Positions 1-64,000 of a stretch of DNA of 64,000 bases are shown here, piece by piece. Both the position numbers and the translations under genes were made by a program. This stretch comes from an uncultured Pelagibacteraceae bacterium (GTDB lineage Bacteria > Pseudomonadota > Alphaproteobacteria > Pelagibacterales > Pelagibacteraceae). Positions within the stretch are counted from its first letter, which is position 1. Each line of letters starts with the position of its first letter. The notes beneath the pieces are model-generated. The model was not told where the DNA came from and did not search any database. It saw only the letters and a list, made by a program, of their open reading frames with translations. The stretch lies in contig CACAWY010000003.1 in assembly GCA_902536385.1 (NCBI GenBank), forward strand, positions 1 through 64,000, in the 5' to 3' direction.

Positions 1-393
1 AATTACACTAAAATTAAACCAAATGCCTCTGATAAAAAAGATATACTCTGTGGGCAAAAAGCTCTTAAGAAATCTGGGAATTTCTCCTTTGTTCAAGGTG
101 CGATTTGTAGAAATAATAAGGTTGTGGCAATTGAAGAAAGTGGTGGAACACAAAAAATGATTAAAAAAGTAAAAAAAATCACTAAATTTCCGAATGGAGT
201 CTTAATAAAATTTCCAAAAAAAAGGCAGGATTTGAGAGTCGATCTTCCAACCATAGGATTAGAAACTTTGAAACAATGTAAAATGGCTGGATTAAAAGGA
301 ATAGTTTTAAAACATAAATTAAATATATTTTTAAATAAAAAGAAAAGTATTTCATATGCAAATAGAAATAAAATGTTTATTTTAATTAAATGA
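1..393 (+). CDS. lpxI: UDP-2,3-diacylglucosamine diphosphatase LpxI, C-terminal part
   Basis: The frame is open from base 1, so the gene starts outside the window; about 130 residues are visible. LpxI hydrolyses UDP-2,3-diacylglucosamine to lipid X in the Raetz lipid A pathway and replaces LpxH in most alphaproteobacteria. The visible part carries the family hallmark DLRVDLPTIG, preceded by a V-A-I-E-E-S-G-G-T stretch and followed by an AGLKGIVL segment, as in the LpxI C-terminal catalytic domain. Its TGA stop overlaps the next start by an ATGA junction and lpxB follows one gene later, the usual lpxI-lpxB setting. The family call is firm; the N-terminal domain cannot be assessed. Confidence 0.93.
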   Translation, partial: NYTKIKPNASDKKDILCGQKALKKSGNFSFVQGAICRNNKVVAIEESGGTQKMIKKVKKITKFPNGVLIKFPKKRQDLRVDLPTIGLETLKQCKMAGLKGIVLKHKLNIFLNKKKSISYANRNKMFILIK

Positions 394-1445
394 AAAAATT
401 ATTAATAATTTTCCTATTATTATTTACAAATTTAAAAGCTGACGATTTTAAACTTGAGAAAATTATTCAAGGGTTAGATAGCCCTTGGAGTTTGACATTT
501 GTAGACAACCAAAATCTGCTTATAACTGAAAAGCCTGGAAAAATTAAATTCATTGATTTAAAGGAAAAATTAATTAAAGACATAAGTCATAATCTGCAAA
601 TTTTAGAGGATGGTCAGGGAGGATTATTAGATATACTTCATAAAGACAATACCATTTTTGTATCATACTCTGAAAATAGATTAAACGGAATGTCTAGTAC
701 TTCTGTTGCAAGAGCAAAATTTGATACTGAGAAACTTGATTTTAAAAATATCTTTCAAGCCCAACCTCCTATTAATTCTGGATATCATTTTGGATCTAGA
801 TTGGTAATAAAAAAGAAACATTTGTATATAACTGCCGGAGAGAGAGGACAAGGTATGATCGCTCAAGATCATACTAAACACCCCGGAAGCATTATAAGAA
901 TAAATTTAGATGGGTCGATACCAAAAGATAATCCAAAATTTATTAATAAAAAAGATTGGCTTCCTGAAATTTATCAAATTGGTGTGAGGAATCCACAGGG
1001 GATGTCTCTTTCACCTTTCGACGATAAAATATATTTAACAAATCATGGAGCTAGAGGAGGTGATTGGTTTGGGACAGCAAATTTTGGAGAAAACTATGGT
1101 TGGAAGATTTTAGGTTGGGGTGGAACTAACTATTCAGGGACCAAAATTGGTCCGAAATGGAAACCAGGTTTTACAAAAGCAATTAAATACTGGGTGCCTT
1201 CTATAGCTGTAAGCGCTATGACAATTTATAAAGGTGACACTTTTAAAGAGTGGAACGGACATGCATTAATAACATCTTTAAAAGACCAATCTTTGAGAAA
1301 ATTAAAGTTTGATAAAATGAGAGTTATACATGAATCAATAATTTTTAAAGGAAATATTGGAAGAATAAGAGATATCAAGACAAACAAAAATGGCGATTTA
1401 TACTTACTGTCTGATCGAGGCGAACTTTGGAGAATGTATAAATGA
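390..1445 (+). CDS. Periplasmic PQQ-dependent sugar dehydrogenase (Asd/YliI-type)
   Basis: 351 residues with a signal peptide (residues 1-17, MKKLLIIFLLLFTNLKA) and a six-bladed beta-propeller dehydrogenase of the soluble aldose sugar dehydrogenase (YliI) family. Family motifs seen include SPWSLTF near the start, HFGSRLV, the RNPQG motif near residue 203, the NHGARGGD block and NYGW. Members oxidise aldoses in the periplasm with PQQ and calcium. The gene sits between lpxI and lpxB with 4-bp ATGA overlaps on both sides, so it is co-translated with lipid A genes, an unexpected place. No PQQ synthesis gene is in the window. Substrate is unknown; a non-enzymatic or sugar-surface role is possible. 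Confidence 0.85.
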   Translation: MKKLLIIFLLLFTNLKADDFKLEKIIQGLDSPWSLTFVDNQNLLITEKPGKIKFIDLKEKLIKDISHNLQILEDGQGGLLDILHKDNTIFVSYSENRLNGMSSTSVARAKFDTEKLDFKNIFQAQPPINSGYHFGSRLVIKKKHLYITAGERGQGMIAQDHTKHPGSIIRINLDGSIPKDNPKFINKKDWLPEIYQIGVRNPQGMSLSPFDDKIYLTNHGARGGDWFGTANFGENYGWKILGWGGTNYSGTKIGPKWKPGFTKAIKYWVPSIAVSAMTIYKGDTFKEWNGHALITSLKDQSLRKLKFDKMRVIHESIIFKGNIGRIRDIKTNKNGDLYLLSDRGELWRMYK

Positions 1446-2578
1446 AAAAAATATTTATTCTTACTGGGGAGCCTTCTGGTGATAAATTAGCATCAAAAGT
1501 TATTAGAGAGTTAAAAAAAATTAATTCAGACATTGAATATTTAAGCGTAGGGGGTGAAAACCTTAAAGCTTTAGAAATTAGGTCTATTTACGATTTAAAA
1601 GAGATCACTTATCTAGGATTTACAAAAGTAATTTTAAATATATTTAGGATAAATAAAAAAATTAACGAAACAGTAAAAGCTATTTTAGATTTTAATCCAG
1701 ACATATTATTCACTGTTGATAGTCCAGACTTTACTCTAAGAGTAGCGGAACGTGTAAAGAAACAAAATAAAAAAATCAAAACTATCCATTACGTTGCCCC
1801 CCAAGTTTGGGTTTGGAGAGAAAATAGAGTAAAAAAAATTAAAAAGTTTATTGATCATATTTTATTATTATTTAAATTCGAAAAATATTATTTTGACAAA
1901 GAAAATGTAAGCAACGAGTTTGTTGGACATCCATTATTAGATGACACTTCAGAAAGTAAAATTGATATCAATCAAATTTTTGAAAAAAATAAAGCACTAA
2001 TATCAGTTTTTCCAGGTAGCAGAATTTCTGAGATAGATACCTTGATGCCTATTTTGTTAAATTTCATAGAATTAATGAATAATAATTACCAAGATTTTAT
2101 TTATATATTTCATTCAACAAAACAACATTATCAATTAATTAGAGATCATATTAAATCAAAAGACATAAAAAATATTGAAATCATTAGCGATGAAAAAATA
2201 AAGTCTCATATTTTGAATAAGTCTGTTTTTGCAGTTGCAAAATCAGGAACTGTTTCTCTAGAAATTTGTAAATCCAAAATACCTTCAATTATTTTGTACA
2301 AAATGAATTTTATAAACTACCTTATTATAAGAACTTTGGTAAAAGTAAAGTTTGCTAATATTATTAATATTGCTGCAAATGAAGAAATAATTCCAGAATT
2401 ACTTCAATCAAAATGTAATGCTAAAAATATTTTTGAAACTGTAAATTACTATTTAAACGATCCAAATAAGATGAAAGAACAAATAAATAGATCCCAATTA
2501 ATCCTTGAAAAACTGAAAAGTTCGACTCCTTCAACGGTATCTGCAAGTAAGGTTTTAATCAAATATTTATCAATTTAA
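1442..2578 (+). CDS. lpxB: Lipid-A-disaccharide synthase
   Basis: 378 residues, normal for LpxB (GT19), which joins UDP-diacylglucosamine to lipid X at the inner membrane to give the lipid A disaccharide. The N-terminus has GEPSGDKLA; further motifs are HYVAPQVWVWRE (around residue 115), GHPLLD and the PGSR block (around residue 192) that starts the second Rossmann-like half, followed by KSGTVSLE. It overlaps the preceding dehydrogenase gene by ATGA, so lpxI, the dehydrogenase and lpxB form one operon. The last 20 bp overlap the end of a convergent minus-strand gene, so no terminator separates the two. Confidence 0.96.
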   Translation: MKKIFILTGEPSGDKLASKVIRELKKINSDIEYLSVGGENLKALEIRSIYDLKEITYLGFTKVILNIFRINKKINETVKAILDFNPDILFTVDSPDFTLRVAERVKKQNKKIKTIHYVAPQVWVWRENRVKKIKKFIDHILLLFKFEKYYFDKENVSNEFVGHPLLDDTSESKIDINQIFEKNKALISVFPGSRISEIDTLMPILLNFIELMNNNYQDFIYIFHSTKQHYQLIRDHIKSKDIKNIEIISDEKIKSHILNKSVFAVAKSGTVSLEICKSKIPSIILYKMNFINYLIIRTLVKVKFANIINIAANEEIIPELLQSKCNAKNIFETVNYYLNDPNKMKEQINRSQLILEKLKSSTPSTVSASKVLIKYLSI

Positions 2579-2948
2579 AATTATTTTGAAAGTAACCATC
2601 CTTCATAATTTTAAAATAATATCCTCGTGGTCTTAATATTAAAGTTTTTTTCTTCAAATAGTAGAACATTATTTTTTTCTCTTTATATTTAAAATATTTC
2701 TTTATATATAATTTAGGATACTCTTCGTATATATCTAATTTTTTTTCAATATTTTTATCTATTTTATAAATCAACCCTTGTACTTTTGATTTTATTTTTC
2801 TTTGTAGATCGGGGATAATATATTTTGTTCTAAAAACTACCTTGTAATTTTTGAGAGTATATTTTTCAATTAATTTTGCATTCTTAAATCTTTTTAAAAA
2901 AATTTTCTTGTTTAAGTTTGTCCCATATGCAAAATAATATATATTCAT
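2559..2948 (-). CDS. Gamma-glutamylcyclotransferase-like (AIG2/GGCT fold) protein
   Basis: 129 residues beginning MNIYYFAYGTNLN, the YGTN-type phosphate-loop motif of the GGCT/AIG2 fold. A second match is LDIYEEYP (near residue 72), where family enzymes have the catalytic glutamate in an L-D-x-x-E-G-y context. The family includes enzymes that release 5-oxoproline from gamma-glutamyl amines or peptides; the true substrate cannot be told here. Lysine-rich (predicted strongly basic), about the shortest length for the fold. It converges on lpxB with a 20-bp overlap and is apparently monocistronic, with its promoter in the 79-bp gap before the plus-strand deacetylase gene. Confidence 0.75.
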   Translation of the reverse strand: MNIYYFAYGTNLNKKIFLKRFKNAKLIEKYTLKNYKVVFRTKYIIPDLQRKIKSKVQGLIYKIDKNIEKKLDIYEEYPKLYIKKYFKYKEKKIMFYYLKKKTLILRPRGYYFKIMKDGYFQNNFKLINI

Positions 2949-3027
2949 TTTTAAAATCTTTTTTTATTCATTATATTTAAAATTATATATTGTTAAAACA
3001 ATTAAAATTAATAAAATACAAACCAAG

Positions 3028-3957
3028 ATGATAATTTATACTCACAACGACTGTTTATTAAAATTTAACGGACAAGATCATCCTGAGAGAAAAGAAAGAT
3101 TAGAAAGCATTATCTCTTCAATTAAGTCGTCTGATATTGCTGTAGAATTCAAAGATAGTCCGTTAGTTGATTTAGATATTGTATCCTTTGTGCATCCAAA
3201 AAAACACATTGAAAATATTTTAAAAAGTATACCAAAAAATGGTATCGTGGGTATGGAAAAAGAACCTTACGCTGACACCATGTTATGTCCTAATAGTGAA
3301 AGTGCAATTTTAAGATCTTGCGGTTCAGGCATAGCTGCTTGCGATGATTTAATGGTAAAAAATGAGAGAGTTTTTTGTGCAGTTAGACCTCCAGGACATC
3401 ATGCAGAAACAATTAGAGCCAATGGCTTTTGTTTTATAAACAATGTAGCAGTTGCAGCAAGATACTTACAAAAAAAATATAACATTGGTAAAGTTGCAAT
3501 CATTGATTTTGATGTTCATCACGGAAATGGAACCCAAGAGATTTTCTATAAAGATAAATCTGTTGTTTATGGATCATCTCATGAATTTCCATTATTTCCA
3601 GGGACTGGAGCTGAAAATGAGACGGGTGTAGGAAATATTTTTAATGCTACTTTAAAAGCTGGAACAAATAGTAAAGAATTTCACGAAATTTTTGAAAAGA
3701 AAGTTCTAACTCCTGTAGAAAAATTTAAACCCGATGTTATTTTAATTTCCGCTGGTTTCGATGCTCATAAAAGAGACCCATTGGCAAATATAAACTTAGA
3801 GTCTAATGATTTTTTTACTATTACAAAAAAAATTGTTGAAATTGCTGATATCCATTCACAAGGAAGAGTAATTTCTTTTTTGGAAGGCGGCTATGATTTG
3901 CAAGCTTTATCTGAAAGTATAATTGAGCATCTTAAGGGTTTAAAGGCCCATATTTGA
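3028..3957 (+). CDS. Histone-deacetylase-superfamily (AcuC-like) amidohydrolase
   Basis: 309 residues of the class II HDAC/acetoin utilisation/acetylpolyamine amidohydrolase fold. The zinc site and proton relay are intact: RPPGHHAE (His124, His125), DFDVHHGNGTQ (Asp162, His164), SAGFDAH (Asp245) and the transition-state tyrosine in EGGYD (Tyr289). Such enzymes remove acetyl groups from proteins, polyamines or small amides; the bacterial substrate is not predictable from sequence alone. Start ATG at 3028 has only a weak upstream purine run. Stands alone between two minus-strand genes; its 3' end overlaps a small convergent membrane-protein gene by 18 bp. Confidence 0.9.
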   Translation: MIIYTHNDCLLKFNGQDHPERKERLESIISSIKSSDIAVEFKDSPLVDLDIVSFVHPKKHIENILKSIPKNGIVGMEKEPYADTMLCPNSESAILRSCGSGIAACDDLMVKNERVFCAVRPPGHHAETIRANGFCFINNVAVAARYLQKKYNIGKVAIIDFDVHHGNGTQEIFYKDKSVVYGSSHEFPLFPGTGAENETGVGNIFNATLKAGTNSKEFHEIFEKKVLTPVEKFKPDVILISAGFDAHKRDPLANINLESNDFFTITKKIVEIADIHSQGRVISFLEGGYDLQALSESIIEHLKGLKAHI

Positions 3958-4065
3958 CCAGTTATCAGGATTTTCAAATTTCTGGATTTCTTTTTTTGTT
4001 ACAGGTCTAAATAGATAATAAATAATATATGCGGTCAAAAAAAATAGAAAAATTGAATTCATCAT
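3940..4065 (-). CDS. Small single-pass membrane protein (41 aa)
   Basis: Read directly from the minus strand: starts with two methionines (4065-4060), reads MMNSIFLFFLTAYIIYYLF as one membrane helix, then a positively charged RPVTKKEIQKFENPDNW tail ending in NMGL. The arrangement (short hydrophobic helix, basic cytoplasmic flank, amphipathic end) is that of a real small inner-membrane protein rather than chance. It fills most of the otherwise empty gap between the deacetylase and the repeat protein, and its end overlaps the deacetylase gene by 18 bp. No family recognised. The alternative is a spurious short frame. Confidence 0.5.
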   Translation of the reverse strand: MMNSIFLFFLTAYIIYYLFRPVTKKEIQKFENPDNWSNMGL

Positions 4066-4196
4066 TTAATATTACCAAATTTTGATTAATTTTTATCATT
4101 AAAAACTCAATATTTTCCTGTTTTTTTATTCACACTGCACCCAAATCGTTCACATATAAAGGTGATTTAATAAACCAAAAGTTTAGAATCCGACTC

Positions 4197-4850
4197 ATGG
4201 ATCCAATTATAGTTATAGCTGCTGGCATAATTCTTGTGGTAACAGGGGCAATAGATCCTCTAATTAAGAATGAAGAAGACGTAGCCCAAGCACCTAAAAC
4301 TGAAGTTTCAACGCCTGCTCCTGAGCCTAAAAAGGAACCTGAACCAGAGCCGGAACCAGAGCCGGAACCAGAGCCGGAACCAAAACCTGAGCCAGAACCA
4401 GCTAAAGAACCTGAGCCAGAACCAGAACCTGAGCCAGCTCCTCAAACTGAAGAGCCAAAAGAACAAGTTAACGCTGAAGCCAACCAAGAACAAGACGCTA
4501 AACCTGAAGAAGAGGAAGTGAAACCAGTAACAGAAGAAACACTAATTGAAGAAGAAAAAGAGGGATTAAGCATTGTAAATATCATGTTGTACATTCTAGG
4601 TGCTATTGCAGTTATTGCTGCTGGAATATATTTCTTTATGAGAAGAGAACCATCTCCACAAACTGCTGCGGATGTTGCCAGAGCTCAATCACAGGAACCT
4701 ACTCCTGAACCACAGCCAGAACCTGAACAACCAGTTCAAGAGGAAACACCAACAGAAACTACTCAAGAAGAACCTCAATCAGATAATACAGACCAATCAT
4801 CTAACACAGATCAATCATCTAATAATGATGATGAAAATAATAATAGATAA
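4197..4850 (+). CDS. Proline/glutamate-repeat membrane protein of unknown function
   Basis: 217 residues. An N-terminal hydrophobic helix (about 3-20), then about 100 residues dominated by Glu-Pro dipeptides (eight in a row, interrupted by Lys-Pro and Ala-Pro), a second helix (about 125-147, [18 protein letters not shown]) followed by Arg-Arg, and a low-complexity tail rich in Glu, Pro, Gln, then Asn, Asp and Ser. By the positive-inside rule the Arg-Arg flank is cytoplasmic, which would place the Glu-Pro segment in the periplasm, anchored at both ends; this topology is inferred. The rod-like segment recalls the TonB spacer, but no TonB domain is present. No known family recognised. Confidence 0.8.
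4341..4382 (+). repeat. 12-bp tandem repeat, 3.5 copies, encoding Glu-Pro dipeptides
   Basis: The unit GAACCAGAGCCG repeats exactly at 4341-4352, 4353-4364 and 4365-4376, with a half unit to 4382, in frame with the membrane protein. It is much richer in GC than its surroundings. In-frame 12-bp units allow copy-number change in steps of four residues without frameshift, so the length of the Glu-Pro rod may vary between strains. Confidence 0.9.
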
Positions 4851-4851
4851 A

Positions 4852-5619
4852 TTAAAATTTCTTTCCACCTTCAAGATAAGCACACTTTTCACAAGTTTTT
4901 TCAATTTTAGGCGGTTCATCTAAGTTTAGAACATCTTTCATTTCAATTAATTTTTTCTCTATCCAATCAGTATTTACTCGGTATGGGATAAGTGTAGTTT
5001 TAAAATCTATCTTATTATCAAATTTATTATTTGTTTTTTCTCCATTACAAACATAAAAAAAAGTTCGGTCTGAAACTTTAAAATTCATTTTTCTTAAGAT
5101 ATGAACATAAATGTCCATCTGTAACTTATAACTTAGATGCCATTCAGCATCGAGATAAGAAGATACTGTTACAGGATAAGTTGACGATTGAGCTTTATAA
5201 TCTACAACAACTAATTTTTTTTCAGTCAAATCAAACCAAATATCATCAATACCTCCATGAATTATAAGGTTTGTATTTTCATCCAAATATGAAATGCCAC
5301 CTTTTAAAGAATTTCTCCACACATCTAAATCTTTGTGTTTATAAGGAACAAAGTTGAGTTTATGTTTAATCATAATTGGATGGGGTTTTTGTTCTTTTCT
5401 ATATTGATCAAATTCTTTCTTTAATAATTCATCGACTGTAACGTTTAGAGCCCATCCAGGCATTGAGGGTTCTTTTAGTCCTTTTACGCGATCTAAATAA
5501 AAGCACCTTTTACAGCTTATAAAGTTGAAAAATTTAGACCTACTTATTTTAAAAGGAGTATTAGATCTTTTATCATAAATAGAAGTTTTTCTTGTTCTGA
5601 AAGATACAGCGTCTTTCAT
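4852..5619 (-). CDS. PD-(D/E)XK (RecB/Cas4-like) nuclease with putative four-cysteine Fe-S site
   Basis: 255 residues. Nuclease core: GGIDD (Asp125), VVDYKAQ (Asp140, Lys142) and a downstream Q-x3-Y motif (Gln167, Tyr171), the signature of the RecB-type exonuclease group. Two cysteines lie before the core (Cys36, Cys39, spaced CxxC) and two at the extreme C-terminus (Cys243, Cys246, CEKC), a split arrangement reminiscent of the 4Fe-4S cysteines of Cas4 and AddB. Predicted role is DNA end processing or repair. It directly follows gltX with no gap (gltX stop at 5620) on the minus strand, near lexA. No Cas gene or CRISPR is nearby, so a CRISPR role is not indicated. Confidence 0.75.
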   Translation of the reverse strand: MKDAVSFRTRKTSIYDKRSNTPFKISRSKFFNFISCKRCFYLDRVKGLKEPSMPGWALNVTVDELLKKEFDQYRKEQKPHPIMIKHKLNFVPYKHKDLDVWRNSLKGGISYLDENTNLIIHGGIDDIWFDLTEKKLVVVDYKAQSSTYPVTVSSYLDAEWHLSYKLQMDIYVHILRKMNFKVSDRTFFYVCNGEKTNNKFDNKIDFKTTLIPYRVNTDWIEKKLIEMKDVLNLDEPPKIEKTCEKCAYLEGGKKF

Positions 5620-7008
5620 TTAAATTTGTTTTAATCTTTTAAGCACTTCAGCCTTATCTAAGGAGAGAATAACATCATAAAGACCAGGTCCAAATCTAGA
5701 GCCAACCAGCGCTATTCTTAAAGGTTGTCCTACACCTTTAAAATTAGTTTTATGTTTGTCAATTAGAGACTTTATTAAAGGTTCTAAAGTTTCTCTAGAT
5801 AATGCGGAAAGTTTTTCATATTCATTAATAAATTCAGTTATTATTTTTTTTGATAAATCATCAATTAACTTTTTATCATCTCCGCTAATCTCAATTTTAT
5901 CTTTGATAATGTATTGAGCATTATTCCAAATATCCTCTAAAGTTTTTGCCTTATTTTTTAAAAAACCCATAGATTTTAAAAGAATGCTTTCTTTTGATTG
6001 ATTTAAAGGTTTTTTGTACTTTGAAACATATTCCTTAAAAAAATTAAAAAGATCTTTCTGATCGATACTCTTTATATATGTCTCATTTATTGAATAAATC
6101 CTATTCATATCTAATTTTGAAGGTGATTTTCCAACACCACTTAAATCAAATAAATCAATACTTTCTTGCTTAGTAAAAATTTCTTTATCTTTGTATGACC
6201 ATCCCAATCTTAACAAATAATTCCTTAAAGCGTCTGAAATAATTCCTATTTTAATATAATCTTCAAGAGTGGAAGCATTATCTCTTTTTGACAATTTCTT
6301 TCCTTGCTCACTATGAATTAAAGGAATGTGTGCAAAGTTTGGAACCTCCCAACCCATTGCTTCGTAAATTTGTCTTTGTTTAAAAGAGTTAATCATATGA
6401 TCGTCTCCTCTAATAACATGAGTTATTTTCATTTCATGATCATCAACCGTGGCTGATAGCTGGTATGTTGGAGTATTATCTTTTCTTAGAATTACAAAAT
6501 CCTCAATAGTAGAATTTGAAATATTTCTATCCCCCTGAACTAAATCTTTTATAATCGTATTTCCTGATATTTTACTTTTAAATCTTAATACTGGATTTAC
6601 TCCTTCTGGAATTTTTAAATCTTTGGCATCTCTCCATTTTCTATTATAAACATATGGCATTCCTTGTTTTTTGCATTTTTCTTTTTGTTCATTAATTTCT
6701 TCTTCAGAACAATAACATTTATAGGCAAAACCTTTTTTTAACAGTTCCTCTGCAACTGTAACGTGTTTAGATATATTTTTAGATTGAATATACTCATCTC
6801 CATCATGTTTAATACCAAGCCAAGCTAAAGATGTAATAATCTGTTTTTTGAATTCCTCTTTAGACCTTTCTTTATCAGTATCTTCAATTCTTAGAAAATA
6901 TTTACCTTTGTTTTTTTTTGCTAAAAGCCAATTGAATAACGCTGTTCGAACTCCACCAATATGAAGAGGCCCAGTAGGAGAGGGCGCAAACCTACAATTA
7001 AAAGACAT
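5620..7008 (-). CDS. gltX: Glutamyl-tRNA synthetase
   Basis: 462 residues, typical for bacterial GluRS, which charges tRNA-Glu in the cytoplasm. Class I signatures: RFAPSPTGPLHIGG (the HIGH-like site at residues 16-19) and KKLSKRDN (the KMSKS-like site near residue 238). A Cys-rich segment (CYCSEEE...C) near residue 100 matches the connecting domain of zinc-binding GluRS. Many alphaproteobacteria carry two gltX paralogues; only one is in the window. The order lexA then gltX matches relatives, but comEC, often between them, is missing here (19-bp gap). Confidence 0.97.
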   Translation of the reverse strand: MSFNCRFAPSPTGPLHIGGVRTALFNWLLAKKNKGKYFLRIEDTDKERSKEEFKKQIITSLAWLGIKHDGDEYIQSKNISKHVTVAEELLKKGFAYKCYCSEEEINEQKEKCKKQGMPYVYNRKWRDAKDLKIPEGVNPVLRFKSKISGNTIIKDLVQGDRNISNSTIEDFVILRKDNTPTYQLSATVDDHEMKITHVIRGDDHMINSFKQRQIYEAMGWEVPNFAHIPLIHSEQGKKLSKRDNASTLEDYIKIGIISDALRNYLLRLGWSYKDKEIFTKQESIDLFDLSGVGKSPSKLDMNRIYSINETYIKSIDQKDLFNFFKEYVSKYKKPLNQSKESILLKSMGFLKNKAKTLEDIWNNAQYIIKDKIEISGDDKKLIDDLSKKIITEFINEYEKLSALSRETLEPLIKSLIDKHKTNFKGVGQPLRIALVGSRFGPGLYDVILSLDKAEVLKRLKQI

Positions 7009-7027
7009 TAATATTAATTAGACTATT

Positions 7028-7702
7028 TTAATGAAAGTTTCTATATAAAGAAACAAGTTTACCTTGAATTTTTATTCTATTTGCAGCGTAAATTTTAGTT
7101 CCATAGTTTCGATTTGCTGCTTCAAGAGCGATAGTGTTTCCTTTTTTTCTTACTCTTTTTAAAGTAGCTTCCTGGTCGTCTATCAAGACGACTGCAATCT
7201 GACCATTATCTACATTAGAAACTTTTTTTATAATAACAGTATCACCGTCAGCAATACCTGCTTCAATCATTGAGTCTCCTTTTACTTTAAGACCATAGTG
7301 CTCACCATTATTCTGAAGATCTTCTGGTAAAGCAACTCTATCAACTTCTTGTTGAATAGCTTCAATTGGTGTACCAGCGGCAATACTTCCTAATACCGAA
7401 ACATCAGTAGATTTATTATTATTTTTATCTAATCCACCTTTGATAACGCTTGGAGTGAAAGTATTAAATATATCATTTGCGCTAGCGTTCTCTGGCAATT
7501 TTACCACCTCTAATGCTCTAGCTTTATGTGCTAATCGCTTAACAAAACCTCTCTCTTCTAATGCAGAAATTAATCTATGTATTCCTGATTTCGACTTTAG
7601 GTTGAGTGAATTCTTCATTTCCTCATAAGAAGGAGAAATCCCTGAAGATCTAATCTTCTTATTGATGAATATTAATAAGTTTTTTTGTTTTTTTGTTAGC
7701 AT
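7028..7702 (-). CDS. lexA: LexA, SOS repressor and self-cleaving protease
   Basis: Start chosen at 7702 (MLTKKQKNLL), giving 224 residues: this is the family N-terminus and has a GAGG ribosome site eight bases upstream. An in-frame ATG at 7720 would add six atypical residues and lies only four bases from the operator. The winged HTH spans roughly residues 20-55, the Ala-Gly cleavage site is in GSIAAGTP, and the Ser-Lys dyad is in KGDSMIEAG and ATLKRV. LexA represses the DNA damage response and cleaves itself on RecA filaments. A LexA box upstream indicates autoregulation. Confidence 0.96.
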   Translation of the reverse strand: MLTKKQKNLLIFINKKIRSSGISPSYEEMKNSLNLKSKSGIHRLISALEERGFVKRLAHKARALEVVKLPENASANDIFNTFTPSVIKGGLDKNNNKSTDVSVLGSIAAGTPIEAIQQEVDRVALPEDLQNNGEHYGLKVKGDSMIEAGIADGDTVIIKKVSNVDNGQIAVVLIDDQEATLKRVRKKGNTIALEAANRNYGTKIYAANRIKIQGKLVSLYRNFH

Positions 7703-7724
7703 AGAACAAACCTCGTACATGTAT

Positions 7725-7739
7725 GTTCTATAAAAGTTC
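7725..7739 (-). promoter_or_regulatory. LexA box (GTTC-N7-GTTC) upstream of lexA
   Basis: On the plus strand GTTC lies at 7725-7728 and again at 7736-7739, separated by exactly seven bases (TATAAAA). This direct repeat is the operator known for alphaproteobacterial LexA (Caulobacter, Rhodobacter, rhizobia). It sits 23-37 bases upstream of the chosen lexA start, the expected place for an autoregulated promoter. Confidence 0.8.
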
Positions 7740-7772
7740 TTTTTGAATTACAACTTCAAATAAATGGCTAAT

Positions 7773-8564
7773 TTATTGAGTAATTTGAATTAATTTTTCC
7801 ATTAATTCATTAGGATTGTCAGATTTTAAAAGTGATTCTCCAATAAGAAAATTTTTAATTCCGGTTTTTTCGTAAATATATTTTGCATCATCTGCAGTTT
7901 TAATTCCGCTTTCAGAAATAATAGGGCCTTTGTGTGTTTTAATAACTTCAAAAATTGAAATAGTGTTATTTAAAGAAACTTCAAGTGTTTTCAAATTCCT
8001 ATTATTAATTCCAATTAATGCTTGATCAAATTTTAAGGCCATTTCAGCTTCTTTTTGATCATGTACTTCTACTATGACTGATAGATTATGTTTCAAAGCC
8101 TCAGAGTAAATCTCCTCTGCTTGGGCTCCATTAAGAGCTGCAATTATTATCAAAATACAATCACAACCATAACTTTTAGATAATGCGATTTGGTAAGGAT
8201 CAATAAAAAAATCTTTAGCTAAAATTGGAACTTTAATTTGTTTTTTTATATCTTGAATATAATCTAATTTTCCCAAAAAATGCTTTTCTTCCGTCAAAAC
8301 CGAGAGGCAAGTAGCACCATTATTTACATACATTTTCGCGATTTCTAAATGATCAAAATTATTTACAAGAACACCAGCAGATGGGCTAGCTTTTTTAATT
8401 TCAGCTATTAAAGAAACACTCCGATTTTTTTGAATTGTTTCTTTAAAATTTAAAAAACTTTGTTCTTTGATATTTTTTTCTAAAATATCTAAAGGTTTTT
8501 CTTTTTTAATCAGGTCCAAAGAGTATTTTTTTTCCTCGATAATTTTTTCTAAAATATTTGTCAT
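7773..8564 (-). CDS. trpC: Indole-3-glycerol phosphate synthase
   Basis: 263 residues, the normal length of a single-domain TrpC, which closes CdRP to indole-3-glycerol phosphate. Motifs: EIKKASPSAGVL (catalytic Lys and substrate loop), LTEEKHFLG, VPILAKDFFIDPYQI (second catalytic Lys), IGINNRNLKTLEV and SESGI near the end, all expected for the beta/alpha barrel. The start overlaps the trpD stop by one base (TAATG), so it is the last gene of the ppiD-like/trpEGDC operon. TrpF, TrpA and TrpB are not in the window. No PRAI (TrpF) domain is fused. Confidence 0.97.
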   Translation of the reverse strand: MTNILEKIIEEKKYSLDLIKKEKPLDILEKNIKEQSFLNFKETIQKNRSVSLIAEIKKASPSAGVLVNNFDHLEIAKMYVNNGATCLSVLTEEKHFLGKLDYIQDIKKQIKVPILAKDFFIDPYQIALSKSYGCDCILIIIAALNGAQAEEIYSEALKHNLSVIVEVHDQKEAEMALKFDQALIGINNRNLKTLEVSLNNTISIFEVIKTHKGPIISESGIKTADDAKYIYEKTGIKNFLIGESLLKSDNPNELMEKLIQITQ

Positions 8565-9559
8565 TAATTTGATTGAATTTTCACTAAGTGCTGAAATACT
8601 TGCCCTGAATTTAAATGTCTCGTAGCCTTTTCGTACGACATCTTAAAATCACTTTCTTTTCCAGAAACTATTAAACCTGCTGCTACATTAAGAGCGACAG
8701 ATTGAGAGAATTCATTATTTTTTCCTTTAAAAATTTCAATAATTTTTTCAGAATTATATTCTGCATTTTTTCCTTTTAAATTTTTCTTATTAGTAGAATC
8801 AATTCCTAAAGATTTTGGATCAATTATAAATTCTTTAATCATTGAGTCTTTAAGTTCTACTACATTTGTTTTAGCAAATGGCGAGATCTCGTCCATCCCA
8901 TCTTCGCTATGAACGATAAATGCGTGAACAACTCCGTTGTCTTTAAGTGCCTCAGCGAAAGGTTTCATCCATTTTTTATCAAATACACCTATTACCTGTT
9001 TTTTTACTTGTGCGGGACTACTTAAAGGGCCAATTAAGTTAAAAATCGTTTTCTTCCCCATTTTTTTTCTTGCAGGACCAACGTTTTTCATTGCTGAATG
9101 ATAGTTGGGAGCAAACATAAACGCAAAATTAAATTTTTTAATTCTTTCTTCGGCTTCGTGTGGTTTTAAATTAATATTGATTTTTAGTGCTTCTAAAACA
9201 TCAGCTGAACCACAATTTGAAGAAACAGCTTTGTTACCATGTTTGGCAACTTTTACACCCATACTTGCTAAAACTATAGCTGCTGCGGTAGAAATATTTA
9301 AAGAGTTTTGCCCGTCTCCTCCTGTTCCGCAAGTATCTATAGTATTTTGATCAGTTTTAACTTTAGTAGCTTTTTCTCTTAAAACAAAAATTCCTCCAGC
9401 TAATTCATCTTTAGTTTCACCTTTTTTTAATAAAGACTCTAATATTTCTATAATTAAATTTTCATCATATTTTCCTTCCATTAGTTCGTTAAAAAGAATT
9501 TTACTCTCTTCAAATGAAAGGTTTTGACCTTTTTTTAATTTTTCAGTTATGTTTGACAT
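8564..9559 (-). CDS. trpD: Anthranilate phosphoribosyltransferase
   Basis: 331 residues, usual for TrpD, which transfers phosphoribosyl from PRPP to anthranilate. Visible signatures: DTCGTGGDG (PRPP loop, around residue 80), NISTAAAIVLA, KHGNKAVSSNCGSADVLE, and NLIGPLSSP. It lies one base after trpG and is coupled to trpC by a TAATG junction, indicating tight co-expression. Nothing unusual in length or key residues. Confidence 0.97.
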   Translation of the reverse strand: MSNITEKLKKGQNLSFEESKILFNELMEGKYDENLIIEILESLLKKGETKDELAGGIFVLREKATKVKTDQNTIDTCGTGGDGQNSLNISTAAAIVLASMGVKVAKHGNKAVSSNCGSADVLEALKININLKPHEAEERIKKFNFAFMFAPNYHSAMKNVGPARKKMGKKTIFNLIGPLSSPAQVKKQVIGVFDKKWMKPFAEALKDNGVVHAFIVHSEDGMDEISPFAKTNVVELKDSMIKEFIIDPKSLGIDSTNKKNLKGKNAEYNSEKIIEIFKGKNNEFSQSVALNVAAGLIVSGKESDFKMSYEKATRHLNSGQVFQHLVKIQSN

Positions 9560-9560
9560 T

Positions 9561-10127
9561 TTAATTATTTATAAAGTTTCTAATCAATTTCATACCTACT
9601 TTAGTACTTATACTCTCAGGGTGAAATTGAAAACCATGAATATTGTAATCTTTATGCATTAATCCCATTATTGTTTTATTTTTGGTTTCAGCAGTGACTA
9701 CGAGTTTTTTTGGGAATTTTTTTCGGTCGACAACTAAGCTATGATATCTAGTAGCTTCAAAGTCATTTTGAATATTTTTAAATAATCCTTCTCTTTTATG
9801 TTTAATTTTACTGGTTTTTCCGTGCATTAAATTCTTTGCATTTACAATTTTGCCCCCAAAGACTTGGCCAATAATTTGATGACCTAAACATACACCTAGA
9901 ATAGGGATTTTTTTGTGAACCTCTTTTACAATTTTAAGACAATTCCCAGCTTGATTGGGATTACCAGGACCGGGAGAAATAACTATCTTATTATATTTTT
10001 TTCTCAAAATAGTCTTTCCATCAATCTTATCATTCCTAATCACATCAACATTTTTTCTAATTTTTGAAATATAATGGAATAAATTATATGTAAAGCTATC
10101 ATAATTATCTATTAATAAAATTTTCAT
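9561..10127 (-). CDS. trpG: Anthranilate synthase glutamine amidotransferase subunit
   Basis: 188 residues of class I amidotransferase. LLIDNYDSFTYNL at the N-terminus, SPGPGNP oxyanion region, the nucleophile in GVCLGHQ (Cys79), and the His-Glu dyad in FQFHPES complete the triad. It supplies ammonia from glutamine to TrpE. It abuts trpE (stop at 10128) with no gap. In many bacteria the same subunit serves PabB too; no pabB is in the window, so a dual role is possible but unproven. Confidence 0.96.
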   Translation of the reverse strand: MKILLIDNYDSFTYNLFHYISKIRKNVDVIRNDKIDGKTILRKKYNKIVISPGPGNPNQAGNCLKIVKEVHKKIPILGVCLGHQIIGQVFGGKIVNAKNLMHGKTSKIKHKREGLFKNIQNDFEATRYHSLVVDRKKFPKKLVVTAETKNKTIMGLMHKDYNIHGFQFHPESISTKVGMKLIRNFINN

Positions 10128-11585
10128 TTAATCTGCCGCTTTCAAGAGAGCTTTAGCTTTATTAACTGTTTCTGTATACTCCTTGTCTGGTATGCTGTCA
10201 GCAACAATTCCTGCTCCTGCTTGTACATATAATTTATCATTTTTAATAAGAGCTGTTCTTAAAGCAATACATGTATCGAATTCGTTATTTGGTGTAAAAT
10301 AACCTATTCCTCCAGCGTATAATTTTCTTTTATTTTTCTCAAGTTCATCAATTATCTCCATTGCTCTTATTTTAGGTGCACCACTTACTGTTCCTGCTGG
10401 GAAACCTGATAAAAGTGTTTCAAAAATTGAGGTTTTTTTGTTAAATTTTCCTACAACGTTTGAAACAATGTGCATGACATGAGAATATTTTTCAACTTTA
10501 AATTTTTCAGTTACTTTTACAGTATCAATCTTAGCAACTTTACCTACATCATTCCTCCCAAGATCTAATAACATTAAATGTTCAGCCAATTCTTTTTTAT
10601 CTTTAAGTAAATCTAACTCAAATTTTTTGTCCTCTTTTATAGAACTCCCTCTTGGTCTTGTGCCTGCGATTGGTCTGATAGTCACTTCACCTTTTCTTAA
10701 TCTTACTAATATTTCTGGACTACTACCTAAAACATTGAAATCTTTGTAATTGAAATAAAACATAAAAGGGGAAGGATTAGTTTTTCTTAAGTGATTATAA
10801 ATCTCTATTGGTTTTTTATTTATTTTTCTTTCAAATCTCTGACTTAATACAACTTGGAAAATATCTCCGTTTTTTATATAAGATTTTGCCTTTTTAATTA
10901 GCGACTTAAATTTATTTTTTGACACATTGGATTTTACTGGGTGTTTATTTGGTTTAAATGTAAAATAATCTGGTAATTTAATATTTTCGTAATTTTCATA
11001 TAATTCAAATTTTTTGAGTATAGAGTCATAAGTTTCTTTATAATTTTTTATTTTAGTATCTGCATAAACATTTTCTATATAATGTATCTTCTTTTCAAAG
11101 TTATCATAAATGACTAAATTTTTTGGACGTGAAAGTCTAACGTCTGGAATCTTTAAGTCATCGCTACATTTGTTAGGTATCTTTTCAATATAGCGAATTA
11201 TGTCGTAAGAAAAATAACCAACTAACATCGATGCCATAGAGGGCAATCGATCAGGAACTTTTATATTAAACTCTTTAATTAATTTATTTAAATACTTTAA
11301 AGGCTTTGTTTTAATATTTATTTTTCTACCATTAGTATTTAATGTAACAGTATTATTGTTTATATCCCATATTTTATCAGGATTTAGTCCTATAATAGTA
11401 TATCTACCTCTAACAATTCCTTTTTCAACTGACTCAAAAACAAAACTGTTTTTTTCAGCTAAAAGAAATTTATACAAATTTTCAACTTTATTATAATTAT
11501 TACACTTTAAAGATCTAAATAAGATTTGATGTTTTTTTTTAGAGTGTATTTTTTTAAATTCGCTAAAGCTAGTATTTATTCGCAT
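10128..11585 (-). CDS. trpE: Anthranilate synthase component I
   Basis: 485 residues; converts chorismate to anthranilate with TrpG. C-terminal chorismate-binding motifs are present: IFQVVLSQRFER, IRPIAGTRPRG, LDLGRNDVGKVA, GFPAGTVSGAPKIRAMEII and QAGAGIVADS. An unfused TrpE, unlike the trpE-G fusions of some rhizobia. Its TAA/ATG junction with the upstream ppiD-like gene overlaps one base, so both are co-translated. No attenuator peptide or tandem tryptophan codons were seen upstream of the operon. Confidence 0.97.
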   Translation of the reverse strand: MRINTSFSEFKKIHSKKKHQILFRSLKCNNYNKVENLYKFLLAEKNSFVFESVEKGIVRGRYTIIGLNPDKIWDINNNTVTLNTNGRKINIKTKPLKYLNKLIKEFNIKVPDRLPSMASMLVGYFSYDIIRYIEKIPNKCSDDLKIPDVRLSRPKNLVIYDNFEKKIHYIENVYADTKIKNYKETYDSILKKFELYENYENIKLPDYFTFKPNKHPVKSNVSKNKFKSLIKKAKSYIKNGDIFQVVLSQRFERKINKKPIEIYNHLRKTNPSPFMFYFNYKDFNVLGSSPEILVRLRKGEVTIRPIAGTRPRGSSIKEDKKFELDLLKDKKELAEHLMLLDLGRNDVGKVAKIDTVKVTEKFKVEKYSHVMHIVSNVVGKFNKKTSIFETLLSGFPAGTVSGAPKIRAMEIIDELEKNKRKLYAGGIGYFTPNNEFDTCIALRTALIKNDKLYVQAGAGIVADSIPDKEYTETVNKAKALLKAAD

Positions 11586-13039
11586 TAAAATGAATTTTTA
11601 ACTCGGTCTATTGTTCTTTGATTCAATTCTACTTTATATTTTTCATTTAGATTATTATCATGAGTTTGATAAATCTTATTAATTAAATTTAAACGAGCTT
11701 TTGCCTCATATTTCTCATAGTCATTGGTTTCTTTCTTAAGATTTTTATACTCTGTTGAAATTGCTAAAACTAAAAAACTTTTTGAAAGGGTGCTGTTAGT
11801 AATGAGATCTACTTGACTGTCTTTCGTAAGAAATATTCTTTTAATAATACCTTCAGAAAAAATCTCATTTTGTTTTAGATTATTAATTTTATAATCTTTT
11901 ATTTCTAATTTATTTTCTAATGCAAACTTTTCGAATTTTTCCTTATCAAATGCTCCCATGCTAATATCTTTAATTATAGAGGTATTAAGTTCTATTTTAT
12001 TTTTAAAATTTAACTGAGAATTAAGCGCTTCTTGAACGTCAGGGTCATTATAGGTTTTGTTTTTTTTTTCAATTTTAGATACTTCAGCTAAATAATACTT
12101 ATCATCCAAATTAAAAATTTCAGGAGATTTTGTAGAATTTAAATTATAAATTTTTTTAAACAAATCATCAGATAGACCTTTTATGGTATTTTTATTTTCA
12201 TCCTCTTTCCTTGCGTTAACTTTTTGTATTGAGACTATTTGTAAATTATTACTGTTTACGGAGTCGTTGAATGTTTGTCCATCCAATATGTTGTTTTCAA
12301 TTTTATCTAATTGCTTAAAGAAATTTTCGTTTAATTCTGAGCTACCACTTATTTTTTCTGGTTCAATTACAGCGTAACGAATATTTTTGAATTCTGTAAA
12401 AAAAATATTTTTATTTCTTTCATAAAGTTCTTTTTTACTTTCTTCTGAAGGTTTAATTTTGGAATGATATTTTTCTAAATCTATATATTTAATTTTTTTT
12501 GTCTGATTTTCTTTTCTAAATTCTTGTTTAACAAGAATTTCAGGTACCACCAATCCACCAGATAAAGAACTCAAAAACTGTCTTCTTTTTTCTTGTTCAG
12601 CTATGTTTGCTTCAAATTGTGGAGCAGTTATTCCACTTTTAATTAAAAAATTTTCATATTCAGTTCTTGAAAATTTATTGTCTTTAAAAAACAGTTTGTC
12701 ACTTTTAATAATATTTCGTAATGCATCATCATTTACAGTTATTTTCAATTTTTCAATCTCTAGTGCCATAACTCTTTTTCCAATATACTCGGACAAGATT
12801 TTTTCAATAAGATCTGTATTAGGTAAATTTTTAATTTGATCTTCATTAAGATTAAGTCTTCTTAGATACTCAACAAATTCTTGTGTGCTCACTTTTTCAG
12901 AGTCTATCGAAGCAATCACATTCTGATTACCTCCTCTAAAAACGTCACCCATACCCCAAAAAACAAATGGAAGAATAATTATCCCAACTAAGAGTTTTAC
13001 AAAAAAAGACTTAGAAAATTTACCTATTGAAGTTAGCAT
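11585..13039 (-). CDS. Membrane-anchored SurA/PpiD-like periplasmic chaperone
   Basis: 484 residues. A membrane helix at about 12-33 (LLVGIIILPFVFWGMGDVF) anchors a SurA_N-type chaperone domain: IASIDSEKVSTQEFVEYLR and ITAPQFEANIAEQEKRRQF are family hallmarks of PpiD. PpiD homologues help folding of exported proteins at the Sec exit. It is shorter than the usual ~620 residues; the central parvulin domain looks compressed or degenerate (only a DLFKKIYNL...YYLAEV echo is visible), so isomerase activity is doubtful. Position between tpiA and trpE is shared with other alphaproteobacteria. Highly charged C-terminal half rich in Lys, Glu and Asn. Confidence 0.85.
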   Translation of the reverse strand: MLTSIGKFSKSFFVKLLVGIIILPFVFWGMGDVFRGGNQNVIASIDSEKVSTQEFVEYLRRLNLNEDQIKNLPNTDLIEKILSEYIGKRVMALEIEKLKITVNDDALRNIIKSDKLFFKDNKFSRTEYENFLIKSGITAPQFEANIAEQEKRRQFLSSLSGGLVVPEILVKQEFRKENQTKKIKYIDLEKYHSKIKPSEESKKELYERNKNIFFTEFKNIRYAVIEPEKISGSSELNENFFKQLDKIENNILDGQTFNDSVNSNNLQIVSIQKVNARKEDENKNTIKGLSDDLFKKIYNLNSTKSPEIFNLDDKYYLAEVSKIEKKNKTYNDPDVQEALNSQLNFKNKIELNTSIIKDISMGAFDKEKFEKFALENKLEIKDYKINNLKQNEIFSEGIIKRIFLTKDSQVDLITNSTLSKSFLVLAISTEYKNLKKETNDYEKYEAKARLNLINKIYQTHDNNLNEKYKVELNQRTIDRVKNSF

Positions 13040-13104
13040 TATAATAATTTATTAAGTTCCTAAATTTATACACCTATAGATTAAATTTAATATTAAGGCA
13101 AATA

Positions 13105-13848
13105 ATGAGATATTTTATTGGAAATTGGAAAATGTTTGGTGTTCCAAAGTCTATAAATATACTCAATAAAATTAATTCTTTTTACCTAAAAGATAAACAT
13201 CAAAAAAAATACAGAGTTTTTATTACACCTCCATACACTTTATTAGAGAGTTACGCTAAATATTTTAAAAAAAAGAAGATTTTAATAGGTTCACAAAATT
13301 GTTATCAAAAAGATATTTTTTCATCCAACACTGCAGCGATTAGCCCTTATATGATTAAAAGTGTTGGGGCAAAATTTACTCTCGTAGGTCATTCTGATAA
13401 TCGTTCTGAAGGTGATACCGATCTCATGCTTAAAAATAAAGTTTCGCTTGCTTTAAGAAATAACTTAAAAGTAGTCTATTGCATCGGAGAAAATAAAATA
13501 GATAAAAAAAATAATAAAACTTTTAGTGTTCTTAAGAAACAACTTTCTAGAGTTTTAGATCGAAAACTTAATAAAAAAAATATTATAATAGCTTACGAAC
13601 CAGTTTGGTCAATTGGTACAGGTAAAATACCAACAAAAACGGAATTAAATAAAACAATAATTTACATAAAAAAGGTTCTTAAAGGTATTTTTAAGAAAAA
13701 AAATATTTCCGTTTTGTATGGGGGGTCAGTAGATGGTAACACCGTTGGAGTATTTAAAGAAATTAAAGAAATTGATGGATTTTTGATTGGAGGAGCTTCA
13801 AAATCATCTAAAAAATTTATTGATATAATAAAGAATTACTATAGATAA
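13105..13848 (+). CDS. tpiA: Triose-phosphate isomerase with an atypical GHSDNR motif
   Basis: 247 residues; interconverts DHAP and glyceraldehyde-3-phosphate. Catalytic Lys9 (GNWKM), His96 and Glu165 (AYEPVWSIGTGK) are present, as are the loop-6 hinge and the YGGSV phosphate-binding end. The usually near-invariant GHSERR segment reads GHSDNR (Asp98, Asn99), replacing the conserved Glu with Asp. Divergent from the ppiD-like gene over a 65-bp promoter gap, with AAGG upstream of the ATG. secG follows after five bases. Confidence 0.95.
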   Translation: MRYFIGNWKMFGVPKSINILNKINSFYLKDKHQKKYRVFITPPYTLLESYAKYFKKKKILIGSQNCYQKDIFSSNTAAISPYMIKSVGAKFTLVGHSDNRSEGDTDLMLKNKVSLALRNNLKVVYCIGENKIDKKNNKTFSVLKKQLSRVLDRKLNKKNIIIAYEPVWSIGTGKIPTKTELNKTIIYIKKVLKGIFKKKNISVLYGGSVDGNTVGVFKEIKEIDGFLIGGASKSSKKFIDIIKNYYR

Positions 13849-13853
13849 GCATC

Positions 13854-14153
13854 ATGGAAAATTTACTTATACTAGTTAATATCATTTTGGCTGTAATTTT
13901 AATTATAGTTATTCTATTACAAAGGTCAGAAGGAGGAGCATTAGGCTTAGGCGTTTCACAAGATAATTTCACGTCAGCCAGAACTGTAGGAACTTTTTTA
14001 ACTAAATTTACTTCAATTATTGCAGCCTTATTTATCATATGTAGTATTGCAATTGTTGCAATCTCTAGAGACGAGTTGCGTGAAACGCAATCAGTTTTAG
14101 AAAAAGAAAAAGAAGAAGACTCAAACCTTCCACAAATCCCCGAAACCAAGTAA
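13854..14153 (+). CDS. secG: Preprotein translocase subunit SecG
   Basis: 99 residues with two membrane helices: LLILVNIILAVILIIVILLQ at the N-terminus and IIAALFIICSIAIVAI near residues 55-70. Between them is the SecG hallmark, a Gly-rich cytoplasmic loop (RSEGGALGLG). SecG joins SecYE to aid SecA-driven export. The charged tail (KEKEEDSNLPQIPETK) is variable in the family. Placed between tpiA and pyrG as in many alphaproteobacteria. Confidence 0.93.
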   Translation: MENLLILVNIILAVILIIVILLQRSEGGALGLGVSQDNFTSARTVGTFLTKFTSIIAALFIICSIAIVAISRDELRETQSVLEKEKEEDSNLPQIPETK

Positions 14154-14179
14154 TTAAGACTTTGTAATTATCAATTTTT

Positions 14180-14196
14180 GAAGTATAACATACTTC
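14180..14196 (+). promoter_or_regulatory. Hairpin directly before the pyrG start codon
   Basis: GAAGTAT (14180-14186), a three-base loop AAC, then ATACTTC (14190-14196): a perfect 7-bp stem ending one base before the pyrG ATG at 14198. No clear Shine-Dalgarno sequence is visible, so the fold would cover the ribosome docking region. It may tune CTP synthase translation or be incidental; only the palindrome itself is directly seen. Confidence 0.5.
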
Positions 14197-14197
14197 C

Positions 14198-15820
14198 ATG
14201 GCGCGATATATATTCGTAACTGGCGGCGTGGTCTCATCTTTAGGAAAAGGATTATCATCTGCATCATTAGCTTATTTATTACAATCCAGAGGTTACAAAG
14301 TTAGAATTAGAAAACTTGATCCATATTTAAATGTTGACCCAGGAACTATGAGTCCATTTCAACATGGTGAAGTTTTCGTTACGGATGATGGTGCAGAAAC
14401 TGATTTGGATTTAGGACATTATGAGAGATTTTCAGGAATATCTGCCAAAAAATCAGATAATATAACAACAGGAAAAATTTATAACGATGTATTAAAAAGA
14501 GAGCGACAAGGCAAATATTTAGGAAAAACTGTTCAAGTCATTCCCCATATCACAAATAGAATTAAAGAATTTATTAAAAATGATGTTGCTAAAGAGGACT
14601 TCGTAATTTGCGAGATAGGAGGTACTGTCGGTGATATCGAAAGTCTACCTTTTTTAGAAGCTATAAGACAATTTTCAAATGAAATAGGCAAAAAAAATAC
14701 ATTATTCATTCACCTAACCTTAGTTCCTTACATGAAGGCTTCCGATGAGATAAAAACAAAACCAACCCAACATTCAGTTAAAGAATTAAGGAGCATAGGT
14801 ATTCAACCAGATATTATTATTTGCAGATCTGAAAGATCTATACCTTTAGATCAAAGAAAGAAAATTTCATTATTTTGCAACGTTGCAATAGAAGATGTTA
14901 TAGAAACTGTGGACGTAAAAACAATTTATGAGGCTCCGATAAGTTTTAATAAAGAGAAACTAGATGAAAGGGTATTAAGATTTTTTAGAATTAAACCTAA
15001 GAAAAAAGTAAATCTTTCTCCTTGGAAAAAAATTACCCATTTAGTTTTGAAAACAAAAAATAAAGTTAACATAGCAATAATTGGAAAGTATGTTGAACTT
15101 AAAGATGCATACAAATCTTTAGACGAGGCTTTAACACATGGTGGAATAGCAAATAATTTAAAAGTGAACTTAATAAGAATTGAGTCTGACTTTTTAAAAC
15201 CAAGTGAAATAAAAATTAAACTTAAAGGAGTATCTGGAATTTTGATACCAGGTGGATTTGGTAAAAGAGGCACAGAGGGAAAAATAGCAGCTATTAATTA
15301 TGCAAGATTAAACAAAATTCCTTTTTTAGGCATTTGCTTTGGTATGCAAATGGCAGTGATCGAATTCGCTAGAAATAAATTAAATATAAAAAAAGCAACA
15401 TCTAGCGAATTTGGTCCATCTAAAGCATCAGTCGTTGGACTTATGAGTGAATGGACAAAAGATGGAAAATTGATGAAGGGAACTGACAAAGATTTAGGCG
15501 GAACAATGCGTTTAGGTAGTTATGAAGCAAGACTTAAAAAAGACACAAAAATAAGTAAAATTTATAATGCAGTGAAGATAAACGAAAGACATCGTCATAG
15601 GTATGAAGTTAATATCAACTATAAAAAAGATTTTGAAAATAAAGGAATGATTTTTTCGGGTTTATCTCCAGACAACAAATTACCAGAAATTATAGAATTG
15701 GAAAACCATCCTTGGTTTATTGGCGTTCAATTTCATCCTGAATTTAAATCTAGACCTTTATCACCACATCCTTTATTCTCATCATTTATAAAGGCCGCAA
15801 AAATCAATAAGACAAAATGA
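14198..15820 (+). CDS. pyrG: CTP synthase
   Basis: 540 residues; aminates UTP to CTP using glutamine. N-terminal synthase domain starts [17 protein letters not shown] (P-loop) with [13 protein letters not shown] and [12 protein letters not shown]. The C-terminal class I amidotransferase domain has the nucleophile in GICFGMQ, and the His-Glu pair in FHPEF. Length and domains are standard. The ATGA junction with kdsA (start 15817) couples them. The pyrG-kdsA-eno-ftsB order is a familiar proteobacterial cluster. Confidence 0.98.
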
Positions 15821-16638
15821 ATAATCATACAGTAAAATGTTCTAATTTTGAGATTGCTAACAACAAACCATTTACTCTAATCGCTGGCCCTTGTCAGCTT
15901 GAAAGCGAAGAGCATGCTATAAAAATTTCAAAAGAACTAAAAAAAATTACAAGCGAACTAGGTATTAATCTTATTTACAAAACTTCTTTTGATAAAGCTA
16001 ATAGAACAAGTTTAAAAGGAAAAAGAGGTTTAGGTTTGGAAAAATCACTACCCATTTTCGATAAAATTAGAAAAGAAGTTGGTGTTCCAGTTTTGACTGA
16101 CGTTCATACGGCCGAACAATGTTCTGTAGTTTCCAATCATGTGGATGTCCTTCAAATTCCAGCATTTTTATGTAGACAAACTGATTTATTAATTGCCGCA
16201 GCAAAAACTGGTAAGATAATTAATGTAAAAAAGGGACAATTTTTAGCTCCGTGGGATATGGCTAATGTAATAAAAAAAATTGAAGACTCTGGGAATAAAA
16301 ATATTTTAATTACAGAAAGAGGAGCAAGCTTTGGTTACAATACTCTTGTTTCAGACATGAGAGCCCTACCCATAATGTCGAAATTCGGATTTCCAATTGT
16401 ATTTGATGCAACTCATTCAGTACAACAACCAGGTGGCATGGGAGAGAAAAGTGGTGGACAAAGAGAATTTGTTCCTTGTTTAGCTCGTGCTGCTATTGCC
16501 GTTGGCGTAGGAGCAATTTTTATGGAAACACATGAAGATCCAGATAATGCGCCTTCAGATGGTCCAAACATGGTTCCATTAAGTGAAGTAAAAACTTTGT
16601 TAAAAAAACTTACCGAGATCGATAAGATAGTAAAATAA
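15817..16638 (+). CDS. kdsA: 3-deoxy-8-phosphooctulonate (KDO-8-P) synthase
   Basis: 273 residues; condenses arabinose-5-phosphate with phosphoenolpyruvate for the KDO core of lipopolysaccharide. Motifs: [68 protein letters not shown]. Overlaps pyrG by four bases. Together with lpxI and lpxB in this window it shows the cell makes lipid A/KDO. Ordinary in length and residues. Confidence 0.97.
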
Positions 16639-16640
16639 GA

Positions 16641-17897
16641 ATGGCAAAAATTAAAAGTATAAAAGGCAGACAGGTCTTTGATAGTAGAGGAAATCCAACA
16701 GTTGAGGCAGAAGTTTTTTTAGAAAATAATATTTCTGCCACTGCAATTTCTCCATCAGGCGCTTCAACCGGTGCATTTGAAGCACACGAATTAAGAGATC
16801 AGGATAAAAATAAATTTTTAGGCAAAAGTGTAAATATAGCAGTTGAAAATATAAATAATAAAATTTCGGATAAACTTAAAGGTCTCGAGTCAGACAACCA
16901 AAAAAAAATTGATAAAGCTTTATTAGATTTAGACGGAAGTGAAAATAAAACAAATTTGGGTGCTAATGCTACTTTAGCAGTATCACTAGCGAATTCAAAA
17001 TGTTCAGCTTTATCAAATAAAAAATCATTATTTAAATATTTAGGGAATACTTTTTCCTTACCCATACCGTTAATGAACATTATTAATGGTGGTGCGCATG
17101 CTGACAATGACCTAAATATTCAAGAATTTATGATTAGACCTGACTCAGCTAAAAATTTTATGGACGCTATTGAAAAATGTTATGTTGTTATTCAAAATTT
17201 AAAGAGATTATTAAAATCAAACAAAATGCTCACAAATGTTGGAGATGAAGGCGGATTCGCTCCATCAATTAATACAAATGAGCAAGCATTGGAGTTAATT
17301 GTAAATGCAATAGAAAAGTCAAATTTAAAACCAGGAAAAGATATAGTTATTTGTCTAGATGTAGCAGCTAATGAATTGATTAATGAAAAAGGGGAGTATT
17401 CAATTCAATCTAAAAATTACACAACAGTAGAAGATAATATCAGTTATTATAAAAAACTAACATCTAGCTATCCAATTAAATCAATAGAGGACCCTTTTGC
17501 TGAAGAGGACTGGAATTCATGGAAAAAAATTACAAACGAAATAGGGAAAAATGTTCAAATTGTAGGAGATGATTTATTCGTTACAAATGCAAAACGTTTA
17601 AGTAAAGGAATAAAAGAAAAGTCAGCAAATTGTATTTTAGTAAAACCAAATCAAATAGGCACTTTGACTGAAACTTTAGAAGTAATTTCAATGGCAAAAG
17701 CTGCAAATTTTAATACTATCATTTCTCACAGATCTGGGGATACCGAAGATACATTTATTGCTGATTTGGCGTCAGCGACTATGTCTTCTCAAATTAAAAC
17801 TGGATCTTTAGCGAGATCTGAAAGAGTAGCGAAATACAACAGATTATTGCGCATAGAAGAAGAACTTGGAAATGATGCTAAAATGGCTAGAATCTAG
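16641..17897 (+). CDS. eno: Enolase
   Basis: 418 residues; 2-phosphoglycerate to phosphoenolpyruvate in lower glycolysis. Seen: GRQVFDSRGNPTVE, SGASTGAFEAHELRD, the metal site residues in CLDVAANE, SIEDPFAEEDW and GDDLFVTN, the base Lys in ILVKPNQIGT, and SHRSGDTEDTFIADLA. The C-terminus is slightly short, without the longer tail of E. coli enolase. Two bases after kdsA and three before ftsB. It supplies phosphoenolpyruvate to KdsA and to the pyruvate kinase at 37704-39116. Confidence 0.98.
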   Translation: MAKIKSIKGRQVFDSRGNPTVEAEVFLENNISATAISPSGASTGAFEAHELRDQDKNKFLGKSVNIAVENINNKISDKLKGLESDNQKKIDKALLDLDGSENKTNLGANATLAVSLANSKCSALSNKKSLFKYLGNTFSLPIPLMNIINGGAHADNDLNIQEFMIRPDSAKNFMDAIEKCYVVIQNLKRLLKSNKMLTNVGDEGGFAPSINTNEQALELIVNAIEKSNLKPGKDIVICLDVAANELINEKGEYSIQSKNYTTVEDNISYYKKLTSSYPIKSIEDPFAEEDWNSWKKITNEIGKNVQIVGDDLFVTNAKRLSKGIKEKSANCILVKPNQIGTLTETLEVISMAKAANFNTIISHRSGDTEDTFIADLASATMSSQIKTGSLARSERVAKYNRLLRIEEELGNDAKMARI

Positions 17898-17900
17898 TCT

Positions 17901-18194
17901 ATGCGACTTATTGAAAGTTTAAAAAAAAGAAAGTTTATATTATGTAATATTTTTTTAATATTATATATAGGAATTAACTTAATTGGAGGAGAAAGAGGTT
18001 TACTTTCTTATTTTGATAAAAAAAATGTTTACGAAGAACTTAAGAAAAAAGAAAATATTTTAGCCGTCAAATTGGAAGAACTCGAGCAAAAAATATCATT
18101 AGTAAAAAATAATAATTCAGATTATATAGATTTGATCTACAGAGAAAAGTTTAGATACGGTACAAAAGACGAAATTATAATTAAATTAAAATGA
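17901..18194 (+). CDS. ftsB: FtsB/DivIC-type cell division protein
   Basis: 97 residues. A basic N-terminus, a membrane helix at about 13-29 ([17 protein letters not shown]), a GG turn, then a coiled coil ([24 protein letters not shown]) and the [11 protein letters not shown] block typical of the septum formation initiator family, where DxxErxaReklg is usual. FtsB joins FtsL and FtsQ in the divisome. Directly follows eno, its classic neighbour, and overlaps lipA by ATGA. In many relatives pdhABC lie between this gene and lipA; they are absent here. Confidence 0.85.
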
Positions 18195-19135
18195 AACAAA
18201 AACCAAGACATCCAGAAAAAGTAAATAAACCTTTTAATCCAATAAAAAGAAAACCCGAATGGATTAGATCTAAAATGGTAGACTCACAAATTTTTTTTCA
18301 AACAAAGCAGGTTGTTAATCAAAATAATTTGGTTACGGTTTGCCAAGAAGCAAATTGTCCAAATATTACTGAATGTTGGAGCAAAAAACATGCAACATTT
18401 ATGATTATGGGTGACACATGTACAAGAGCGTGTTCATTTTGTGACGTCAAAACTGGAAAGCCAACTGACTTAGATATTTTCGAACCAGCAAAAATTGCCA
18501 AAGCAGTACATAGTTTAAGTTTGAAACATGTTGTGATAACCTCTGTAGACAGAGATGATTTAGCTGACGGTGGATCAGAACATTTTTACAAAGTCGTAAA
18601 AGCCACAAGAGAAAAAAATCCGGAAACATCTATTGAAGTGTTAACCCCTGATTTTTTAAGGAAAGGCGAAGCGTATAAAAAAGTTTTGAGTGCAGACCTT
18701 GATGTTTTTAATCATAATATAGAAACAGTTCCAAGACTTTATACAATTGTGAGGCCGGGAGCTAGATATTTTGCTTCGTTAGAACTTTTAAAGAATGCAA
18801 AAAAGATTAATAAAAAAGTTTTCACTAAATCTGGGATAATGGTTGGTTTAGGTGAAAATAAAGAAGAAGTAATTCAGGTAATGGATGATCTTAGATCTGC
18901 TGAGGTTGATTTTATTACAATTGGTCAATATTTACAGCCTTCCCCAAAACATCATCCTTTAAACCGTTACTATCATCCTGATGAATTTAAAGAGTTCGAG
19001 CAAATTGCAAAGACAAAAGGATTTTTACTTGTGTCTTCATCTCCTTTAACAAGATCTTCTTATCATGCTGACGAAGATTTTAGAAAATTACAGGATGCAA
19101 GAAATAAAAAGCTTGAATGTCATCCGCATCAATAA
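18191..19135 (+). CDS. lipA: Lipoyl synthase
   Basis: 314 residues of a radical SAM enzyme that inserts sulfur into octanoyl-protein. The auxiliary 4Fe-4S cysteines are in [12 protein letters not shown] and the radical SAM cluster in [24 protein letters not shown] and GIMVGLGE are typical, and the conserved RSSYHA near the end supplies the auxiliary cluster serine. Overlaps ftsB by four and ratA-like by 19 bases. Its targets (pyruvate or oxoglutarate dehydrogenase E2, GcvH) lie outside the window. Confidence 0.98.
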
Positions 19136-19560
19136 AAAAGATTATCCCTTGTAAAAAGAAGCAATTAGCAGAAATGATTCTTGATATTGAAAAATATCCA
19201 GAGTTTGTTCCTTGGTGCATTGAAGGCAAGATTTATGATAAAAATGAAAGTGTTGATTTAATTACTTTTAATGGAGATTTAAAAGTAGGAAAAAGTATAT
19301 TAAATGAAACTTTTTCAAGCCATGTAACTTTCTATAAAGAGAAAGATAAAATTATCGTAACGAATCTTGATGGACCACTAAAACACCTCAAAAACGAATG
19401 GAAATTTAAAGAGGTAAACAACGCTACCCAATTAGAATTTTTTATAGATTTTGAATTGAAAAATCCAATATTGAATGGGATAATGAAAAAATCTTTTGAA
19501 CTTGGTTTAAATAAAATTGCTAAAGCTTTCGAAGAAAGAGCAATTAAATTGTACAAATAA
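19117..19560 (+). CDS. Coq10/RatA-type START-domain protein
   Basis: 147 residues of the polyketide cyclase/COQ10 lipid-transfer family. Typical features: [28 protein letters not shown] at the N-terminus (given here as consecutive short motifs [15 protein letters not shown] and FVPWC), [10 protein letters not shown] in the middle and a final helix ending [13 protein letters not shown]. In mitochondria and alphaproteobacteria the family binds ubiquinone or supports its function. The gene begins inside the end of lipA (19-bp overlap), a conserved alphaproteobacterial neighbour, and its stop overlaps the next start by one base. Confidence 0.85.
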
Positions 19561-19871
19561 TGTTTACTATATCTTCTTTATTAATTTTATTTATTCTAAC
19601 TTTCAAATTCTTATCGTCGTATATTAAAACAATTAGAACGGGGGACCCGAATGAAACAAACTTAACTTATTGGATGTTTTCCTATGACTTTAAGTCTAAA
19701 AATAAAGAGTGGGTTCCAGAAGATAAAGAATTATTGCAAAGAAAAAGGACTAGAAATTTTTTAGTTTTTATACTTTATATAATTGCCTTTAGTATTTTTT
19801 TATTACTTAACAGTTTTACAGCCCATCTTTTAGATGTTATTGTTAATCCAGAATTCAGCTATCCTATTTAA
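19560..19871 (+). CDS. Two-helix membrane protein of unknown function
   Basis: 103 residues. First helix at about 3-20 (TISSLLILFILTFKFLSSYI), a polar middle of about 45 residues with DPNETNLTYWMFSYDF and a basic QRKRTR patch, then a second helix at about 69-85 (FLVFILYIIAFSIFLLL). TAATG coupling to the START-domain gene suggests a shared role or simply operon membership. It ends convergently with pncC, overlapping eight bases. No family recognised. Confidence 0.7.
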   Translation: MFTISSLLILFILTFKFLSSYIKTIRTGDPNETNLTYWMFSYDFKSKNKEWVPEDKELLQRKRTRNFLVFILYIIAFSIFLLLNSFTAHLLDVIVNPEFSYPI

Positions 19872-20334
19872 TCAGTTTTATTAATAAATTAAGAGATTTT
19901 TTTACTGTTTCTTTTTGAATAAAAGTTCTTCCATTATTTCTGAAATTACATTTGTTGATAACGACCTTTTTTCCAACTTTTATTCCAATGTAAACTAAAC
20001 CCACAGGTTTTTGTTTAGATCCACCTTTAGGCCCAGCTATCCCAGTTATTGAAATACACACTTTTGATTTACTAATTTTACTTAAATTATTAACCATAGA
20101 CATACAGCACTGAACACTTACAGCACCATAATTTTTTATTATTTTTTTAGGTACATTTAATATATTTATTTTTGCTTTATTAGAGTAGGTAACCAAACCC
20201 ATTATAAATACTTTTGAAGATCCATTGACCGACGTAATAGAGCTTGAAAGCATTCCACCCGTGCAAGACTCAGCAGTAGAAATTTTCAGCTTTTTGCTTT
20301 TAAGTAGGGAAACTATCTTTTTATTTAAATTCAT
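19864..20334 (-). CDS. pncC: CinA C-terminal family nicotinamide-nucleotide amidohydrolase
   Basis: 156 residues, the stand-alone CinA C-terminal (PncC) form that deamidates nicotinamide mononucleotide to recycle NAD. Motifs: STAESCTGGMLSSSIT (with the catalytic Ser), VTYSNKAKI, YGAVSVQCC and ITGIAGPKGG. No N-terminal MoaB-like domain is present. Last gene of a minus-strand operon ispDF-pgpA-pncC, overlapping pgpA by four bases. Confidence 0.88.
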   Translation of the reverse strand: MNLNKKIVSLLKSKKLKISTAESCTGGMLSSSITSVNGSSKVFIMGLVTYSNKAKINILNVPKKIIKNYGAVSVQCCMSMVNNLSKISKSKVCISITGIAGPKGGSKQKPVGLVYIGIKVGKKVVINKCNFRNNGRTFIQKETVKKSLNLLIKLIK

Positions 20335-20837
20335 AAGAAAAATTTTGATTTTATCACCATAAAAATTATTAAAGTAAGAACAACATAAAGCCCTGCGATT
20401 ACATCATCTATTATAACACCCAAACTATTTTTAAACTTTTTGTCAAAAAAATTTGCCGGGAATGGTTTTTTAATATCAAAAAATCTAAATAAAATAAAAA
20501 TATACAAATAAAACAAAATTGCCTCTTGTGACCCCTTTAATGTACCGTGTGAAATTTCATAAAGATAAATTGGAATAGACTGACCAATAAATTCATCTAT
20601 TACAACTTCTTTAGGATCTTTATTTTCTTTGTATTTTATATATTCCGATACAGCATAAAATGAATACAGAAAAATTATTAACAAAATTATTAAAACACTT
20701 TTACTAGATAGATTAATTATATGAAACAAACTGTATAAAAAAATAGTCGTTACTAACGATGTAATAGTACCAGGAGCAAATCTTAAAGAACCAATACCGA
20801 AACAAGTAACAAATAAATAATTAATATTTTTAATCAT
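20331..20837 (-). CDS. pgpA: Phosphatidylglycerophosphatase A
   Basis: 168 residues, multi-helix membrane enzyme that dephosphorylates phosphatidylglycerophosphate. Conserved PgpA elements: CFGIGSLRFAPGT at the N-terminus, DPKEVVIDEFIGQ (acidic active-site motif), FRFFDIKKPFPA and VIIDDVIAGLY. Overlaps ispDF by eight bases. GpsA in this window makes the glycerol-3-phosphate from which the phosphatidylglycerol pathway starts. Confidence 0.93.
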   Translation of the reverse strand: MIKNINYLFVTCFGIGSLRFAPGTITSLVTTIFLYSLFHIINLSSKSVLIILLIIFLYSFYAVSEYIKYKENKDPKEVVIDEFIGQSIPIYLYEISHGTLKGSQEAILFYLYIFILFRFFDIKKPFPANFFDKKFKNSLGVIIDDVIAGLYVVLTLIIFMVIKSKFFL

Positions 20838-21975
20838 ATTTTATAATTGAACATATAACCTCACACGCTATAGCTTTTTCTTTTCCAACAACCCCTAATT
20901 TCTCAGTAGTTTTACCTTTAATATTAATTTGATTTTCAGAAATTTCACAAAGTTTAGCAATATTATTAATCATTTTACTTTTTAAATTTTTAATTTTTGG
21001 TGTTTGAGTAATGATATTTACATCAATATTGTTTATAAAATATCCTTTTAACTTAATCCGTTCTATTATTTTCTTTAGCAAAATAGAAGATCTTATATTT
21101 TTAAATCGTTTACTCTTATCTGAAAACATCTGACCTATATCACCCATTTTACATGCACCTAAAATTGCATCTGTAATTGAATGAAGAACTGGATCACCAT
21201 CAGAGTGCCCTAGTGTTCCTAATTTAGATTTTACTTTTAAGCCGGCTAAAAAAAGTTTTCTTTTGGGAACCAGTCTGTGAACATCAAATCCTATACCGAC
21301 GGTTTGTTTAGATTTATAAATATTTTTTAAATTTTCAAAATCTGATTTGTCTGTGATTTTAAAGTTATTATTTTCACCATCAATAAACTTAACTTTATTA
21401 AGATCCATGTATAAAGAGATATCGTCGTCTTTATATTTATCTGAGTTTGTTTTGTGTAATTGATAAATTTCCTTTAAATTAAAGGCTTGCGGTGTTTGAG
21501 TTAAAAATAAATTATCCCTTTTTTTCCCAACAATGTATTCTTCCTTGCTAGAGTCTATTATTTGTTTTATTGCATCTTGAACTTTAATCTTGGGCACAAC
21601 TGCTCTTGCATTTCTCATATTTTGTAATATCGAACTTAAAAGTCTTGTTGAAAAATTTGGCCTCGCGACATCATGAATTAAAACTTTAGATGATGCTTTT
21701 TTACTGATTAAATATCTAAGAGCATTAAAAGTAGATTTTTGTCTACTATTACCTCCAGTTATAAATTTCACATTTTTAAGATTTAGGGCTTTGACTAGTC
21801 TGGAATCTTTTCTATTGTATACTAGGACAATTTTTTTTATTTGTTTGAATTTGCGAGCTTTATTAACATTTATTTCAATCAATGATTTACCTGCTATTTT
21901 CTGGTAAGGTTTACCAATATTCGACTTGAATCTATGGCTATTTCCTGCTGCTAGAATTATTAAATTAAAACTCAT
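20830..21975 (-). CDS. ispDF: Bifunctional IspDF enzyme of the MEP isoprenoid pathway
   Basis: 381 residues. Residues 1 to about 222 are IspD (LAAGNSHRFKS nucleotide loop, HDVARPNFS, TQTPQAF); about 225 to the end are IspF (GIGFDVHRL zinc ligands, LGHSDGDPVLHSITDAILGA, DVNIITQTPKI, KGKTTEKLGVVG). IspD forms CDP-methylerythritol and IspF the cyclodiphosphate; IspE, acting between them, is not here. The fusion is common in alphaproteobacteria. Divergent from ntrY over 48 bp. Confidence 0.97.
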   Translation of the reverse strand: MSFNLIILAAGNSHRFKSNIGKPYQKIAGKSLIEINVNKARKFKQIKKIVLVYNRKDSRLVKALNLKNVKFITGGNSRQKSTFNALRYLISKKASSKVLIHDVARPNFSTRLLSSILQNMRNARAVVPKIKVQDAIKQIIDSSKEEYIVGKKRDNLFLTQTPQAFNLKEIYQLHKTNSDKYKDDDISLYMDLNKVKFIDGENNNFKITDKSDFENLKNIYKSKQTVGIGFDVHRLVPKRKLFLAGLKVKSKLGTLGHSDGDPVLHSITDAILGACKMGDIGQMFSDKSKRFKNIRSSILLKKIIERIKLKGYFINNIDVNIITQTPKIKNLKSKMINNIAKLCEISENQINIKGKTTEKLGVVGKEKAIACEVICSIIKYD

Positions 21976-22023
21976 AGTATAAAGTTATATTATATTTATA
22001 AAAATATTTAATGCTTATTTAAA

Positions 22024-23805
22024 ATGTTTAAGATTATAAAAAATTTCAATTGGATTATTTTATCCTCATTTTTGTGTATTTTTATGGGGATCGTAACTTT
22101 TTTGACCTTTATTAATGAGGGTTTTGTTACTTTAACAGACAAAAATTTACAAAATTTATTAATTATTGATATTTTATTATTATTAATTTTTTTTGGACTT
22201 ATATTTAAAAACTTTTACAGATTTTACTATACAGGAAAAAAAAATAAAAAAGGTTCACAAACCAACCTAAAGTATATTTCAGTATTCTCACTTTTTACAG
22301 TAATCCCTTCTTTAATAGTTGCAGTCTTTTCATTATTTATTTTTAATTTTGGTGTGCAAAATTATTTTGATAAACAAATAACGAAAGCAGTAAATAACTC
22401 TTTCGATGTAGCAAAGAATTATTTAGAAGAGAGCAAAGAAAATGTTTTATCAGATGTAATCTTAATGAGTGTAGGTTTAAATAGAGCATCAAGCGAGTAT
22501 TATTCTAATCCAAATAGATTTAGAAATATAATGAGAGCTGAAAAACTTTTAAGAAGAATTGATGATGTATATTTAATTGATAGTTTAGGAAATATTTTAT
22601 TATCTGATGTTCGAGATATTACTGACGAATTTATTATTCCCTCAGATGAAGACTTTGACCAAGTATTAGAGGGCAAGCCTGTTTTTGTATCAAACAACTT
22701 AGAAAACAAAACAACAGTGATGACAAAACTTACTTCTTTGGTTGACACTTATTTATATATTTCAAGAAACATAGATCCAGAAATTTTAAGATACTTGAAT
22801 GAAACTGAGCAAGCTGTAAGTTTTTATTACTCGGTAGAAAATAGTCAAACTGGAATAAAAGTCACATTCGCAATAATATATATAATTGTGGTGACATTGT
22901 TATTATTTTTATCCACTTCAATAGCAATAACGTTTGCATCTAGATTAACACGACCAATTATCAACCTAATTGGTGCTTCAGACTCAATTAGTAAAGGCGC
23001 TTTAGATGTAAAAGTGCCTGAACTTGAGACTGATGATGAATTAAAACTACTTTGTAAAAATTTTAATTCAATGATTGAAAGATTAAAAGAACAACAAGAC
23101 AAACTACTAATTACTGAAAGATATGAAGCTTGGGAAACAGTTGCAAGAAAATTGGCTCATGAAATAAAAAATCCCTTAACTCCGATACAACTTTCAATAG
23201 ACAATCTCAGAGAAAAATATAAAGATAAATTATCTAATCAAGGTGAACAATATGAAAAATATTTAGAAACGATCAATCGACAAATTAAAGAAATTGAAAA
23301 ACTTGTAAACGAATTTTCAAATTTTGCTAGAATGCCAAGGCCAATTCTTAAAAAGGTAAATCTAAACAATCTCATTAACAAAACTTTAGAGTTTATTAGC
23401 ATGACTTCTAAAAATTCAATAAATTTTGAAACTAAAAATGATAAAGCATTCATTAATGGTGATGAGGATCAATTAAATAGAGTTTTTATAAATTTAATAA
23501 AGAATTCTGAGGAAGCTTTTGAAGATATCATTAAAAAAGACCCTAATTTTAAAGGGAATATAGACATAGAAATTAACAATAATAACGACTATATAGTTTG
23601 TAGGTTGACAGATAATGGTCCAGGTATTAGAGACGCGAAAAAAGCAATGACCCCTTACTTTACAACAAAAAAAAAAGGAACTGGTTTAGGCTTACCAATA
23701 GTTACTAAAATAATAAATGAACACTCTGGTAATTTTTCTATTAAAAATCAAAAAAAAGGAAAAGGCACTATAATCTCAATATCATTGCCAAAGTTTAATG
23801 CATAA
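22024..23805 (+). CDS. ntrY: NtrY-type sensor histidine kinase, without an obvious PAS domain
   Basis: 593 residues, shorter than the usual 700-770. About four membrane helices: two near residues 11-30 and 43-63, one near 83-107, and one at about 285-305 after a periplasmic sensor region. A HAMP segment (about 307-355) runs straight into the dimerisation helix with the phosphoacceptor in KLAHEIKNPLTP, then the ATPase domain (NLIKNSEEAFED N-box, DNGPGI, TTKKKGTGLGLP). Most NtrY proteins have a PAS domain between HAMP and HisKA; I see none. Paired with ntrX (8-bp overlap). Likely senses redox or nitrogen state, as in relatives. Confidence 0.92.
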   Translation: MFKIIKNFNWIILSSFLCIFMGIVTFLTFINEGFVTLTDKNLQNLLIIDILLLLIFFGLIFKNFYRFYYTGKKNKKGSQTNLKYISVFSLFTVIPSLIVAVFSLFIFNFGVQNYFDKQITKAVNNSFDVAKNYLEESKENVLSDVILMSVGLNRASSEYYSNPNRFRNIMRAEKLLRRIDDVYLIDSLGNILLSDVRDITDEFIIPSDEDFDQVLEGKPVFVSNNLENKTTVMTKLTSLVDTYLYISRNIDPEILRYLNETEQAVSFYYSVENSQTGIKVTFAIIYIIVVTLLLFLSTSIAITFASRLTRPIINLIGASDSISKGALDVKVPELETDDELKLLCKNFNSMIERLKEQQDKLLITERYEAWETVARKLAHEIKNPLTPIQLSIDNLREKYKDKLSNQGEQYEKYLETINRQIKEIEKLVNEFSNFARMPRPILKKVNLNNLINKTLEFISMTSKNSINFETKNDKAFINGDEDQLNRVFINLIKNSEEAFEDIIKKDPNFKGNIDIEINNNNDYIVCRLTDNGPGIRDAKKAMTPYFTTKKKGTGLGLPIVTKIINEHSGNFSIKNQKKGKGTIISISLPKFNA

Positions 23806-25165
23806 AGAAATTTTAGTTATTGATGATAATCCAGATATTCGCTCACTTGTGAGCAACATTTTAGTTGATCAAAATTTTATAGTCAGAACAGCAGCTAATT
23901 ATGACCAAGCTGTTTTTGAAATAAATAAGAAACTACCAGATTTAGCTATAATTGATATTAAATTGGATAAGACTGATAAAGATGGAATCGATCTTTTAAA
24001 GTTAGTCACCAAAAAAAATAAATTTACTCCAGTAATAATGATTTCAGGTCATGCAACAGTTTCAATTGCTGTAGAGGCAACAAGACTTGGAGCTTATGAG
24101 TTTATTGAGAAACCTTTTTCAAAAGAAAAAATATTAAATTACGTTAAAAGAGGCCTGGAGTCCTTTGAACTTAAAAAAGAAAAAGACATTATAGAAAATA
24201 AGCTTTTTCATTCTTTTGAATTGATAGGAAAAAGCCCATCTATAACGAAAGTAAAAAAAATTATAGATAAACTTTCTACTTCTGAAAGTAGAGTACTAAT
24301 TTTTGGGCCTACGGGTACCGGAAAAGAATTAGTTGCCAGAAAAATTCATAAGAACTCAATTCGTTCGAAAGAATCTTTTGTTATCATCAATGCTGCATTA
24401 TTAAAAGAAAGCACCTATGAAAAAGAATTATTCGGAGAAGAATTTGAGGACGGAACGATTTCATTTGGAGCTTTAGAAAGAGCGAACAGAGGCACATTAT
24501 TGATTGACGAAGTTTCTGAAATACCTCATGAAACTCAAGCTAATGTTTTAAGAGTTTTGATAGATCAAAAATTTAAGAGATTAAATGGTGTGAAAGACAT
24601 AAATGTTAATATAAGGTTAATATCTTCTACTTCAAAAGATTTAAATGTTTTAGTTAAAGATAATAAATTTAGAGAGGATTTGTACCACAGGCTAAATGTT
24701 ATGCCGATAGAACTTTCATCTTTAGGGTCTAGAACTGAAGATATTCCATTATTAATAGAATATTTTATGGATAAATTATCCGAAATAAACGGAGTACCTA
24801 AACCAAATATAGATATTAAAAATGATAATTTATATACATATAACTGGCCTGGTAATGTAAGAGAACTGAGGAATTTAGTAGAGAGAATTACAATATTAAC
24901 ATCCAATGAGTCAAAATCAAATATAAATAAATTAATTGAAGATATTTTGAACCCTTCATCATCGGTATTATCAAATAACGATCTTTTAGAAAAATCATTT
25001 TCATCACCATTAAAAGAGGCTCGTAAACACTTTGAAAAAGAATACCTGATGATACAGTTGAAGAAAAATCACGGCAATATCTCAAAAACAGCTGACTTTA
25101 TTGGAATGGAACGATCAGCACTACATAGAAAGCTTAAAGAGCTTGGAATTAAAGGCATAAACTAA
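23798..25165 (+). CDS. ntrX: NtrX-type response regulator lacking the GAFTGA sigma-54 motif
   Basis: 455 residues: receiver domain with phospho-acceptor Asp53 and signal Lys in EKPFSK; AAA+ domain with Walker A GPTGTGKE (170-177) and LLIDE (234-238); Fis-type HTH at the C-terminus (GNISKTADFIGMERSALHRKLKEL). Where sigma-54 activators have GAFTGA, this protein reads LFGEEFEDGTISFGALERA (211-229), so the loop that contacts sigma-54 is absent. NtrX proteins of alphaproteobacteria are known to show this and act with other sigma factors. Overlaps ntrY; followed after one base by trkA. Confidence 0.94.
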   Translation: MHKEILVIDDNPDIRSLVSNILVDQNFIVRTAANYDQAVFEINKKLPDLAIIDIKLDKTDKDGIDLLKLVTKKNKFTPVIMISGHATVSIAVEATRLGAYEFIEKPFSKEKILNYVKRGLESFELKKEKDIIENKLFHSFELIGKSPSITKVKKIIDKLSTSESRVLIFGPTGTGKELVARKIHKNSIRSKESFVIINAALLKESTYEKELFGEEFEDGTISFGALERANRGTLLIDEVSEIPHETQANVLRVLIDQKFKRLNGVKDINVNIRLISSTSKDLNVLVKDNKFREDLYHRLNVMPIELSSLGSRTEDIPLLIEYFMDKLSEINGVPKPNIDIKNDNLYTYNWPGNVRELRNLVERITILTSNESKSNINKLIEDILNPSSSVLSNNDLLEKSFSSPLKEARKHFEKEYLMIQLKKNHGNISKTADFIGMERSALHRKLKELGIKGIN

Positions 25166-25166
25166 A

Positions 25167-26540
25167 ATGAATATTATTATATGTGGAGCTGGCAAGGTCG
25201 GCTTTTCAATTAGCAAACAATTATCTGCACAAGGACACTCAGTAACGGTAATCGACCAATCTTCTGATGACATTAAAAAAATTAATGACACTCAAGATGT
25301 TAAGGGTATTGTCGGTAGAGCTTCACTTCCAACTGTTTTGGAAAATGCAGGCACTGAAAATGCAGACATGATAATCGCAGTAACAAGAAATGATGAAACA
25401 AATATGATTGTTTGTCAATTAGCTAGCTCATTATTTAACGTGTCTAAAAAAATCGCCAGGATTAGAACTAAAGATTTTTTAGAGGGAAAATGGGGTAAAT
25501 TATTTAATAAATCAAACATACCGATTGATGTAATCATTTCTCCAGAGATTGAGGTTGCAAAATCTTTGTATAGAAGATTAGAAGCTCCAGGAGCACTCGA
25601 TAACGTTCCATTTGGAAATAATAAAGTAAAAATGCTGGAAATTTCAATTGAAAAAAATTGTCCAATTAAAAATATACCTTTGAAAAAATTGACTGAAAAA
25701 TTTCCAGATTTTAAAGCTAATATTGTTGGCGCTGTTAGAAAAGAAAAATTTATATATCTTAAAAAAAATGATCAGATGCTTGAAGATGATAATGTTTACG
25801 TAGTTGTTAGTAGCGACCAACTTAATCAAATTTTAAAAGCATTTGGTCATGATGAAAAAGTATCCAAAAACGTATTAATTATTGGCGGGGGTAATATCGG
25901 ATTAAATTTAGCTAAAATGTTAGAGGAACATTTTGAAGATTTAAGAATTAAAATTATTGAAAAAGATAAGAAAAGAGCAGAAGAAATTGCAAATGAACTT
26001 TCTTCCTCAATCGTTATTAATGGAGACGCTCTGGATGAAGATATTTTAAAGGAGGCAAATTTAGAGGGATCTGAAACCGTGTTGGCCCTAACCAACGATG
26101 ATGAAAATAATATGATGGCTTGCGTTTTAGCCGAAAAAACTGGACTTAAAAAAAGAACTATCGCTATAGTAAATAAATCTAACTATAATTTATTGCAAGA
26201 CTCACTTAACATTGACGATTTAGTGGATCCACGAATGACAACTGTATCCAGAATTATGGAACATGTACATAGAGGAACTATAGGTACAGTTTATTCAGTT
26301 TTGGATGGCGCTTATGAGTTTATAGAAGCAAAAATTCTTGATAAATCTGAGTTGTTAAATAAAAAAATAAGAGACTCTAATCTTCCTGAAGATATAAGAA
26401 TAGGTGCTATTGTTAGAAAAAACAAAGTCGTTATACCCAGGTCTAATTTTATATTTGAAAAAGATGATTTAGTTGTTTTTCTAGCTAAAAGAGAACAATT
26501 AAAAGCAGTTGAGGATATATTCAGTTTTGGATCAATTTAA
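25167..26540 (+). CDS. trkA: Trk potassium uptake regulatory subunit
   Basis: 457 residues with two tandem RCK units. The first begins NIIICGAGKVGFSI with acidic VIDQ strand end; the second begins VLIIGGGNIGLNLA near residue 231. Each NAD-binding half is followed by a TrkA-C domain (VVSSDQL and VVFLAKREQL ends). It gates the membrane channel TrkH, encoded next, three bases or so downstream. ntrYX-trkA(-trkH) is a recurrent order in alphaproteobacteria. Confidence 0.96.
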   Translation: MNIIICGAGKVGFSISKQLSAQGHSVTVIDQSSDDIKKINDTQDVKGIVGRASLPTVLENAGTENADMIIAVTRNDETNMIVCQLASSLFNVSKKIARIRTKDFLEGKWGKLFNKSNIPIDVIISPEIEVAKSLYRRLEAPGALDNVPFGNNKVKMLEISIEKNCPIKNIPLKKLTEKFPDFKANIVGAVRKEKFIYLKKNDQMLEDDNVYVVVSSDQLNQILKAFGHDEKVSKNVLIIGGGNIGLNLAKMLEEHFEDLRIKIIEKDKKRAEEIANELSSSIVINGDALDEDILKEANLEGSETVLALTNDDENNMMACVLAEKTGLKKRTIAIVNKSNYNLLQDSLNIDDLVDPRMTTVSRIMEHVHRGTIGTVYSVLDGAYEFIEAKILDKSELLNKKIRDSNLPEDIRIGAIVRKNKVVIPRSNFIFEKDDLVVFLAKREQLKAVEDIFSFGSI

Positions 26541-26546
26541 TTTTTG

Positions 26547-27959
26547 ATGAATCTAAGAAGTATCAGTTTTTTTTTGAGCCTATTTTGTTTCCCAATAAGT
26601 TTATTGTCATTTATAAATATATTATACTCATCCTATTTTGATTATTTTTTAAGTATAAAAGCATATTTTACAACTCTAGTTTTATCTCTTATTTTTGGTC
26701 TTTCATTTTATTTTCTTGGAAAAAAAGCCACAAAAAATTTAAATTTCATTGAGCAACTAATTTTAGTTATACTTGTATATATTATATTAGGTTTATTAAT
26801 ATCTATTCCTTTCTATCTAAGTAATTTTCAAGTTACTTTTATTGGTGCTTTTTTTGAAGCTATATCTGGATTAACAGGAACTGGTTTTTCAATTTTTAAA
26901 AATATAAAATATTTAGATCCAACATTAATACTTTGGAGATCATCGACACAATGGATAGGTGGTTTATACTTTTTACTTTTTCTAATCTTACTATTTTCTA
27001 ACAAAAACTTTAATTTTAAAATGACTAACTTAACTTATTCAGGAGAAAGCAATTTTAAATCTGAAGAAAATATAAAAAATAACATTATTAAAATATTTAT
27101 GTTCTATACTGTTTTAAGTTTTATATTATTTTCTTTACTTAATTTGTCTGGTGTACGACTTTTCAACTCTTTAAATTTAACCATGACCTTAATTTCAGGA
27201 GGTGGCTTTTTGCCATCAGATAACTTAAGTGAAATAATTTCTTCAAATTTCCAAAAGATTATTTTGATTTTTTCTTTTATTTTATCTATCTTAAATTTTT
27301 ATCTTTTATTTAATATTTTTAATAAAAAAAATTTTATTAATTATCATAAAGAAGATTTTTATCTTCTTGGATTATCTTTAGTTTTAATTTTACCAATTTA
27401 TTTTAATAACTTTGATGGTTTAAATACAATTCTCTGTGTTTTAAGTAGTATTGCTAATTCTGGAATAACTTTGGTTGAAAATGATAAAAATTTAAGTTTA
27501 TATTTTTTATTAATTACAATTATTGGTGGTTCAATCATATCTAATACATCTGGTATTAAATTGACTAGAATATATATTCTTTTAAAGATAACATCTGCAG
27601 AAATAATTAAATTAATAAGTCCTAATAGTATAATTAATAAAACAATTTTCAGTTCAGATAAAAAAATTACTGATGATAATATTAGAATTTCTTTTTTAAT
27701 TTTTATTTCTTTCTTTATTAGTTTATTTATTTTGTCTAGTTTTTTAGTTTTTGATAACATAGGGTTTGAAAGATCATTTAAACTTTCCATATTAGCCCTT
27801 ACGAATACTGTAAATTCTGAAATGTATAATTTACAAAACATAAACTTCGCAAATTTATTAATATCATCAAAAATAAGTTTAATTATCTTTATGATTATAG
27901 GAAAAATTGAGCTAATATCGTTCTTTTTAATTTTCAAAAAAATATTTTTTAAGGATTAA
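26547..27959 (+). CDS. trkH: TrkH-type potassium transporter subunit
   Basis: Start set at the ATG at 26547 (MNLRSISFF); an in-frame TTG three bases upstream is less likely. 470 residues, almost entirely membrane helices. Selectivity-filter repeats of the TrkH/KtrB family are seen: ISGLTGTGFSIF, LISGGGFLPS, SIANSGITL and ALTNTVNSE, each with the conserved Gly/Asn turn. Works with TrkA for potassium uptake. Very rich in Phe, Ile and Leu, and A+T-rich even for this genome. gpsA starts at the next base. Confidence 0.93.
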   Translation: MNLRSISFFLSLFCFPISLLSFINILYSSYFDYFLSIKAYFTTLVLSLIFGLSFYFLGKKATKNLNFIEQLILVILVYIILGLLISIPFYLSNFQVTFIGAFFEAISGLTGTGFSIFKNIKYLDPTLILWRSSTQWIGGLYFLLFLILLFSNKNFNFKMTNLTYSGESNFKSEENIKNNIIKIFMFYTVLSFILFSLLNLSGVRLFNSLNLTMTLISGGGFLPSDNLSEIISSNFQKIILIFSFILSILNFYLLFNIFNKKNFINYHKEDFYLLGLSLVLILPIYFNNFDGLNTILCVLSSIANSGITLVENDKNLSLYFLLITIIGGSIISNTSGIKLTRIYILLKITSAEIIKLISPNSIINKTIFSSDKKITDDNIRISFLIFISFFISLFILSSFLVFDNIGFERSFKLSILALTNTVNSEMYNLQNINFANLLISSKISLIIFMIIGKIELISFFLIFKKIFFKD

Positions 27960-29006
27960 ATGACAAAAATTGTAATAATTGGTGCAGGTGCAATGGGCTC
28001 AGCTTTTGCGTTACCATGCTTGGATAATAATTACGATGTTAATATTGTCGGTACTCATTTAGAAAATGATTTTATTGATGATTTTAAAGCTAATAAAAAT
28101 TTACATGCAGGATTAAAAACTAAAATACCCCAAGAAATTAAGGTTTTTAAATTTGATAAATTTGATCAGGTGCTAAAATCAAACGTTGATTTAATAGTTC
28201 TTGGAATAAGCTCAAAAGGTATAGAATGGGTAGCAGATCAATTATTTAGGATTTATAGAGAAAAACAAATTCCTAATTTATTAATGCTTACAAAAGGTTT
28301 GAGCGTTCATAAAAATAACTATGAGCTACTAGTAGATAAACTTCAGAGATTATTGTTGGAAAAGGGAATTACAAAAACAAATATTTCAGCAGTAGGAGGT
28401 CCTTGTCTCGCAGCGGGATTGGCAAATAGAGTTCACAGTAGCGTAGTTATTGCAAATAAAGATATAAAAACTGCAAAAAAAATAGCAGATATGTTAAATA
28501 CTAATTACTATCATACTTCGTTTTCAGAAGATTTAAACGGAGTAGAAGTATCTGCAGCTATAAAAAATATTTTTTCTATGGCAGTTGGAGCTGCAAGGGG
28601 CTTATGTAGCAAAAATATTTCAGATGAGGTAAGAGAAAAGAATTATTTAAATACTGCCTCAGCTTTAATTAAGCAATCAATTCATGAAATGGAAATATTT
28701 GTTGAATACTTAAAAGGTAAAAAAGAGACAGTTAAAGGTTTAGCGGGTTTGGGTGATCTATATGTTAGTTCTGGTGGAGGCAGAAACGCTAAGATGGGGT
28801 ATTACATCGGTGAAGGTTTAACCTTTTCAGAAGCAAAAAAAAAAAAAATGCAAAAAGTTACTGTTGAAGGTGCAGACTTAGCATTAGAGATTGCTAAAAA
28901 AGTAAATGAGGATTTTGATGAAAAAAAATTACCTTTAATGCTTAGTATGATTAATGCTATTGTTGAGGATAAAAAACTTGAATTCAATTGGGAAGCATTT
29001 AGATAA
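27960..29006 (+). CDS. gpsA: Glycerol-3-phosphate dehydrogenase [NAD(P)+]
   Basis: 348 residues. Rossmann start IVIIGAGAMGSAFALPC, the KGLS segment, GGPCLAAGLA, the catalytic Lys in AAIKNIFSMAVG and LAGLGDLYVS follow the GpsA order. It interconverts DHAP and glycerol-3-phosphate. A TAATG overlap with glpK and a glycerol importer downstream suggest that here it may also run in the oxidising direction, feeding glycerol carbon into central metabolism; no membrane GlpD is present in the window. That direction is inference. Confidence 0.9.
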   Translation: MTKIVIIGAGAMGSAFALPCLDNNYDVNIVGTHLENDFIDDFKANKNLHAGLKTKIPQEIKVFKFDKFDQVLKSNVDLIVLGISSKGIEWVADQLFRIYREKQIPNLLMLTKGLSVHKNNYELLVDKLQRLLLEKGITKTNISAVGGPCLAAGLANRVHSSVVIANKDIKTAKKIADMLNTNYYHTSFSEDLNGVEVSAAIKNIFSMAVGAARGLCSKNISDEVREKNYLNTASALIKQSIHEMEIFVEYLKGKKETVKGLAGLGDLYVSSGGGRNAKMGYYIGEGLTFSEAKKKKMQKVTVEGADLALEIAKKVNEDFDEKKLPLMLSMINAIVEDKKLEFNWEAFR

Positions 29007-30487
29007 TGAAAAAATTTATAATTTCAATTGATGCCGGAACAACATCAAATAGATCAATTCTTTTTGATCTAAAAGGTAAACCAATTTTTTCATCACAAAA
29101 AGAATTTACTCAATATTTTCCCAAAAGTGGATGGGTCGAGCATGATCCCGATGAGATATGGAGAACAACCGTTAAAACTTTAAAAGATGTCATTCAAAAA
29201 GCAAAAAAGTTAAAAGGAGAAATTTTAAGTATAGGTATTACAAATCAAAGGGAAACCACAGTTTTATGGGATAAAAAAACTGGCCAGCCCGTTTATAAAG
29301 CGATTGTATGGCAAGATAGAAGACAAGAAGAATTTTGTAAAAAACTTAGAAAACAAAATAAGGATACGATGATTTTTAATAAGACTGGGCTGCTTATCGA
29401 CTCTTATTTTTCCGGAACTAAAATCAAATGGATTTTAGATAATGTGCCAAAAGCAAGACAATTAATGAATAAAAAACAGTTATTGTTTGGAACAATTGAT
29501 AGTTTTTTAATATGGAAACTTACAAAAGGTAAAGTTCACGCAACAGATGCCACTAACGCTAGTAGAACAATGATTTATAATATATCATCTAATAAATGGG
29601 ATGATACAATATTAAACTTACTTAAAATTAAAAAACATATCTTACCTGAAGTAAAAGATTGTGCAGACGATTATGGACAAACTCATTCATCGATTACCAG
29701 AAAATCAATACCTATAAATGGTGTAGTTGGAGATCAACAATCAGCAACTATTGGTCAATGTTGTTTCGAACCAGGGTCTTTAAAGAGTACATATGGTACG
29801 GGAGCTTTCGTTTTATTAAATACAGGTTCAAAGAAAATTTATTCTAAAAATCGATTATTGACGACAATAGCTTATAGGATTAAGGGCAAAACAACATACG
29901 CTATGGAAGGCTCAATCTTTATTGCTGGAGCAGGGGTCCAATGGTTAAGAGACAGAATGAAATTTTTTAAAAAAGCACCTGAAACAGAAAAAATAGTAAA
30001 GTCACTCAATAATAATAATGACATTTATTTAGTCCCCGCATTCACTGGATTAGGAGCGCCTTACTGGGATGCCAATGCTAGAGGTGTTTTAAGTGGCATT
30101 ACAAGGGATACAAGCCCTAAAGAAATAGTTAGAGCTACTATAGAAGCAGTAGCTTATCAAACTTTTGATCTCTTCGAAGCCATGAAACATGATGGTCTCA
30201 GACCCAAAATAATGAAAGTAGATGGTGGCATGGTTATGAATAATTGGTTCTCTCAATTTTTATCAGACATCGTAAATGTAAAAGTTTTAAGACCTAAAGT
30301 TCAAGAGACAACAGCTTTAGGCGCAGCTTTTATAGCTGGTTTACAAATTGGCGTATATAAATCATTAAAAGATATTTCAAAAAATTGGCATTTAGATAAA
30401 AAGTTTTCTCCAAAAATAAAAAATAAATCTAGATCGACGCTTATTAAAGGTTGGGAAAAAGCGGTTAAGCGTGCTTTAATAAATTAA
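29006..30487 (+). CDS. glpK: Glycerol kinase
   Basis: 493 residues of the FGGY kinase family. N-terminal phosphate loop SIDAGTTSNRSILFD, SIGITNQRETTVLWD, IVWQDRR, GVVGDQQSATIGQ (catalytic Asp), STYGTGAFVLLNTG and FTGLGAPYWD are glycerol-kinase specific. Phosphorylates glycerol brought in by the adjacent importer. Coupled to gpsA by TAATG. The IIAGlc/FBP regulatory motifs known in E. coli cannot be judged by eye. Confidence 0.97.
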   Translation: MKKFIISIDAGTTSNRSILFDLKGKPIFSSQKEFTQYFPKSGWVEHDPDEIWRTTVKTLKDVIQKAKKLKGEILSIGITNQRETTVLWDKKTGQPVYKAIVWQDRRQEEFCKKLRKQNKDTMIFNKTGLLIDSYFSGTKIKWILDNVPKARQLMNKKQLLFGTIDSFLIWKLTKGKVHATDATNASRTMIYNISSNKWDDTILNLLKIKKHILPEVKDCADDYGQTHSSITRKSIPINGVVGDQQSATIGQCCFEPGSLKSTYGTGAFVLLNTGSKKIYSKNRLLTTIAYRIKGKTTYAMEGSIFIAGAGVQWLRDRMKFFKKAPETEKIVKSLNNNNDIYLVPAFTGLGAPYWDANARGVLSGITRDTSPKEIVRATIEAVAYQTFDLFEAMKHDGLRPKIMKVDGGMVMNNWFSQFLSDIVNVKVLRPKVQETTALGAAFIAGLQIGVYKSLKDISKNWHLDKKFSPKIKNKSRSTLIKGWEKAVKRALIN

Positions 30488-30589
30488 TACACTTCGTAGT
30501 TGAAATTATTTAATTTTACTCTCTGTACATTGTAGTTGATTTTTGGTTCAATATTAAATCATTAAAAACAACAATGGGGGAAATATAAA

Positions 30590-32320
30590 ATGTTTAAAAC
30601 ATTAAAAACTTTCTTAGCTATTGCTGTATCATTTTCAATCGTAACTATTTCTAACGCATTTGCAGACGGTCATATGGCTGCAATTAAGAAATGGTCTAAT
30701 GGAGAATTTAGCCTTTCAACACTTTCATCTAAAGAAAGAGAGAAAGAGCTAGAGTGGTTCCACAATGCTGCAAAGCCTTTCAAAGGAATGTCTATCAAAG
30801 TATTGTCTGAAACTATTCCAACGCACGAGTATGAGTCAAAAGTTTTAACAAAAGCTTTTGAAGAGATCACTGGGATTAAAGTTAATCACCAGTTACTTGG
30901 TGAAGGTGACGTAGTAATGGCTGTTCAAACACAAATGCAAACTAACGTAAGTATTTACGACGCTTATATCAATGACTCAGATTTGATTGGTACTCACGCT
31001 AGAATGCAACAAGCTGTTAATTTAACGAAATGGATGGCTGGAGAAGGTAAAGACGTTACTTTACCAACTTTAGACTTAGATGATTTCATTGGTAAACAGT
31101 TTACTACAGGTCCAGATGGTGACTTATACCAAATGCCTGACCAACAATTCGCTAACCTTTATTGGTTTAGAAAAGATTGGTTTGACAGACCTGAAATTAA
31201 AAAAGGGTTTAAAAAGAAATATGGCTACGATTTAGGCGTACCTCTAAATTGGTCTGCTTATGAAGACATCGCTAAATATTTTTCTGAAGATGTGAAAAAT
31301 ATTGATGGTGTTCGAATTTATGGTCACATGGACTACGGTAAGAGAGCTCCCGACTTAGGTTGGAGAATGACTGACGCGTGGTTATCAATGGCTGGAGCAG
31401 GTGATGTAGGAAAACCTAATGGAATACCAGTGGACGAGTGGGGAATTAGAATGGAAAAAGGTTCTTGTAACCCTGTTGGAGCTTCAGTAACAAGAGGTGG
31501 AGCTGCTAATGGTCCTGCTGCTGTATACGCAATTAGAAAATGGGATGAGTGGTTAAGAAATTACGCTCCTCCAGGTGCTGCGGCTATGGACTTCTACCAG
31601 TCTTTACCGTCACTATCTTCTGGAAACGTTGCTCAGCAAATATTCTGGTACACAGCGTTCACAGCTTCTTTAGTAGGAAAAAATCCTAACAACAAAGTTG
31701 TTGATGCTAATGGAATGCCGTTATGGAGAATGGGTCCATCACCAAAAGGACCTTATTGGGAAGAAGGCATGAAGCTTGGATATCAAGATGCTGGATCATG
31801 GACTTTATTTAAGTCTACACCAGTTAAAAATAGAAAAGCTGCATGGCTGTACGCTCAATTCGTTGTATCAAAAACAGTAGACCTTAAGAAAAGTCACGTA
31901 GGTTTAACTATCATCAGAGATAGTTCAATAGACCACAAATCTTTCACAGAAAGAGCGCCAGCACTTGGCGGACTTGTTGAGTTCTACAGATCAAATAACA
32001 GAAATATTTGGTCACCAACAGGTGTTAACGTTCCGGATTATCCGAAATTAGCACAAATCTGGTGGCAACAAATTGGAGATGTAAACTCAGGTGCGTTTAC
32101 TCCACAACAAGCTATGGATCGTCTTGCTGAAGAGATGGACTTAGTTATGTCTCGTATGGAAGCTGCTGATAAAGGTAGCAATGCATACGGTGGATGTGGA
32201 CCAAGACTTAATAAACCAAGAGAAGCTTCTTATTGGTTAAATAAGAAAGGTTCACCGAAAGCTAAACGTAATGAGAAACCTCAAGGAAAAACTGTTCCAT
32301 ACGCGAAAGCTTGGAAATAG
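30590..32320 (+). CDS. glpV: Periplasmic binding protein of a GlpV-type glycerol ABC transporter
   Basis: 576 residues with a signal peptide (cleavage near NAFA-DGH, residue 25) and the large family-1 binding fold of GlpV from rhizobia. A strong GGGGGAA-like ribosome site (TGGGGGAAAT) lies upstream and codon use is richer in GC than neighbours, as expected for a highly expressed SBP. Typical features: TGIKVNHQLLGEGDVV, WFRKDWFD, MGPSPKGPYW, and DAGSWTLFK. The gene is followed by a strong hairpin and then both ATPases, two permeases and a DUF2160 protein, the same set as glpSTPQUV of Rhizobium leguminosarum (order rearranged). Glycerol is inferred from family and from glpK. Confidence 0.9.
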   Translation: MFKTLKTFLAIAVSFSIVTISNAFADGHMAAIKKWSNGEFSLSTLSSKEREKELEWFHNAAKPFKGMSIKVLSETIPTHEYESKVLTKAFEEITGIKVNHQLLGEGDVVMAVQTQMQTNVSIYDAYINDSDLIGTHARMQQAVNLTKWMAGEGKDVTLPTLDLDDFIGKQFTTGPDGDLYQMPDQQFANLYWFRKDWFDRPEIKKGFKKKYGYDLGVPLNWSAYEDIAKYFSEDVKNIDGVRIYGHMDYGKRAPDLGWRMTDAWLSMAGAGDVGKPNGIPVDEWGIRMEKGSCNPVGASVTRGGAANGPAAVYAIRKWDEWLRNYAPPGAAAMDFYQSLPSLSSGNVAQQIFWYTAFTASLVGKNPNNKVVDANGMPLWRMGPSPKGPYWEEGMKLGYQDAGSWTLFKSTPVKNRKAAWLYAQFVVSKTVDLKKSHVGLTIIRDSSIDHKSFTERAPALGGLVEFYRSNNRNIWSPTGVNVPDYPKLAQIWWQQIGDVNSGAFTPQQAMDRLAEEMDLVMSRMEAADKGSNAYGGCGPRLNKPREASYWLNKKGSPKAKRNEKPQGKTVPYAKAWK

Positions 32321-32340
32321 TAAGAGGTTAATCTAAATTG

Positions 32341-32370
32341 AAAAGGGGGCACTAGCTGCCCCCTTTTTTT
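32341..32370 (+). terminator. Hairpin with T-run between glpV and glpS
   Basis: GGGGGCA (32345-32351), loop CTAGC, TGCCCCC (32357-32363), extended by AAAA/TTTT and followed by a run of seven T. It is a textbook intrinsic terminator, but the operon continues 19 bases downstream, so it likely allows partial read-through: abundant binding protein, less membrane complex. Confidence 0.88.
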
Positions 32371-32388
32371 AAAACTAAATTTTAAATT

Positions 32389-33453
32389 ATGAGTCTAGAA
32401 CTAAAAAATGTAGAAAAAAAAGTTGGAATAGATACTCATATTCATCCTACAAGTATTAAATTAGAAAAAAATACCATAAACGTACTGCTCGGTTCCACAC
32501 TAGCTGGCAAGACAACATTAATGCAAATAATGGCAGGGTTAGATAAACCAACCTCAGGTGAGATATGGTTTGACGGAAAAAATGTTACAGGTATGAAAGT
32601 ACAAAAAAGAAATTGTTCTATGGTTTATCAGCAATTTATTAATTATCCAAATTATACGGTTTATGAAAATATTGCTTCTCCGCTAGCAATATCGGGAGTC
32701 AAAAATGATGAGATTAAACAAAGAGTAGGAAAGGTGGCTGAACTTTTAAAATTATCAGCAATGTTAAATAAAAAACCTGACGAATTATCAGGCGGACAAC
32801 AACAAAGAACTGCATTAGCAAGAGCTTTAGTAAAGGATTCAGATTTAATTTTGTTAGATGAACCTTTAGCAAATCTAGATTTTAAACTAAGAGAGGAATT
32901 GAGAGAGGAATTACCAAAATTATTCGAAGATAGAGACTGTATAGTTGTTTATGCAACAACAGAGCCATCTGATGCTCTGATGATTGGGGGGAATACAGCA
33001 ACACTATTAGAAGGTAAAGTTATTCAATACGGCAAAACGCTAGAGGTTTATAATAGACCTGAAAATTTAATTTCAGCTAAAGTTTTTAGTGATCCACCGA
33101 TGAATATAGCTGAGATTATAAAAAGTGGAGATAATTGTAAATTTTCTGATAATGATGTTCAATGGAAATCATCAGCAAAAATTAAAGATGGTACTTATAT
33201 AATAGGTATAAGACCTCATAATATTACAACTTATAAAGAGGGAAATAATTCAGTTGAAATTAATGGCAAGGTTCAAATTTCTGAACTTAGCGGGTCAGAA
33301 AGCTTAATACACTTTACTAATGGAAGTTTAAACTGGGTTTCATTATCAAATGGAACTCAACAAAAAAATGTTGGAGAAGATACTAAACTTTACATGAACA
33401 CGGATGAGTTTTTATACTTTGATCAAAATAATAGATTGGTAAACAATGGCTAA
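32389..33453 (+). CDS. glpS: Glycerol ABC transporter ATPase GlpS, degenerate H-loop
   Basis: 354 residues, MalK/UgpC-like. Walker A GSTLAGKT (35-42), signature LSGGQQQR (133-140), Walker B LILLDE (153-158) and a TOBE-like C-terminal domain. The H-loop histidine is replaced: VYATTEPSDAL has Thr191 where VTHD is usual. Its partner GlpT has the histidine but lacks the LSGGQ signature, so the two complement each other into one normal and one degenerate ATP site. Overlaps glpT by eight bases. Assigned by family resemblance to rhizobial GlpS. Confidence 0.88.
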   Translation: MSLELKNVEKKVGIDTHIHPTSIKLEKNTINVLLGSTLAGKTTLMQIMAGLDKPTSGEIWFDGKNVTGMKVQKRNCSMVYQQFINYPNYTVYENIASPLAISGVKNDEIKQRVGKVAELLKLSAMLNKKPDELSGGQQQRTALARALVKDSDLILLDEPLANLDFKLREELREELPKLFEDRDCIVVYATTEPSDALMIGGNTATLLEGKVIQYGKTLEVYNRPENLISAKVFSDPPMNIAEIIKSGDNCKFSDNDVQWKSSAKIKDGTYIIGIRPHNITTYKEGNNSVEINGKVQISELSGSESLIHFTNGSLNWVSLSNGTQQKNVGEDTKLYMNTDEFLYFDQNNRLVNNG

Positions 33454-34510
33454 AATAACTTTAAAAGATTTAAGTCACAGCTATTTAGAGCAACAGAATA
33501 ATAATTCTGACTGGGCTTTAAGAGATGTTAATATTGATTGGAAAGACGGTGGAGCTTATGCTCTTTTAGGACCATCTGGTTGTGGAAAGACAACTTTATT
33601 AAATATTATTTCAGGCTTACTAAATCCAACGAAAGGCAGTGTTTTATTTGATGATAAAGATATGACATCACTTAACCCTGTCGAAAGAGATATTGCTCAA
33701 ATATTTCAGTTTCCAGTTATTTACGACACAATGTCAGTTTACGATAATTTAGCTTTCCCTTTAAAAAATAGAGGTCTCTCTGATTCACAGATTGCATCTA
33801 AAGTTAAAGAAATAGCTGAGATGCTTGAGTTAACAACTACTCTGAACAATAGAGCATCCGGCTTAACAGCTGATGGTAAGCAAAAAATTTCCTTAGGTAG
33901 AGGACTTGTCAGATCAGATGTAAATGTAATTATGTTTGATGAACCATTAACTGTTATAGATCCACATTTAAAATGGGTTTTAAGATCTAAATTAAAAGAA
34001 TTACACCAAAAAATTAATCGTACTATGATTTATGTGACACATGATCAAACAGAGGCTTTAACTTTTGCAGATCAAGTTGTTGTCATGCATGAAGGTCAAA
34101 TAGTCCAAACCGGAACACCCGTTGAATTATTTGAGAAACCCAAACATACTTTTGTTGGACATTTTATCGGTTCGCCTGGAATGAATATACTTCCTTGTGA
34201 AATTAAAAATGGTGAAATAAATTTCAGCGGTCAAAAAATACAAAGTCATAAAGCTATAAAAAAATCAAATTTTAGTAAAACTCAAATAGGTATAAGACCT
34301 GAATTTATAAATTTTTCAAAAAATGGAATTCCAGTTAAAATTAAAAGAGTAAGTAATACTGGAAGACATAAAATTGTTGATACAGAATGTAATGGAGGAA
34401 ACATCAAAATATTATCTAACGCTTCAACTGAAATTCCAAGTGAAAGCGCTCATATAACTTTCAATCAAAAATATACTTATGTTTATGGAGACAACTGGAT
34501 TATTGAATAA
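33446..34510 (+). CDS. glpT: Glycerol ABC transporter ATPase GlpT, degenerate signature motif
   Basis: 354 residues. Walker A GPSGCGKT (42-49), Walker B VIMFDE (161-166) and H-loop VTHD (His199) are intact, but the LSGGQ motif reads LTADGKQ (140-146). The Q-loop region FQFPVIYDTMSVYDN is typical. The partner of GlpS in a heterodimeric motor (see glpS). This GlpT is not the glycerol-3-phosphate antiporter of E. coli that bears the same name. Ends overlapping the permease start by one base (TAATG). Confidence 0.88.
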   Translation: MAKITLKDLSHSYLEQQNNNSDWALRDVNIDWKDGGAYALLGPSGCGKTTLLNIISGLLNPTKGSVLFDDKDMTSLNPVERDIAQIFQFPVIYDTMSVYDNLAFPLKNRGLSDSQIASKVKEIAEMLELTTTLNNRASGLTADGKQKISLGRGLVRSDVNVIMFDEPLTVIDPHLKWVLRSKLKELHQKINRTMIYVTHDQTEALTFADQVVVMHEGQIVQTGTPVELFEKPKHTFVGHFIGSPGMNILPCEIKNGEINFSGQKIQSHKAIKKSNFSKTQIGIRPEFINFSKNGIPVKIKRVSNTGRHKIVDTECNGGNIKILSNASTEIPSESAHITFNQKYTYVYGDNWIIE

Positions 34511-35376
34511 TGAATAAAACAATTAATCAAAAAGCTTGGTATTTTGTAATTCCCGTATTTGTTCTTGTTGCATTTAATGCAGCTATTCCGTTAATGACAG
34601 TGGTAAATTATTCATTTCAAGAAACTTTTGGAAACAACGTATTTGCTTGGGAAGGCACGCGATGGTTTAAACAAATTTTGTTATCTGAAAGATTTCATGC
34701 TTCACTAGGTAGACAATTTGCTTTTACTTTTATAATACTCCTAATACAAATACCTCTAGGAATTGCCATTGCACTTACAATGCCAAAAAAAGGATGGGGT
34801 GTACCAGTATGTTTGATTTTAATGTCTATGCCGCTTCTAATTCCTTGGAATGTTGTTGGCGCTATGTGGAATATCTTTGCACTCCCAGATATTGGTTTTC
34901 TTGGTCATTCATTAAACGCAATGGGTTTTGATTATAACTTTACACAGCAACCCGGCGATGCATGGTTCACAACAATATTAATGGATGTTTGGCATTGGAC
35001 TTCTTTAGTTGTTCTTTTATCTTATGCAGGACTTAACTCTATTCAGCCCGCATACTATCAAGCTGCGGAAATTGATGGTGCCAGTAGGTGGGCAACTTTT
35101 AGATATATTGAACTACCAAAAATGAAAAAAGTTTTAACTTTAGCGATTTTATTAAGATTTATGGATAGTTTTATGATTTACACTGAGCCATTTGTACTAA
35201 CAGGAGGTGGGCCAGGAAATACTACAGCATTTTTATCTATTGACTTAGTTAAAATGGCTTTGGGTCAATTTGATTTAGGACCAGCGGCTGCGATGTCATT
35301 AATATATTTCTTTATTGTACTTTTAGTTTGTTGGGTATTTTATAATTTAATGATGAAAAATGAGGCGCAGTCATGA
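34510..35376 (+). CDS. glpP: Glycerol ABC transporter permease GlpP
   Basis: 288 residues with six predicted helices (first at about 11-32, FVIPVFVLVAFNAAIPLMTVV in shorter terms FVLVAFNAAIPLM). The cytoplasmic coupling EAA loop is YYQAAEIDGASRWATFRYIELP. A MalF/UgpA-type subunit without a large periplasmic insertion. Overlaps the next permease start by four bases (ATGA). Named from rhizobial GlpP; not the Bacillus antiterminator GlpP. Confidence 0.88.
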   Translation: MNKTINQKAWYFVIPVFVLVAFNAAIPLMTVVNYSFQETFGNNVFAWEGTRWFKQILLSERFHASLGRQFAFTFIILLIQIPLGIAIALTMPKKGWGVPVCLILMSMPLLIPWNVVGAMWNIFALPDIGFLGHSLNAMGFDYNFTQQPGDAWFTTILMDVWHWTSLVVLLSYAGLNSIQPAYYQAAEIDGASRWATFRYIELPKMKKVLTLAILLRFMDSFMIYTEPFVLTGGGPGNTTAFLSIDLVKMALGQFDLGPAAAMSLIYFFIVLLVCWVFYNLMMKNEAQS

Positions 35377-36173
35377 AAAAATACAAATGGTTAGTACCTA
35401 CATTATATATAATTTTTTTAATGCTACCGATCTATTGGTTAATTAATATGTCATTTAAGACAACTACTGAAATAATAAATACATATTCTTTATGGCCACA
35501 AAAATTTACAACAGAGAATTATGTAAAAATATTTACAGACAGTACTTGGTACATGGGTTATATAAATTCAATTACATACACAGTATTTAATACTATTATT
35601 TCAGTAGCAGCCGCCTTACCTGCAGCTTACGCATTTTCAAGATATAAATTTTTAGGTGATAAGCATTTATTTTTTTGGTTGTTAACAAATAGAATGGCTC
35701 CACCAGCAGTTTTTGCTTTGCCATTTTTCCAGTTTTATTCATCTGTTAATTTATTTGATACCCATATTGCTGTTGCTTTATCGCATTGTTTATTCAATAT
35801 ACCTTTAGCAGTATGGATCTTAGAAGGATTTATGTCTGCAGTTCCAAAAGAATTAGACGAAACAGCTTATGTGGACGGGTATTCTTTTGGCAGATTTTTC
35901 TTTAAAATATTCGTGCCAACTATTGCAGCTGGGATAGGTATAACTATGTTTTTCTGCTTTATGTTTTCCTGGGTTGAGCTTTTATTAGCGAAAACACTAA
36001 CAGCCACTGCTGCAAAACCAATAGCAGCTACTATGACTAGAACGGCAAGTACCTCGGGATACGAACTGGGTTTATTAGCTGCAGCAGGAACTTTGACAAT
36101 AATTCCAGGAGCAATAGTAATTTACTTTGTTAAAAATTATATCGCTAAAGGATTTGCGATGGGAAGAGTTTAA
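35373..36173 (+). CDS. glpQ: Glycerol ABC transporter permease GlpQ
   Basis: 266 residues, MalG/UgpE-like, with six helices; the coupling loop reads ELDETAYVDGYSFGRFFFKIF. NRMAPPAVFALPFF is a conserved periplasmic-edge segment of carbohydrate permeases. One-base TAATG overlap with glpU. This is the rhizobial-type GlpQ permease, unrelated to glycerophosphodiester phosphodiesterase GlpQ. Confidence 0.88.
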   Translation: MKKYKWLVPTLYIIFLMLPIYWLINMSFKTTTEIINTYSLWPQKFTTENYVKIFTDSTWYMGYINSITYTVFNTIISVAAALPAAYAFSRYKFLGDKHLFFWLLTNRMAPPAVFALPFFQFYSSVNLFDTHIAVALSHCLFNIPLAVWILEGFMSAVPKELDETAYVDGYSFGRFFFKIFVPTIAAGIGITMFFCFMFSWVELLLAKTLTATAAKPIAATMTRTASTSGYELGLLAAAGTLTIIPGAIVIYFVKNYIAKGFAMGRV

Positions 36174-36526
36174 TGTTTACAAAATTATATGCAGCCACAT
36201 GGGGTGAGGTTGGTAAAGCCAAAGAGAAAGGTTTTTTTGATTTTGATTTATTTTCATGGATGGCATGGACATGGCAAACGGCTGCTTTTTTTATTTTTAT
36301 AGCTTTATGTATAACGGTAATGCTTATTTGGGAAAAGAAAGTTCCAGGAGGTTCTCCAAGAAAAGGTATTTTAGGTTTAGATACAACTAGAGGTGATAGA
36401 TTATTTGTTTCTTTGTTGGGAAGTGCGTTTATTCATTTAGCATGGTTAGGTCTCGTTGGTAGTCTCTTGTGGATAGCATCAATTATTTGTGTTGCTTATT
36501 TTATTGTTGTATTTAAATACGTATAA
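36173..36526 (+). CDS. glpU: GlpU-like small membrane protein (DUF2160 family)
   Basis: 117 residues with three helices: about 28-48 (WMAWTWQTAAFFIFIAL), 77-96 and 98-115. A cytoplasmic loop KKVPGGSPRKGILGLDTTRGDRLF is very conserved in this family, which accompanies GlpSTPQV transporters. Function unknown; it may stabilise the membrane complex. Fused tightly to glpQ by TAATG and followed three bases later by gap, so the operon may extend into glycolysis. Confidence 0.85.
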   Translation: MFTKLYAATWGEVGKAKEKGFFDFDLFSWMAWTWQTAAFFIFIALCITVMLIWEKKVPGGSPRKGILGLDTTRGDRLFVSLLGSAFIHLAWLGLVGSLLWIASIICVAYFIVVFKYV

Positions 36527-36529
36527 CAA

Positions 36530-37534
36530 ATGGTCAAAGTAGGAATTAATGGATTTGGTAGAATAGGGCGGCTTATCTTAAGAGCTTTATTAGAAAACTA
36601 TAAAGGTAAAATTCAAGTAGTTGGTATTAATGATCTTGGTTCTATAGAAGCCAATGCTCACTTAATCAAATTTGATAGCACACATGGTACATTAAATTAT
36701 GATGTAAAGACAACTAAAGATGGTTTTCAAATAGGAGATCAAAATATCAAAGTTTTTGCTAAGAGAGATCCGTCCGAATTACCTTGGGGAAAAATTGGAG
36801 CTAATGTTGTTTTAGAATGCACTGGCTTTTTTTTAGATAAAAAATCAGCTGGCAAACACATAGAGGCTGGCGCTAAAAAAGTAATTATTTCTGCTCCAGC
36901 AAAGGAAGTAGATTTTACTGTAGTTCAAGGAGTAAACAGCAAAGATTTGAAAAAAGAACATAATATAATTTCTAATGGCTCTTGTACTACAAACTGCTTA
37001 GCACCTGTCGCCATGGTTTTAGAAAATACTTTTGGTATTGAATATGGATATATGACTACTATTCATAGTTACACAGGAGATCAAAAACTTTTAGATACAC
37101 TTCATAAAGACTTAAGAAGAGCAAGAGCGTCTGGAGATGCCATGATACCAACTTCTACTGGAGCAGCTAAAGCTATGAGTTTAGTATTGCCAAGTTTAAA
37201 AGGAAAACTTGATGGTACTGCTATAAGAGTTCCAACACCCAATGTTTCTTTAATTGATCTTACATTCGTACCTAATAAAGAAGTTACATCTGAAAGTATA
37301 AATGATGCTATGAGTAAAGCAGCTAATGGGCCTTTAAAAGGAATATTAGCAACTAATTCAGCTCCATTAGTTTCGAAAGATTTTAATCATAACCCTCATA
37401 GTTCAATTTTTGATTTAACACAAACTCAAGTTATTAAAGGAAAATTTAGTAGAGTTCTTTCTTGGTATGATAATGAATGGGGATTTTCTAACAGGATGTG
37501 TGATACAGCTATTCAGATATCTGGGTTAATTTAA
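36530..37534 (+). CDS. gap: Glyceraldehyde-3-phosphate dehydrogenase
   Basis: 334 residues. NAD-binding start VGINGFGRIGRLILRA, catalytic Cys in SNGSCTTNCLAP, TTIHSYTGDQ and the phosphate site STGAAKAM, ending SWYDNEWGFSNRM. Begins three bases after glpU, so it may be co-transcribed with the glycerol importer and convert glycerol-derived triose-phosphate. Its last four bases overlap a small convergent gene. Phosphoglycerate kinase, its normal partner, is not adjacent. Confidence 0.97.
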   Translation: MVKVGINGFGRIGRLILRALLENYKGKIQVVGINDLGSIEANAHLIKFDSTHGTLNYDVKTTKDGFQIGDQNIKVFAKRDPSELPWGKIGANVVLECTGFFLDKKSAGKHIEAGAKKVIISAPAKEVDFTVVQGVNSKDLKKEHNIISNGSCTTNCLAPVAMVLENTFGIEYGYMTTIHSYTGDQKLLDTLHKDLRRARASGDAMIPTSTGAAKAMSLVLPSLKGKLDGTAIRVPTPNVSLIDLTFVPNKEVTSESINDAMSKAANGPLKGILATNSAPLVSKDFNHNPHSSIFDLTQTQVIKGKFSRVLSWYDNEWGFSNRMCDTAIQISGLI

Positions 37535-37704
37535 TTTTTTGATTTCTCAGCTTCTTCAATCAATCTAAGCGTATTTTTTGGGATATTTGAATTATCAAAT
37601 TTATTTGATGATTCTTTTAAAATTTTTTTATTTTTTTCTTTGCTTATACTTTCAAGATCGTTAACCGCCGATAAAATTTCATCGATACTGTAATTATCGT
37701 CCAT
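37531..37704 (-). CDS. Small 57-residue protein translationally coupled to pyruvate kinase
   Basis: Read directly from the minus strand; its ATG (37704-37702) shares one base with the pyk stop (TAATG), and it ends overlapping gap by four bases. It reads MDDNYSIDEILSAVNDLES, then a lysine-rich linker and a final helix NTLRLIEEAEKSKN. The SIDEILSAV segment weakly resembles the N-terminal peptide of PopZ/DUF2497 proteins (typically MEEILASI), a polar-organiser family. Too short for full PopZ. It could be an unrelated acidic helix peptide; the coupling argues that it is translated. Confidence 0.55.
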   Translation of the reverse strand: MDDNYSIDEILSAVNDLESISKEKNKKILKESSNKFDNSNIPKNTLRLIEEAEKSKN

Positions 37705-39116
37705 TAAGTACCTACTTTATAAAGCCTAACCATATTAGTCATGCCAGCTTTACCGAAAGGTAAACCTGCTGTAATAACTACAAAATCATTCTTTTTAATA
37801 AATTTTAACTTTTTTATAATTTCTTTTGATATGGACATCATGTCTTTCCATCCATTAGCATCTCTACTATTAATAGATTGAACACCCCAAAGAAGAGAAA
37901 CTTGTCTACTCACATTTATGTTAGGGGAAATTGTTACTATTTTTGCTGCAGGGCGCATAGCTGAAACAAGCTTCGCTGACTTTCCAGAATTTGAAAATAC
38001 TATTATAGCTTTAACATTTGAATTGTACGCCATATCTTTTACTGAAAGAAGAATAGATTTAACTGGATCTTTATTAGCAATGACAGAATTTTTAAAATCT
38101 TCTATATGTTCTCTTTTGTATTTTTCAGTCGAAAGTATTGTTTCAGTCATCGTAGAGACAGCTTGAGTAGGAAATTTTCCAATCGCTGCTTCAGCTGATA
38201 ACATTACAGTATCTGCACCTTGAAAGATTGCTGTAGCGATGTCGTTTATCTCAGCTCTGGTTGCTGTGTTATTTTCAATCATACTCTCCAACATTTGAGT
38301 TGCGACGATTACAGATTTTGAAAATTGAGAACATTTTTTTATTAGACTTAATTGTACTTTTGGCACCTCACTATGACCGATATCAATAGCTAAATCACCT
38401 CGAGCTATCATAATTGAATCTGTAGCTTGAATAATTTTCTTAATATTTTTTAATGCATGTTTATTTTCAATTTTTGATATAATACCCATATCTTTTTTAA
38501 TTAATTTTCTAGTTTCAATAATCAACATTTCATTTTGTAAATAGGATAATGCAATCCAATTACAACCAAGTTTAACCGCAGTTTTGATATCCCTCTTATC
38601 TTTTTTTGTTAATTTATTAAAAGCGACATCTAAATTTGGAACATGAAAACTTTTGTTGCTTCTGAGTACACAATTATGACTACGACATTTTGTAATTATT
38701 GAGTTACCTTTTTTACCAATAACAGAAAAGAAATACTTTCCATCATCGATTAAAATCTTGTTACCTTTTTTTAATTTTTTTAAAATTGCAGGATAAGGAA
38801 AATTAATTCTAGAGTAGTCTCCAGGATTTTTTTTACTATCAAATGTAAATTTTTGATTAAATTTTACTCTCTGGTTTTCATTTTTGAGTTTACCTATTCT
38901 TAATTTAACACCTTGGAGATCAGCTATAAGTGATAATTTTTTTCCAATTTTTTTTTCAATTTTCCTAATTTTTGAAATAATTCTACTAATTCCATTAGTG
39001 TTATGGCTAAAGTTAATTCTAAAAGCATCAACACCAAGCTCTACTAGCCTTTTTAACTTATTTTCGCTGTAAATCGCTGGACCAAGAGTAGCTATAATTT
39101 TTGCTTTTTTTTCCAT
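37704..39116 (-). CDS. pyk: Pyruvate kinase
   Basis: 470 residues. ATLGPAI start, INFSHN, the catalytic Lys in SKIEN, MIARGDLAIDIG, ATQMLESMI and ADTVMLSAEAAIGKFP are the class motifs. Converts phosphoenolpyruvate and ADP to pyruvate and ATP. Divergent from phosphofructokinase over about 65 bases, an evidently linked pair. Several SAR11 genomes are reported, from memory, to lack pyruvate kinase and phosphofructokinase, so their presence here is worth noting. Confidence 0.97.
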   Translation of the reverse strand: MEKKAKIIATLGPAIYSENKLKRLVELGVDAFRINFSHNTNGISRIISKIRKIEKKIGKKLSLIADLQGVKLRIGKLKNENQRVKFNQKFTFDSKKNPGDYSRINFPYPAILKKLKKGNKILIDDGKYFFSVIGKKGNSIITKCRSHNCVLRSNKSFHVPNLDVAFNKLTKKDKRDIKTAVKLGCNWIALSYLQNEMLIIETRKLIKKDMGIISKIENKHALKNIKKIIQATDSIMIARGDLAIDIGHSEVPKVQLSLIKKCSQFSKSVIVATQMLESMIENNTATRAEINDIATAIFQGADTVMLSAEAAIGKFPTQAVSTMTETILSTEKYKREHIEDFKNSVIANKDPVKSILLSVKDMAYNSNVKAIIVFSNSGKSAKLVSAMRPAAKIVTISPNINVSRQVSLLWGVQSINSRDANGWKDMMSISKEIIKKLKFIKKNDFVVITAGLPFGKAGMTNMVRLYKVGT

Positions 39117-39181
39117 TAAGAGATTTTTATGTTATAACACCACTTCTCTTAAAAAAAAATATTAAAGAAATATTAATTAAA

Positions 39182-40270
39182 ATGAGCAATAAAAAAATAG
39201 GAATTTTAACGAGCGGAGGGGATTGTGGAGGTCTAAACGCAGCGATCAGATCAATTTTTTATAGAGCAAAAAATAAATACAAGATGGATGTATACGGTAT
39301 TAGAGACGGTACTGCTGGTCTAATCAAACGTCCAGTAGATGTTATACAATTAACTCATAAAACTTTCGGGGGGTATTTATTAAGACAAGGCGGTACTTTT
39401 TTGGGATCTACAAATAGAGGAAATCCTTTTAAAATTCCAACAAATGATGGCAAATACGTAGATAAATCAAAAGAAATAATTGAAGGATATCATTCAATGA
39501 AACTTGATGGTTTAATAATCATCGGTGGAGACGGAAGTATGCAAATTTTAAAAAAATTAGCCAAAGATGGCGATATGAAAATTGTAGCTATTCCAAAAAC
39601 AATAGATAACGATGTAGGAGCAACTGAAAGTTCTATAGGCTTTCATACCGCTGTGGATGTAGCAACTCAAGCATTGGATAATCTACAATCTACAGCAGCT
39701 AGCCATAGAAGATCTATGATACTTGAGGTCATGGGTCGAGATGCCGGACATATAGCATTAAACGCTGGAATTGCAGGGGGCGCTGATATTATTTTAATTC
39801 CGGAAATTAAATATTCAATAGATGGAATAATTGATAAACTTAATTCTATGAAAAAAAATGATATTCAACATTCATTAATTGTGGTTGCTGAAGCAGTAAA
39901 AAAAGAGGATGGCTCAAGAGTAGTTCATAAATATTTGGACGGTGAACAAAGACTCGGCGGTATTGGAGATTATATAGCGCAAGAATTGATGAAGAAAACG
40001 GATGTTGAATGTAGAGTAACTTCACTCGGTCACGTTCAAAGGGGAGCTCCTCCAACAGCAAGTGATAGAATATTAGCTAGTGCTTTCGGAGTTTATGCTG
40101 TAGATTTATTAAATCAAAAAAAATTTGATCGAATGGTTGCATGGAGAGATAGAAGAGTTGTAGATGTTCCTATTGACGAAGGAATTAAAACTTATAAAAA
40201 TGTGGAGAGGAAAGACTCTTTGGTTGAAACGGCTCTTTCACTAGGTGTTTATTTAGGAGATGACATTTAA
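39182..40270 (+). CDS. 6-phosphofructokinase, probably ATP-dependent
   Basis: Start set at the ATG at 39182 (MSNKKIGILTSGGDCGGLNAA shortened: GILTSGGDCGG), which gives 362 residues and fits the family; an upstream in-frame ATG at 39101 would lie inside the divergent pyk gene. Key sites: IGGDGSM (Gly118, equivalent to Gly104 of E. coli, points to ATP rather than pyrophosphate), PKTIDNDV (Lys139, as in pyrophosphate enzymes), MGRDAGH and GHVQRG. The mixed pair places it in the group III-like PFKs, whose donor must be tested. Coupled to the next gene by one base. Confidence 0.9.
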   Translation: MSNKKIGILTSGGDCGGLNAAIRSIFYRAKNKYKMDVYGIRDGTAGLIKRPVDVIQLTHKTFGGYLLRQGGTFLGSTNRGNPFKIPTNDGKYVDKSKEIIEGYHSMKLDGLIIIGGDGSMQILKKLAKDGDMKIVAIPKTIDNDVGATESSIGFHTAVDVATQALDNLQSTAASHRRSMILEVMGRDAGHIALNAGIAGGADIILIPEIKYSIDGIIDKLNSMKKNDIQHSLIVVAEAVKKEDGSRVVHKYLDGEQRLGGIGDYIAQELMKKTDVECRVTSLGHVQRGAPPTASDRILASAFGVYAVDLLNQKKFDRMVAWRDRRVVDVPIDEGIKTYKNVERKDSLVETALSLGVYLGDDI

Positions 40271-41046
40271 TGAATGAAACAAATTTAAATTTAGTTGCAA
40301 ATAAACTTGTTGATGCATTTCTCAAAAATAAAATTATAAATCCAATTTCAATTAAATATACAAAAAAACTTGCGAATGCTGATAAATTAAGAAAATTATG
40401 TGAAAGTAAAATAAAAAAACCAATTATAGGATTTAAAGCAGGAGGAACTGGGATACCTGTTATAAAAAAACTTAAAGAAAAAGAACCTTTCTATGCATCT
40501 GTATACAAACATAATGTTTTAAAAAATAATAAATCAGTGAAAATTAATAAATTTACTTTAGGAATAGAACTCGAAGTTTGTTATATCTTAAAAAAGAATT
40601 TTTTCAATTTTAAAAAAAAAATATCAAAAAATAATATAAAGAAATTTATAAATTATATTGCACCTTGTATTGAAGTAGTTGGATACAGACAGAAGAAACG
40701 AGGTATAAAGAGTTTTGGAGATTTATGTTCGGATTTTGGAGCAAATATTAAATTTATCATTGGTCCAAGAAAGAAATTTAGAAATAATAATGTAAAAAAT
40801 TTGAAAACTAATATTTCAAACTCGAAGATAAAACAATCTGTTAATGGAAATACAAATACTGTTTATATAAATCCTATGAATTCTTTGTTGTTTGTTTTGA
40901 AAAAACTTCAGAAAGATAAAATTAAACATGACAAAGATTTTTATGTTTTTACTGGTTCATCCGTAGGAGTTGTTCCAATCCTTAGTAAAGGCATCTATAA
41001 AGGTACAATTGAAAAATTGGGATCTGTTAAAACTAAAATTAATTAG
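40270..41046 (+). CDS. 2-keto-4-pentenoate hydratase/FAH-family protein
   Basis: 258 residues, MhpD/FAH-like. Visible: KLVDAFL, KPIIGFKAGGTG, the metal-binding acidic block LGIELEVCYIL, and APCIEVVGYR, all as in vinylpyruvate hydratase and oxaloacetate decarboxylase relatives; ending FTGSSVGVVP matches the family end. Metal ligands are Glu residues in E-L-E. Very lysine-rich. Coupled to phosphofructokinase (TAATG), so it may act on a keto acid linked to sugar breakdown. The exact reaction is unknown. Confidence 0.72.
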   Translation: MNETNLNLVANKLVDAFLKNKIINPISIKYTKKLANADKLRKLCESKIKKPIIGFKAGGTGIPVIKKLKEKEPFYASVYKHNVLKNNKSVKINKFTLGIELEVCYILKKNFFNFKKKISKNNIKKFINYIAPCIEVVGYRQKKRGIKSFGDLCSDFGANIKFIIGPRKKFRNNNVKNLKTNISNSKIKQSVNGNTNTVYINPMNSLLFVLKKLQKDKIKHDKDFYVFTGSSVGVVPILSKGIYKGTIEKLGSVKTKIN

Positions 41047-41254
41047 ATAAAAAATAACCACCAATTACCAAAATAATAACCCCTAAGATAAACTTTATAT
41101 TTTTTAGCATTGTCTGTTTTTTTTCACTTTGAAATTTTCTTTTTGAGAGAAAATAGATATTTGTTTCAGCTTTATTTCTGAATTTAGGTCTCAACGGAGA
41201 TGGAATTGACTTATTTTCAATATTTTTGAATTTTTTTGGATTGATTTGCAACAT
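41039..41254 (-). CDS. Small tail-anchored membrane protein (71 aa)
   Basis: 71 residues: a basic, soluble N-terminal part (MLQINPKKFKNIENKS) and a C-terminal helix (FILGVIILVIGGYFLSN). Tail-anchored layout. It overlaps the hydratase end by eight bases and its start lies 67 bases from the nearest Fur box, so it may share that control region divergently with fbpA. The ribosome site is weak (AGAG). No family recognised. The alternative is that translation begins at the inner Met before LKNIKFILG, giving a single helix only. Confidence 0.5.
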   Translation of the reverse strand: MLQINPKKFKNIENKSIPSPLRPKFRNKAETNIYFLSKRKFQSEKKQTMLKNIKFILGVIILVIGGYFLSN

Positions 41255-41320
41255 GTTTCTATTAACTCTATTTTAATAAAGTTATCAACAGATTATACCG
41301 TTTAAAAGTGCGTCAATTAT

Positions 41321-41339
41321 GCAAATGATAATCATTCTC
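41321..41339. promoter_or_regulatory. Fur box 1 upstream of fbpA
   Basis: GCAAATGATAATCATTCTC matches the classical 19-bp Fur operator (GATAATGATAATCATTATC) at 16 of 19 positions. It lies 50 bases upstream of fbpA and 9 bases from a second, better box, an arrangement for cooperative Fur binding and iron-responsive repression. Confidence 0.85.
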
Positions 41340-41347
41340 AATATATT

Positions 41348-41366
41348 GTAAATGATAATCATTATC
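41348..41366. promoter_or_regulatory. Fur box 2 upstream of fbpA
   Basis: GTAAATGATAATCATTATC matches the Fur consensus at 17 of 19 positions, centred about 32 bases before the fbpA start. With box 1 it forms a tandem operator. The centre-to-centre distance is 27 bases. It implies that a Fur protein (encoded elsewhere) recognises the gammaproteobacterial-type site. Confidence 0.9.
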
Positions 41367-41388
41367 AACAACGAGGGTAACGGGAATA

Positions 41389-42408
41389 ATGAAAAAAACA
41401 ATAATAATCAGCTATCTATTTTTAGTTGCATTAGCAGGAAGTTTATTTGCTAATGAAGTCAATATATTTAGCGCAAGGCATTATGACTCTGATGTTCAAC
41501 TTTATGAAAAGTTTACTGCTAAAACAGGAATAAAAGTAAACGTTGTATCAGGAAAGTCAGGTGCTTTAGAAAAAAGGATAATCGAAGAGGGAGCTGATAG
41601 CCAAGCAGATCTATACGTCACTGCTGATGCTGGAAGACTTGGTGCTTTTGAAGCTAACCTTCAAGGAGGACTTACTAGTGCAGCTATTAAATCTGCTGTA
41701 CCAAGTAACTTCAGAACATCAAAATGGACTGGTATAGCTAAGAGAGCTAGGATTGTATATTTTGCTCCGGAAAGAGTGAGTGGTGCAGAATTAGCTGGTT
41801 TAACCTATGAAAGTTTAGCTGATCCTAAATGGAAAGGCAGATTAGTAATTAGAGCTTCAAACAATATTTACAATCAATCACTTGTAGCTTCATTAATTAA
41901 AAATAATGGAAAAGGTAAAATAGCTGATTGGTCAAAAGGTATGGTTTCAAATATGGCCAGATCTCCAAAGGGAAATGATAGAGCTCAGATACTTGCCGTT
42001 GCAGCAGGAGAAGCAGATATAGCAGTAGCTAATACTTACTACTTGGCACTTATGCTTTCTGGAAAAAAAGGGCCAGAACAGCAAGCTGCTGCAAAAAAAG
42101 TAAAACCTTTCTTTCCTAATCAAAATGGAAGAGGAACTCATATGAACATTAGTGGTGCAGGACTTGTAAAGGGAGCTCCGAATAAAGCTAATGCAATAAA
42201 ATTAGTTGAGTTCTTATTAAGTGAGGAAGCTCAAAATCATATTGTAAATAATACTTTTGAGTATCCAATGATAAAAGGTGTGTCTCCACATCCACTTGTT
42301 GTAAATATGGGATTAGATTTTAAACAAGATCTAAAAACAAAAGTTGTTAATTACGGAAAAAGACAAGCAGATGCTTTAGAAGTAATGACAGCAGCAGGTT
42401 GGAAGTAG
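41389..42408 (+). CDS. fbpA: Periplasmic ferric iron-binding protein (FbpA/FutA/IdiA-type)
   Basis: 339 residues with a signal peptide (MKKTIIISYLFLVALAGSLF, cleaved before ANEV). Family features: NIFSARHYDSD, TGIKVNVVSG, ADLYVTADAGRLG and the iron-ligand tyrosine pair in NTYYLALM. Binds Fe(III) for the fbpBC complex that follows. Preceded by two Fur boxes and a GGGT-type ribosome site, so iron limitation should induce it. GC-richer than the neighbouring genes, as other SBP genes here. Confidence 0.95.
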   Translation: MKKTIIISYLFLVALAGSLFANEVNIFSARHYDSDVQLYEKFTAKTGIKVNVVSGKSGALEKRIIEEGADSQADLYVTADAGRLGAFEANLQGGLTSAAIKSAVPSNFRTSKWTGIAKRARIVYFAPERVSGAELAGLTYESLADPKWKGRLVIRASNNIYNQSLVASLIKNNGKGKIADWSKGMVSNMARSPKGNDRAQILAVAAGEADIAVANTYYLALMLSGKKGPEQQAAAKKVKPFFPNQNGRGTHMNISGAGLVKGAPNKANAIKLVEFLLSEEAQNHIVNNTFEYPMIKGVSPHPLVVNMGLDFKQDLKTKVVNYGKRQADALEVMTAAGWK

Positions 42409-42419
42409 TTGTTAATTAT

Positions 42420-42590
42420 ATGAGGCGAACAATAAAAAAAGAAATTAACTTGAATAAGTTAAAAACTGGTTGTTCGCCTTGTATTTCAGAAGCCAGAAAA
42501 ATGGAGCAGAAAATCTCTAATAGAAAGGTTTCTGAAATTAAAATTGAGGAAGTAAAAGTAATAGTATCCTCAATGTTTAAAAAAGATTAA
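42420..42590 (+). CDS. Small CxxC protein between fbpA and fbpB (56 aa)
   Basis: Start taken at the ATG at 42420; an earlier ATG at 42399 lies inside the fbpA end. Sequence: MRRTIKKEINLNKL, then GCSPCISEARKME with a CxxC pair, and a C-terminal helix ending SSMFKKD. Charged, soluble. Its start abuts a long inverted repeat, and the gene lies in the iron operon. A thiol or metal-binding role in iron handling is an inference from context; no family recognised. Confidence 0.55.
   Translation: MRRTIKKEINLNKLKTGCSPCISEARKMEQKISNRKVSEIKIEEVKVIVSSMFKKD
42423..42479 (+). promoter_or_regulatory. Nested RNA hairpin at the start of the small CxxC gene
   Basis: AGGCGAACAA (42423-42432) and TTGTTCGCCT (42470-42479) form a perfect 10-bp stem; inside it AACTT (42447-42451) and AAGTT (42456-42460) form a second 5-bp hairpin. 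The outer stem begins just after the ATG of the small gene, and it is followed by no T-run, so it is not a terminator. Possible translational or stability control in the fbp mRNA. Confidence 0.7.
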
Positions 42591-42605
42591 AAGTTTGACG
42601 TCAAT

Positions 42606-42661
42606 TTCTCTGGCTTTAAATGCTAGCTATATTCTACACTCAAGCCGCTTTAGCCAGAGAA
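42606..42661 (+). promoter_or_regulatory. Hairpin upstream of fbpB
   Basis: TTCTCTGGCT (42606-42615) pairs perfectly with AGCCAGAGAA (42652-42661) around a 36-base loop, in the 96-bp gap between the small CxxC gene and fbpB. No T-run follows, and the start of fbpB is 26 bases downstream. Probably a structured leader affecting fbpB expression or an mRNA end protector for fbpA. No known riboswitch class was recognised. Confidence 0.65.
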
Positions 42662-42686
42662 CTTTATATGGGAACAAAATTAATTA

Positions 42687-44303
42687 ATGACAAAATATAA
42701 TATATGGTTTTTTGGATCACTAATTGTAGCTGCAGTGGTTGCTATGCCTATTGTTACAGTTTTTTTTAGCTTTTTTAACGAAACAAGTAATTATTTCTAT
42801 ATTTTAAAAGAAACTTTTTTGCTTGATTATATTTTTAACTCAATAACAATCTTATTATTCGTAATTTTTTTTACTTTTATTCTTGGTATTTTTTCTGCAT
42901 ACTTTGTATCTTTTTATGATTTTCCTTTATCCAATTTTTTTAGTTGGGCACTAATTTTATCATTCGCAGTTCCAGGTTATATTTATGCATTTTCAATAAT
43001 TGCTTTTTTTGAAAATTACGGCACGGCTTTTTCATTATTAACATTTTTATTTGGTGAAAATAATTATAATCCAGTTATTCCAAAAATAGATGGATTAATT
43101 GGAGCTATAATATCTATATCATTTTCTTTGTTTCCATATGTTTATGTATTAACGAGAGCATCATTTTATTATCAATCGAATAATTATATTGAAGTAGGAA
43201 AAAATCTTGGTCTTTCGTCAAAGGAAACTTTTTTAAGAATAGTTTTGCCCTCAGCAAGACCGGCAATCATTGCAGGTTTAGCTTTAGTATCAATGGAATG
43301 CTTGTCAGATTTTGGAACTGTATCATTTTTTAGTGTGAATACATTAACTACTGGAATTTATAACTCATGGCTATCTTTTGATGACTTAAATACAGCCAAT
43401 CAGATATCTTTTATATTACTTATTTTTATCCTCTTACTTTTTTCAATAGAAATTTACTCAAGACAAGAGGCAAAATACCATCAACCAGGTCGGGGTTTTA
43501 AGTCAATTACTAAAATTAAATTAACTGGAAAAAAGTCTATAATTCCAGTTGCTATTTGCTCTTTGATCTTTTTATTGAGTTTCATTTTTCCAGTTTCTCA
43601 AATGATTTATTGGACAGTGAAATTTCCAAAATATATTCAAGACATTGACATATTTAAAATTAATTTAAATACCTTGATGCTAGTGGGATTAGCTAGTGCT
43701 TTAATTGTAATTGTTTCTCTATTTATAAATTATGGAAGCAGAATATCAAAAAGCAAAATTCTAAATTACCTTACAACTTTTTCAATTTCTGGGTATGCAA
43801 TACCAGGAGTAATTCTAGCAGTTGCCTTTATTACTTTCTTCTCAAATTTAAGTGATTTTTTTACAAATAATTTTAATTTTAATAGCTCAAAAAGTTTATT
43901 TATTGGATCTATTTTTGGATTATTATTAGCATATTTTATAAGATTTTTTTCTTTATCTTTTAATGGAATAAAATCAAGTTATGAAAAAATTAATAATTCC
44001 ATTGACGAAAGTGCCTATCTTCTTGGTTATTCCAAGATTAATACATTTTTAAAAATTCATATCCCATATTTAAGCACAAATATTATTTTGATAATTTTAT
44101 TAATTTCTCTAGAGGTAATTAAAGAATTACCCATGACAATGATTTTAAGACCTTTTAATTTCGAAACTTTTGCCACTCAGGCTTATATATATGCCTCCCA
44201 AGATTTACTTGAAGCGGCTGCGTTACCATCTCTTTTTTTAATATTTTGGTCTACAATTTTGATACTTCTATCATCTAGATATATACTTTCAAAAAAAAAT
44301 TAA
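42687..44303 (+). CDS. fbpB: Ferric iron ABC transporter permease (fused double-domain)
   Basis: 538 residues with about twelve helices, two tandem permease halves as in FbpB/SfuB. EAA-like coupling loops: NNYIEVGKNLGLSSKETFLRIVLP in the first half and SIDESAYLLGYSKINTFLKIHIP in the second (shown as EVGKNLGLS and ESAYLLGYS cores). SFAVPGYIYAF and SGYAIPGVILAVAF are typical periplasmic-edge blocks. Works with FbpA and FbpC to import Fe(III). Ordinary length. Confidence 0.94.
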   Translation: MTKYNIWFFGSLIVAAVVAMPIVTVFFSFFNETSNYFYILKETFLLDYIFNSITILLFVIFFTFILGIFSAYFVSFYDFPLSNFFSWALILSFAVPGYIYAFSIIAFFENYGTAFSLLTFLFGENNYNPVIPKIDGLIGAIISISFSLFPYVYVLTRASFYYQSNNYIEVGKNLGLSSKETFLRIVLPSARPAIIAGLALVSMECLSDFGTVSFFSVNTLTTGIYNSWLSFDDLNTANQISFILLIFILLLFSIEIYSRQEAKYHQPGRGFKSITKIKLTGKKSIIPVAICSLIFLLSFIFPVSQMIYWTVKFPKYIQDIDIFKINLNTLMLVGLASALIVIVSLFINYGSRISKSKILNYLTTFSISGYAIPGVILAVAFITFFSNLSDFFTNNFNFNSSKSLFIGSIFGLLLAYFIRFFSLSFNGIKSSYEKINNSIDESAYLLGYSKINTFLKIHIPYLSTNIILIILLISLEVIKELPMTMILRPFNFETFATQAYIYASQDLLEAAALPSLFLIFWSTILILLSSRYILSKKN

Positions 44304-44316
44304 TATAATCAACTAA

Positions 44317-45387
44317 ATGGTCAATAATTTTTTTGAGATTAAGAATGGTAACTTTACCGCAAGCGAAAAAAATAAAGTAAATAATGTAGATCTTGTCATA
44401 GAAAAACAAGGAGAGATTATTTCTTTGTTAGGTCCTTCTGGAATTGGTAAAACCACAATACTAAGAACGATTGCTGGTTTACAAAAACTTAGTGGAGGTA
44501 AAATTAAACTTAGAGATACTATTTTAGCCTCTGATGAAATTCATATTGAGCCAGAAAAAAGAAATGTGGCTCTTTCTTTTCAAGATAATTCTCTTTTTCC
44601 TAATTATAAAGTTATTGACAATATTAAATTTGGAGAAAAAAGATCTAACGGCCATGTATCTAATATAGATTCTAAAGAAATAACTAAATTATTAAGAATT
44701 GAACCTATATTAGAAAAATATCCTCATCAAATAAGTGCTGGGGAGGCGCAACGGGTCTCATTAGCTAGATCGTTAATGTCTAAACCTGATTTATTATTGT
44801 TAGATGAACCATTCTCAAATATAGATCAAAGTTTAAAAGAAGAAATACAAGTATCCGTTAAAAAACTTTTAAAAAGAATAAATTTAACTACCATCATTGT
44901 AACACATGACTCATATGAAGCTTTTTCTATGGCTGATAAATGTGGAATTATTCTAGATCAAGAATTAAAGCAGTACGATGTCCCTTATAATGTGCACCAT
45001 GAGCCTAATTCAATTGATGTTGCTAATTTTTTAAATAAAGGCATTTTTATCGATGTTCAGGTCGTAGATAGCGACTGTGCAGTACATAGGTTAAAACATG
45101 ATGAGCTTGGCGAAATCAGGGGGAAATTATCAAACAATTTTCCTTCGGGATCAAAAGTGAAATTGCTTTTGCAACCTGAAGATTTAATTCACGATGATCA
45201 AAGTAAATTAAAGTTAGAAGTGGTAGACAGAAAGTTTAGGGGAACTAATTTTATATATACTCTAAAAACAAAAAAAGGTGAGCATTTACCTGTATTTGTT
45301 CACTCCCATCATATTCACCAACACGAAAAATCCGAACAATTCGGAGTAAAATCTCCGATTTATATTGACCACTTAGTATGTTTTTAA
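44317..45387 (+). CDS. fbpC: Ferric iron ABC transporter ATPase
   Basis: 356 residues. Walker A GPSGIGKT, signature ISAGEAQR (a mild LSGGQ variant), Walker B LLLLDEPF and H-loop VTHDSYEAF. The C-terminal part has the TOBE-type domain with a His-rich last segment (HSHHIHQHEKSEQFG), which could bind metal. Last gene of the iron operon; tRNA-Arg follows 19 bases later without an evident terminator. Confidence 0.94.
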   Translation: MVNNFFEIKNGNFTASEKNKVNNVDLVIEKQGEIISLLGPSGIGKTTILRTIAGLQKLSGGKIKLRDTILASDEIHIEPEKRNVALSFQDNSLFPNYKVIDNIKFGEKRSNGHVSNIDSKEITKLLRIEPILEKYPHQISAGEAQRVSLARSLMSKPDLLLLDEPFSNIDQSLKEEIQVSVKKLLKRINLTTIIVTHDSYEAFSMADKCGIILDQELKQYDVPYNVHHEPNSIDVANFLNKGIFIDVQVVDSDCAVHRLKHDELGEIRGKLSNNFPSGSKVKLLLQPEDLIHDDQSKLKLEVVDRKFRGTNFIYTLKTKKGEHLPVFVHSHHIHQHEKSEQFGVKSPIYIDHLVCF

Positions 45388-45406
45388 GTAAATATAATAT
45401 TATTTG

Positions 45407-45483
45407 GCGCCCTTAGCTCAGCTGGATAGAGCATCGGTTTTCTAAACCGAGGGTCGTAGGTTCGAATCCTTCAGGGCGCGCCA
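45407..45483 (+). tRNA. tRNA-Arg (anticodon TCT)
   Basis: 77-nt cloverleaf with encoded CCA: acceptor GCGCCCT pairs with AGGGCGC, anticodon arm CGGTT-TTCTAAA-CCG presents TCT, and the T arm contains GGTTCGAATCC. Reads AGA (and, by wobble, AGG) codons, by far the main Arg codons of this AT-rich genome. It lies between fbpC and zapE. Confidence 0.97.
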
Positions 45484-45505
45484 ATCCCTAAAGTGAAAAT
45501 TCACA

Positions 45506-46552
45506 ATGATTAAAATCAATTTTATAAAGAAATTTGAAGAATTTTGTAAATCAAAAAAATTTGAGAGAAATGAAAAACAAATTGAAATAGTCAATTTATT
45601 GGAAAAATTCCTAAATAGTAAAACAAAATCCATACTTTTTTTAAATAATAGAAACTTTAAATCTTGCTTTTATCTACATGGTAATGTTGGTGTTGGCAAA
45701 ACCATGTTACTTAATTTTGCTTACGATATGGTTAAAGTAAATAAAATGAAAAGCCATTTCAATGAATTTATGATTAAATTTCATGATTTTAGACATGAGA
45801 AAAAAGATGACAAATCAATTCTTCAATTCGTAAAAGAGTTAAAAAATAAATATGAATTGATCTATTTAGACGAATTTCAGGTAACTAATATCGTAGATGC
45901 GATGATATTAGGTAAATTGTTCGAGACAATTTTTTTAGAAGAAATTAAAGTTATCATTTCAACTAATACAAAAGTGAGTGAACTTTATAAGGACGGATTA
46001 CAACGAGATCAATTTTTACCTTTTATCAATATAATTGAAAAAAACTCAATACAAAAAGAACTACTTTTAGATGATGATTATAGAATTCAAAAAAAAAATA
46101 AAAAGCAAAAAATTTTTTATCCTTTAAATGAAAAAACCTTATTTAATATTAATCAAAATTTTAGGGTTTTAACGAGAAATCTCAAAAAAGAGGAAAAATT
46201 GATTAATACAAAAGGAAGAAAATTTACAATTGATAATTACGAAGGTGTGTCTAGGTTTAATTTTAAAGAATTATGTGATGAAAATTTAGGAGCCGAAGAT
46301 TATTTGAATTTAGCTAATATCTGTAGTCATATTTTTATAGAAGAAATTCCTAATTTCGATGAATATAATTCTAACCAACAATTAAGATTTATTACTTTAA
46401 TAGATATTTTATATGATAAAAAAATTAGCTTAACTTTATCTACAGAGTCAGAACTTGAAAAAATTAGTTCTTCAAGAGGACATTCTGAAGTGTTTAAAAG
46501 AACAGTAAGTAGACTTTACGAAATGACTGCATCAAAAGATTCCTTATTTTAG
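45506..46552 (+). CDS. zapE: ZapE/AFG1-like ATPase
   Basis: 348 residues. P-loop LHGNVGVGKTMLL, HFNEFM, Walker B LIYLDEFQVTNI followed by DAMILGKLFE are the AFG1/ZapE hallmarks, with a C-terminal RFNFKELCDENLGAEDYL segment (RFNFKELC, then LGAEDYL). In E. coli ZapE modulates the Z-ring under stress; in mitochondria the orthologue handles inner-membrane proteins. Follows tRNA-Arg after 22 bases. Function in this group inferred only from family. Confidence 0.9.
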   Translation: MIKINFIKKFEEFCKSKKFERNEKQIEIVNLLEKFLNSKTKSILFLNNRNFKSCFYLHGNVGVGKTMLLNFAYDMVKVNKMKSHFNEFMIKFHDFRHEKKDDKSILQFVKELKNKYELIYLDEFQVTNIVDAMILGKLFETIFLEEIKVIISTNTKVSELYKDGLQRDQFLPFINIIEKNSIQKELLLDDDYRIQKKNKKQKIFYPLNEKTLFNINQNFRVLTRNLKKEEKLINTKGRKFTIDNYEGVSRFNFKELCDENLGAEDYLNLANICSHIFIEEIPNFDEYNSNQQLRFITLIDILYDKKISLTLSTESELEKISSSRGHSEVFKRTVSRLYEMTASKDSLF

Positions 46553-46651
46553 GTTGTAAATGTAGGTATTTAGTAAACAATTACCACTAAACTTCTATAT
46601 ATGGACGATCATTAAATTGAAGTCATTTTAAAATAAATTATATTAAACTTG

Positions 46652-46672
46652 TTTTGAATTCTAAATTCAAAA
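46652..46672. promoter_or_regulatory. Inverted repeat upstream of aapJ
   Basis: TTTTGAATT (46652-46660), CTA, AATTCAAAA (46664-46672): a perfect 9-bp inverted repeat 34 bases before the aapJ start. It is AT-rich, so chance is possible, but a second palindrome follows immediately, so the pair may be an operator or mRNA leader structure. Confidence 0.45.
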
Positions 46673-46673
46673 A

Positions 46674-46687
46674 TATTGTTAACAATA
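46674..46687. promoter_or_regulatory. 14-bp palindrome upstream of aapJ
   Basis: TATTGTTAACAATA is a perfect palindrome ending 19 bases before the aapJ start codon, two bases beyond the previous inverted repeat. Position suits a transcription factor site near +1 or in the short leader. No named regulator matched. Confidence 0.45.
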
Positions 46688-46706
46688 ATAATAAAGGAAA
46701 TCTTAA

Positions 46707-47753
46707 ATGATGAAATCTATCAAAACTTGGATTTTAGTAGGATTTGCTTCTTTGCTTTTGGTTGCTTGCGGTCAAGGTGGAGGAGGATCTGGTTCGAAAA
46801 AATCTAAAACTTTAGACAATACTAAGAAAGCTGGATTTGTGAAATGTGGAGTTTCTCAAGGTCTACCTGGTTTCTCTAATGCTGATGCATCAGGAAACTG
46901 GTCTGGTATTGATGTGGATGTATGTAGAGCTGTAGCAGCAGCTGTTTTAGGTGATGCTGATAAAGTTAAATATACTCCGTTAAGTGCTGCAGAGCGATTT
47001 ACAGCTTTAACATCAGGTGAAATAGATGTTCTTGCACGTAATACGACTTGGACATTATCAAGAGATGCTGACATTGGTTTAACGTTTGTTGGTGTTAATT
47101 TTTATGATGGGCAAGGATTCATGGTGAGAAAAAATTCTGGAATTAATTCTGTGAATGATTTCAGAGATGGTATTTCTGCTTGTACAAATACAGGTACAAC
47201 TACCGAACTTAATATGAGAGACTTCTTTAACTCTAAAAATATTAAGTATGAACCAATTGCTTTTGAAAAAGCAGACGAAGTAGTTCAAGCTTATGATGCA
47301 GGAAGATGTGATACTTATACAACTGATAAATCTGGATTAGCTGCTCAAAGAACAAAATTGAGTGCACCAGATGATCATAAAGTATTACCTGAAACAATTT
47401 CTAAAGAACCATTGGGACCAGTAGTAAGACAAGGGGACTCAGTGTGGGAAGATATTGTAAGATGGTCTCTAAACACAATGATCGAAGCTGAAGAGTATGG
47501 TGTTAATTCATCAAACGCTTCTAGCCTAAAAGAATCTGACAACCCAGCTATCAAAAGATTAGTTGGTGCAGAAGGAGAATTAGGTGCTGCGTTCGGTTTA
47601 GATAATGACTGGAGCTTAAGAATTATCGAGCAAGTTGGTAATTATGGTGAAAGCTATAAAAAACACATAGCTGATACTGGAATTTTACCGAATAGAGGTC
47701 CAAATGAATTATGGACTAAAGGTGGAATTCTTTATGTACCACCAGCAAGATAA
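46707..47753 (+). CDS. aapJ: General amino acid ABC transporter binding protein (AapJ/BztA-type), lipobox present
   Basis: 348 residues. N-terminus MMKSIKTWILVGFASLLLVACGQ has a lipobox (LVAC, Cys21), so it is probably a lipid-anchored SBP, unusual for a Gram-negative family usually soluble. The mature protein has the cluster 3 amino acid-binding fold: KCGVSQGLPGFS, WSGIDVDVCRAVAAAVLGD, SGEIDVLARNTTWTLSRDA, VNFYDGQGFMV. Broad L-amino acid uptake in Rhizobium relatives. Strong ribosome site (AAAGGAAAT). GC-enriched like the other SBP genes. Confidence 0.93.
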   Translation: MMKSIKTWILVGFASLLLVACGQGGGGSGSKKSKTLDNTKKAGFVKCGVSQGLPGFSNADASGNWSGIDVDVCRAVAAAVLGDADKVKYTPLSAAERFTALTSGEIDVLARNTTWTLSRDADIGLTFVGVNFYDGQGFMVRKNSGINSVNDFRDGISACTNTGTTTELNMRDFFNSKNIKYEPIAFEKADEVVQAYDAGRCDTYTTDKSGLAAQRTKLSAPDDHKVLPETISKEPLGPVVRQGDSVWEDIVRWSLNTMIEAEEYGVNSSNASSLKESDNPAIKRLVGAEGELGAAFGLDNDWSLRIIEQVGNYGESYKKHIADTGILPNRGPNELWTKGGILYVPPAR

Positions 47754-47769
47754 TATCTAATAAAATTAA

Positions 47770-47799
47770 AAGGGCTGGATTTATCTGGCCCTTTTTTTT
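47770..47799 (+). terminator. Attenuating terminator between aapJ and aapQ
   Basis: AAGGGC (47770-47775), loop, GCCCTT (47788-47793) with a G:T pair closing the loop and T-run 47792-47799. A rho-independent shape in a 61-bp gap within the operon. It should cut most transcripts after aapJ and leave the permeases at a lower level. Confidence 0.85.
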
Positions 47800-47814
47800 A
47801 TTCTCAATTTTAAA

Positions 47815-48990
47815 ATGAATCTTAAAAAACTAAATATTGAAAACAAAAAAATTAGAGATTTTATACCTCAAGCATTAACTGTATTAGCCTTACTTTCAGT
47901 AATTTTTTATTTTGCTACTAATGCTCAAATTAACATGGGTAACAGAGGAATATCCTTTGGTTTTGGTTTTTTAAGTCAAGAAGCATCATTTGATATAGCT
48001 TTTTCATTAATCGAGTTCGATGGTTCTTACTCATATGGAAGAGCCTTTTTAGTTGGATTATTAAATACTATTTTAGTTTCTATTATTGGAATTTTCTTAG
48101 CAACAATTATTGGTGTAATTGTGGGTGTTGCTAGATTATCTAGTAATTATTTGATAGCTAAAACAGCAGAATGGTACGTAGAAATATTTAGAAACATTCC
48201 ACTAATTTTACAAATATTTTTTTGGTATTTTGCAGCACTTAGAGCGTTACCTTCACCAGAAAATGCAATAAATTTTTATGATATATCCTATTTGACAATT
48301 AAAGGTTGGTATATTCCTAAGTTCGTATGGACCAATTTTGATATATTTTTTTATTCACTTATATTAGCTTTTATATCTATATATTTTTTAAATCGATATG
48401 CAAAAAAACAACGTGAAGAATTTGGTAAAATTTTACCAACTTTTACTTTATCACTAGGGATTTTAATTTCGATACCTTTATTAAGTTTTCTTTTACTAGG
48501 CGTATCCCTCTCTTTTAATTATCCAGAATTAAAACAATTATCAGAAACATCTTATACTTATGTTAATGGAGTTAGCATAATACCAGAATTAATAGCGCTT
48601 GCTCTTGCACTTTCAATGTATACAGCAACTTTTATTGCAGAGAATGTTAGAGCAGGAGTTATGGGAGTAGGCAAAGGTCAAAAAGAGGCTGCAGCGAGTA
48701 TTGGATTGAACAAAGGCCAAATTCTTAAATTAGTAGTGATGCCTCAAGCATTAAGGATTATTATTCCACCAACTACTAACCAATATTTAAATTTAACAAA
48801 AAACTCATCTTTAGCAGCAGCAATAGCATATCCAGACATGGTTTTAGTTTTTGCAAAAACTGCTTTAATGCAAACAGGAAGAGCTATTGAAATTATTTCA
48901 ATTACAATGCTTACTTACTTATCTCTAAGCATATCAATATCTATATTAATGAATTGGTATAATAAAAAAATGGCTATAAAGGAAAAATAA
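47815..48990 (+). CDS. aapQ: General amino acid ABC transporter permease AapQ
   Basis: 391 residues of the HisM/AapQ family. N-terminal helix at about 18-35, conserved GLLNTILVSIIGI and the coupling loop GQKEAAASIGLNKGQILKLVVMPQALR, with cytosolic EIFRNIPLILQIFFW typical for polar amino acid permeases. Contains an extra segment between helices, as usual for AapQ (longer than HisQ). One base before aapM. Confidence 0.94.
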   Translation: MNLKKLNIENKKIRDFIPQALTVLALLSVIFYFATNAQINMGNRGISFGFGFLSQEASFDIAFSLIEFDGSYSYGRAFLVGLLNTILVSIIGIFLATIIGVIVGVARLSSNYLIAKTAEWYVEIFRNIPLILQIFFWYFAALRALPSPENAINFYDISYLTIKGWYIPKFVWTNFDIFFYSLILAFISIYFLNRYAKKQREEFGKILPTFTLSLGILISIPLLSFLLLGVSLSFNYPELKQLSETSYTYVNGVSIIPELIALALALSMYTATFIAENVRAGVMGVGKGQKEAAASIGLNKGQILKLVVMPQALRIIIPPTTNQYLNLTKNSSLAAAIAYPDMVLVFAKTALMQTGRAIEIISITMLTYLSLSISISILMNWYNKKMAIKEK

Positions 48991-50247
48991 ATGAAATCAA
49001 CTTATTTAAAACCGACAAAAGATAAAATTAATACTTTTTTACCCTTAGGAAGTATTTTTGTTATATTTGCCTTTTTAGATATTTTGACAAATACTTTTTT
49101 AAATCGCAACATTACGGGTTTTTTACCTCAAACATTAAGTTACTTTATTCCTTTATTATTTGGCTATATCGGTTTTTATCTAATTAGAATAGAGTTCAGT
49201 GGTATTAGATTTTTAGACAAATTAAATAAAAACATTAACTCAAGTAATTTTAATGCTTTTTTAACTCTTCTAATATTATTCATAATAATCAAGGCAATTT
49301 CACCTTTGATGAATTGGCTAATTTTAGAGGCTAATTTTGCAGGTTCATCAAAAGATGATTGTACTGGTAATGGAGCTTGCTGGGTATTTATAAAGGTATG
49401 GTTTAACAGACTAATGTATGGGCTTTATCCTGATGTAGAGCAATGGAGAGTGAATAGTGCCTTCATATTGTTATTTGCTTTGGTTGGAATAGCTTTTTTT
49501 GTACCTCAAAAAATTAAAAAATATTTTATAATCTTTTTACTGTTTGTTTATCCCTTCATTGGTATTAAGTTGCTATCAGGCGGTAGCTTCGGTTTAGTAT
49601 ATGTTGAGACTGCTGCGTGGGGAGGTCTCTCGCTAACTTTTATTATTTCTGCATTTGCTATACTTTTCTGTTTTCCAATAGGTGTTTTTTTAGCATTAGG
49701 TAGAAGATCTTCATTGCCAGCTATCAGATATATTTCGATTGGTTTTATAGAACTTTGGAGAGGTGTGCCCCTAATTACCGTTTTATTTATGGCAGCTGTA
49801 ATGTTTCCTATGTTTTTACCAGATGGTACCTTTATTGATAAGCTAATTAGAGTTTTAATAGCGATCACATTGTTCGAAGCTGCTTACATGGCAGAAGTTG
49901 TTAGAGGAGGATTACAAGCTTTACCAAAAGGTCAATATGAAGCTGCGAAGTCTTTAGGAATGGGATACTGGAGAATGAATGTTCTTATTATATTGCCTCA
50001 GGCGCTTAAATTAGTAATACCTGGGATAGCAAATACTCTTCTAGCTTTAGTAAAAGACACACCTTTAATTTTTGTGGTAGGTTTGATGGAATTAGCTGGT
50101 ATGATAGGTTTGGCGAAAACTAATCCAAAATGGCTGGGAATGGCTATGGAAGGATATGTTTTTGCAGGTTTAGTTTTCTGGGTAATATGTTATGCAATGA
50201 GTAGATATAGTCAAAACTTGGAAAAAAAACTAAGCACAGAAAGATAA
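48991..50247 (+). CDS. aapM: General amino acid ABC transporter permease AapM
   Basis: 418 residues, usual for AapM, with several N-terminal helices before the core permease. [15 protein letters not shown], the coupling loop [25 protein letters not shown] ([12 protein letters not shown], then [11 protein letters not shown]) and [12 protein letters not shown] are family elements. Partners AapQ. Ends two bases before aapP. Confidence 0.95.
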
Positions 50248-50249
50248 AA

Positions 50250-50981
50250 ATGGGAAAGATAATAGAATTAAAAAATGTAAACAAATGGTTTGATAAATTC
50301 CAAGTGTTAAAAGATATTGACCTTGAAGTTGCCTCACAAGAAAGAATAGTTATTTGTGGTCCATCTGGATCGGGAAAGTCAACTTTAATTAGATGCATCA
50401 ATAGGCTAGAGGAACATCAAAAAGGATCTATTATCGTTGATGGTACAGAGCTTTCAGAGAGCACAAAGAATATAGAAAAAATAAGAGCTGAAGTTGGAAT
50501 GGTGTTTCAACAATTTAACTTATTTCCTCATTTATCGATATTAGATAACTGCACGCTAGCACCTATATGGGTAAAAAAACTTCCAAAAAAAGAAGCAGAA
50601 GAAATTGCCATGAAAAATTTAACAAGAGTTCAAATTGACGATCAAGCTTTAAAATTTCCTGGACAACTTTCAGGAGGACAACAACAACGAGCTGCTATAG
50701 CGAGAGCACTTTGTATGGAACCTAAAATTATGTTATTCGATGAACCCACTTCTGCTTTAGATCCTGAAATGATAAAAGAAGTTTTAGACGTAATGGTTGA
50801 TTTGGCTAAAGGTGGAATGACAATGATAGTAGTCACTCATGAGATGGGTTTTGCTAAAGAAGTAGCAGATTATATGATTTTTATGGATGAGGGAAAAATA
50901 GTTGAAAGAGCCAAAACAAAAGAGTTTTTTGAAAACCCAAAATCCGATCGGACTAAACTTTTCTTAAGTCAGATTTTATAA
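50250..50981 (+). CDS. aapP: General amino acid ABC transporter ATPase AapP
   Basis: 243 residues. Walker [10 protein letters not shown], signature LSGGQQQR, Walker [16 protein letters not shown]-loop [13 protein letters not shown]. Standard GlnQ/AapP length, no C-terminal regulatory domain. Ends convergently with the cysteine synthase gene, overlapping six bases, so no terminator separates them. Confidence 0.96.
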
Positions 50982-51971
50982 CCAATTCGGTATAGGTAAA
51001 TTTTTACTTTTCAAAAAATCTTTGTTAAAAATTTTGCTTGCATACCTTTTTCCGTGATCACAAAGTATAGTCACAATTGTTTTTCCAGGTCCCATCTCTT
51101 GAGCTAATTTAATTGCTCCAGCAATGTTAATTCCAGAAGAACCACCAAGAATAATTTTTTGTTTCTGAATTAAATCATAAACTAAATTTAATGCTTCTGT
51201 ATCATTTGTTTGAAATGCATTATCTATTAAAGCTTTATCAAAATTTTTCGTTATTCTACCTGTGCCTATCCCCTCAGTAATCGAGTTGCCTCTACTCTCA
51301 AGTTTTTTATTGTTTATGTAGGAATAAAGAGAAGAGCCCATCGGATCAGATAAAGCAACTTTGATATTTTTATTCTTATTTTTTAGACCTATAGAAACAC
51401 CTGCTAAAGTACCACCTGTTCCAACTGCACAAGTAAACCCATCAACTGAACCTGCAGTTTGACTCCATATTTCCTCCGCAGTAGTCTTTATGTGAGCTTC
51501 TGTATTAATTAAATTGTCAAATTGGTTAGCCCAATAAACTCCATTATTACTTTTTTTATTTAATTCCTCTGCTATTTGCTTTGATTGTTTAATATAATTT
51601 TTAGGATTTGAGTAAGGTACAGCATCCACTTCAATTAATTCTGCTCCTAATTTTCTTAAAGTTTCTTTTTTTTCACTCGATTGTGTATTAGGAATAACGA
51701 TTTTTAATTTTAAATCATATTCTTTACAAACTACAGCCAATCCAATACCGGTATTACCTGCTGTGCCTTCAACTATAGTGCCACCTTTAGAAATAAGTTT
51801 TCTTTTCAAAGCATCTTGCACAATAAAAAGTGCCGCTCTATCTTTAACAGACTCCCCAGGATTAAAATATTCAGCTTTACCATATATATGGCACCCCGTT
51901 AATTCTGAGGCTTGTTTTAATCTTACTAATGGTGTATTTCCAATCTGAGAAATAACTGAATTACTATCCAT
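50976..51971 (-). CDS. Cysteine synthase A-type PLP enzyme
   Basis: 331 residues of fold-type II PLP enzyme. PLP Lys43 in [12 protein letters not shown], substrate loop [20 protein letters not shown] and [10 protein letters not shown], as in O-acetylserine sulfhydrylase and cystathionine beta-synthase. The EGTAGNTG loop suits O-acetylserine. In SAR11-like cells, which rely on reduced sulfur, it may capture sulfide for cysteine. Its start is only 12 bases from a divergent gene start, so promoter elements must lie inside coding sequence. Confidence 0.85.
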
Positions 51972-51983
51972 ATCATTAAATAT

Positions 51984-52667
51984 ATGAAAAAATTTTTACT
52001 TTCAATTGCTTTAATCTTTCTTTTGACCTCAAATAATAATGCACATGTAGATCATTACGCAAAATATAATTATTTGGAGTATGAATTATTTAGAAATAAT
52101 AAGCTAATTGGATATCACAAATATTCGTTCGTCAGAGAGGGAGAAAATTTAAAGATTGACAACGAAGTAAGCTTTAAAATTACTAAATTAGGTGTAGATT
52201 TATATAAATATTATGCTGAAGGCACCGAAAAGTACAAAAATGGAGTATTTTCAGGTTTTAATTCAAAAACTAATCAAAATAAAAAAGAAAAATATGTAAA
52301 TATCACGATTGATTCAAATGATAAAAATCTAATAATTGATGGATCTTCATATAAAGGAAAAGCGGACAAGGAAATGATAATTGGAACTTGGTGGAATCAT
52401 GAGATTGTGCAAAAGAAAGCACAAATCAGTGCAGTTTCTGGAAGAATTATTGAACAAAAGGTAGAATTTATAGGAAAAGAGAATGTTCAAATTGGAGACA
52501 AGACATATAAAACCTTAAAATTTAATTTTAGTTCATCAGATCCAAGTTTGTCAAAAGACAAAAAACTTAATACAAATATCTGGTATGAGGAAGACACATT
52601 TTTATGGGTAAAAGCAGCTTTTGATAAAACAGGATATTGGGAGTATAGGCTTAAAATTGCAGAATAA
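51984..52667 (+). CDS. Secreted DUF6134-like protein
   Basis: 227 residues with a signal peptide (MKKFLLSIALIFLLTSNNNA, cleaved before HVDH). A beta-rich mature domain has YLEYELFRNNKLIGYHKYSF near the start (short motif NNKLIGYHKY), KITKLGVDLYKY, and ends WYEEDTFLWVKAAFDKTG. This pattern matches a family of unknown function in alphaproteobacteria (probably DUF6134). Likely periplasmic. Divergent from the cysteine synthase gene. Confidence 0.65.
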   Translation: MKKFLLSIALIFLLTSNNNAHVDHYAKYNYLEYELFRNNKLIGYHKYSFVREGENLKIDNEVSFKITKLGVDLYKYYAEGTEKYKNGVFSGFNSKTNQNKKEKYVNITIDSNDKNLIIDGSSYKGKADKEMIIGTWWNHEIVQKKAQISAVSGRIIEQKVEFIGKENVQIGDKTYKTLKFNFSSSDPSLSKDKKLNTNIWYEEDTFLWVKAAFDKTGYWEYRLKIAE

Positions 52668-52785
52668 TATATTTTAACACTTCATTTTTTCCTATGAGTC
52701 AATAGCAAAAAAGAGTTTTTTTTGACCTTTTGAGGCCCTAAAAAAAAAAATTATTGGTATTGCCAAAGAGTTCATTTTGAGGTTC

Positions 52786-52791
52786 TATAAT
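52786..52791 (+). promoter_or_regulatory. Probable -10 element (TATAAT) of the XRE regulator gene
   Basis: A perfect TATAAT hexamer lies 20 bases before the regulator start codon, with a Shine-Dalgarno AGGGAG (52801-52806) between. No good -35 hexamer at the right spacing was found, so the call rests on the -10 match and position alone. Confidence 0.35.
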
Positions 52792-52810
52792 TAAAAATTT
52801 AGGGAGTTCA

Positions 52811-53176
52811 ATGGAAGAAAATTTCAATGTTCATTTAGGAAAAAAATTAAGAATGCGAAGGTTATCATTAGGACTAACTCAAACAAAGGTTGCTCAAGCC
52901 ATCAACGTTACTTTCCAACAGATTCAGAAATATGAAAAGGGAACAAATGGAGTTAGCTCTAATAGATTGATGCAATTATCGCAATTTCTTAAAGTTCCAA
53001 TTATTTATTTTTTTGAAGATTATAAAGAGTTTAAAGATGTTAGTTCAGGAGATGAGATAGGTGATGATTTAAATTACTCATTTCTAAGCAGAACCTTTTC
53101 TTCTTTGTCTAAAATACAAAAAGAAAAGATTTTACAAATTTTAAGCAATACTTCTAAATTTGAAAAAGTCGGATAA
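52811..53176 (+). CDS. XRE-family HTH transcriptional regulator
   Basis: 121 residues. A Cro/CI-type HTH occupies about residues 8-65: LGKKLRMRRLSLGLTQTKVA then TFQQIQKYEKGTNGVSSNRL, as in SinR/alphaproteobacterial single-domain regulators. The C-terminal 50 residues (SFLSRTFSSLSKIQKEKIL) form a helical tail, no ligand domain. Its stop is one base before the 3' end of a convergent tRNA-Asn gene. Targets unknown. Confidence 0.88.
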   Translation: MEENFNVHLGKKLRMRRLSLGLTQTKVAQAINVTFQQIQKYEKGTNGVSSNRLMQLSQFLKVPIIYFFEDYKEFKDVSSGDEIGDDLNYSFLSRTFSSLSKIQKEKILQILSNTSKFEKVG

Positions 53177-53177
53177 T

Positions 53178-53253
53178 TGGCTCCTCGGGCAGGACTCGAA
53201 CCTGCGACCAATTGATTAACAGTCAACTGCTCTACCAACTGAGCTACCGAGGA
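53178..53253 (-). tRNA. tRNA-Asn (anticodon GTT)
   Basis: 76-nt cloverleaf on the minus strand with encoded CCA: acceptor TCCTCGG/CCGAGGA, anticodon arm TTGACTGTTAATCAA giving GTT, T arm GGTTCGAGTCC. Reads AAC/AAT. Only one base separates it from the regulator stop. Confidence 0.97.
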
Positions 53254-53302
53254 ATAAAAGGGAACATACTTTTTTTAATAAAATAAAACAACTAATTTTT
53301 TT

Positions 53303-53376
53303 TGGAGGCCACGCCCAGAATCGAACTGGGATAAAAGGATTTGCAATCCTCTGCGTAACCATTCCGCCACGTGGCC
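53303..53376 (-). tRNA. tRNA-Cys (anticodon GCA)
   Basis: 74-nt cloverleaf on the minus strand with encoded CCA: acceptor GGCCACG/CGTGGCC, anticodon arm GGATTGCAAATCC giving GCA, T arm AGTTCGATTCT. Reads TGC/TGT. It lies 49 bases upstream of tRNA-Asn in the same direction, so both could be cut from one transcript. Confidence 0.97.
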
Positions 53377-53402
53377 GTTTGTATAGAAAATTATTAAAGA
53401 TA

Positions 53403-54458
53403 TCATGTTCTTATTCTATTTTTATCATTATCGAATAAATATAACTTATTCTTTGGTAAGTAAATTGTAATATTTTTATCTTTGATATTTTTAGAGCTTT
53501 TTATTCTCATTTCCGTACTATTTATATGTGAGTAAAAAATTCTTTCTGAACCTAAATTCTCAACTAGGTCGATGGTAATTTCTGCTGATATTTCACTTTT
53601 ATAATCAAATGATATATCTTCAGGTCTTATCCCTATAAAAAATTCTTTCTCAAAATTTAAATTTTCAAATTTAATTTCATTATTAAGAAATTTGAATGAA
53701 TTTTTACTGACAATATCTTCCTTTTTGACTTTTAATATATTTATTTTTGGATTTCCTATAAATTCAGCTACAAAAATATTCTTTGGATCATTATAAATAT
53801 CATCTGGATTTCCGAACTGCTCTATATTGCCTTGATTCATAATTACAATTTTATCGGCTAAAGTCATAGCTTCAATCTGATCATGCGTTACATAAAGAAT
53901 ATTACTTTTTAATTTTTTGTGTAATTTTGAAATTTCGACCCTCATTTCTGATCGAAGTGCAGCGTCTAAGTTAGATAGTGGTTCATCAAATAAAAATAAC
54001 TTAGGATTTCTTGTAATAGCTCTTCCAATAGCTACTCTTTGTCTTTGACCACCAGATAATTCTTTTGGCTTTCTATAAAGTAGGTCTTCTATTTTTAAAA
54101 TTTTTGCCGTTTCATTCACTTTTTCTTTAATCTCATCTTTAGTCATTTTTTCAGTTGTTAATCCAAAAGATATATTTTGGAAAACATTCATGTGTGGGTA
54201 AAGAGCGTATGATTGAAAGACCATGGCAATTTTTCTTTTTGAAGGAAGCAAATCGTTTAAGAGTTTATTATCTAAAGTAATTTTACCTCTATCTATTTTT
54301 TCTAATCCTGCTATCATTCTTAAAAGAGTAGATTTCCCGCAACCCGATGGTCCTAATAAAACTATAAATTCACCTTTTTCAACTTTTAGGCTAAATTTAC
54401 TAATTACGTTATTTTTACCGAAAGATTTATCTATATCTTCAAACTTTAAAAAGGGCAT
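53403..54458 (-). CDS. CUT1-type carbohydrate ABC transporter ATPase (MalK/UgpC-like)
   Basis: 351 residues. Walker A GPSGCGKST, signature LSGGQRQR, Walker B LFLFDEPLSNLD, H-loop VTHDQIEAM and a C-terminal TOBE domain with IGIRPEDISF. All motifs intact. It is divergent from the binding protein gene at 54576 over 117 bases. That operon has two permeases and no ATPase, so this is almost surely its motor; it may also serve other CUT1 systems. Confidence 0.92.
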   Translation of the reverse strand: MPFLKFEDIDKSFGKNNVISKFSLKVEKGEFIVLLGPSGCGKSTLLRMIAGLEKIDRGKITLDNKLLNDLLPSKRKIAMVFQSYALYPHMNVFQNISFGLTTEKMTKDEIKEKVNETAKILKIEDLLYRKPKELSGGQRQRVAIGRAITRNPKLFLFDEPLSNLDAALRSEMRVEISKLHKKLKSNILYVTHDQIEAMTLADKIVIMNQGNIEQFGNPDDIYNDPKNIFVAEFIGNPKINILKVKKEDIVSKNSFKFLNNEIKFENLNFEKEFFIGIRPEDISFDYKSEISAEITIDLVENLGSERIFYSHINSTEMRIKSSKNIKDKNITIYLPKNKLYLFDNDKNRIRT

Positions 54459-54575
54459 ATTTGAGATATTATCACTTTTATAAATTTTTCAAACCTACTA
54501 TGCATTTAATCATGGATGTTTTTCAACCTTCTTGTTACACTTAAAACATTATTTGAATAATTAATAGGAGAAAAA

Positions 54576-55898
54576 ATGAAAAAAATATTAACATTCATTT
54601 TTGCTTTAACTTTATTAACGTCTAATAGTTTTGCAGACATAACTTTTTGGACTACTGAAGTTCAACCAGCAAGAATGGAGAAACAAATGGAGATGGCTAA
54701 ATCGTTTGAATCTAAAACTGGTATAAAAGTAGAGGTTATACCGGTAGAGGAAAAAGATTTAGGTTCTAGAGCTACAGCAGCTGCAGCTGCTGGAAATCTT
54801 CCAGATGTAATTTATCATACACTTCAATATGTACTACCTTGGGCGGAGGCAGGAATATTAGATGTGAATGCTAACAATGATGTTGTAAAAAGTTTAGGAA
54901 AAAAAACTTTTGCTCCAGGAGCATTGAACATGGCAAAGAAGGGTGGAAAAATTGCTGCTGTACCAGTTGATGGATGGACACAAATGGTTGTTTATAGAAA
55001 AGACTTATTTAAACAAGCAGGTCTTGAAGCACCGACAAGTTACGAAAATATAACAAAAGCTATAAAAGCTCTTTCAGGCGGCGACATGTTTGGATTTGTA
55101 GCTGCAACTAAAACTGATGAAAACTTTATGAGCCAAGTTCTTGAGCACGTTCTTTTAGCTAATGGGGTGAACTTTGTTAAGAAGGGTGGAACAAAAAAAC
55201 AAGGTAAAGCACTTAAAAACTCTTTAGAGTTTTATAAAGTTATTGCTAAAGCTAGTCCTCCGGGAGAATTATTCTGGAAACAATCTAGAGAACTTTATTT
55301 CGCAGGAAAAACACCAATGATAATTTGGTCACCATTTATTATGGATGAATTAGCTGGTCTCAGAGACTCAGCTCCTCCAACAATCAATAGTGATCCGACA
55401 TCACCTGAACTAGCATCAAAAACTGGTTTTATAACTAATTTTAGTGGTCCTAACAATAAAAAGGGCGCTGCTTGGGCAGACGTGAGATACTTCGGTATCA
55501 CAGCTGACGCAGATACTGACGAAGCAAAAAAGTTTGTTGAGTATTCAATGGACGAAGGATACACAAGCACGTTGGCTATCGCACCTGAAGGTAAATTTCC
55601 TGTAAGAAGAGGAAATTCTTCGGATCCAGCTGCATTTACAAAAGCTTGGAGCAAGTTGCCAGTTGGTGTAGACAGAAAAAAACCATTAACTGAACTTTAT
55701 TCACCTGATGTAATTAATAACATTGTTGCTGGATTAGACACTGCAAACAGATGGGGTGTTAAAGAGGGTGAACTTTCTAGAGCATCAAAAATCATTAATG
55801 CTCAGTTCTTGAATAGAATTACTAGAGAATACATTGATGATCAGATAACTGTTGATGAAGCTGTTAAAAAAATTAACGCTGAATTAGCAAAATTTTAG
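54576..55898 (+). CDS. CUT1-type sugar/glycoside-binding protein
   Basis: 440 residues with a signal peptide (MKKILTFIFALTLLTSNSFA). Family 1 SBP features: ITFWTTE start, TGIKVEVIPVEE, AGNLPDVIY, PVDGWTQMVVYRKDLF, and TGGG-like ligand-site region KTPMIIWSPF. Aromatic residues at WTTE, DGWTQ and WSPF may stack on the sugar. Ligand not readable from sequence; the downstream GH63-like enzyme suggests a small glucoside such as glucosylglycerate or glucosylglycerol. GC-rich relative to the permeases. Confidence 0.9.
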   Translation: MKKILTFIFALTLLTSNSFADITFWTTEVQPARMEKQMEMAKSFESKTGIKVEVIPVEEKDLGSRATAAAAAGNLPDVIYHTLQYVLPWAEAGILDVNANNDVVKSLGKKTFAPGALNMAKKGGKIAAVPVDGWTQMVVYRKDLFKQAGLEAPTSYENITKAIKALSGGDMFGFVAATKTDENFMSQVLEHVLLANGVNFVKKGGTKKQGKALKNSLEFYKVIAKASPPGELFWKQSRELYFAGKTPMIIWSPFIMDELAGLRDSAPPTINSDPTSPELASKTGFITNFSGPNNKKGAAWADVRYFGITADADTDEAKKFVEYSMDEGYTSTLAIAPEGKFPVRRGNSSDPAAFTKAWSKLPVGVDRKKPLTELYSPDVINNIVAGLDTANRWGVKEGELSRASKIINAQFLNRITREYIDDQITVDEAVKKINAELAKF

Positions 55899-55910
55899 TA
55901 AATATATTTC

Positions 55911-55945
55911 TTAAAAGCGGATAATAAGATATTATCCGCTTTTAA
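55911..55945 (+). promoter_or_regulatory. 16-bp perfect hairpin between the SBP and permease genes
   Basis: TTAAAAGCGGATAATA (55911-55926), loop AGA, then its exact reverse complement (55930-55945), ending one base before the permease ATG at 55946. Only four T follow the GC part and coding starts at once, so it is less a terminator than a structured intercistronic element. It would hide any ribosome site of the permease and protect the SBP mRNA 3' end. Confidence 0.85.
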
Positions 55946-57205
55946 ATGAGCACTACGTTATCAAAAATAGAAAAAAAAACAGCATACACGCTTCTTTTGC
56001 CTGCTGTTTGCTTGGTTTTTTCAATTATTTTATTTCCAATATTTGCAAATATTTGGATTAGTTTCAAAGAAGTCGGACTAAAAGATATAAGAATTCCTGA
56101 GCCCAGGGCAAAAAAAATTGTTAAAAATATTCAAGACAATAATTCTGAGTTAAAAATTATTTATAAATTAAGAAACAGTTCTTTAACTCAGAATATTAGG
56201 GAAGTAAGATTTTCAGATAAATTTCCCAAAAATATTGAACCAATCGATTTAGATACAAGATGTGATTTTAAATCAAAAAAAATTAAATGTTTTTTTGGGG
56301 ATTGGGAGGCAGGTTATCGTGAAAATTTTGAAATTATAATTAAGGATGTTAATAATAATGTTATTAATATTCAAAACATAAAGTCTTACAAGCCAGACCT
56401 AAATGGAAAATCTGACAATATTTTATTGACTACAGAATTTACTCTCAAAAATTTTAAAAGTATTTTCTTGAATAACAATTTTTTTGAACTTTTAATGACA
56501 ACTTTTTACTTTACTTTTTTTGGAACACTTGGCGCTATTATACTTGGAATATTTGCTGCTCAACTAGTAAACCAAAAATTTTACGGAAGATCATTTATGC
56601 GAAGTATACTACTTTTTCCTTATGTAGGCCCTGTTGTTGCTCTGGCTTATACATGGACTCTACTCTTAGATCCAAATAGCGGTACTATAAATTCTCTACT
56701 TGTTAGTTATGGAATTATGGAAAAACCTATAAATTTACTTGGTCAAAAGTATCTAATTATCAATATTTTAGGATTTGATTTTAAACTTAGATTAGCATTA
56801 ACCACAGTTATATTTTTTGAAATTTGGCGATATTTTCCCTTAGCTTTTTTATTTATATTAGCAAGACTGCAAGCTATTCCTAAGGATCTTTATGAAGCTG
56901 CCGATGTAGACGGAGCCGGCCCGTTTAGAAAATTTTTTCATATCACTCTTCCACAAATTACAGCAATTTTATCTATTTTATTTATGATTAGATTTATTTG
57001 GAACTTTAACAAATTTGAAGATATTTTTTTATTAACTGGCGGTGCTTCAGGTACATTAACTTTACCAATAAGTGTTTATCAACAAGGGTTTGCTGTATCA
57101 AATATTGGAATGGGCTCAGCAGTCTCAATAGTAATCGTATTATTACTGATAACTTTTATGATTATTTATTTTAAATTAATTGGAAAGAGGGCAAATGAAA
57201 TTTAA
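55946..57205 (+). CDS. MalF-type permease with an Ig/DUF11-like periplasmic insertion
   Basis: 419 residues, against about 290 for the usual 6-helix form. After the first helix (about 12-38) there is a ~110-residue hydrophilic insertion (about 53-160) before the second helix (about 182-205). The insertion reads like a DUF11/Ig-type unit: IIYKLRNSS, FSDKFPKNIEP, Cys106 and Cys115, FFGDWEAGYRENFEI. The conserved coupling loop LYEAADVDGAGPFRKFF is intact near residue 315. The insertion sits where MalF has its P2 loop, which contacts the binding protein. Confidence 0.9.
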   Translation: MSTTLSKIEKKTAYTLLLPAVCLVFSIILFPIFANIWISFKEVGLKDIRIPEPRAKKIVKNIQDNNSELKIIYKLRNSSLTQNIREVRFSDKFPKNIEPIDLDTRCDFKSKKIKCFFGDWEAGYRENFEIIIKDVNNNVINIQNIKSYKPDLNGKSDNILLTTEFTLKNFKSIFLNNNFFELLMTTFYFTFFGTLGAIILGIFAAQLVNQKFYGRSFMRSILLFPYVGPVVALAYTWTLLLDPNSGTINSLLVSYGIMEKPINLLGQKYLIINILGFDFKLRLALTTVIFFEIWRYFPLAFLFILARLQAIPKDLYEAADVDGAGPFRKFFHITLPQITAILSILFMIRFIWNFNKFEDIFLLTGGASGTLTLPISVYQQGFAVSNIGMGSAVSIVIVLLLITFMIIYFKLIGKRANEI

Positions 57206-58388
57206 ATCTTTAATAATAACATTATTTGCATCATCTATTTTTTTAGCAACAATTATTTGTATATGGACAATAATAGCAACGCTACAAGGTTTAAGTTTCA
57301 CGGCTCTCAACTTTAATTTTAATCTATTACTATCACTTGGACTTACTATAATTTCTATATTTATTGGAAACAAGTTCAATCATCTTTTAAAAATTTTTGT
57401 ATTATCTATATCATTTACAATTTTATATATTTTCTTAAGCAAGAGTTCTCCTCTGTGGTTTTCGGGAGGTATCTTTTTATTAATTTTATTTTTTACTAAT
57501 AAATTAAGAAAATATGATCTCAAATATTTAAATCAAGATTTTATATCTGAAAAAATAGTATTTGAGTTTTTATCTTTATTTGCAATAATATTTTTTGCAT
57601 TAGTAATATTATTTCCTTTTTACATTATGTTTGTTACCAGCTTTAAAACACAGACTGCTCTATTGATTAATCCTCTTGATTTGAGCATTGATTTTTCAAA
57701 AAATATTTTCGATATATTTAAATCATACTTTGTTATTTTTAAAACTTATGATTTTGGTAGATATATTTTAACGAGTTCTTACGTTTCAATAGGAACTGTT
57801 TTAATAACTTTATTATTTGCAATTCCAGCTGCCTATGCGGTAGCAAGATTGAAGTTCTTTGGAAAAAATTTTCTTTCAACATCAATATTGATAATTTATA
57901 TGTTTCCAGCAATAGTACTAGTCATTCCTTTGTACACCGTGTTTAGCCAACTAGGCCTAAGAAATTCAATTGGTGGATTGCTTATCGTCTATACAGCAAC
58001 TACTTTACCTGTAGCGATTTATATGCTTCAAGGTTATTTTAAAAGTATACCTAAAGAAATTGAAGAAGCTGGACTTATCGATGGACAGAACTGGTTTGGT
58101 ATAATTATTAAAATAATTATTCCTCTCAGTTTACCTGCTATCGCTTCAGTATCTTTATATGTGTTTATGATAGCTTGGAATGAATTTTTGTTTTCATTAA
58201 TGTTTTTAGACAATCCTAAAACATTTACATTATCTAGAGCAATAAACCATTTAACCGGTGATGCAGAAACACCACGGCAATATCTAATGGCTGGATCAGT
58301 GATAGTTACTTTGCCGATACTTTTAATTTTTGTATATTTTGAAAAATATTTAGTAAGTGGATTAACGGCAGGAAGTGTAAAAGGATAA
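57195..58388 (+). CDS. MalG-type permease with four extra N-terminal helices
   Basis: Start set at the ATG at 57195, preceded by GAGGG; an in-frame TTG at 57180 is unlikely. 397 residues versus ~280 typical. The first ~120 residues contain about four helices (about 5-25, 44-58, 66-83, 87-99), then a standard MalG-like permease with FPFYIMFVTSFK at the usual N-terminal position, coupling loop EEAGLIDGQNWFG and WNEFLFSL. Overlaps the first permease by 11 bases and the hydrolase by one base. The extra helices have no recognised family. Confidence 0.88.
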   Translation: MKFKSLIITLFASSIFLATIICIWTIIATLQGLSFTALNFNFNLLLSLGLTIISIFIGNKFNHLLKIFVLSISFTILYIFLSKSSPLWFSGGIFLLILFFTNKLRKYDLKYLNQDFISEKIVFEFLSLFAIIFFALVILFPFYIMFVTSFKTQTALLINPLDLSIDFSKNIFDIFKSYFVIFKTYDFGRYILTSSYVSIGTVLITLLFAIPAAYAVARLKFFGKNFLSTSILIIYMFPAIVLVIPLYTVFSQLGLRNSIGGLLIVYTATTLPVAIYMLQGYFKSIPKEIEEAGLIDGQNWFGIIIKIIIPLSLPAIASVSLYVFMIAWNEFLFSLMFLDNPKTFTLSRAINHLTGDAETPRQYLMAGSVIVTLPILLIFVYFEKYLVSGLTAGSVKG

Positions 58389-59650
58389 TGAATAATACAA
58401 TAAAATTTGCAAAAAAAACTTTAATAAATAATAGAAGATCAAATTATACTTTACCTACAAATACTAAACTATATCCAGCTCAATGGAATTGGGACTCAGC
58501 TTTTATTGCTTTAGGTTATTCAAATTTCAATTTAAATTACTCATTTAAAGAGATTGAAACTTTGATTTCAGGACAGTGGGATGATGGAATGATTCCACAT
58601 ATTCTTTTTCATATTAAAGATCTAAATTATACACCTAACTATAAAGCTTGGGGATGTGGTAGAAAAATTTCCTCATCTGGAATAACTCAACCTCCGATAC
58701 TAGCAAGTATTTTAAGGATAATTATTGAAAGACAAAAATTAAAAAAAAAAGAAATAAAAAAATATCAAACCTTAATATTGAAGATTAAAAAATGTTTAGA
58801 GTGGTTTATTAGATACAGGGATCCAAAAAGAACTGGTTTAATTTCTATACTCCATCCATGGGAAAGCGGTTATGACAATTCTCCTTTATGGGACAAACCG
58901 ATGAGTAAGATCAAAATAGAGTCTAAACTTAGTTACAAAAGAAAGGATAATAAGATTGTTAAAAAAAATCAAAGACCATTAAAAATAGATTACGATAGGT
59001 ATGTAACGATCAAAAATCACTTAAGACAATTAAATTATGATCCGAAGAAACTTTACTATAAATCAAAATTTAACGTTGTAGATGTAGGATTTAATTCACT
59101 TTTTTTAAAAGCTTTAAAAGATTTAGATTTTTTACTTAAATTTATAGGTAAAAGTAATTCTACATTAAAAAAATATATTTTTTTAAATGAAAGCAAACTT
59201 ATAAAATTATTTAATTCAAAAAAAATGAAATTTAAAAATAAAGATCTTAAAAATAATACTTCAGTAGAAATACCATCAATAACAAATTTTTTTATGTTAT
59301 TTGCTGATTTAAACAATGACTCAATTAATAAAGGATTAATTAAAAGTTTAAAAAGATATTATAAAAAAGAAAAATATTTTTTTCCTTCAATAAGATCCAA
59401 TCATGAGTCTTTTGAGGAAAAAAGGTACTGGAGGGGACCCGTATGGGTTAATTGCAATTGGATTATTTATCAAGGATTGAAAAATAAAGATAAAAAGTTC
59501 GCAGAAATTATAAGAAAAAAGACTATTAATTTAGTCGAAAAAAAAAAATTTCGTGAATATTATAGTTGCAAGTCAGGCTTAGGAATGGGCGCTAAAAATT
59601 TTTCTTGGACTGCTGCCTTATATCTAGATTTTAAACTTAATAGATCTTGA
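58388..59650 (+). CDS. GH63-like glycoside hydrolase (glucosyl/mannosylglycerate hydrolase type)
   Basis: 420 residues without a signal peptide, so cytoplasmic. (alpha/alpha)6 barrel motifs of the MGH1/GH63 group: QWNWDSAF (32-39), HPWESGYDNSP (156-166), YWRGPVWVNCNWI (347-359) and GMGAKNFSWTAA (399-410). By analogy with mannosylglycerate and glucosylglycerate hydrolases, Asp163 is the likely general acid and Glu390 (FREYY) the base. Coupled by TAATG to the second permease of a CUT1 importer, so it should cleave the imported sugar conjugate into sugar and glycerate or glycerol. Ligand is an inference. Confidence 0.82.
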   Translation: MNNTIKFAKKTLINNRRSNYTLPTNTKLYPAQWNWDSAFIALGYSNFNLNYSFKEIETLISGQWDDGMIPHILFHIKDLNYTPNYKAWGCGRKISSSGITQPPILASILRIIIERQKLKKKEIKKYQTLILKIKKCLEWFIRYRDPKRTGLISILHPWESGYDNSPLWDKPMSKIKIESKLSYKRKDNKIVKKNQRPLKIDYDRYVTIKNHLRQLNYDPKKLYYKSKFNVVDVGFNSLFLKALKDLDFLLKFIGKSNSTLKKYIFLNESKLIKLFNSKKMKFKNKDLKNNTSVEIPSITNFFMLFADLNNDSINKGLIKSLKRYYKKEKYFFPSIRSNHESFEEKRYWRGPVWVNCNWIIYQGLKNKDKKFAEIIRKKTINLVEKKKFREYYSCKSGLGMGAKNFSWTAALYLDFKLNRS

Positions 59651-59677
59651 AATCTGGTATATACCTCTTAATACCAA

Positions 59678-62326
59678 ATGGAATTTAAAAAATACAATCA
59701 CATCAAAGAGGAGAAAAAAATCTCAGATTTTTGGATTAAAAAAGGTTTATTTAAACCAAAAAAAAGTAAATCAAATAAAAAATTTTCCATAGTAATTCCT
59801 CCTCCTAACGTAACTGGAAGATTACATATGGGACATGCTTTAAATAATAGCCTGCAAGATGTTTTAGTTAGATTTTATAGGATGAAAGGCCTCGAAACTC
59901 TATGGCAGCCAGGAACTGATCACGCTGGGATTGCAACCCAAGCAGTTGTAGAAAATAACCTTTTAAAAGAAGGAATAAAAAAAAATGATTTAGGAAGAGA
60001 AAAATTTATTCAAAAAATTTGGAAATGGAAAGAAAAGTCTGGTGGAATTATTTTAGATCAACTCAAGAAATTAGGTTGTTCTTGCGATTGGTCAAGAACC
60101 AGGTTTACTATGGATAAAGATTTGTCTAAAGCTGTGATTAAAGTTTTTGTTGATCTTTATAAAAATAAGCTAATTTATAAGGATAAAAAATTAGTTAATT
60201 GGGATACTAAACTTCAAACTGCTATTTCTGATTTAGAAGTTGTCCAAAAAGATGTTCAATCTCAATTATATTATATTGATTATTCAATCGAGAACTCTGA
60301 TCAAAGAATCACAATTGCTACTACTAGGCCAGAAACTATGATGGGAGATACAGCAGTAGCTGTAAACCCCAAGGACGAAAGGTATATTAATTTAATTGGA
60401 AAAAATGTTCTAATTCCAATTGTTAATAGAACTGTAAAAATTATTTCTGATCATTACGCTGATCCTGAACAGGGCTCAGGAGCTGTTAAAATTACACCAG
60501 CTCATGATTTTAATGACTACGAAGTAGGCAAAAGAAATAAGTTAGAAATATTAAATATTTTTGAGAAAAATGGCAAAATAAATAAAAATGGGGTCAAAGA
60601 ATTTCATGGTTTAGACAGATTTGAAGCAAGAAAGCTTTTAATTAAAAAATTGAAGGAAATAGGATCCTTAGTAAAAATTGAAAATATTAAAAATAAAGTT
60701 CCATATGGAGATAGATCAAACACTATAATTGAACCTCTTTTGACAGAACAATGGTTTGTAGATGCAAAAAAATTATCAAAAAAACCTATTAAGATTGTTA
60801 AAAAGGGTAAAACTTCTTTTTTTCCAAATAATTGGTCCAAAACATTTTTTCAATGGATGAATGAAATTGAGCCTTGGTGTATATCTCGACAGATTTGGTG
60901 GGGTCATAGAATACCTGCTTGGTATGATGAAAATGCAAATATTTTTGTAGCTGAAAATGAAAAAGATGCAGTAAAGCAAGCAAAGAAAAAAAATGGAAAT
61001 AAACAATTTAAATTAAGACAAGAAACGGATGTTTTAGATACCTGGTTTTCATCAGCTCTATGGCCTTTCGCAACTCTTGGATGGCCAAACAAAACTAAAG
61101 AACTTAATAAATTTTATCCAACTTCAGTTCTTGTTACTGGTTTTGATATAATTTTCTTCTGGGTAGCAAGGATGTTGATGATGGGAAATTATTTCAGAAA
61201 AAATACACCTTTTCATAAAGTATATGTTCATGCATTGGTAAGAGATGAAAAGGGACAAAAAATGTCAAAGTCAAAAGGCAATGTGATTGACCCATTAGAT
61301 TTAATAAATGAATATGGAGCAGATAGTTTAAGATTTACTTTAATTTCGATGGCCTCTCCAGGACGAGATGTAAAATTATCAAAAGATAGAGTTACTGGAA
61401 ATAGAAACTTTATAACAAAAATTTGGAGTGCAAATAATTTTTTAAAACTTAATAATTGTAAATTAGATAAAAAAATCAATTTGAAATCAATTAAACTTCC
61501 AATAAACCATTGGATTTACAACGAATTCATAAAAACACAAAATTTAATTACAAAAAATATTGAAATATTTAGATTTGATGAAGCTGCTAGGTATGCATAT
61601 CAGTTTGTTTGGCATTCTTATTGCGATTGGTATTTAGAGTTCTTAAAACCTATTTTTAATTCAAAAAATAAAATTGAAATTAAAGAGGCCAAGGCTTTCT
61701 CATCACTTATGATGGCAAATATTCTTAAGATTCTTCATCCATTTATACCTTTTTTAACTGAGAAATTGTGGTCTTTAAATGCTTACAAAAAAATTTTCAA
61801 TAATTTTTTAATCTGCTCCAGTTGGCCAGATTTTAAGATAATTAATAATTTTAGCAAAAATCAAAATAATATAAATGATTTAATTGAAATAATTTCTAAT
61901 ATTAGATCTACAAAAGCAGAATTAAAAATTAAACCAAAATTATATTGTGACATATTTTTTGATGATAAATCAGGAAAATTACAGAAATTAGTAAACAAAA
62001 ATATAAATTTGATAAAACAGATTGGTAGAGTAAATAATGTTCTTACAACGAAGATAAGAGATAAAAATTCAATAGATATCTTGGTTCTTAGGGAAAAACT
62101 TTCATTAAATTTTAATGAGGATGTAAATTTAGGATCTCAAAAAGAAAGGATTTTACAAAAAATTGAGACAATTAATAAACAAATAACTAGTTTAAATAAT
62201 AAGCTTAAAAATAAGGCTTATGTGACAAATGCACCCAAAGAAATAGTTCAAAATGATAAAAATTTAGTTAAAGAATTAACTATTGAAGATGGAAAATTAA
62301 GAAGTATTGTGTCTAGTATTAATTAA
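59678..62326 (+). CDS. valS: Valyl-tRNA synthetase
   Basis: 882 residues, normal for ValRS. Class I motifs: PPPNVTGRLHMGHALN (HIGH-like) and KMSKSKGNVIDP. TTRPETMMGDTAVAVNP marks the editing domain. C-terminal segment has the ValRS coiled coil (KERILQKIETINKQI then LNNKLKNKAYV). Starts 27 bases after the hydrolase, and its stop directly precedes ilvD (TAA then ATG), coupling valine charging with branched-chain synthesis. Confidence 0.98.
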   Translation: MEFKKYNHIKEEKKISDFWIKKGLFKPKKSKSNKKFSIVIPPPNVTGRLHMGHALNNSLQDVLVRFYRMKGLETLWQPGTDHAGIATQAVVENNLLKEGIKKNDLGREKFIQKIWKWKEKSGGIILDQLKKLGCSCDWSRTRFTMDKDLSKAVIKVFVDLYKNKLIYKDKKLVNWDTKLQTAISDLEVVQKDVQSQLYYIDYSIENSDQRITIATTRPETMMGDTAVAVNPKDERYINLIGKNVLIPIVNRTVKIISDHYADPEQGSGAVKITPAHDFNDYEVGKRNKLEILNIFEKNGKINKNGVKEFHGLDRFEARKLLIKKLKEIGSLVKIENIKNKVPYGDRSNTIIEPLLTEQWFVDAKKLSKKPIKIVKKGKTSFFPNNWSKTFFQWMNEIEPWCISRQIWWGHRIPAWYDENANIFVAENEKDAVKQAKKKNGNKQFKLRQETDVLDTWFSSALWPFATLGWPNKTKELNKFYPTSVLVTGFDIIFFWVARMLMMGNYFRKNTPFHKVYVHALVRDEKGQKMSKSKGNVIDPLDLINEYGADSLRFTLISMASPGRDVKLSKDRVTGNRNFITKIWSANNFLKLNNCKLDKKINLKSIKLPINHWIYNEFIKTQNLITKNIEIFRFDEAARYAYQFVWHSYCDWYLEFLKPIFNSKNKIEIKEAKAFSSLMMANILKILHPFIPFLTEKLWSLNAYKKIFNNFLICSSWPDFKIINNFSKNQNNINDLIEIISNIRSTKAELKIKPKLYCDIFFDDKSGKLQKLVNKNINLIKQIGRVNNVLTTKIRDKNSIDILVLREKLSLNFNEDVNLGSQKERILQKIETINKQITSLNNKLKNKAYVTNAPKEIVQNDKNLVKELTIEDGKLRSIVSSIN

Positions 62327-64000
62327 ATGTCTAAAATTGATAAAAAAAAACTACCCAGTCGTCATACTTCTTTAGGCCCAGATAGAGCTCCACATAGATC
62401 TTTTTACTATGCAATGGGAGAAACTGAACAGGATGTGGCGAAGCCGTTTGTCGGAGTAGTATCCACTTGGAACGAAGCTGCACCCTGCAATACAGCTTTA
62501 ATGCGACAGGCGCAATCAGTTAAAAAAGGAGTAAAACAATCTGGTGGAACGCCTAGAGAATTTTGCACAATAACTGTAACAGATGGTATTGCCATGGGTC
62601 ATGAAGGAATGAAATCATCTTTAATTTCCAGAGAAGTCATAGCTGACTCAGCAGAACTGACAGTGAGAGGACATTGTTATGATGCACTAGTTGGTATCGC
62701 TGGATGTGATAAATCTCTTCCAGGCTTAATGATGTCTATGTTGAGATTAAATGTACCTAGTGTATTCATTTATGGGGGATCAATTTTGCCAGGAAAATTT
62801 AAAGGAAAAGATGTTACAGTTGTAGATGTGTTTGAAGCAGTAGGTAAACATTCTTCAGGCAAAATGTCTTCTGAAGAGTTAAGAGAATTAGAATTAGTAG
62901 CTTGTCCAAGTGCTGGGGCTTGTGGAGGTCAATTTACAGCTAACACAATGGCGTGTGTATCGGAGGCGATAGGATTGGCTTTACCTTATTCAGCTGGTAC
63001 GCCAGCCCCTTATGAGGAAAGAGATAAATACGCTTATGAAAGTGGCCGAGCGGTAATGAATTTATTAGAAAAAAAAATTAAACCAAGAGAAATAGTTACT
63101 AAAAAATCTTTAGAAAACGCAGCAACAATTGTGGCTGCAACTGGAGGCTCCACTAATGCAGCTCTTCATTTACCTGCACTAGCTAATGAGATAGGTGTAA
63201 AATTTGATTTAATGGACGTTGCAAAAATATTTAAAAAAACTCCTTATCTTGCTGATTTAAAACCTGGAGGAAAATACGTTGCAAAAGACATGTGGGAAGC
63301 TGGTGGCGTTCCTATGTTATTAAAAACTTTATATGACGGAGGATATATTCATGGGGAGTGTATGACAGTTACAGGTAAAACTATGAAAGAAAATTTATCC
63401 AATATTAAGTTTGATACTAATCAAAAAGTTTTAAGAGAATATAACAAACCACTTTCTCCAGATGGTGGAGTTGTTGGATTAAAAGGTAATTTAGCTCCAG
63501 ACGGAGCAATCGTAAAAATTGCAGGATTAAAAAAATTACAATTTACAGGTAAAGCCAGATGTTTTGATAATGAAGAAGATGCAATGAAAGCAGTGCAGAC
63601 AAAAAAATATAAGGACGGAGATGTAATAATAATCAGGTACGAAGGTCCAAAAGGTGGACCTGGAATGAGGGAAATGCTCTCAACAACTGGAGCTATTTAT
63701 GGACAAGGCAAAGGTGAAAAAGTTGCACTTATAACAGATGGAAGGTTTTCAGGAGCTACTAGAGGTTTCTGTGTTGGTCACGTTGGGCCAGAAGCTGCAA
63801 TGGGCGGGCCAATTGCACTTCTTAAAAATGGAGATGTAATTGATATAGACGCAAAAAAAGGATCAATTAATGTAAGGCTTACTCGAGCACAATTAAAAGC
63901 TAGAAGAAAAAAATGGAAAGAAAAAAAATCAAGTTTTGGATCGGGAACAATTTGGAAATATGCTCAAACAGTAGGACCTGCTTATCTCGGCGCTCCTACA
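62327..64000 (+). CDS. ilvD: Dihydroxy-acid dehydratase, C-terminus cut by window end
   Basis: The frame is open to the last base (558 codons); by comparison with family ends, only a few residues remain outside. Converts dihydroxy-acids to the keto acids of valine and isoleucine. Fe-S cysteines in [15 protein letters not shown] and [19 protein letters not shown] ([12 protein letters not shown] shown), and [12 protein letters not shown] plus LTDGRFSG-like [12 protein letters not shown] are diagnostic. Starts one base after the valS stop. Confidence 0.97.

Follow-up and report, generated by a model that had tools for sequence, protein, structure and literature searches.

The P2 domain of MalF is the textbook example of a permease domain that communicates with a binding protein, has an Ig-like fold and is usually seen as a peculiarity of one family. 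In E. coli MalF, it is a large periplasmic domain of about 180 residues, located just before the conserved permease core. The available part of one report places P2 at residues 91–271 and describes a direct contact of residues 240–249 with MalE (PMC3150292). Another report, in its available part, describes a common cluster of those MalF proteins that have eight helices and in which a large loop separates helices three and four (PMC2246101). CUT1 permeases of the UgpA and SugA (LpqY-SugABC) type are another group of close relatives of the protein considered here.

DUF11-type domains are usually found in bacterial surface proteins, and the DUF11 (PF01345) family is known from repeats of long envelope proteins. 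In the literature on DUF11, MalF P2 and SAR11 or glucosylglycerate transport, consulted mostly in papers available without subscription, no DUF11 domain in a permease was found described.

Hexosylglycerates are osmolytes made by marine cyanobacteria. The available part of a recent paper mentions the use of glucosylglycerate as an osmolyte by cyanobacteria and the presence of glucosylglycerate synthesis genes in offshore SAR11 genera (PMC12636525). The enzymes splitting such compounds include Thermus mannosylglycerate hydrolase (TTHA0978; PDB 4wva) and the glucosylglycerate hydrolase of Mycolicibacterium. As far as the available part of PMC6608630 goes, 4wva is indeed the Thermus enzyme, which acts with similar efficiency on both hexosylglycerates, and the mycobacterial hydrolase, whose conserved substrate and catalytic residues are given there, does not split glucosylglycerol.

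The Permease and Its Operon

The window studied, a stretch of 64,000 nucleotides from an uncultured Pelagibacteraceae bacterium, contains a gene of a sugar ABC permease subunit 1 (UgpA/SugA/MalF-like; positions 55946–57205, forward strand), whose product of 419 amino acids has a predicted Ig-like insert. Pfam family PF00528 (BPD_transp_1) matches residues 197–416, scoring 58.5 bits (cut-off 26.4), and the closest PDB chains are the SugA-type 7cad_A and 8ja7_A, followed by MalF. The core and the EAA region are like those of UgpA- and SugA-type CUT1 permeases, which do not carry the insert. The MalF model (NF008232) gives 72.4 bits over the core only, far from its equivalog cut-off of 392. About six transmembrane helices are predicted without extra N-terminal ones, whereas E. 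coli MalF has two more N-terminal helices.

Helix 1 covers approximately residues 13–40 and helix 2 residues 180–209, with a long stretch between them. The membrane orientation was derived from the positive-inside rule and from the side on which the EAA motif lies; a lysine-rich N-terminus and an EAA motif near residue 317 place the loop, by this reasoning, on the periplasmic side.

The gene lies in a cluster with a periplasmic substrate-binding protein (54576–55898, forward strand; SBP_bac_8 / SBP_bac_1, with matches to sugar-binding proteins of the PDB), a MalG-like permease subunit 2 (57195–58388, forward strand; PF00528 at residues 214–393, hydropathy and comparison), an MGH1-like (GH63-type) hydrolase resembling mannosylglycerate/glucosylglycerate hydrolases (58388–59650, forward strand; PF22422, E 8.7e-78) and a divergently oriented ATPase subunit of the UgpC/MalK type (53403–54458, reverse strand; NF008653 over its cut-off). 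For permease 2, the ATG at 57195 is favoured as the start over the mechanically called TTG at 57180. Its N-terminus (57195–57539) has about 115 extra residues with roughly three hydrophobic segments, which E. coli MalG does not have. An extension of this size also occurs in seven operons of other Alphaproteobacteria, with little conservation of its sequence (6–14% identity versus 56–62% in the core).

A conserved order, consisting of a LacI-type/substrate-binding-domain regulator, binding protein, permease 1, permease 2, MGH1-like hydrolase and ATPase, was found in Ruegeria, Maritalea, Limimaricola, Thalassospira and several further genomes, as judged by annotation and profile or by the starts of open reading frames. 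The SAR11 locus has its ATPase divergent and no adjoining LacI-type gene. A glycerate kinase gene adjoins the cluster in Maritalea and Limimaricola (L157:11755-13002 and L207:2936-4213), which is a strong hint that the imported compound releases glycerate.

The window hydrolase is closest to TTHA0978 (PDB 2z07 and 4wva, E 2e-91) and then to mycobacterial enzymes (about 1e-47). Motifs Y29-W33-W35-D36, ITQPP, G-Y-D, R-x5-Y, Y-W and FREYY, matched by spacing rather than by alignment to the mycobacterial protein, correspond to residues listed in the available part of PMC6608630. The enzyme resembles the Thermus and Mycolicibacterium hydrolases in sequence and motif spacing and differs from them in being linked to an ABC importer and in scoring 273.4 bits against the curated glucosylglycerate hydrolase model NF047898, under the equivalog cut-off of 550. 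We infer from its sequence only that it is hexosylglycerate hydrolase-like. Taken together, the binding protein, the permeases, the MGH1-like hydrolase, the ATPase and the glycerate kinase of two relatives indicate uptake of hexosylglycerate osmolytes, so that mannosylglycerate or glucosylglycerate is most likely the imported compound.

In Paroceanicella profunda (L209:2613-4313), the cluster has no gene annotated as MGH1-like. Its neighbourhood contains a divergent sucrose-phosphorylase-like enzyme, which fits an alpha-glucoside, and a gene of the dihydroxyacetone kinase family. A phosphorolytic route may operate there.

Extent and Conservation of the Insert

The inserted loop, delimited by length comparison and AlphaFold2 models, occupies residues 45–165 of permease 1 (56078–56440, forward strand). 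The span from F40 to T166 amounts to 127 residues in the window permease, 124–129 in 49 insert-bearing permeases and 170 in E. coli MalF, and to only 14–19 in six near permeases without the insert (from Nonomuraea, Haladaptatus, Halomarina, Roseicitreum, Antarctobacter and Rhizobium); the duplicates L132, L133 and L134, equal to L119, L120 and L122, were dropped from this comparison. These differences correspond to a net insert of about 110 residues, the number that the initial annotation had given for the extra segment between the first two helices.

All of the motifs noticed at the outset are present in this segment, namely N77-S78-S79, S90-D91-K-F-P94-K-N-I97, C106 with C115, and G118-D119-W120-E-A-G123-Y-R-E-N-F128. 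Across 80 aligned Pelagibacteraceae proteins (79 and the window's own; L034, cut at 396 residues, was left out), C106, C115, Y73, R76 to S79, P94, G118 and W120 are invariant. A second alignment comprised 25 loops, i.e., the window's and 24 of the 25 non-SAR11 loops (L138, near-identical to L136, was omitted), with identities to the window down to 25%. L45, D47, R49, Y73, R76, N77, P94, C106, C115 and L160 are invariant in it. In the motif R76-N77-S78-S79 (56171–56182, forward strand), the first two residues are therefore fixed in all of these loops and both serines are conserved in at least 90%. W120, invariant in SAR11, is L, F, V or another residue in part of the non-SAR11 rows.

Over 22 non-redundant rows, the mean identity to the window is 69% in the loop versus 87% in the core. 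This faster evolution of the loop, combined with its fixed residues, points to a domain with a preserved frame and a free surface. Invariant residues, near-constant length and the pLDDT values of the predicted models argue that the insert is neither a chance feature nor a variable linker, and pLDDT and conservation together rule out a disordered spacer.

Predicted Fold and the Cysteine Pair

The AlphaFold2 model of the full permease 1 has a mean pLDDT of 54 and a pTM of 0.32, with a poor membrane part and values of about 75–87 in the insert. Modelled alone, the insert reached a pLDDT of 90.1 and a pTM of 0.81 and contained nine strands plus a short helix. The folded beta-sandwich part was assigned to residues 51–156 (56096–56413, forward strand) on the basis of strands, pLDDT and VIA-align 2 Z-scores up to 11.1. 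With VIA-align 2, solved beta sandwiches were found at Z 9–11 over 94–116 residues, including AP2 mu2 (Z 11.1, 2.6 A, 109 residues), macroglobulin receptor-binding domains (Z 9.9, 2.9 A, 105 residues), CBM2 modules (Z 9.5, 2.6 A, 94 residues) and, also near, integrin domains. We class all of these matches as beta sandwiches that are Ig-like in a wide sense. A Foldseek search with the insert model gave 0.001 as its best E-value, and the SAR11-only loop profile matched PDB chains at E 0.36 and worse; the 25-row profile had no match among them.

Accordingly, the insert is predicted to be an Ig-like beta sandwich. The outcomes named beforehand as contrary to this idea were a fold of another kind or a disordered loop, and the prediction came out as a beta sandwich with a pLDDT of 90. 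Since the nearest solved folds include adaptor, macroglobulin and carbohydrate-binding modules, the fold alone names no partner.

Exactly two cysteines occur in all 49 loops from Pelagibacteraceae and other Alphaproteobacteria, spaced by nine in 48 and by ten in one. In the predicted model, C106 belongs to strand 106–109 and C115 to strand 112–120. If the hairpin turns at residues 110–111, the two stand opposite each other, which makes a cross-strand disulfide between C106 and C115 (56261–56290, forward strand) plausible, as had been suggested from the pair itself. DsbB was found in 20 of the 21 genomes searched, including the window's own.

Relation to DUF11

The resemblance to DUF11/Ig-fold repeats proposed in the initial annotation is borne out in part. 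The predicted fold and the scores of orthologues speak for it; the window's own loop misses the Pfam threshold, with no DUF11 match at E≤1 or at E≤10, and single SAR11 loops likewise gave none. Among seven distant orthologous loops, three exceed the PF01345 cut-off of 24.6 bits (24.8, 30.9 and 35.8), three score lower and one does not match at all. In the 25-loop alignment, hits to DUF11 at E≤1 occur in 20 rows and hits to DUF7933 in 18, and the window's row has neither. A match to DUF2443 (E 0.02, under the cut-off of 25) appeared in 5 of 23 rows and in none of the seven distant orthologues, and was attributed to chance.

Twenty-two DUF11 domains, all well covered and with full flanks, were picked by hand from 30 stored PF01345 loci as an independent set, with which the loop profiles were compared by hhalign. 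The non-SAR11 loops matched this set in register (probability 96.4, E 1e-9), with N77 at the N of N-x-G, D91 and P94 at D..LP, and C115 and G118 at C..G. All loops together gave a probability of 94.8; the SAR11-only loops gave 0.9 with E 0.06, again in register. For each of these three profiles, none of 100 column shuffles reached the observed score. SAR11 loops matched the other loops with a probability of 99.9. Through this match and the DUF11 scores of the orthologues, the SAR11 domain appears as a divergent DUF11 relative: the sequence relationship is a distant one, seen via orthologues only, and the domain's own score stays below the threshold. In comparison with DUF11 repeats of envelope proteins, whose profile and landmarks (N, D..P and C..G) it shares, the insert is a single copy that lies within a transmembrane permease and has R-N-S-S and linker residues specific to the permeases.

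Distribution and Descent

Relatives of the permease were collected by scanning genome contigs; the best 80 of 442 were kept, and all of them are from SAR11. Some match was found in 203 of the 297 genomes of the order. Among the matches listed, 103 genomes have a full-length permease (identity of at least 72%) and six more have a partial or broken one. The presence of the permease across the order is patchy. In one genome of the same genus (G191:C20), the gene looks broken into overlapping pieces with stops, so that some SAR11 lineages seem able to do without the system.

A profile of the SAR11 loop only matched 9 of the 385 class genomes searched, the window's own being one of them; in the other eight, all matches lie in permeases, which are 43–73% identical to the window's. 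A 14-row loop profile matched 20 of 398 Pseudomonadota genomes. Sixteen of these are alphaproteobacterial and contain full-length loop matches; a check of the loci stored for them showed permeases. In the other four (G744, G808, G814 and G848), the matching proteins are DUF11 proteins and not permeases, that of G744 having been so called by its overlap with matches of a separate PF01345 search. A third loop profile matched 5 of 250 genomes of the class. Holders of the insert include Limimaricola variabilis, Ruegeria conchae, Maritalea myrionectae, Thalassospira marina and Paroceanicella profunda.

These orthologues in other Alphaproteobacteria rule out a trait strictly confined to SAR11 or to oligotrophs. 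The idea that the domain matters at very dilute substrate is weakened by them too, since the same domain in Roseobacter-type bacteria and Thalassospira makes a dilute-substrate adaptation unnecessary as an explanation.

In a tree of helix 1 and the core, calculated with the insert excluded and 12 near-copies left out, a branch supported at 100/96 separates all 37 insert-bearing rows from 7 outgroup rows, among which several branches are long, leaving the exact sister group unsure. The insert-bearing permeases are one supported branch. Three near insert-free permeases (L158, L159 and L210) are actinobacterial and haloarchaeal, with a core identity of about 41–42%. Two haloarchaeal ones lie near genes annotated as glucoamylase.

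Proposed Function and Alternatives

In our opinion, with somewhat better than an even chance of being right, the insert is a DUF11-superfamily domain that was captured once and serves as a MalF-P2-like docking or gating platform for the binding protein of a hexosylglycerate importer. According to this proposal, an ancestor of the alphaproteobacterial transporter would have captured the beta sandwich in the first periplasmic loop of a CUT1-type permease. The domain would project from the membrane beside the permeation pathway, dock the cognate binding protein and take part in gating, as P2 does in E. coli MalF, the cysteines probably closing the hairpin and stiffening it. The loaded binding protein would be held or read by the domain, and a signal would pass to the helices via conserved linkers, L45-x-D47-x-R49 before the domain and L160 after it. 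The imported mannosylglycerate or glucosylglycerate would then be split by the neighbouring hydrolase into hexose and glycerate.

Contact with the binding protein is, by analogy with MalF, the most likely function of the domain. Since the R-N-S-S patch and the linkers are kept across the permeases and in part fall outside the DUF11 signature, they may be regarded as the best candidate contacts. The existence of near permeases without any such domain counts against the proposal. A more specific version, which we put forward tentatively and would rate at somewhat less than an even chance, is that a DUF11 domain was recruited once, independently of MalF P2, as a binding-protein sensor tied to glucosylglycerate/mannosylglycerate uptake in SAR11 and other marine Alphaproteobacteria.

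A structural or assembly role of the domain is unlikely, if still worth weighing; it would anchor the transporter to envelope proteins or pair with subunit 2 and would not take part directly in the transport cycle. Such a role would suit the usual occurrence of DUF11 domains as repeats of long proteins and the extra N-terminal hydrophobic module that subunit 2 has in all seven compared operons of other Alphaproteobacteria. However, the insert is a single domain of near-constant length with invariant linkers at both ends, located at the loop that contacts the binding protein in MalF, and this speaks against such a role.

Descent of the domain from MalF P2, with permease 1 being merely a divergent MalF, has a small probability. 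Relative to the core, insert and P2 have the same position, the match of permease 1 to the MalF model starting at model position 264, directly past P2. This agrees with the topological place assigned to the insert at the start, and MalF is among the closest solved permeases. However, the insert, of about 110 residues against some 180 in P2, has no detectable sequence relation to it. The comparison of the loops with 16 MalF P2 sequences by hhalign (L162, an empty or short piece, was dropped from the P2 set) gave a probability of 0.2–0.3, and 17–30 of 100 shuffles scored as well, so the relation sought by this check was not found. A MalF P2 query matched 16 of 299 genomes, the window's own not among them, permease 1 has no extra N-terminal helices, and the tree, with its long branches, groups insert-bearing permeases with insert-free ones and not with MalF. 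Among the matches listed by Foldseek and VIA-align 2, there is no MalF chain, which says nothing on a shared fold.

Finally, an extra CBM2-like module binding a sugar or a cell-surface glycan, suggested by the structural matches 3ndy_E (Z 9.4) and 6qfs_A (Z 9.5), is improbable and was rejected, because the aligned loops contain no conserved aromatic platform (no exposed aromatic residue is conserved family-wide, W120 being replaced in part of the non-SAR11 rows) and a dedicated binding protein already binds the small glycerate glycoside inferred as the substrate.

Conclusions

The docking of a binding protein by a DUF11-superfamily domain, as preferred here, implies that this domain may do a job like that of MalF P2 with unrelated parts. 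Its occurrence in Roseobacter-type and Thalassospira bacteria argues against a purely dilute-ocean adaptation. If the proposal is true, a second, unrelated domain at the place of P2 would mean that such gates were acquired more than once, and it would become testable whether domains of this kind determine how strongly the binding protein binds to the transporter. The operon is a candidate route of hexosylglycerate uptake in a bacterial group that ranks among the most abundant in the sea.
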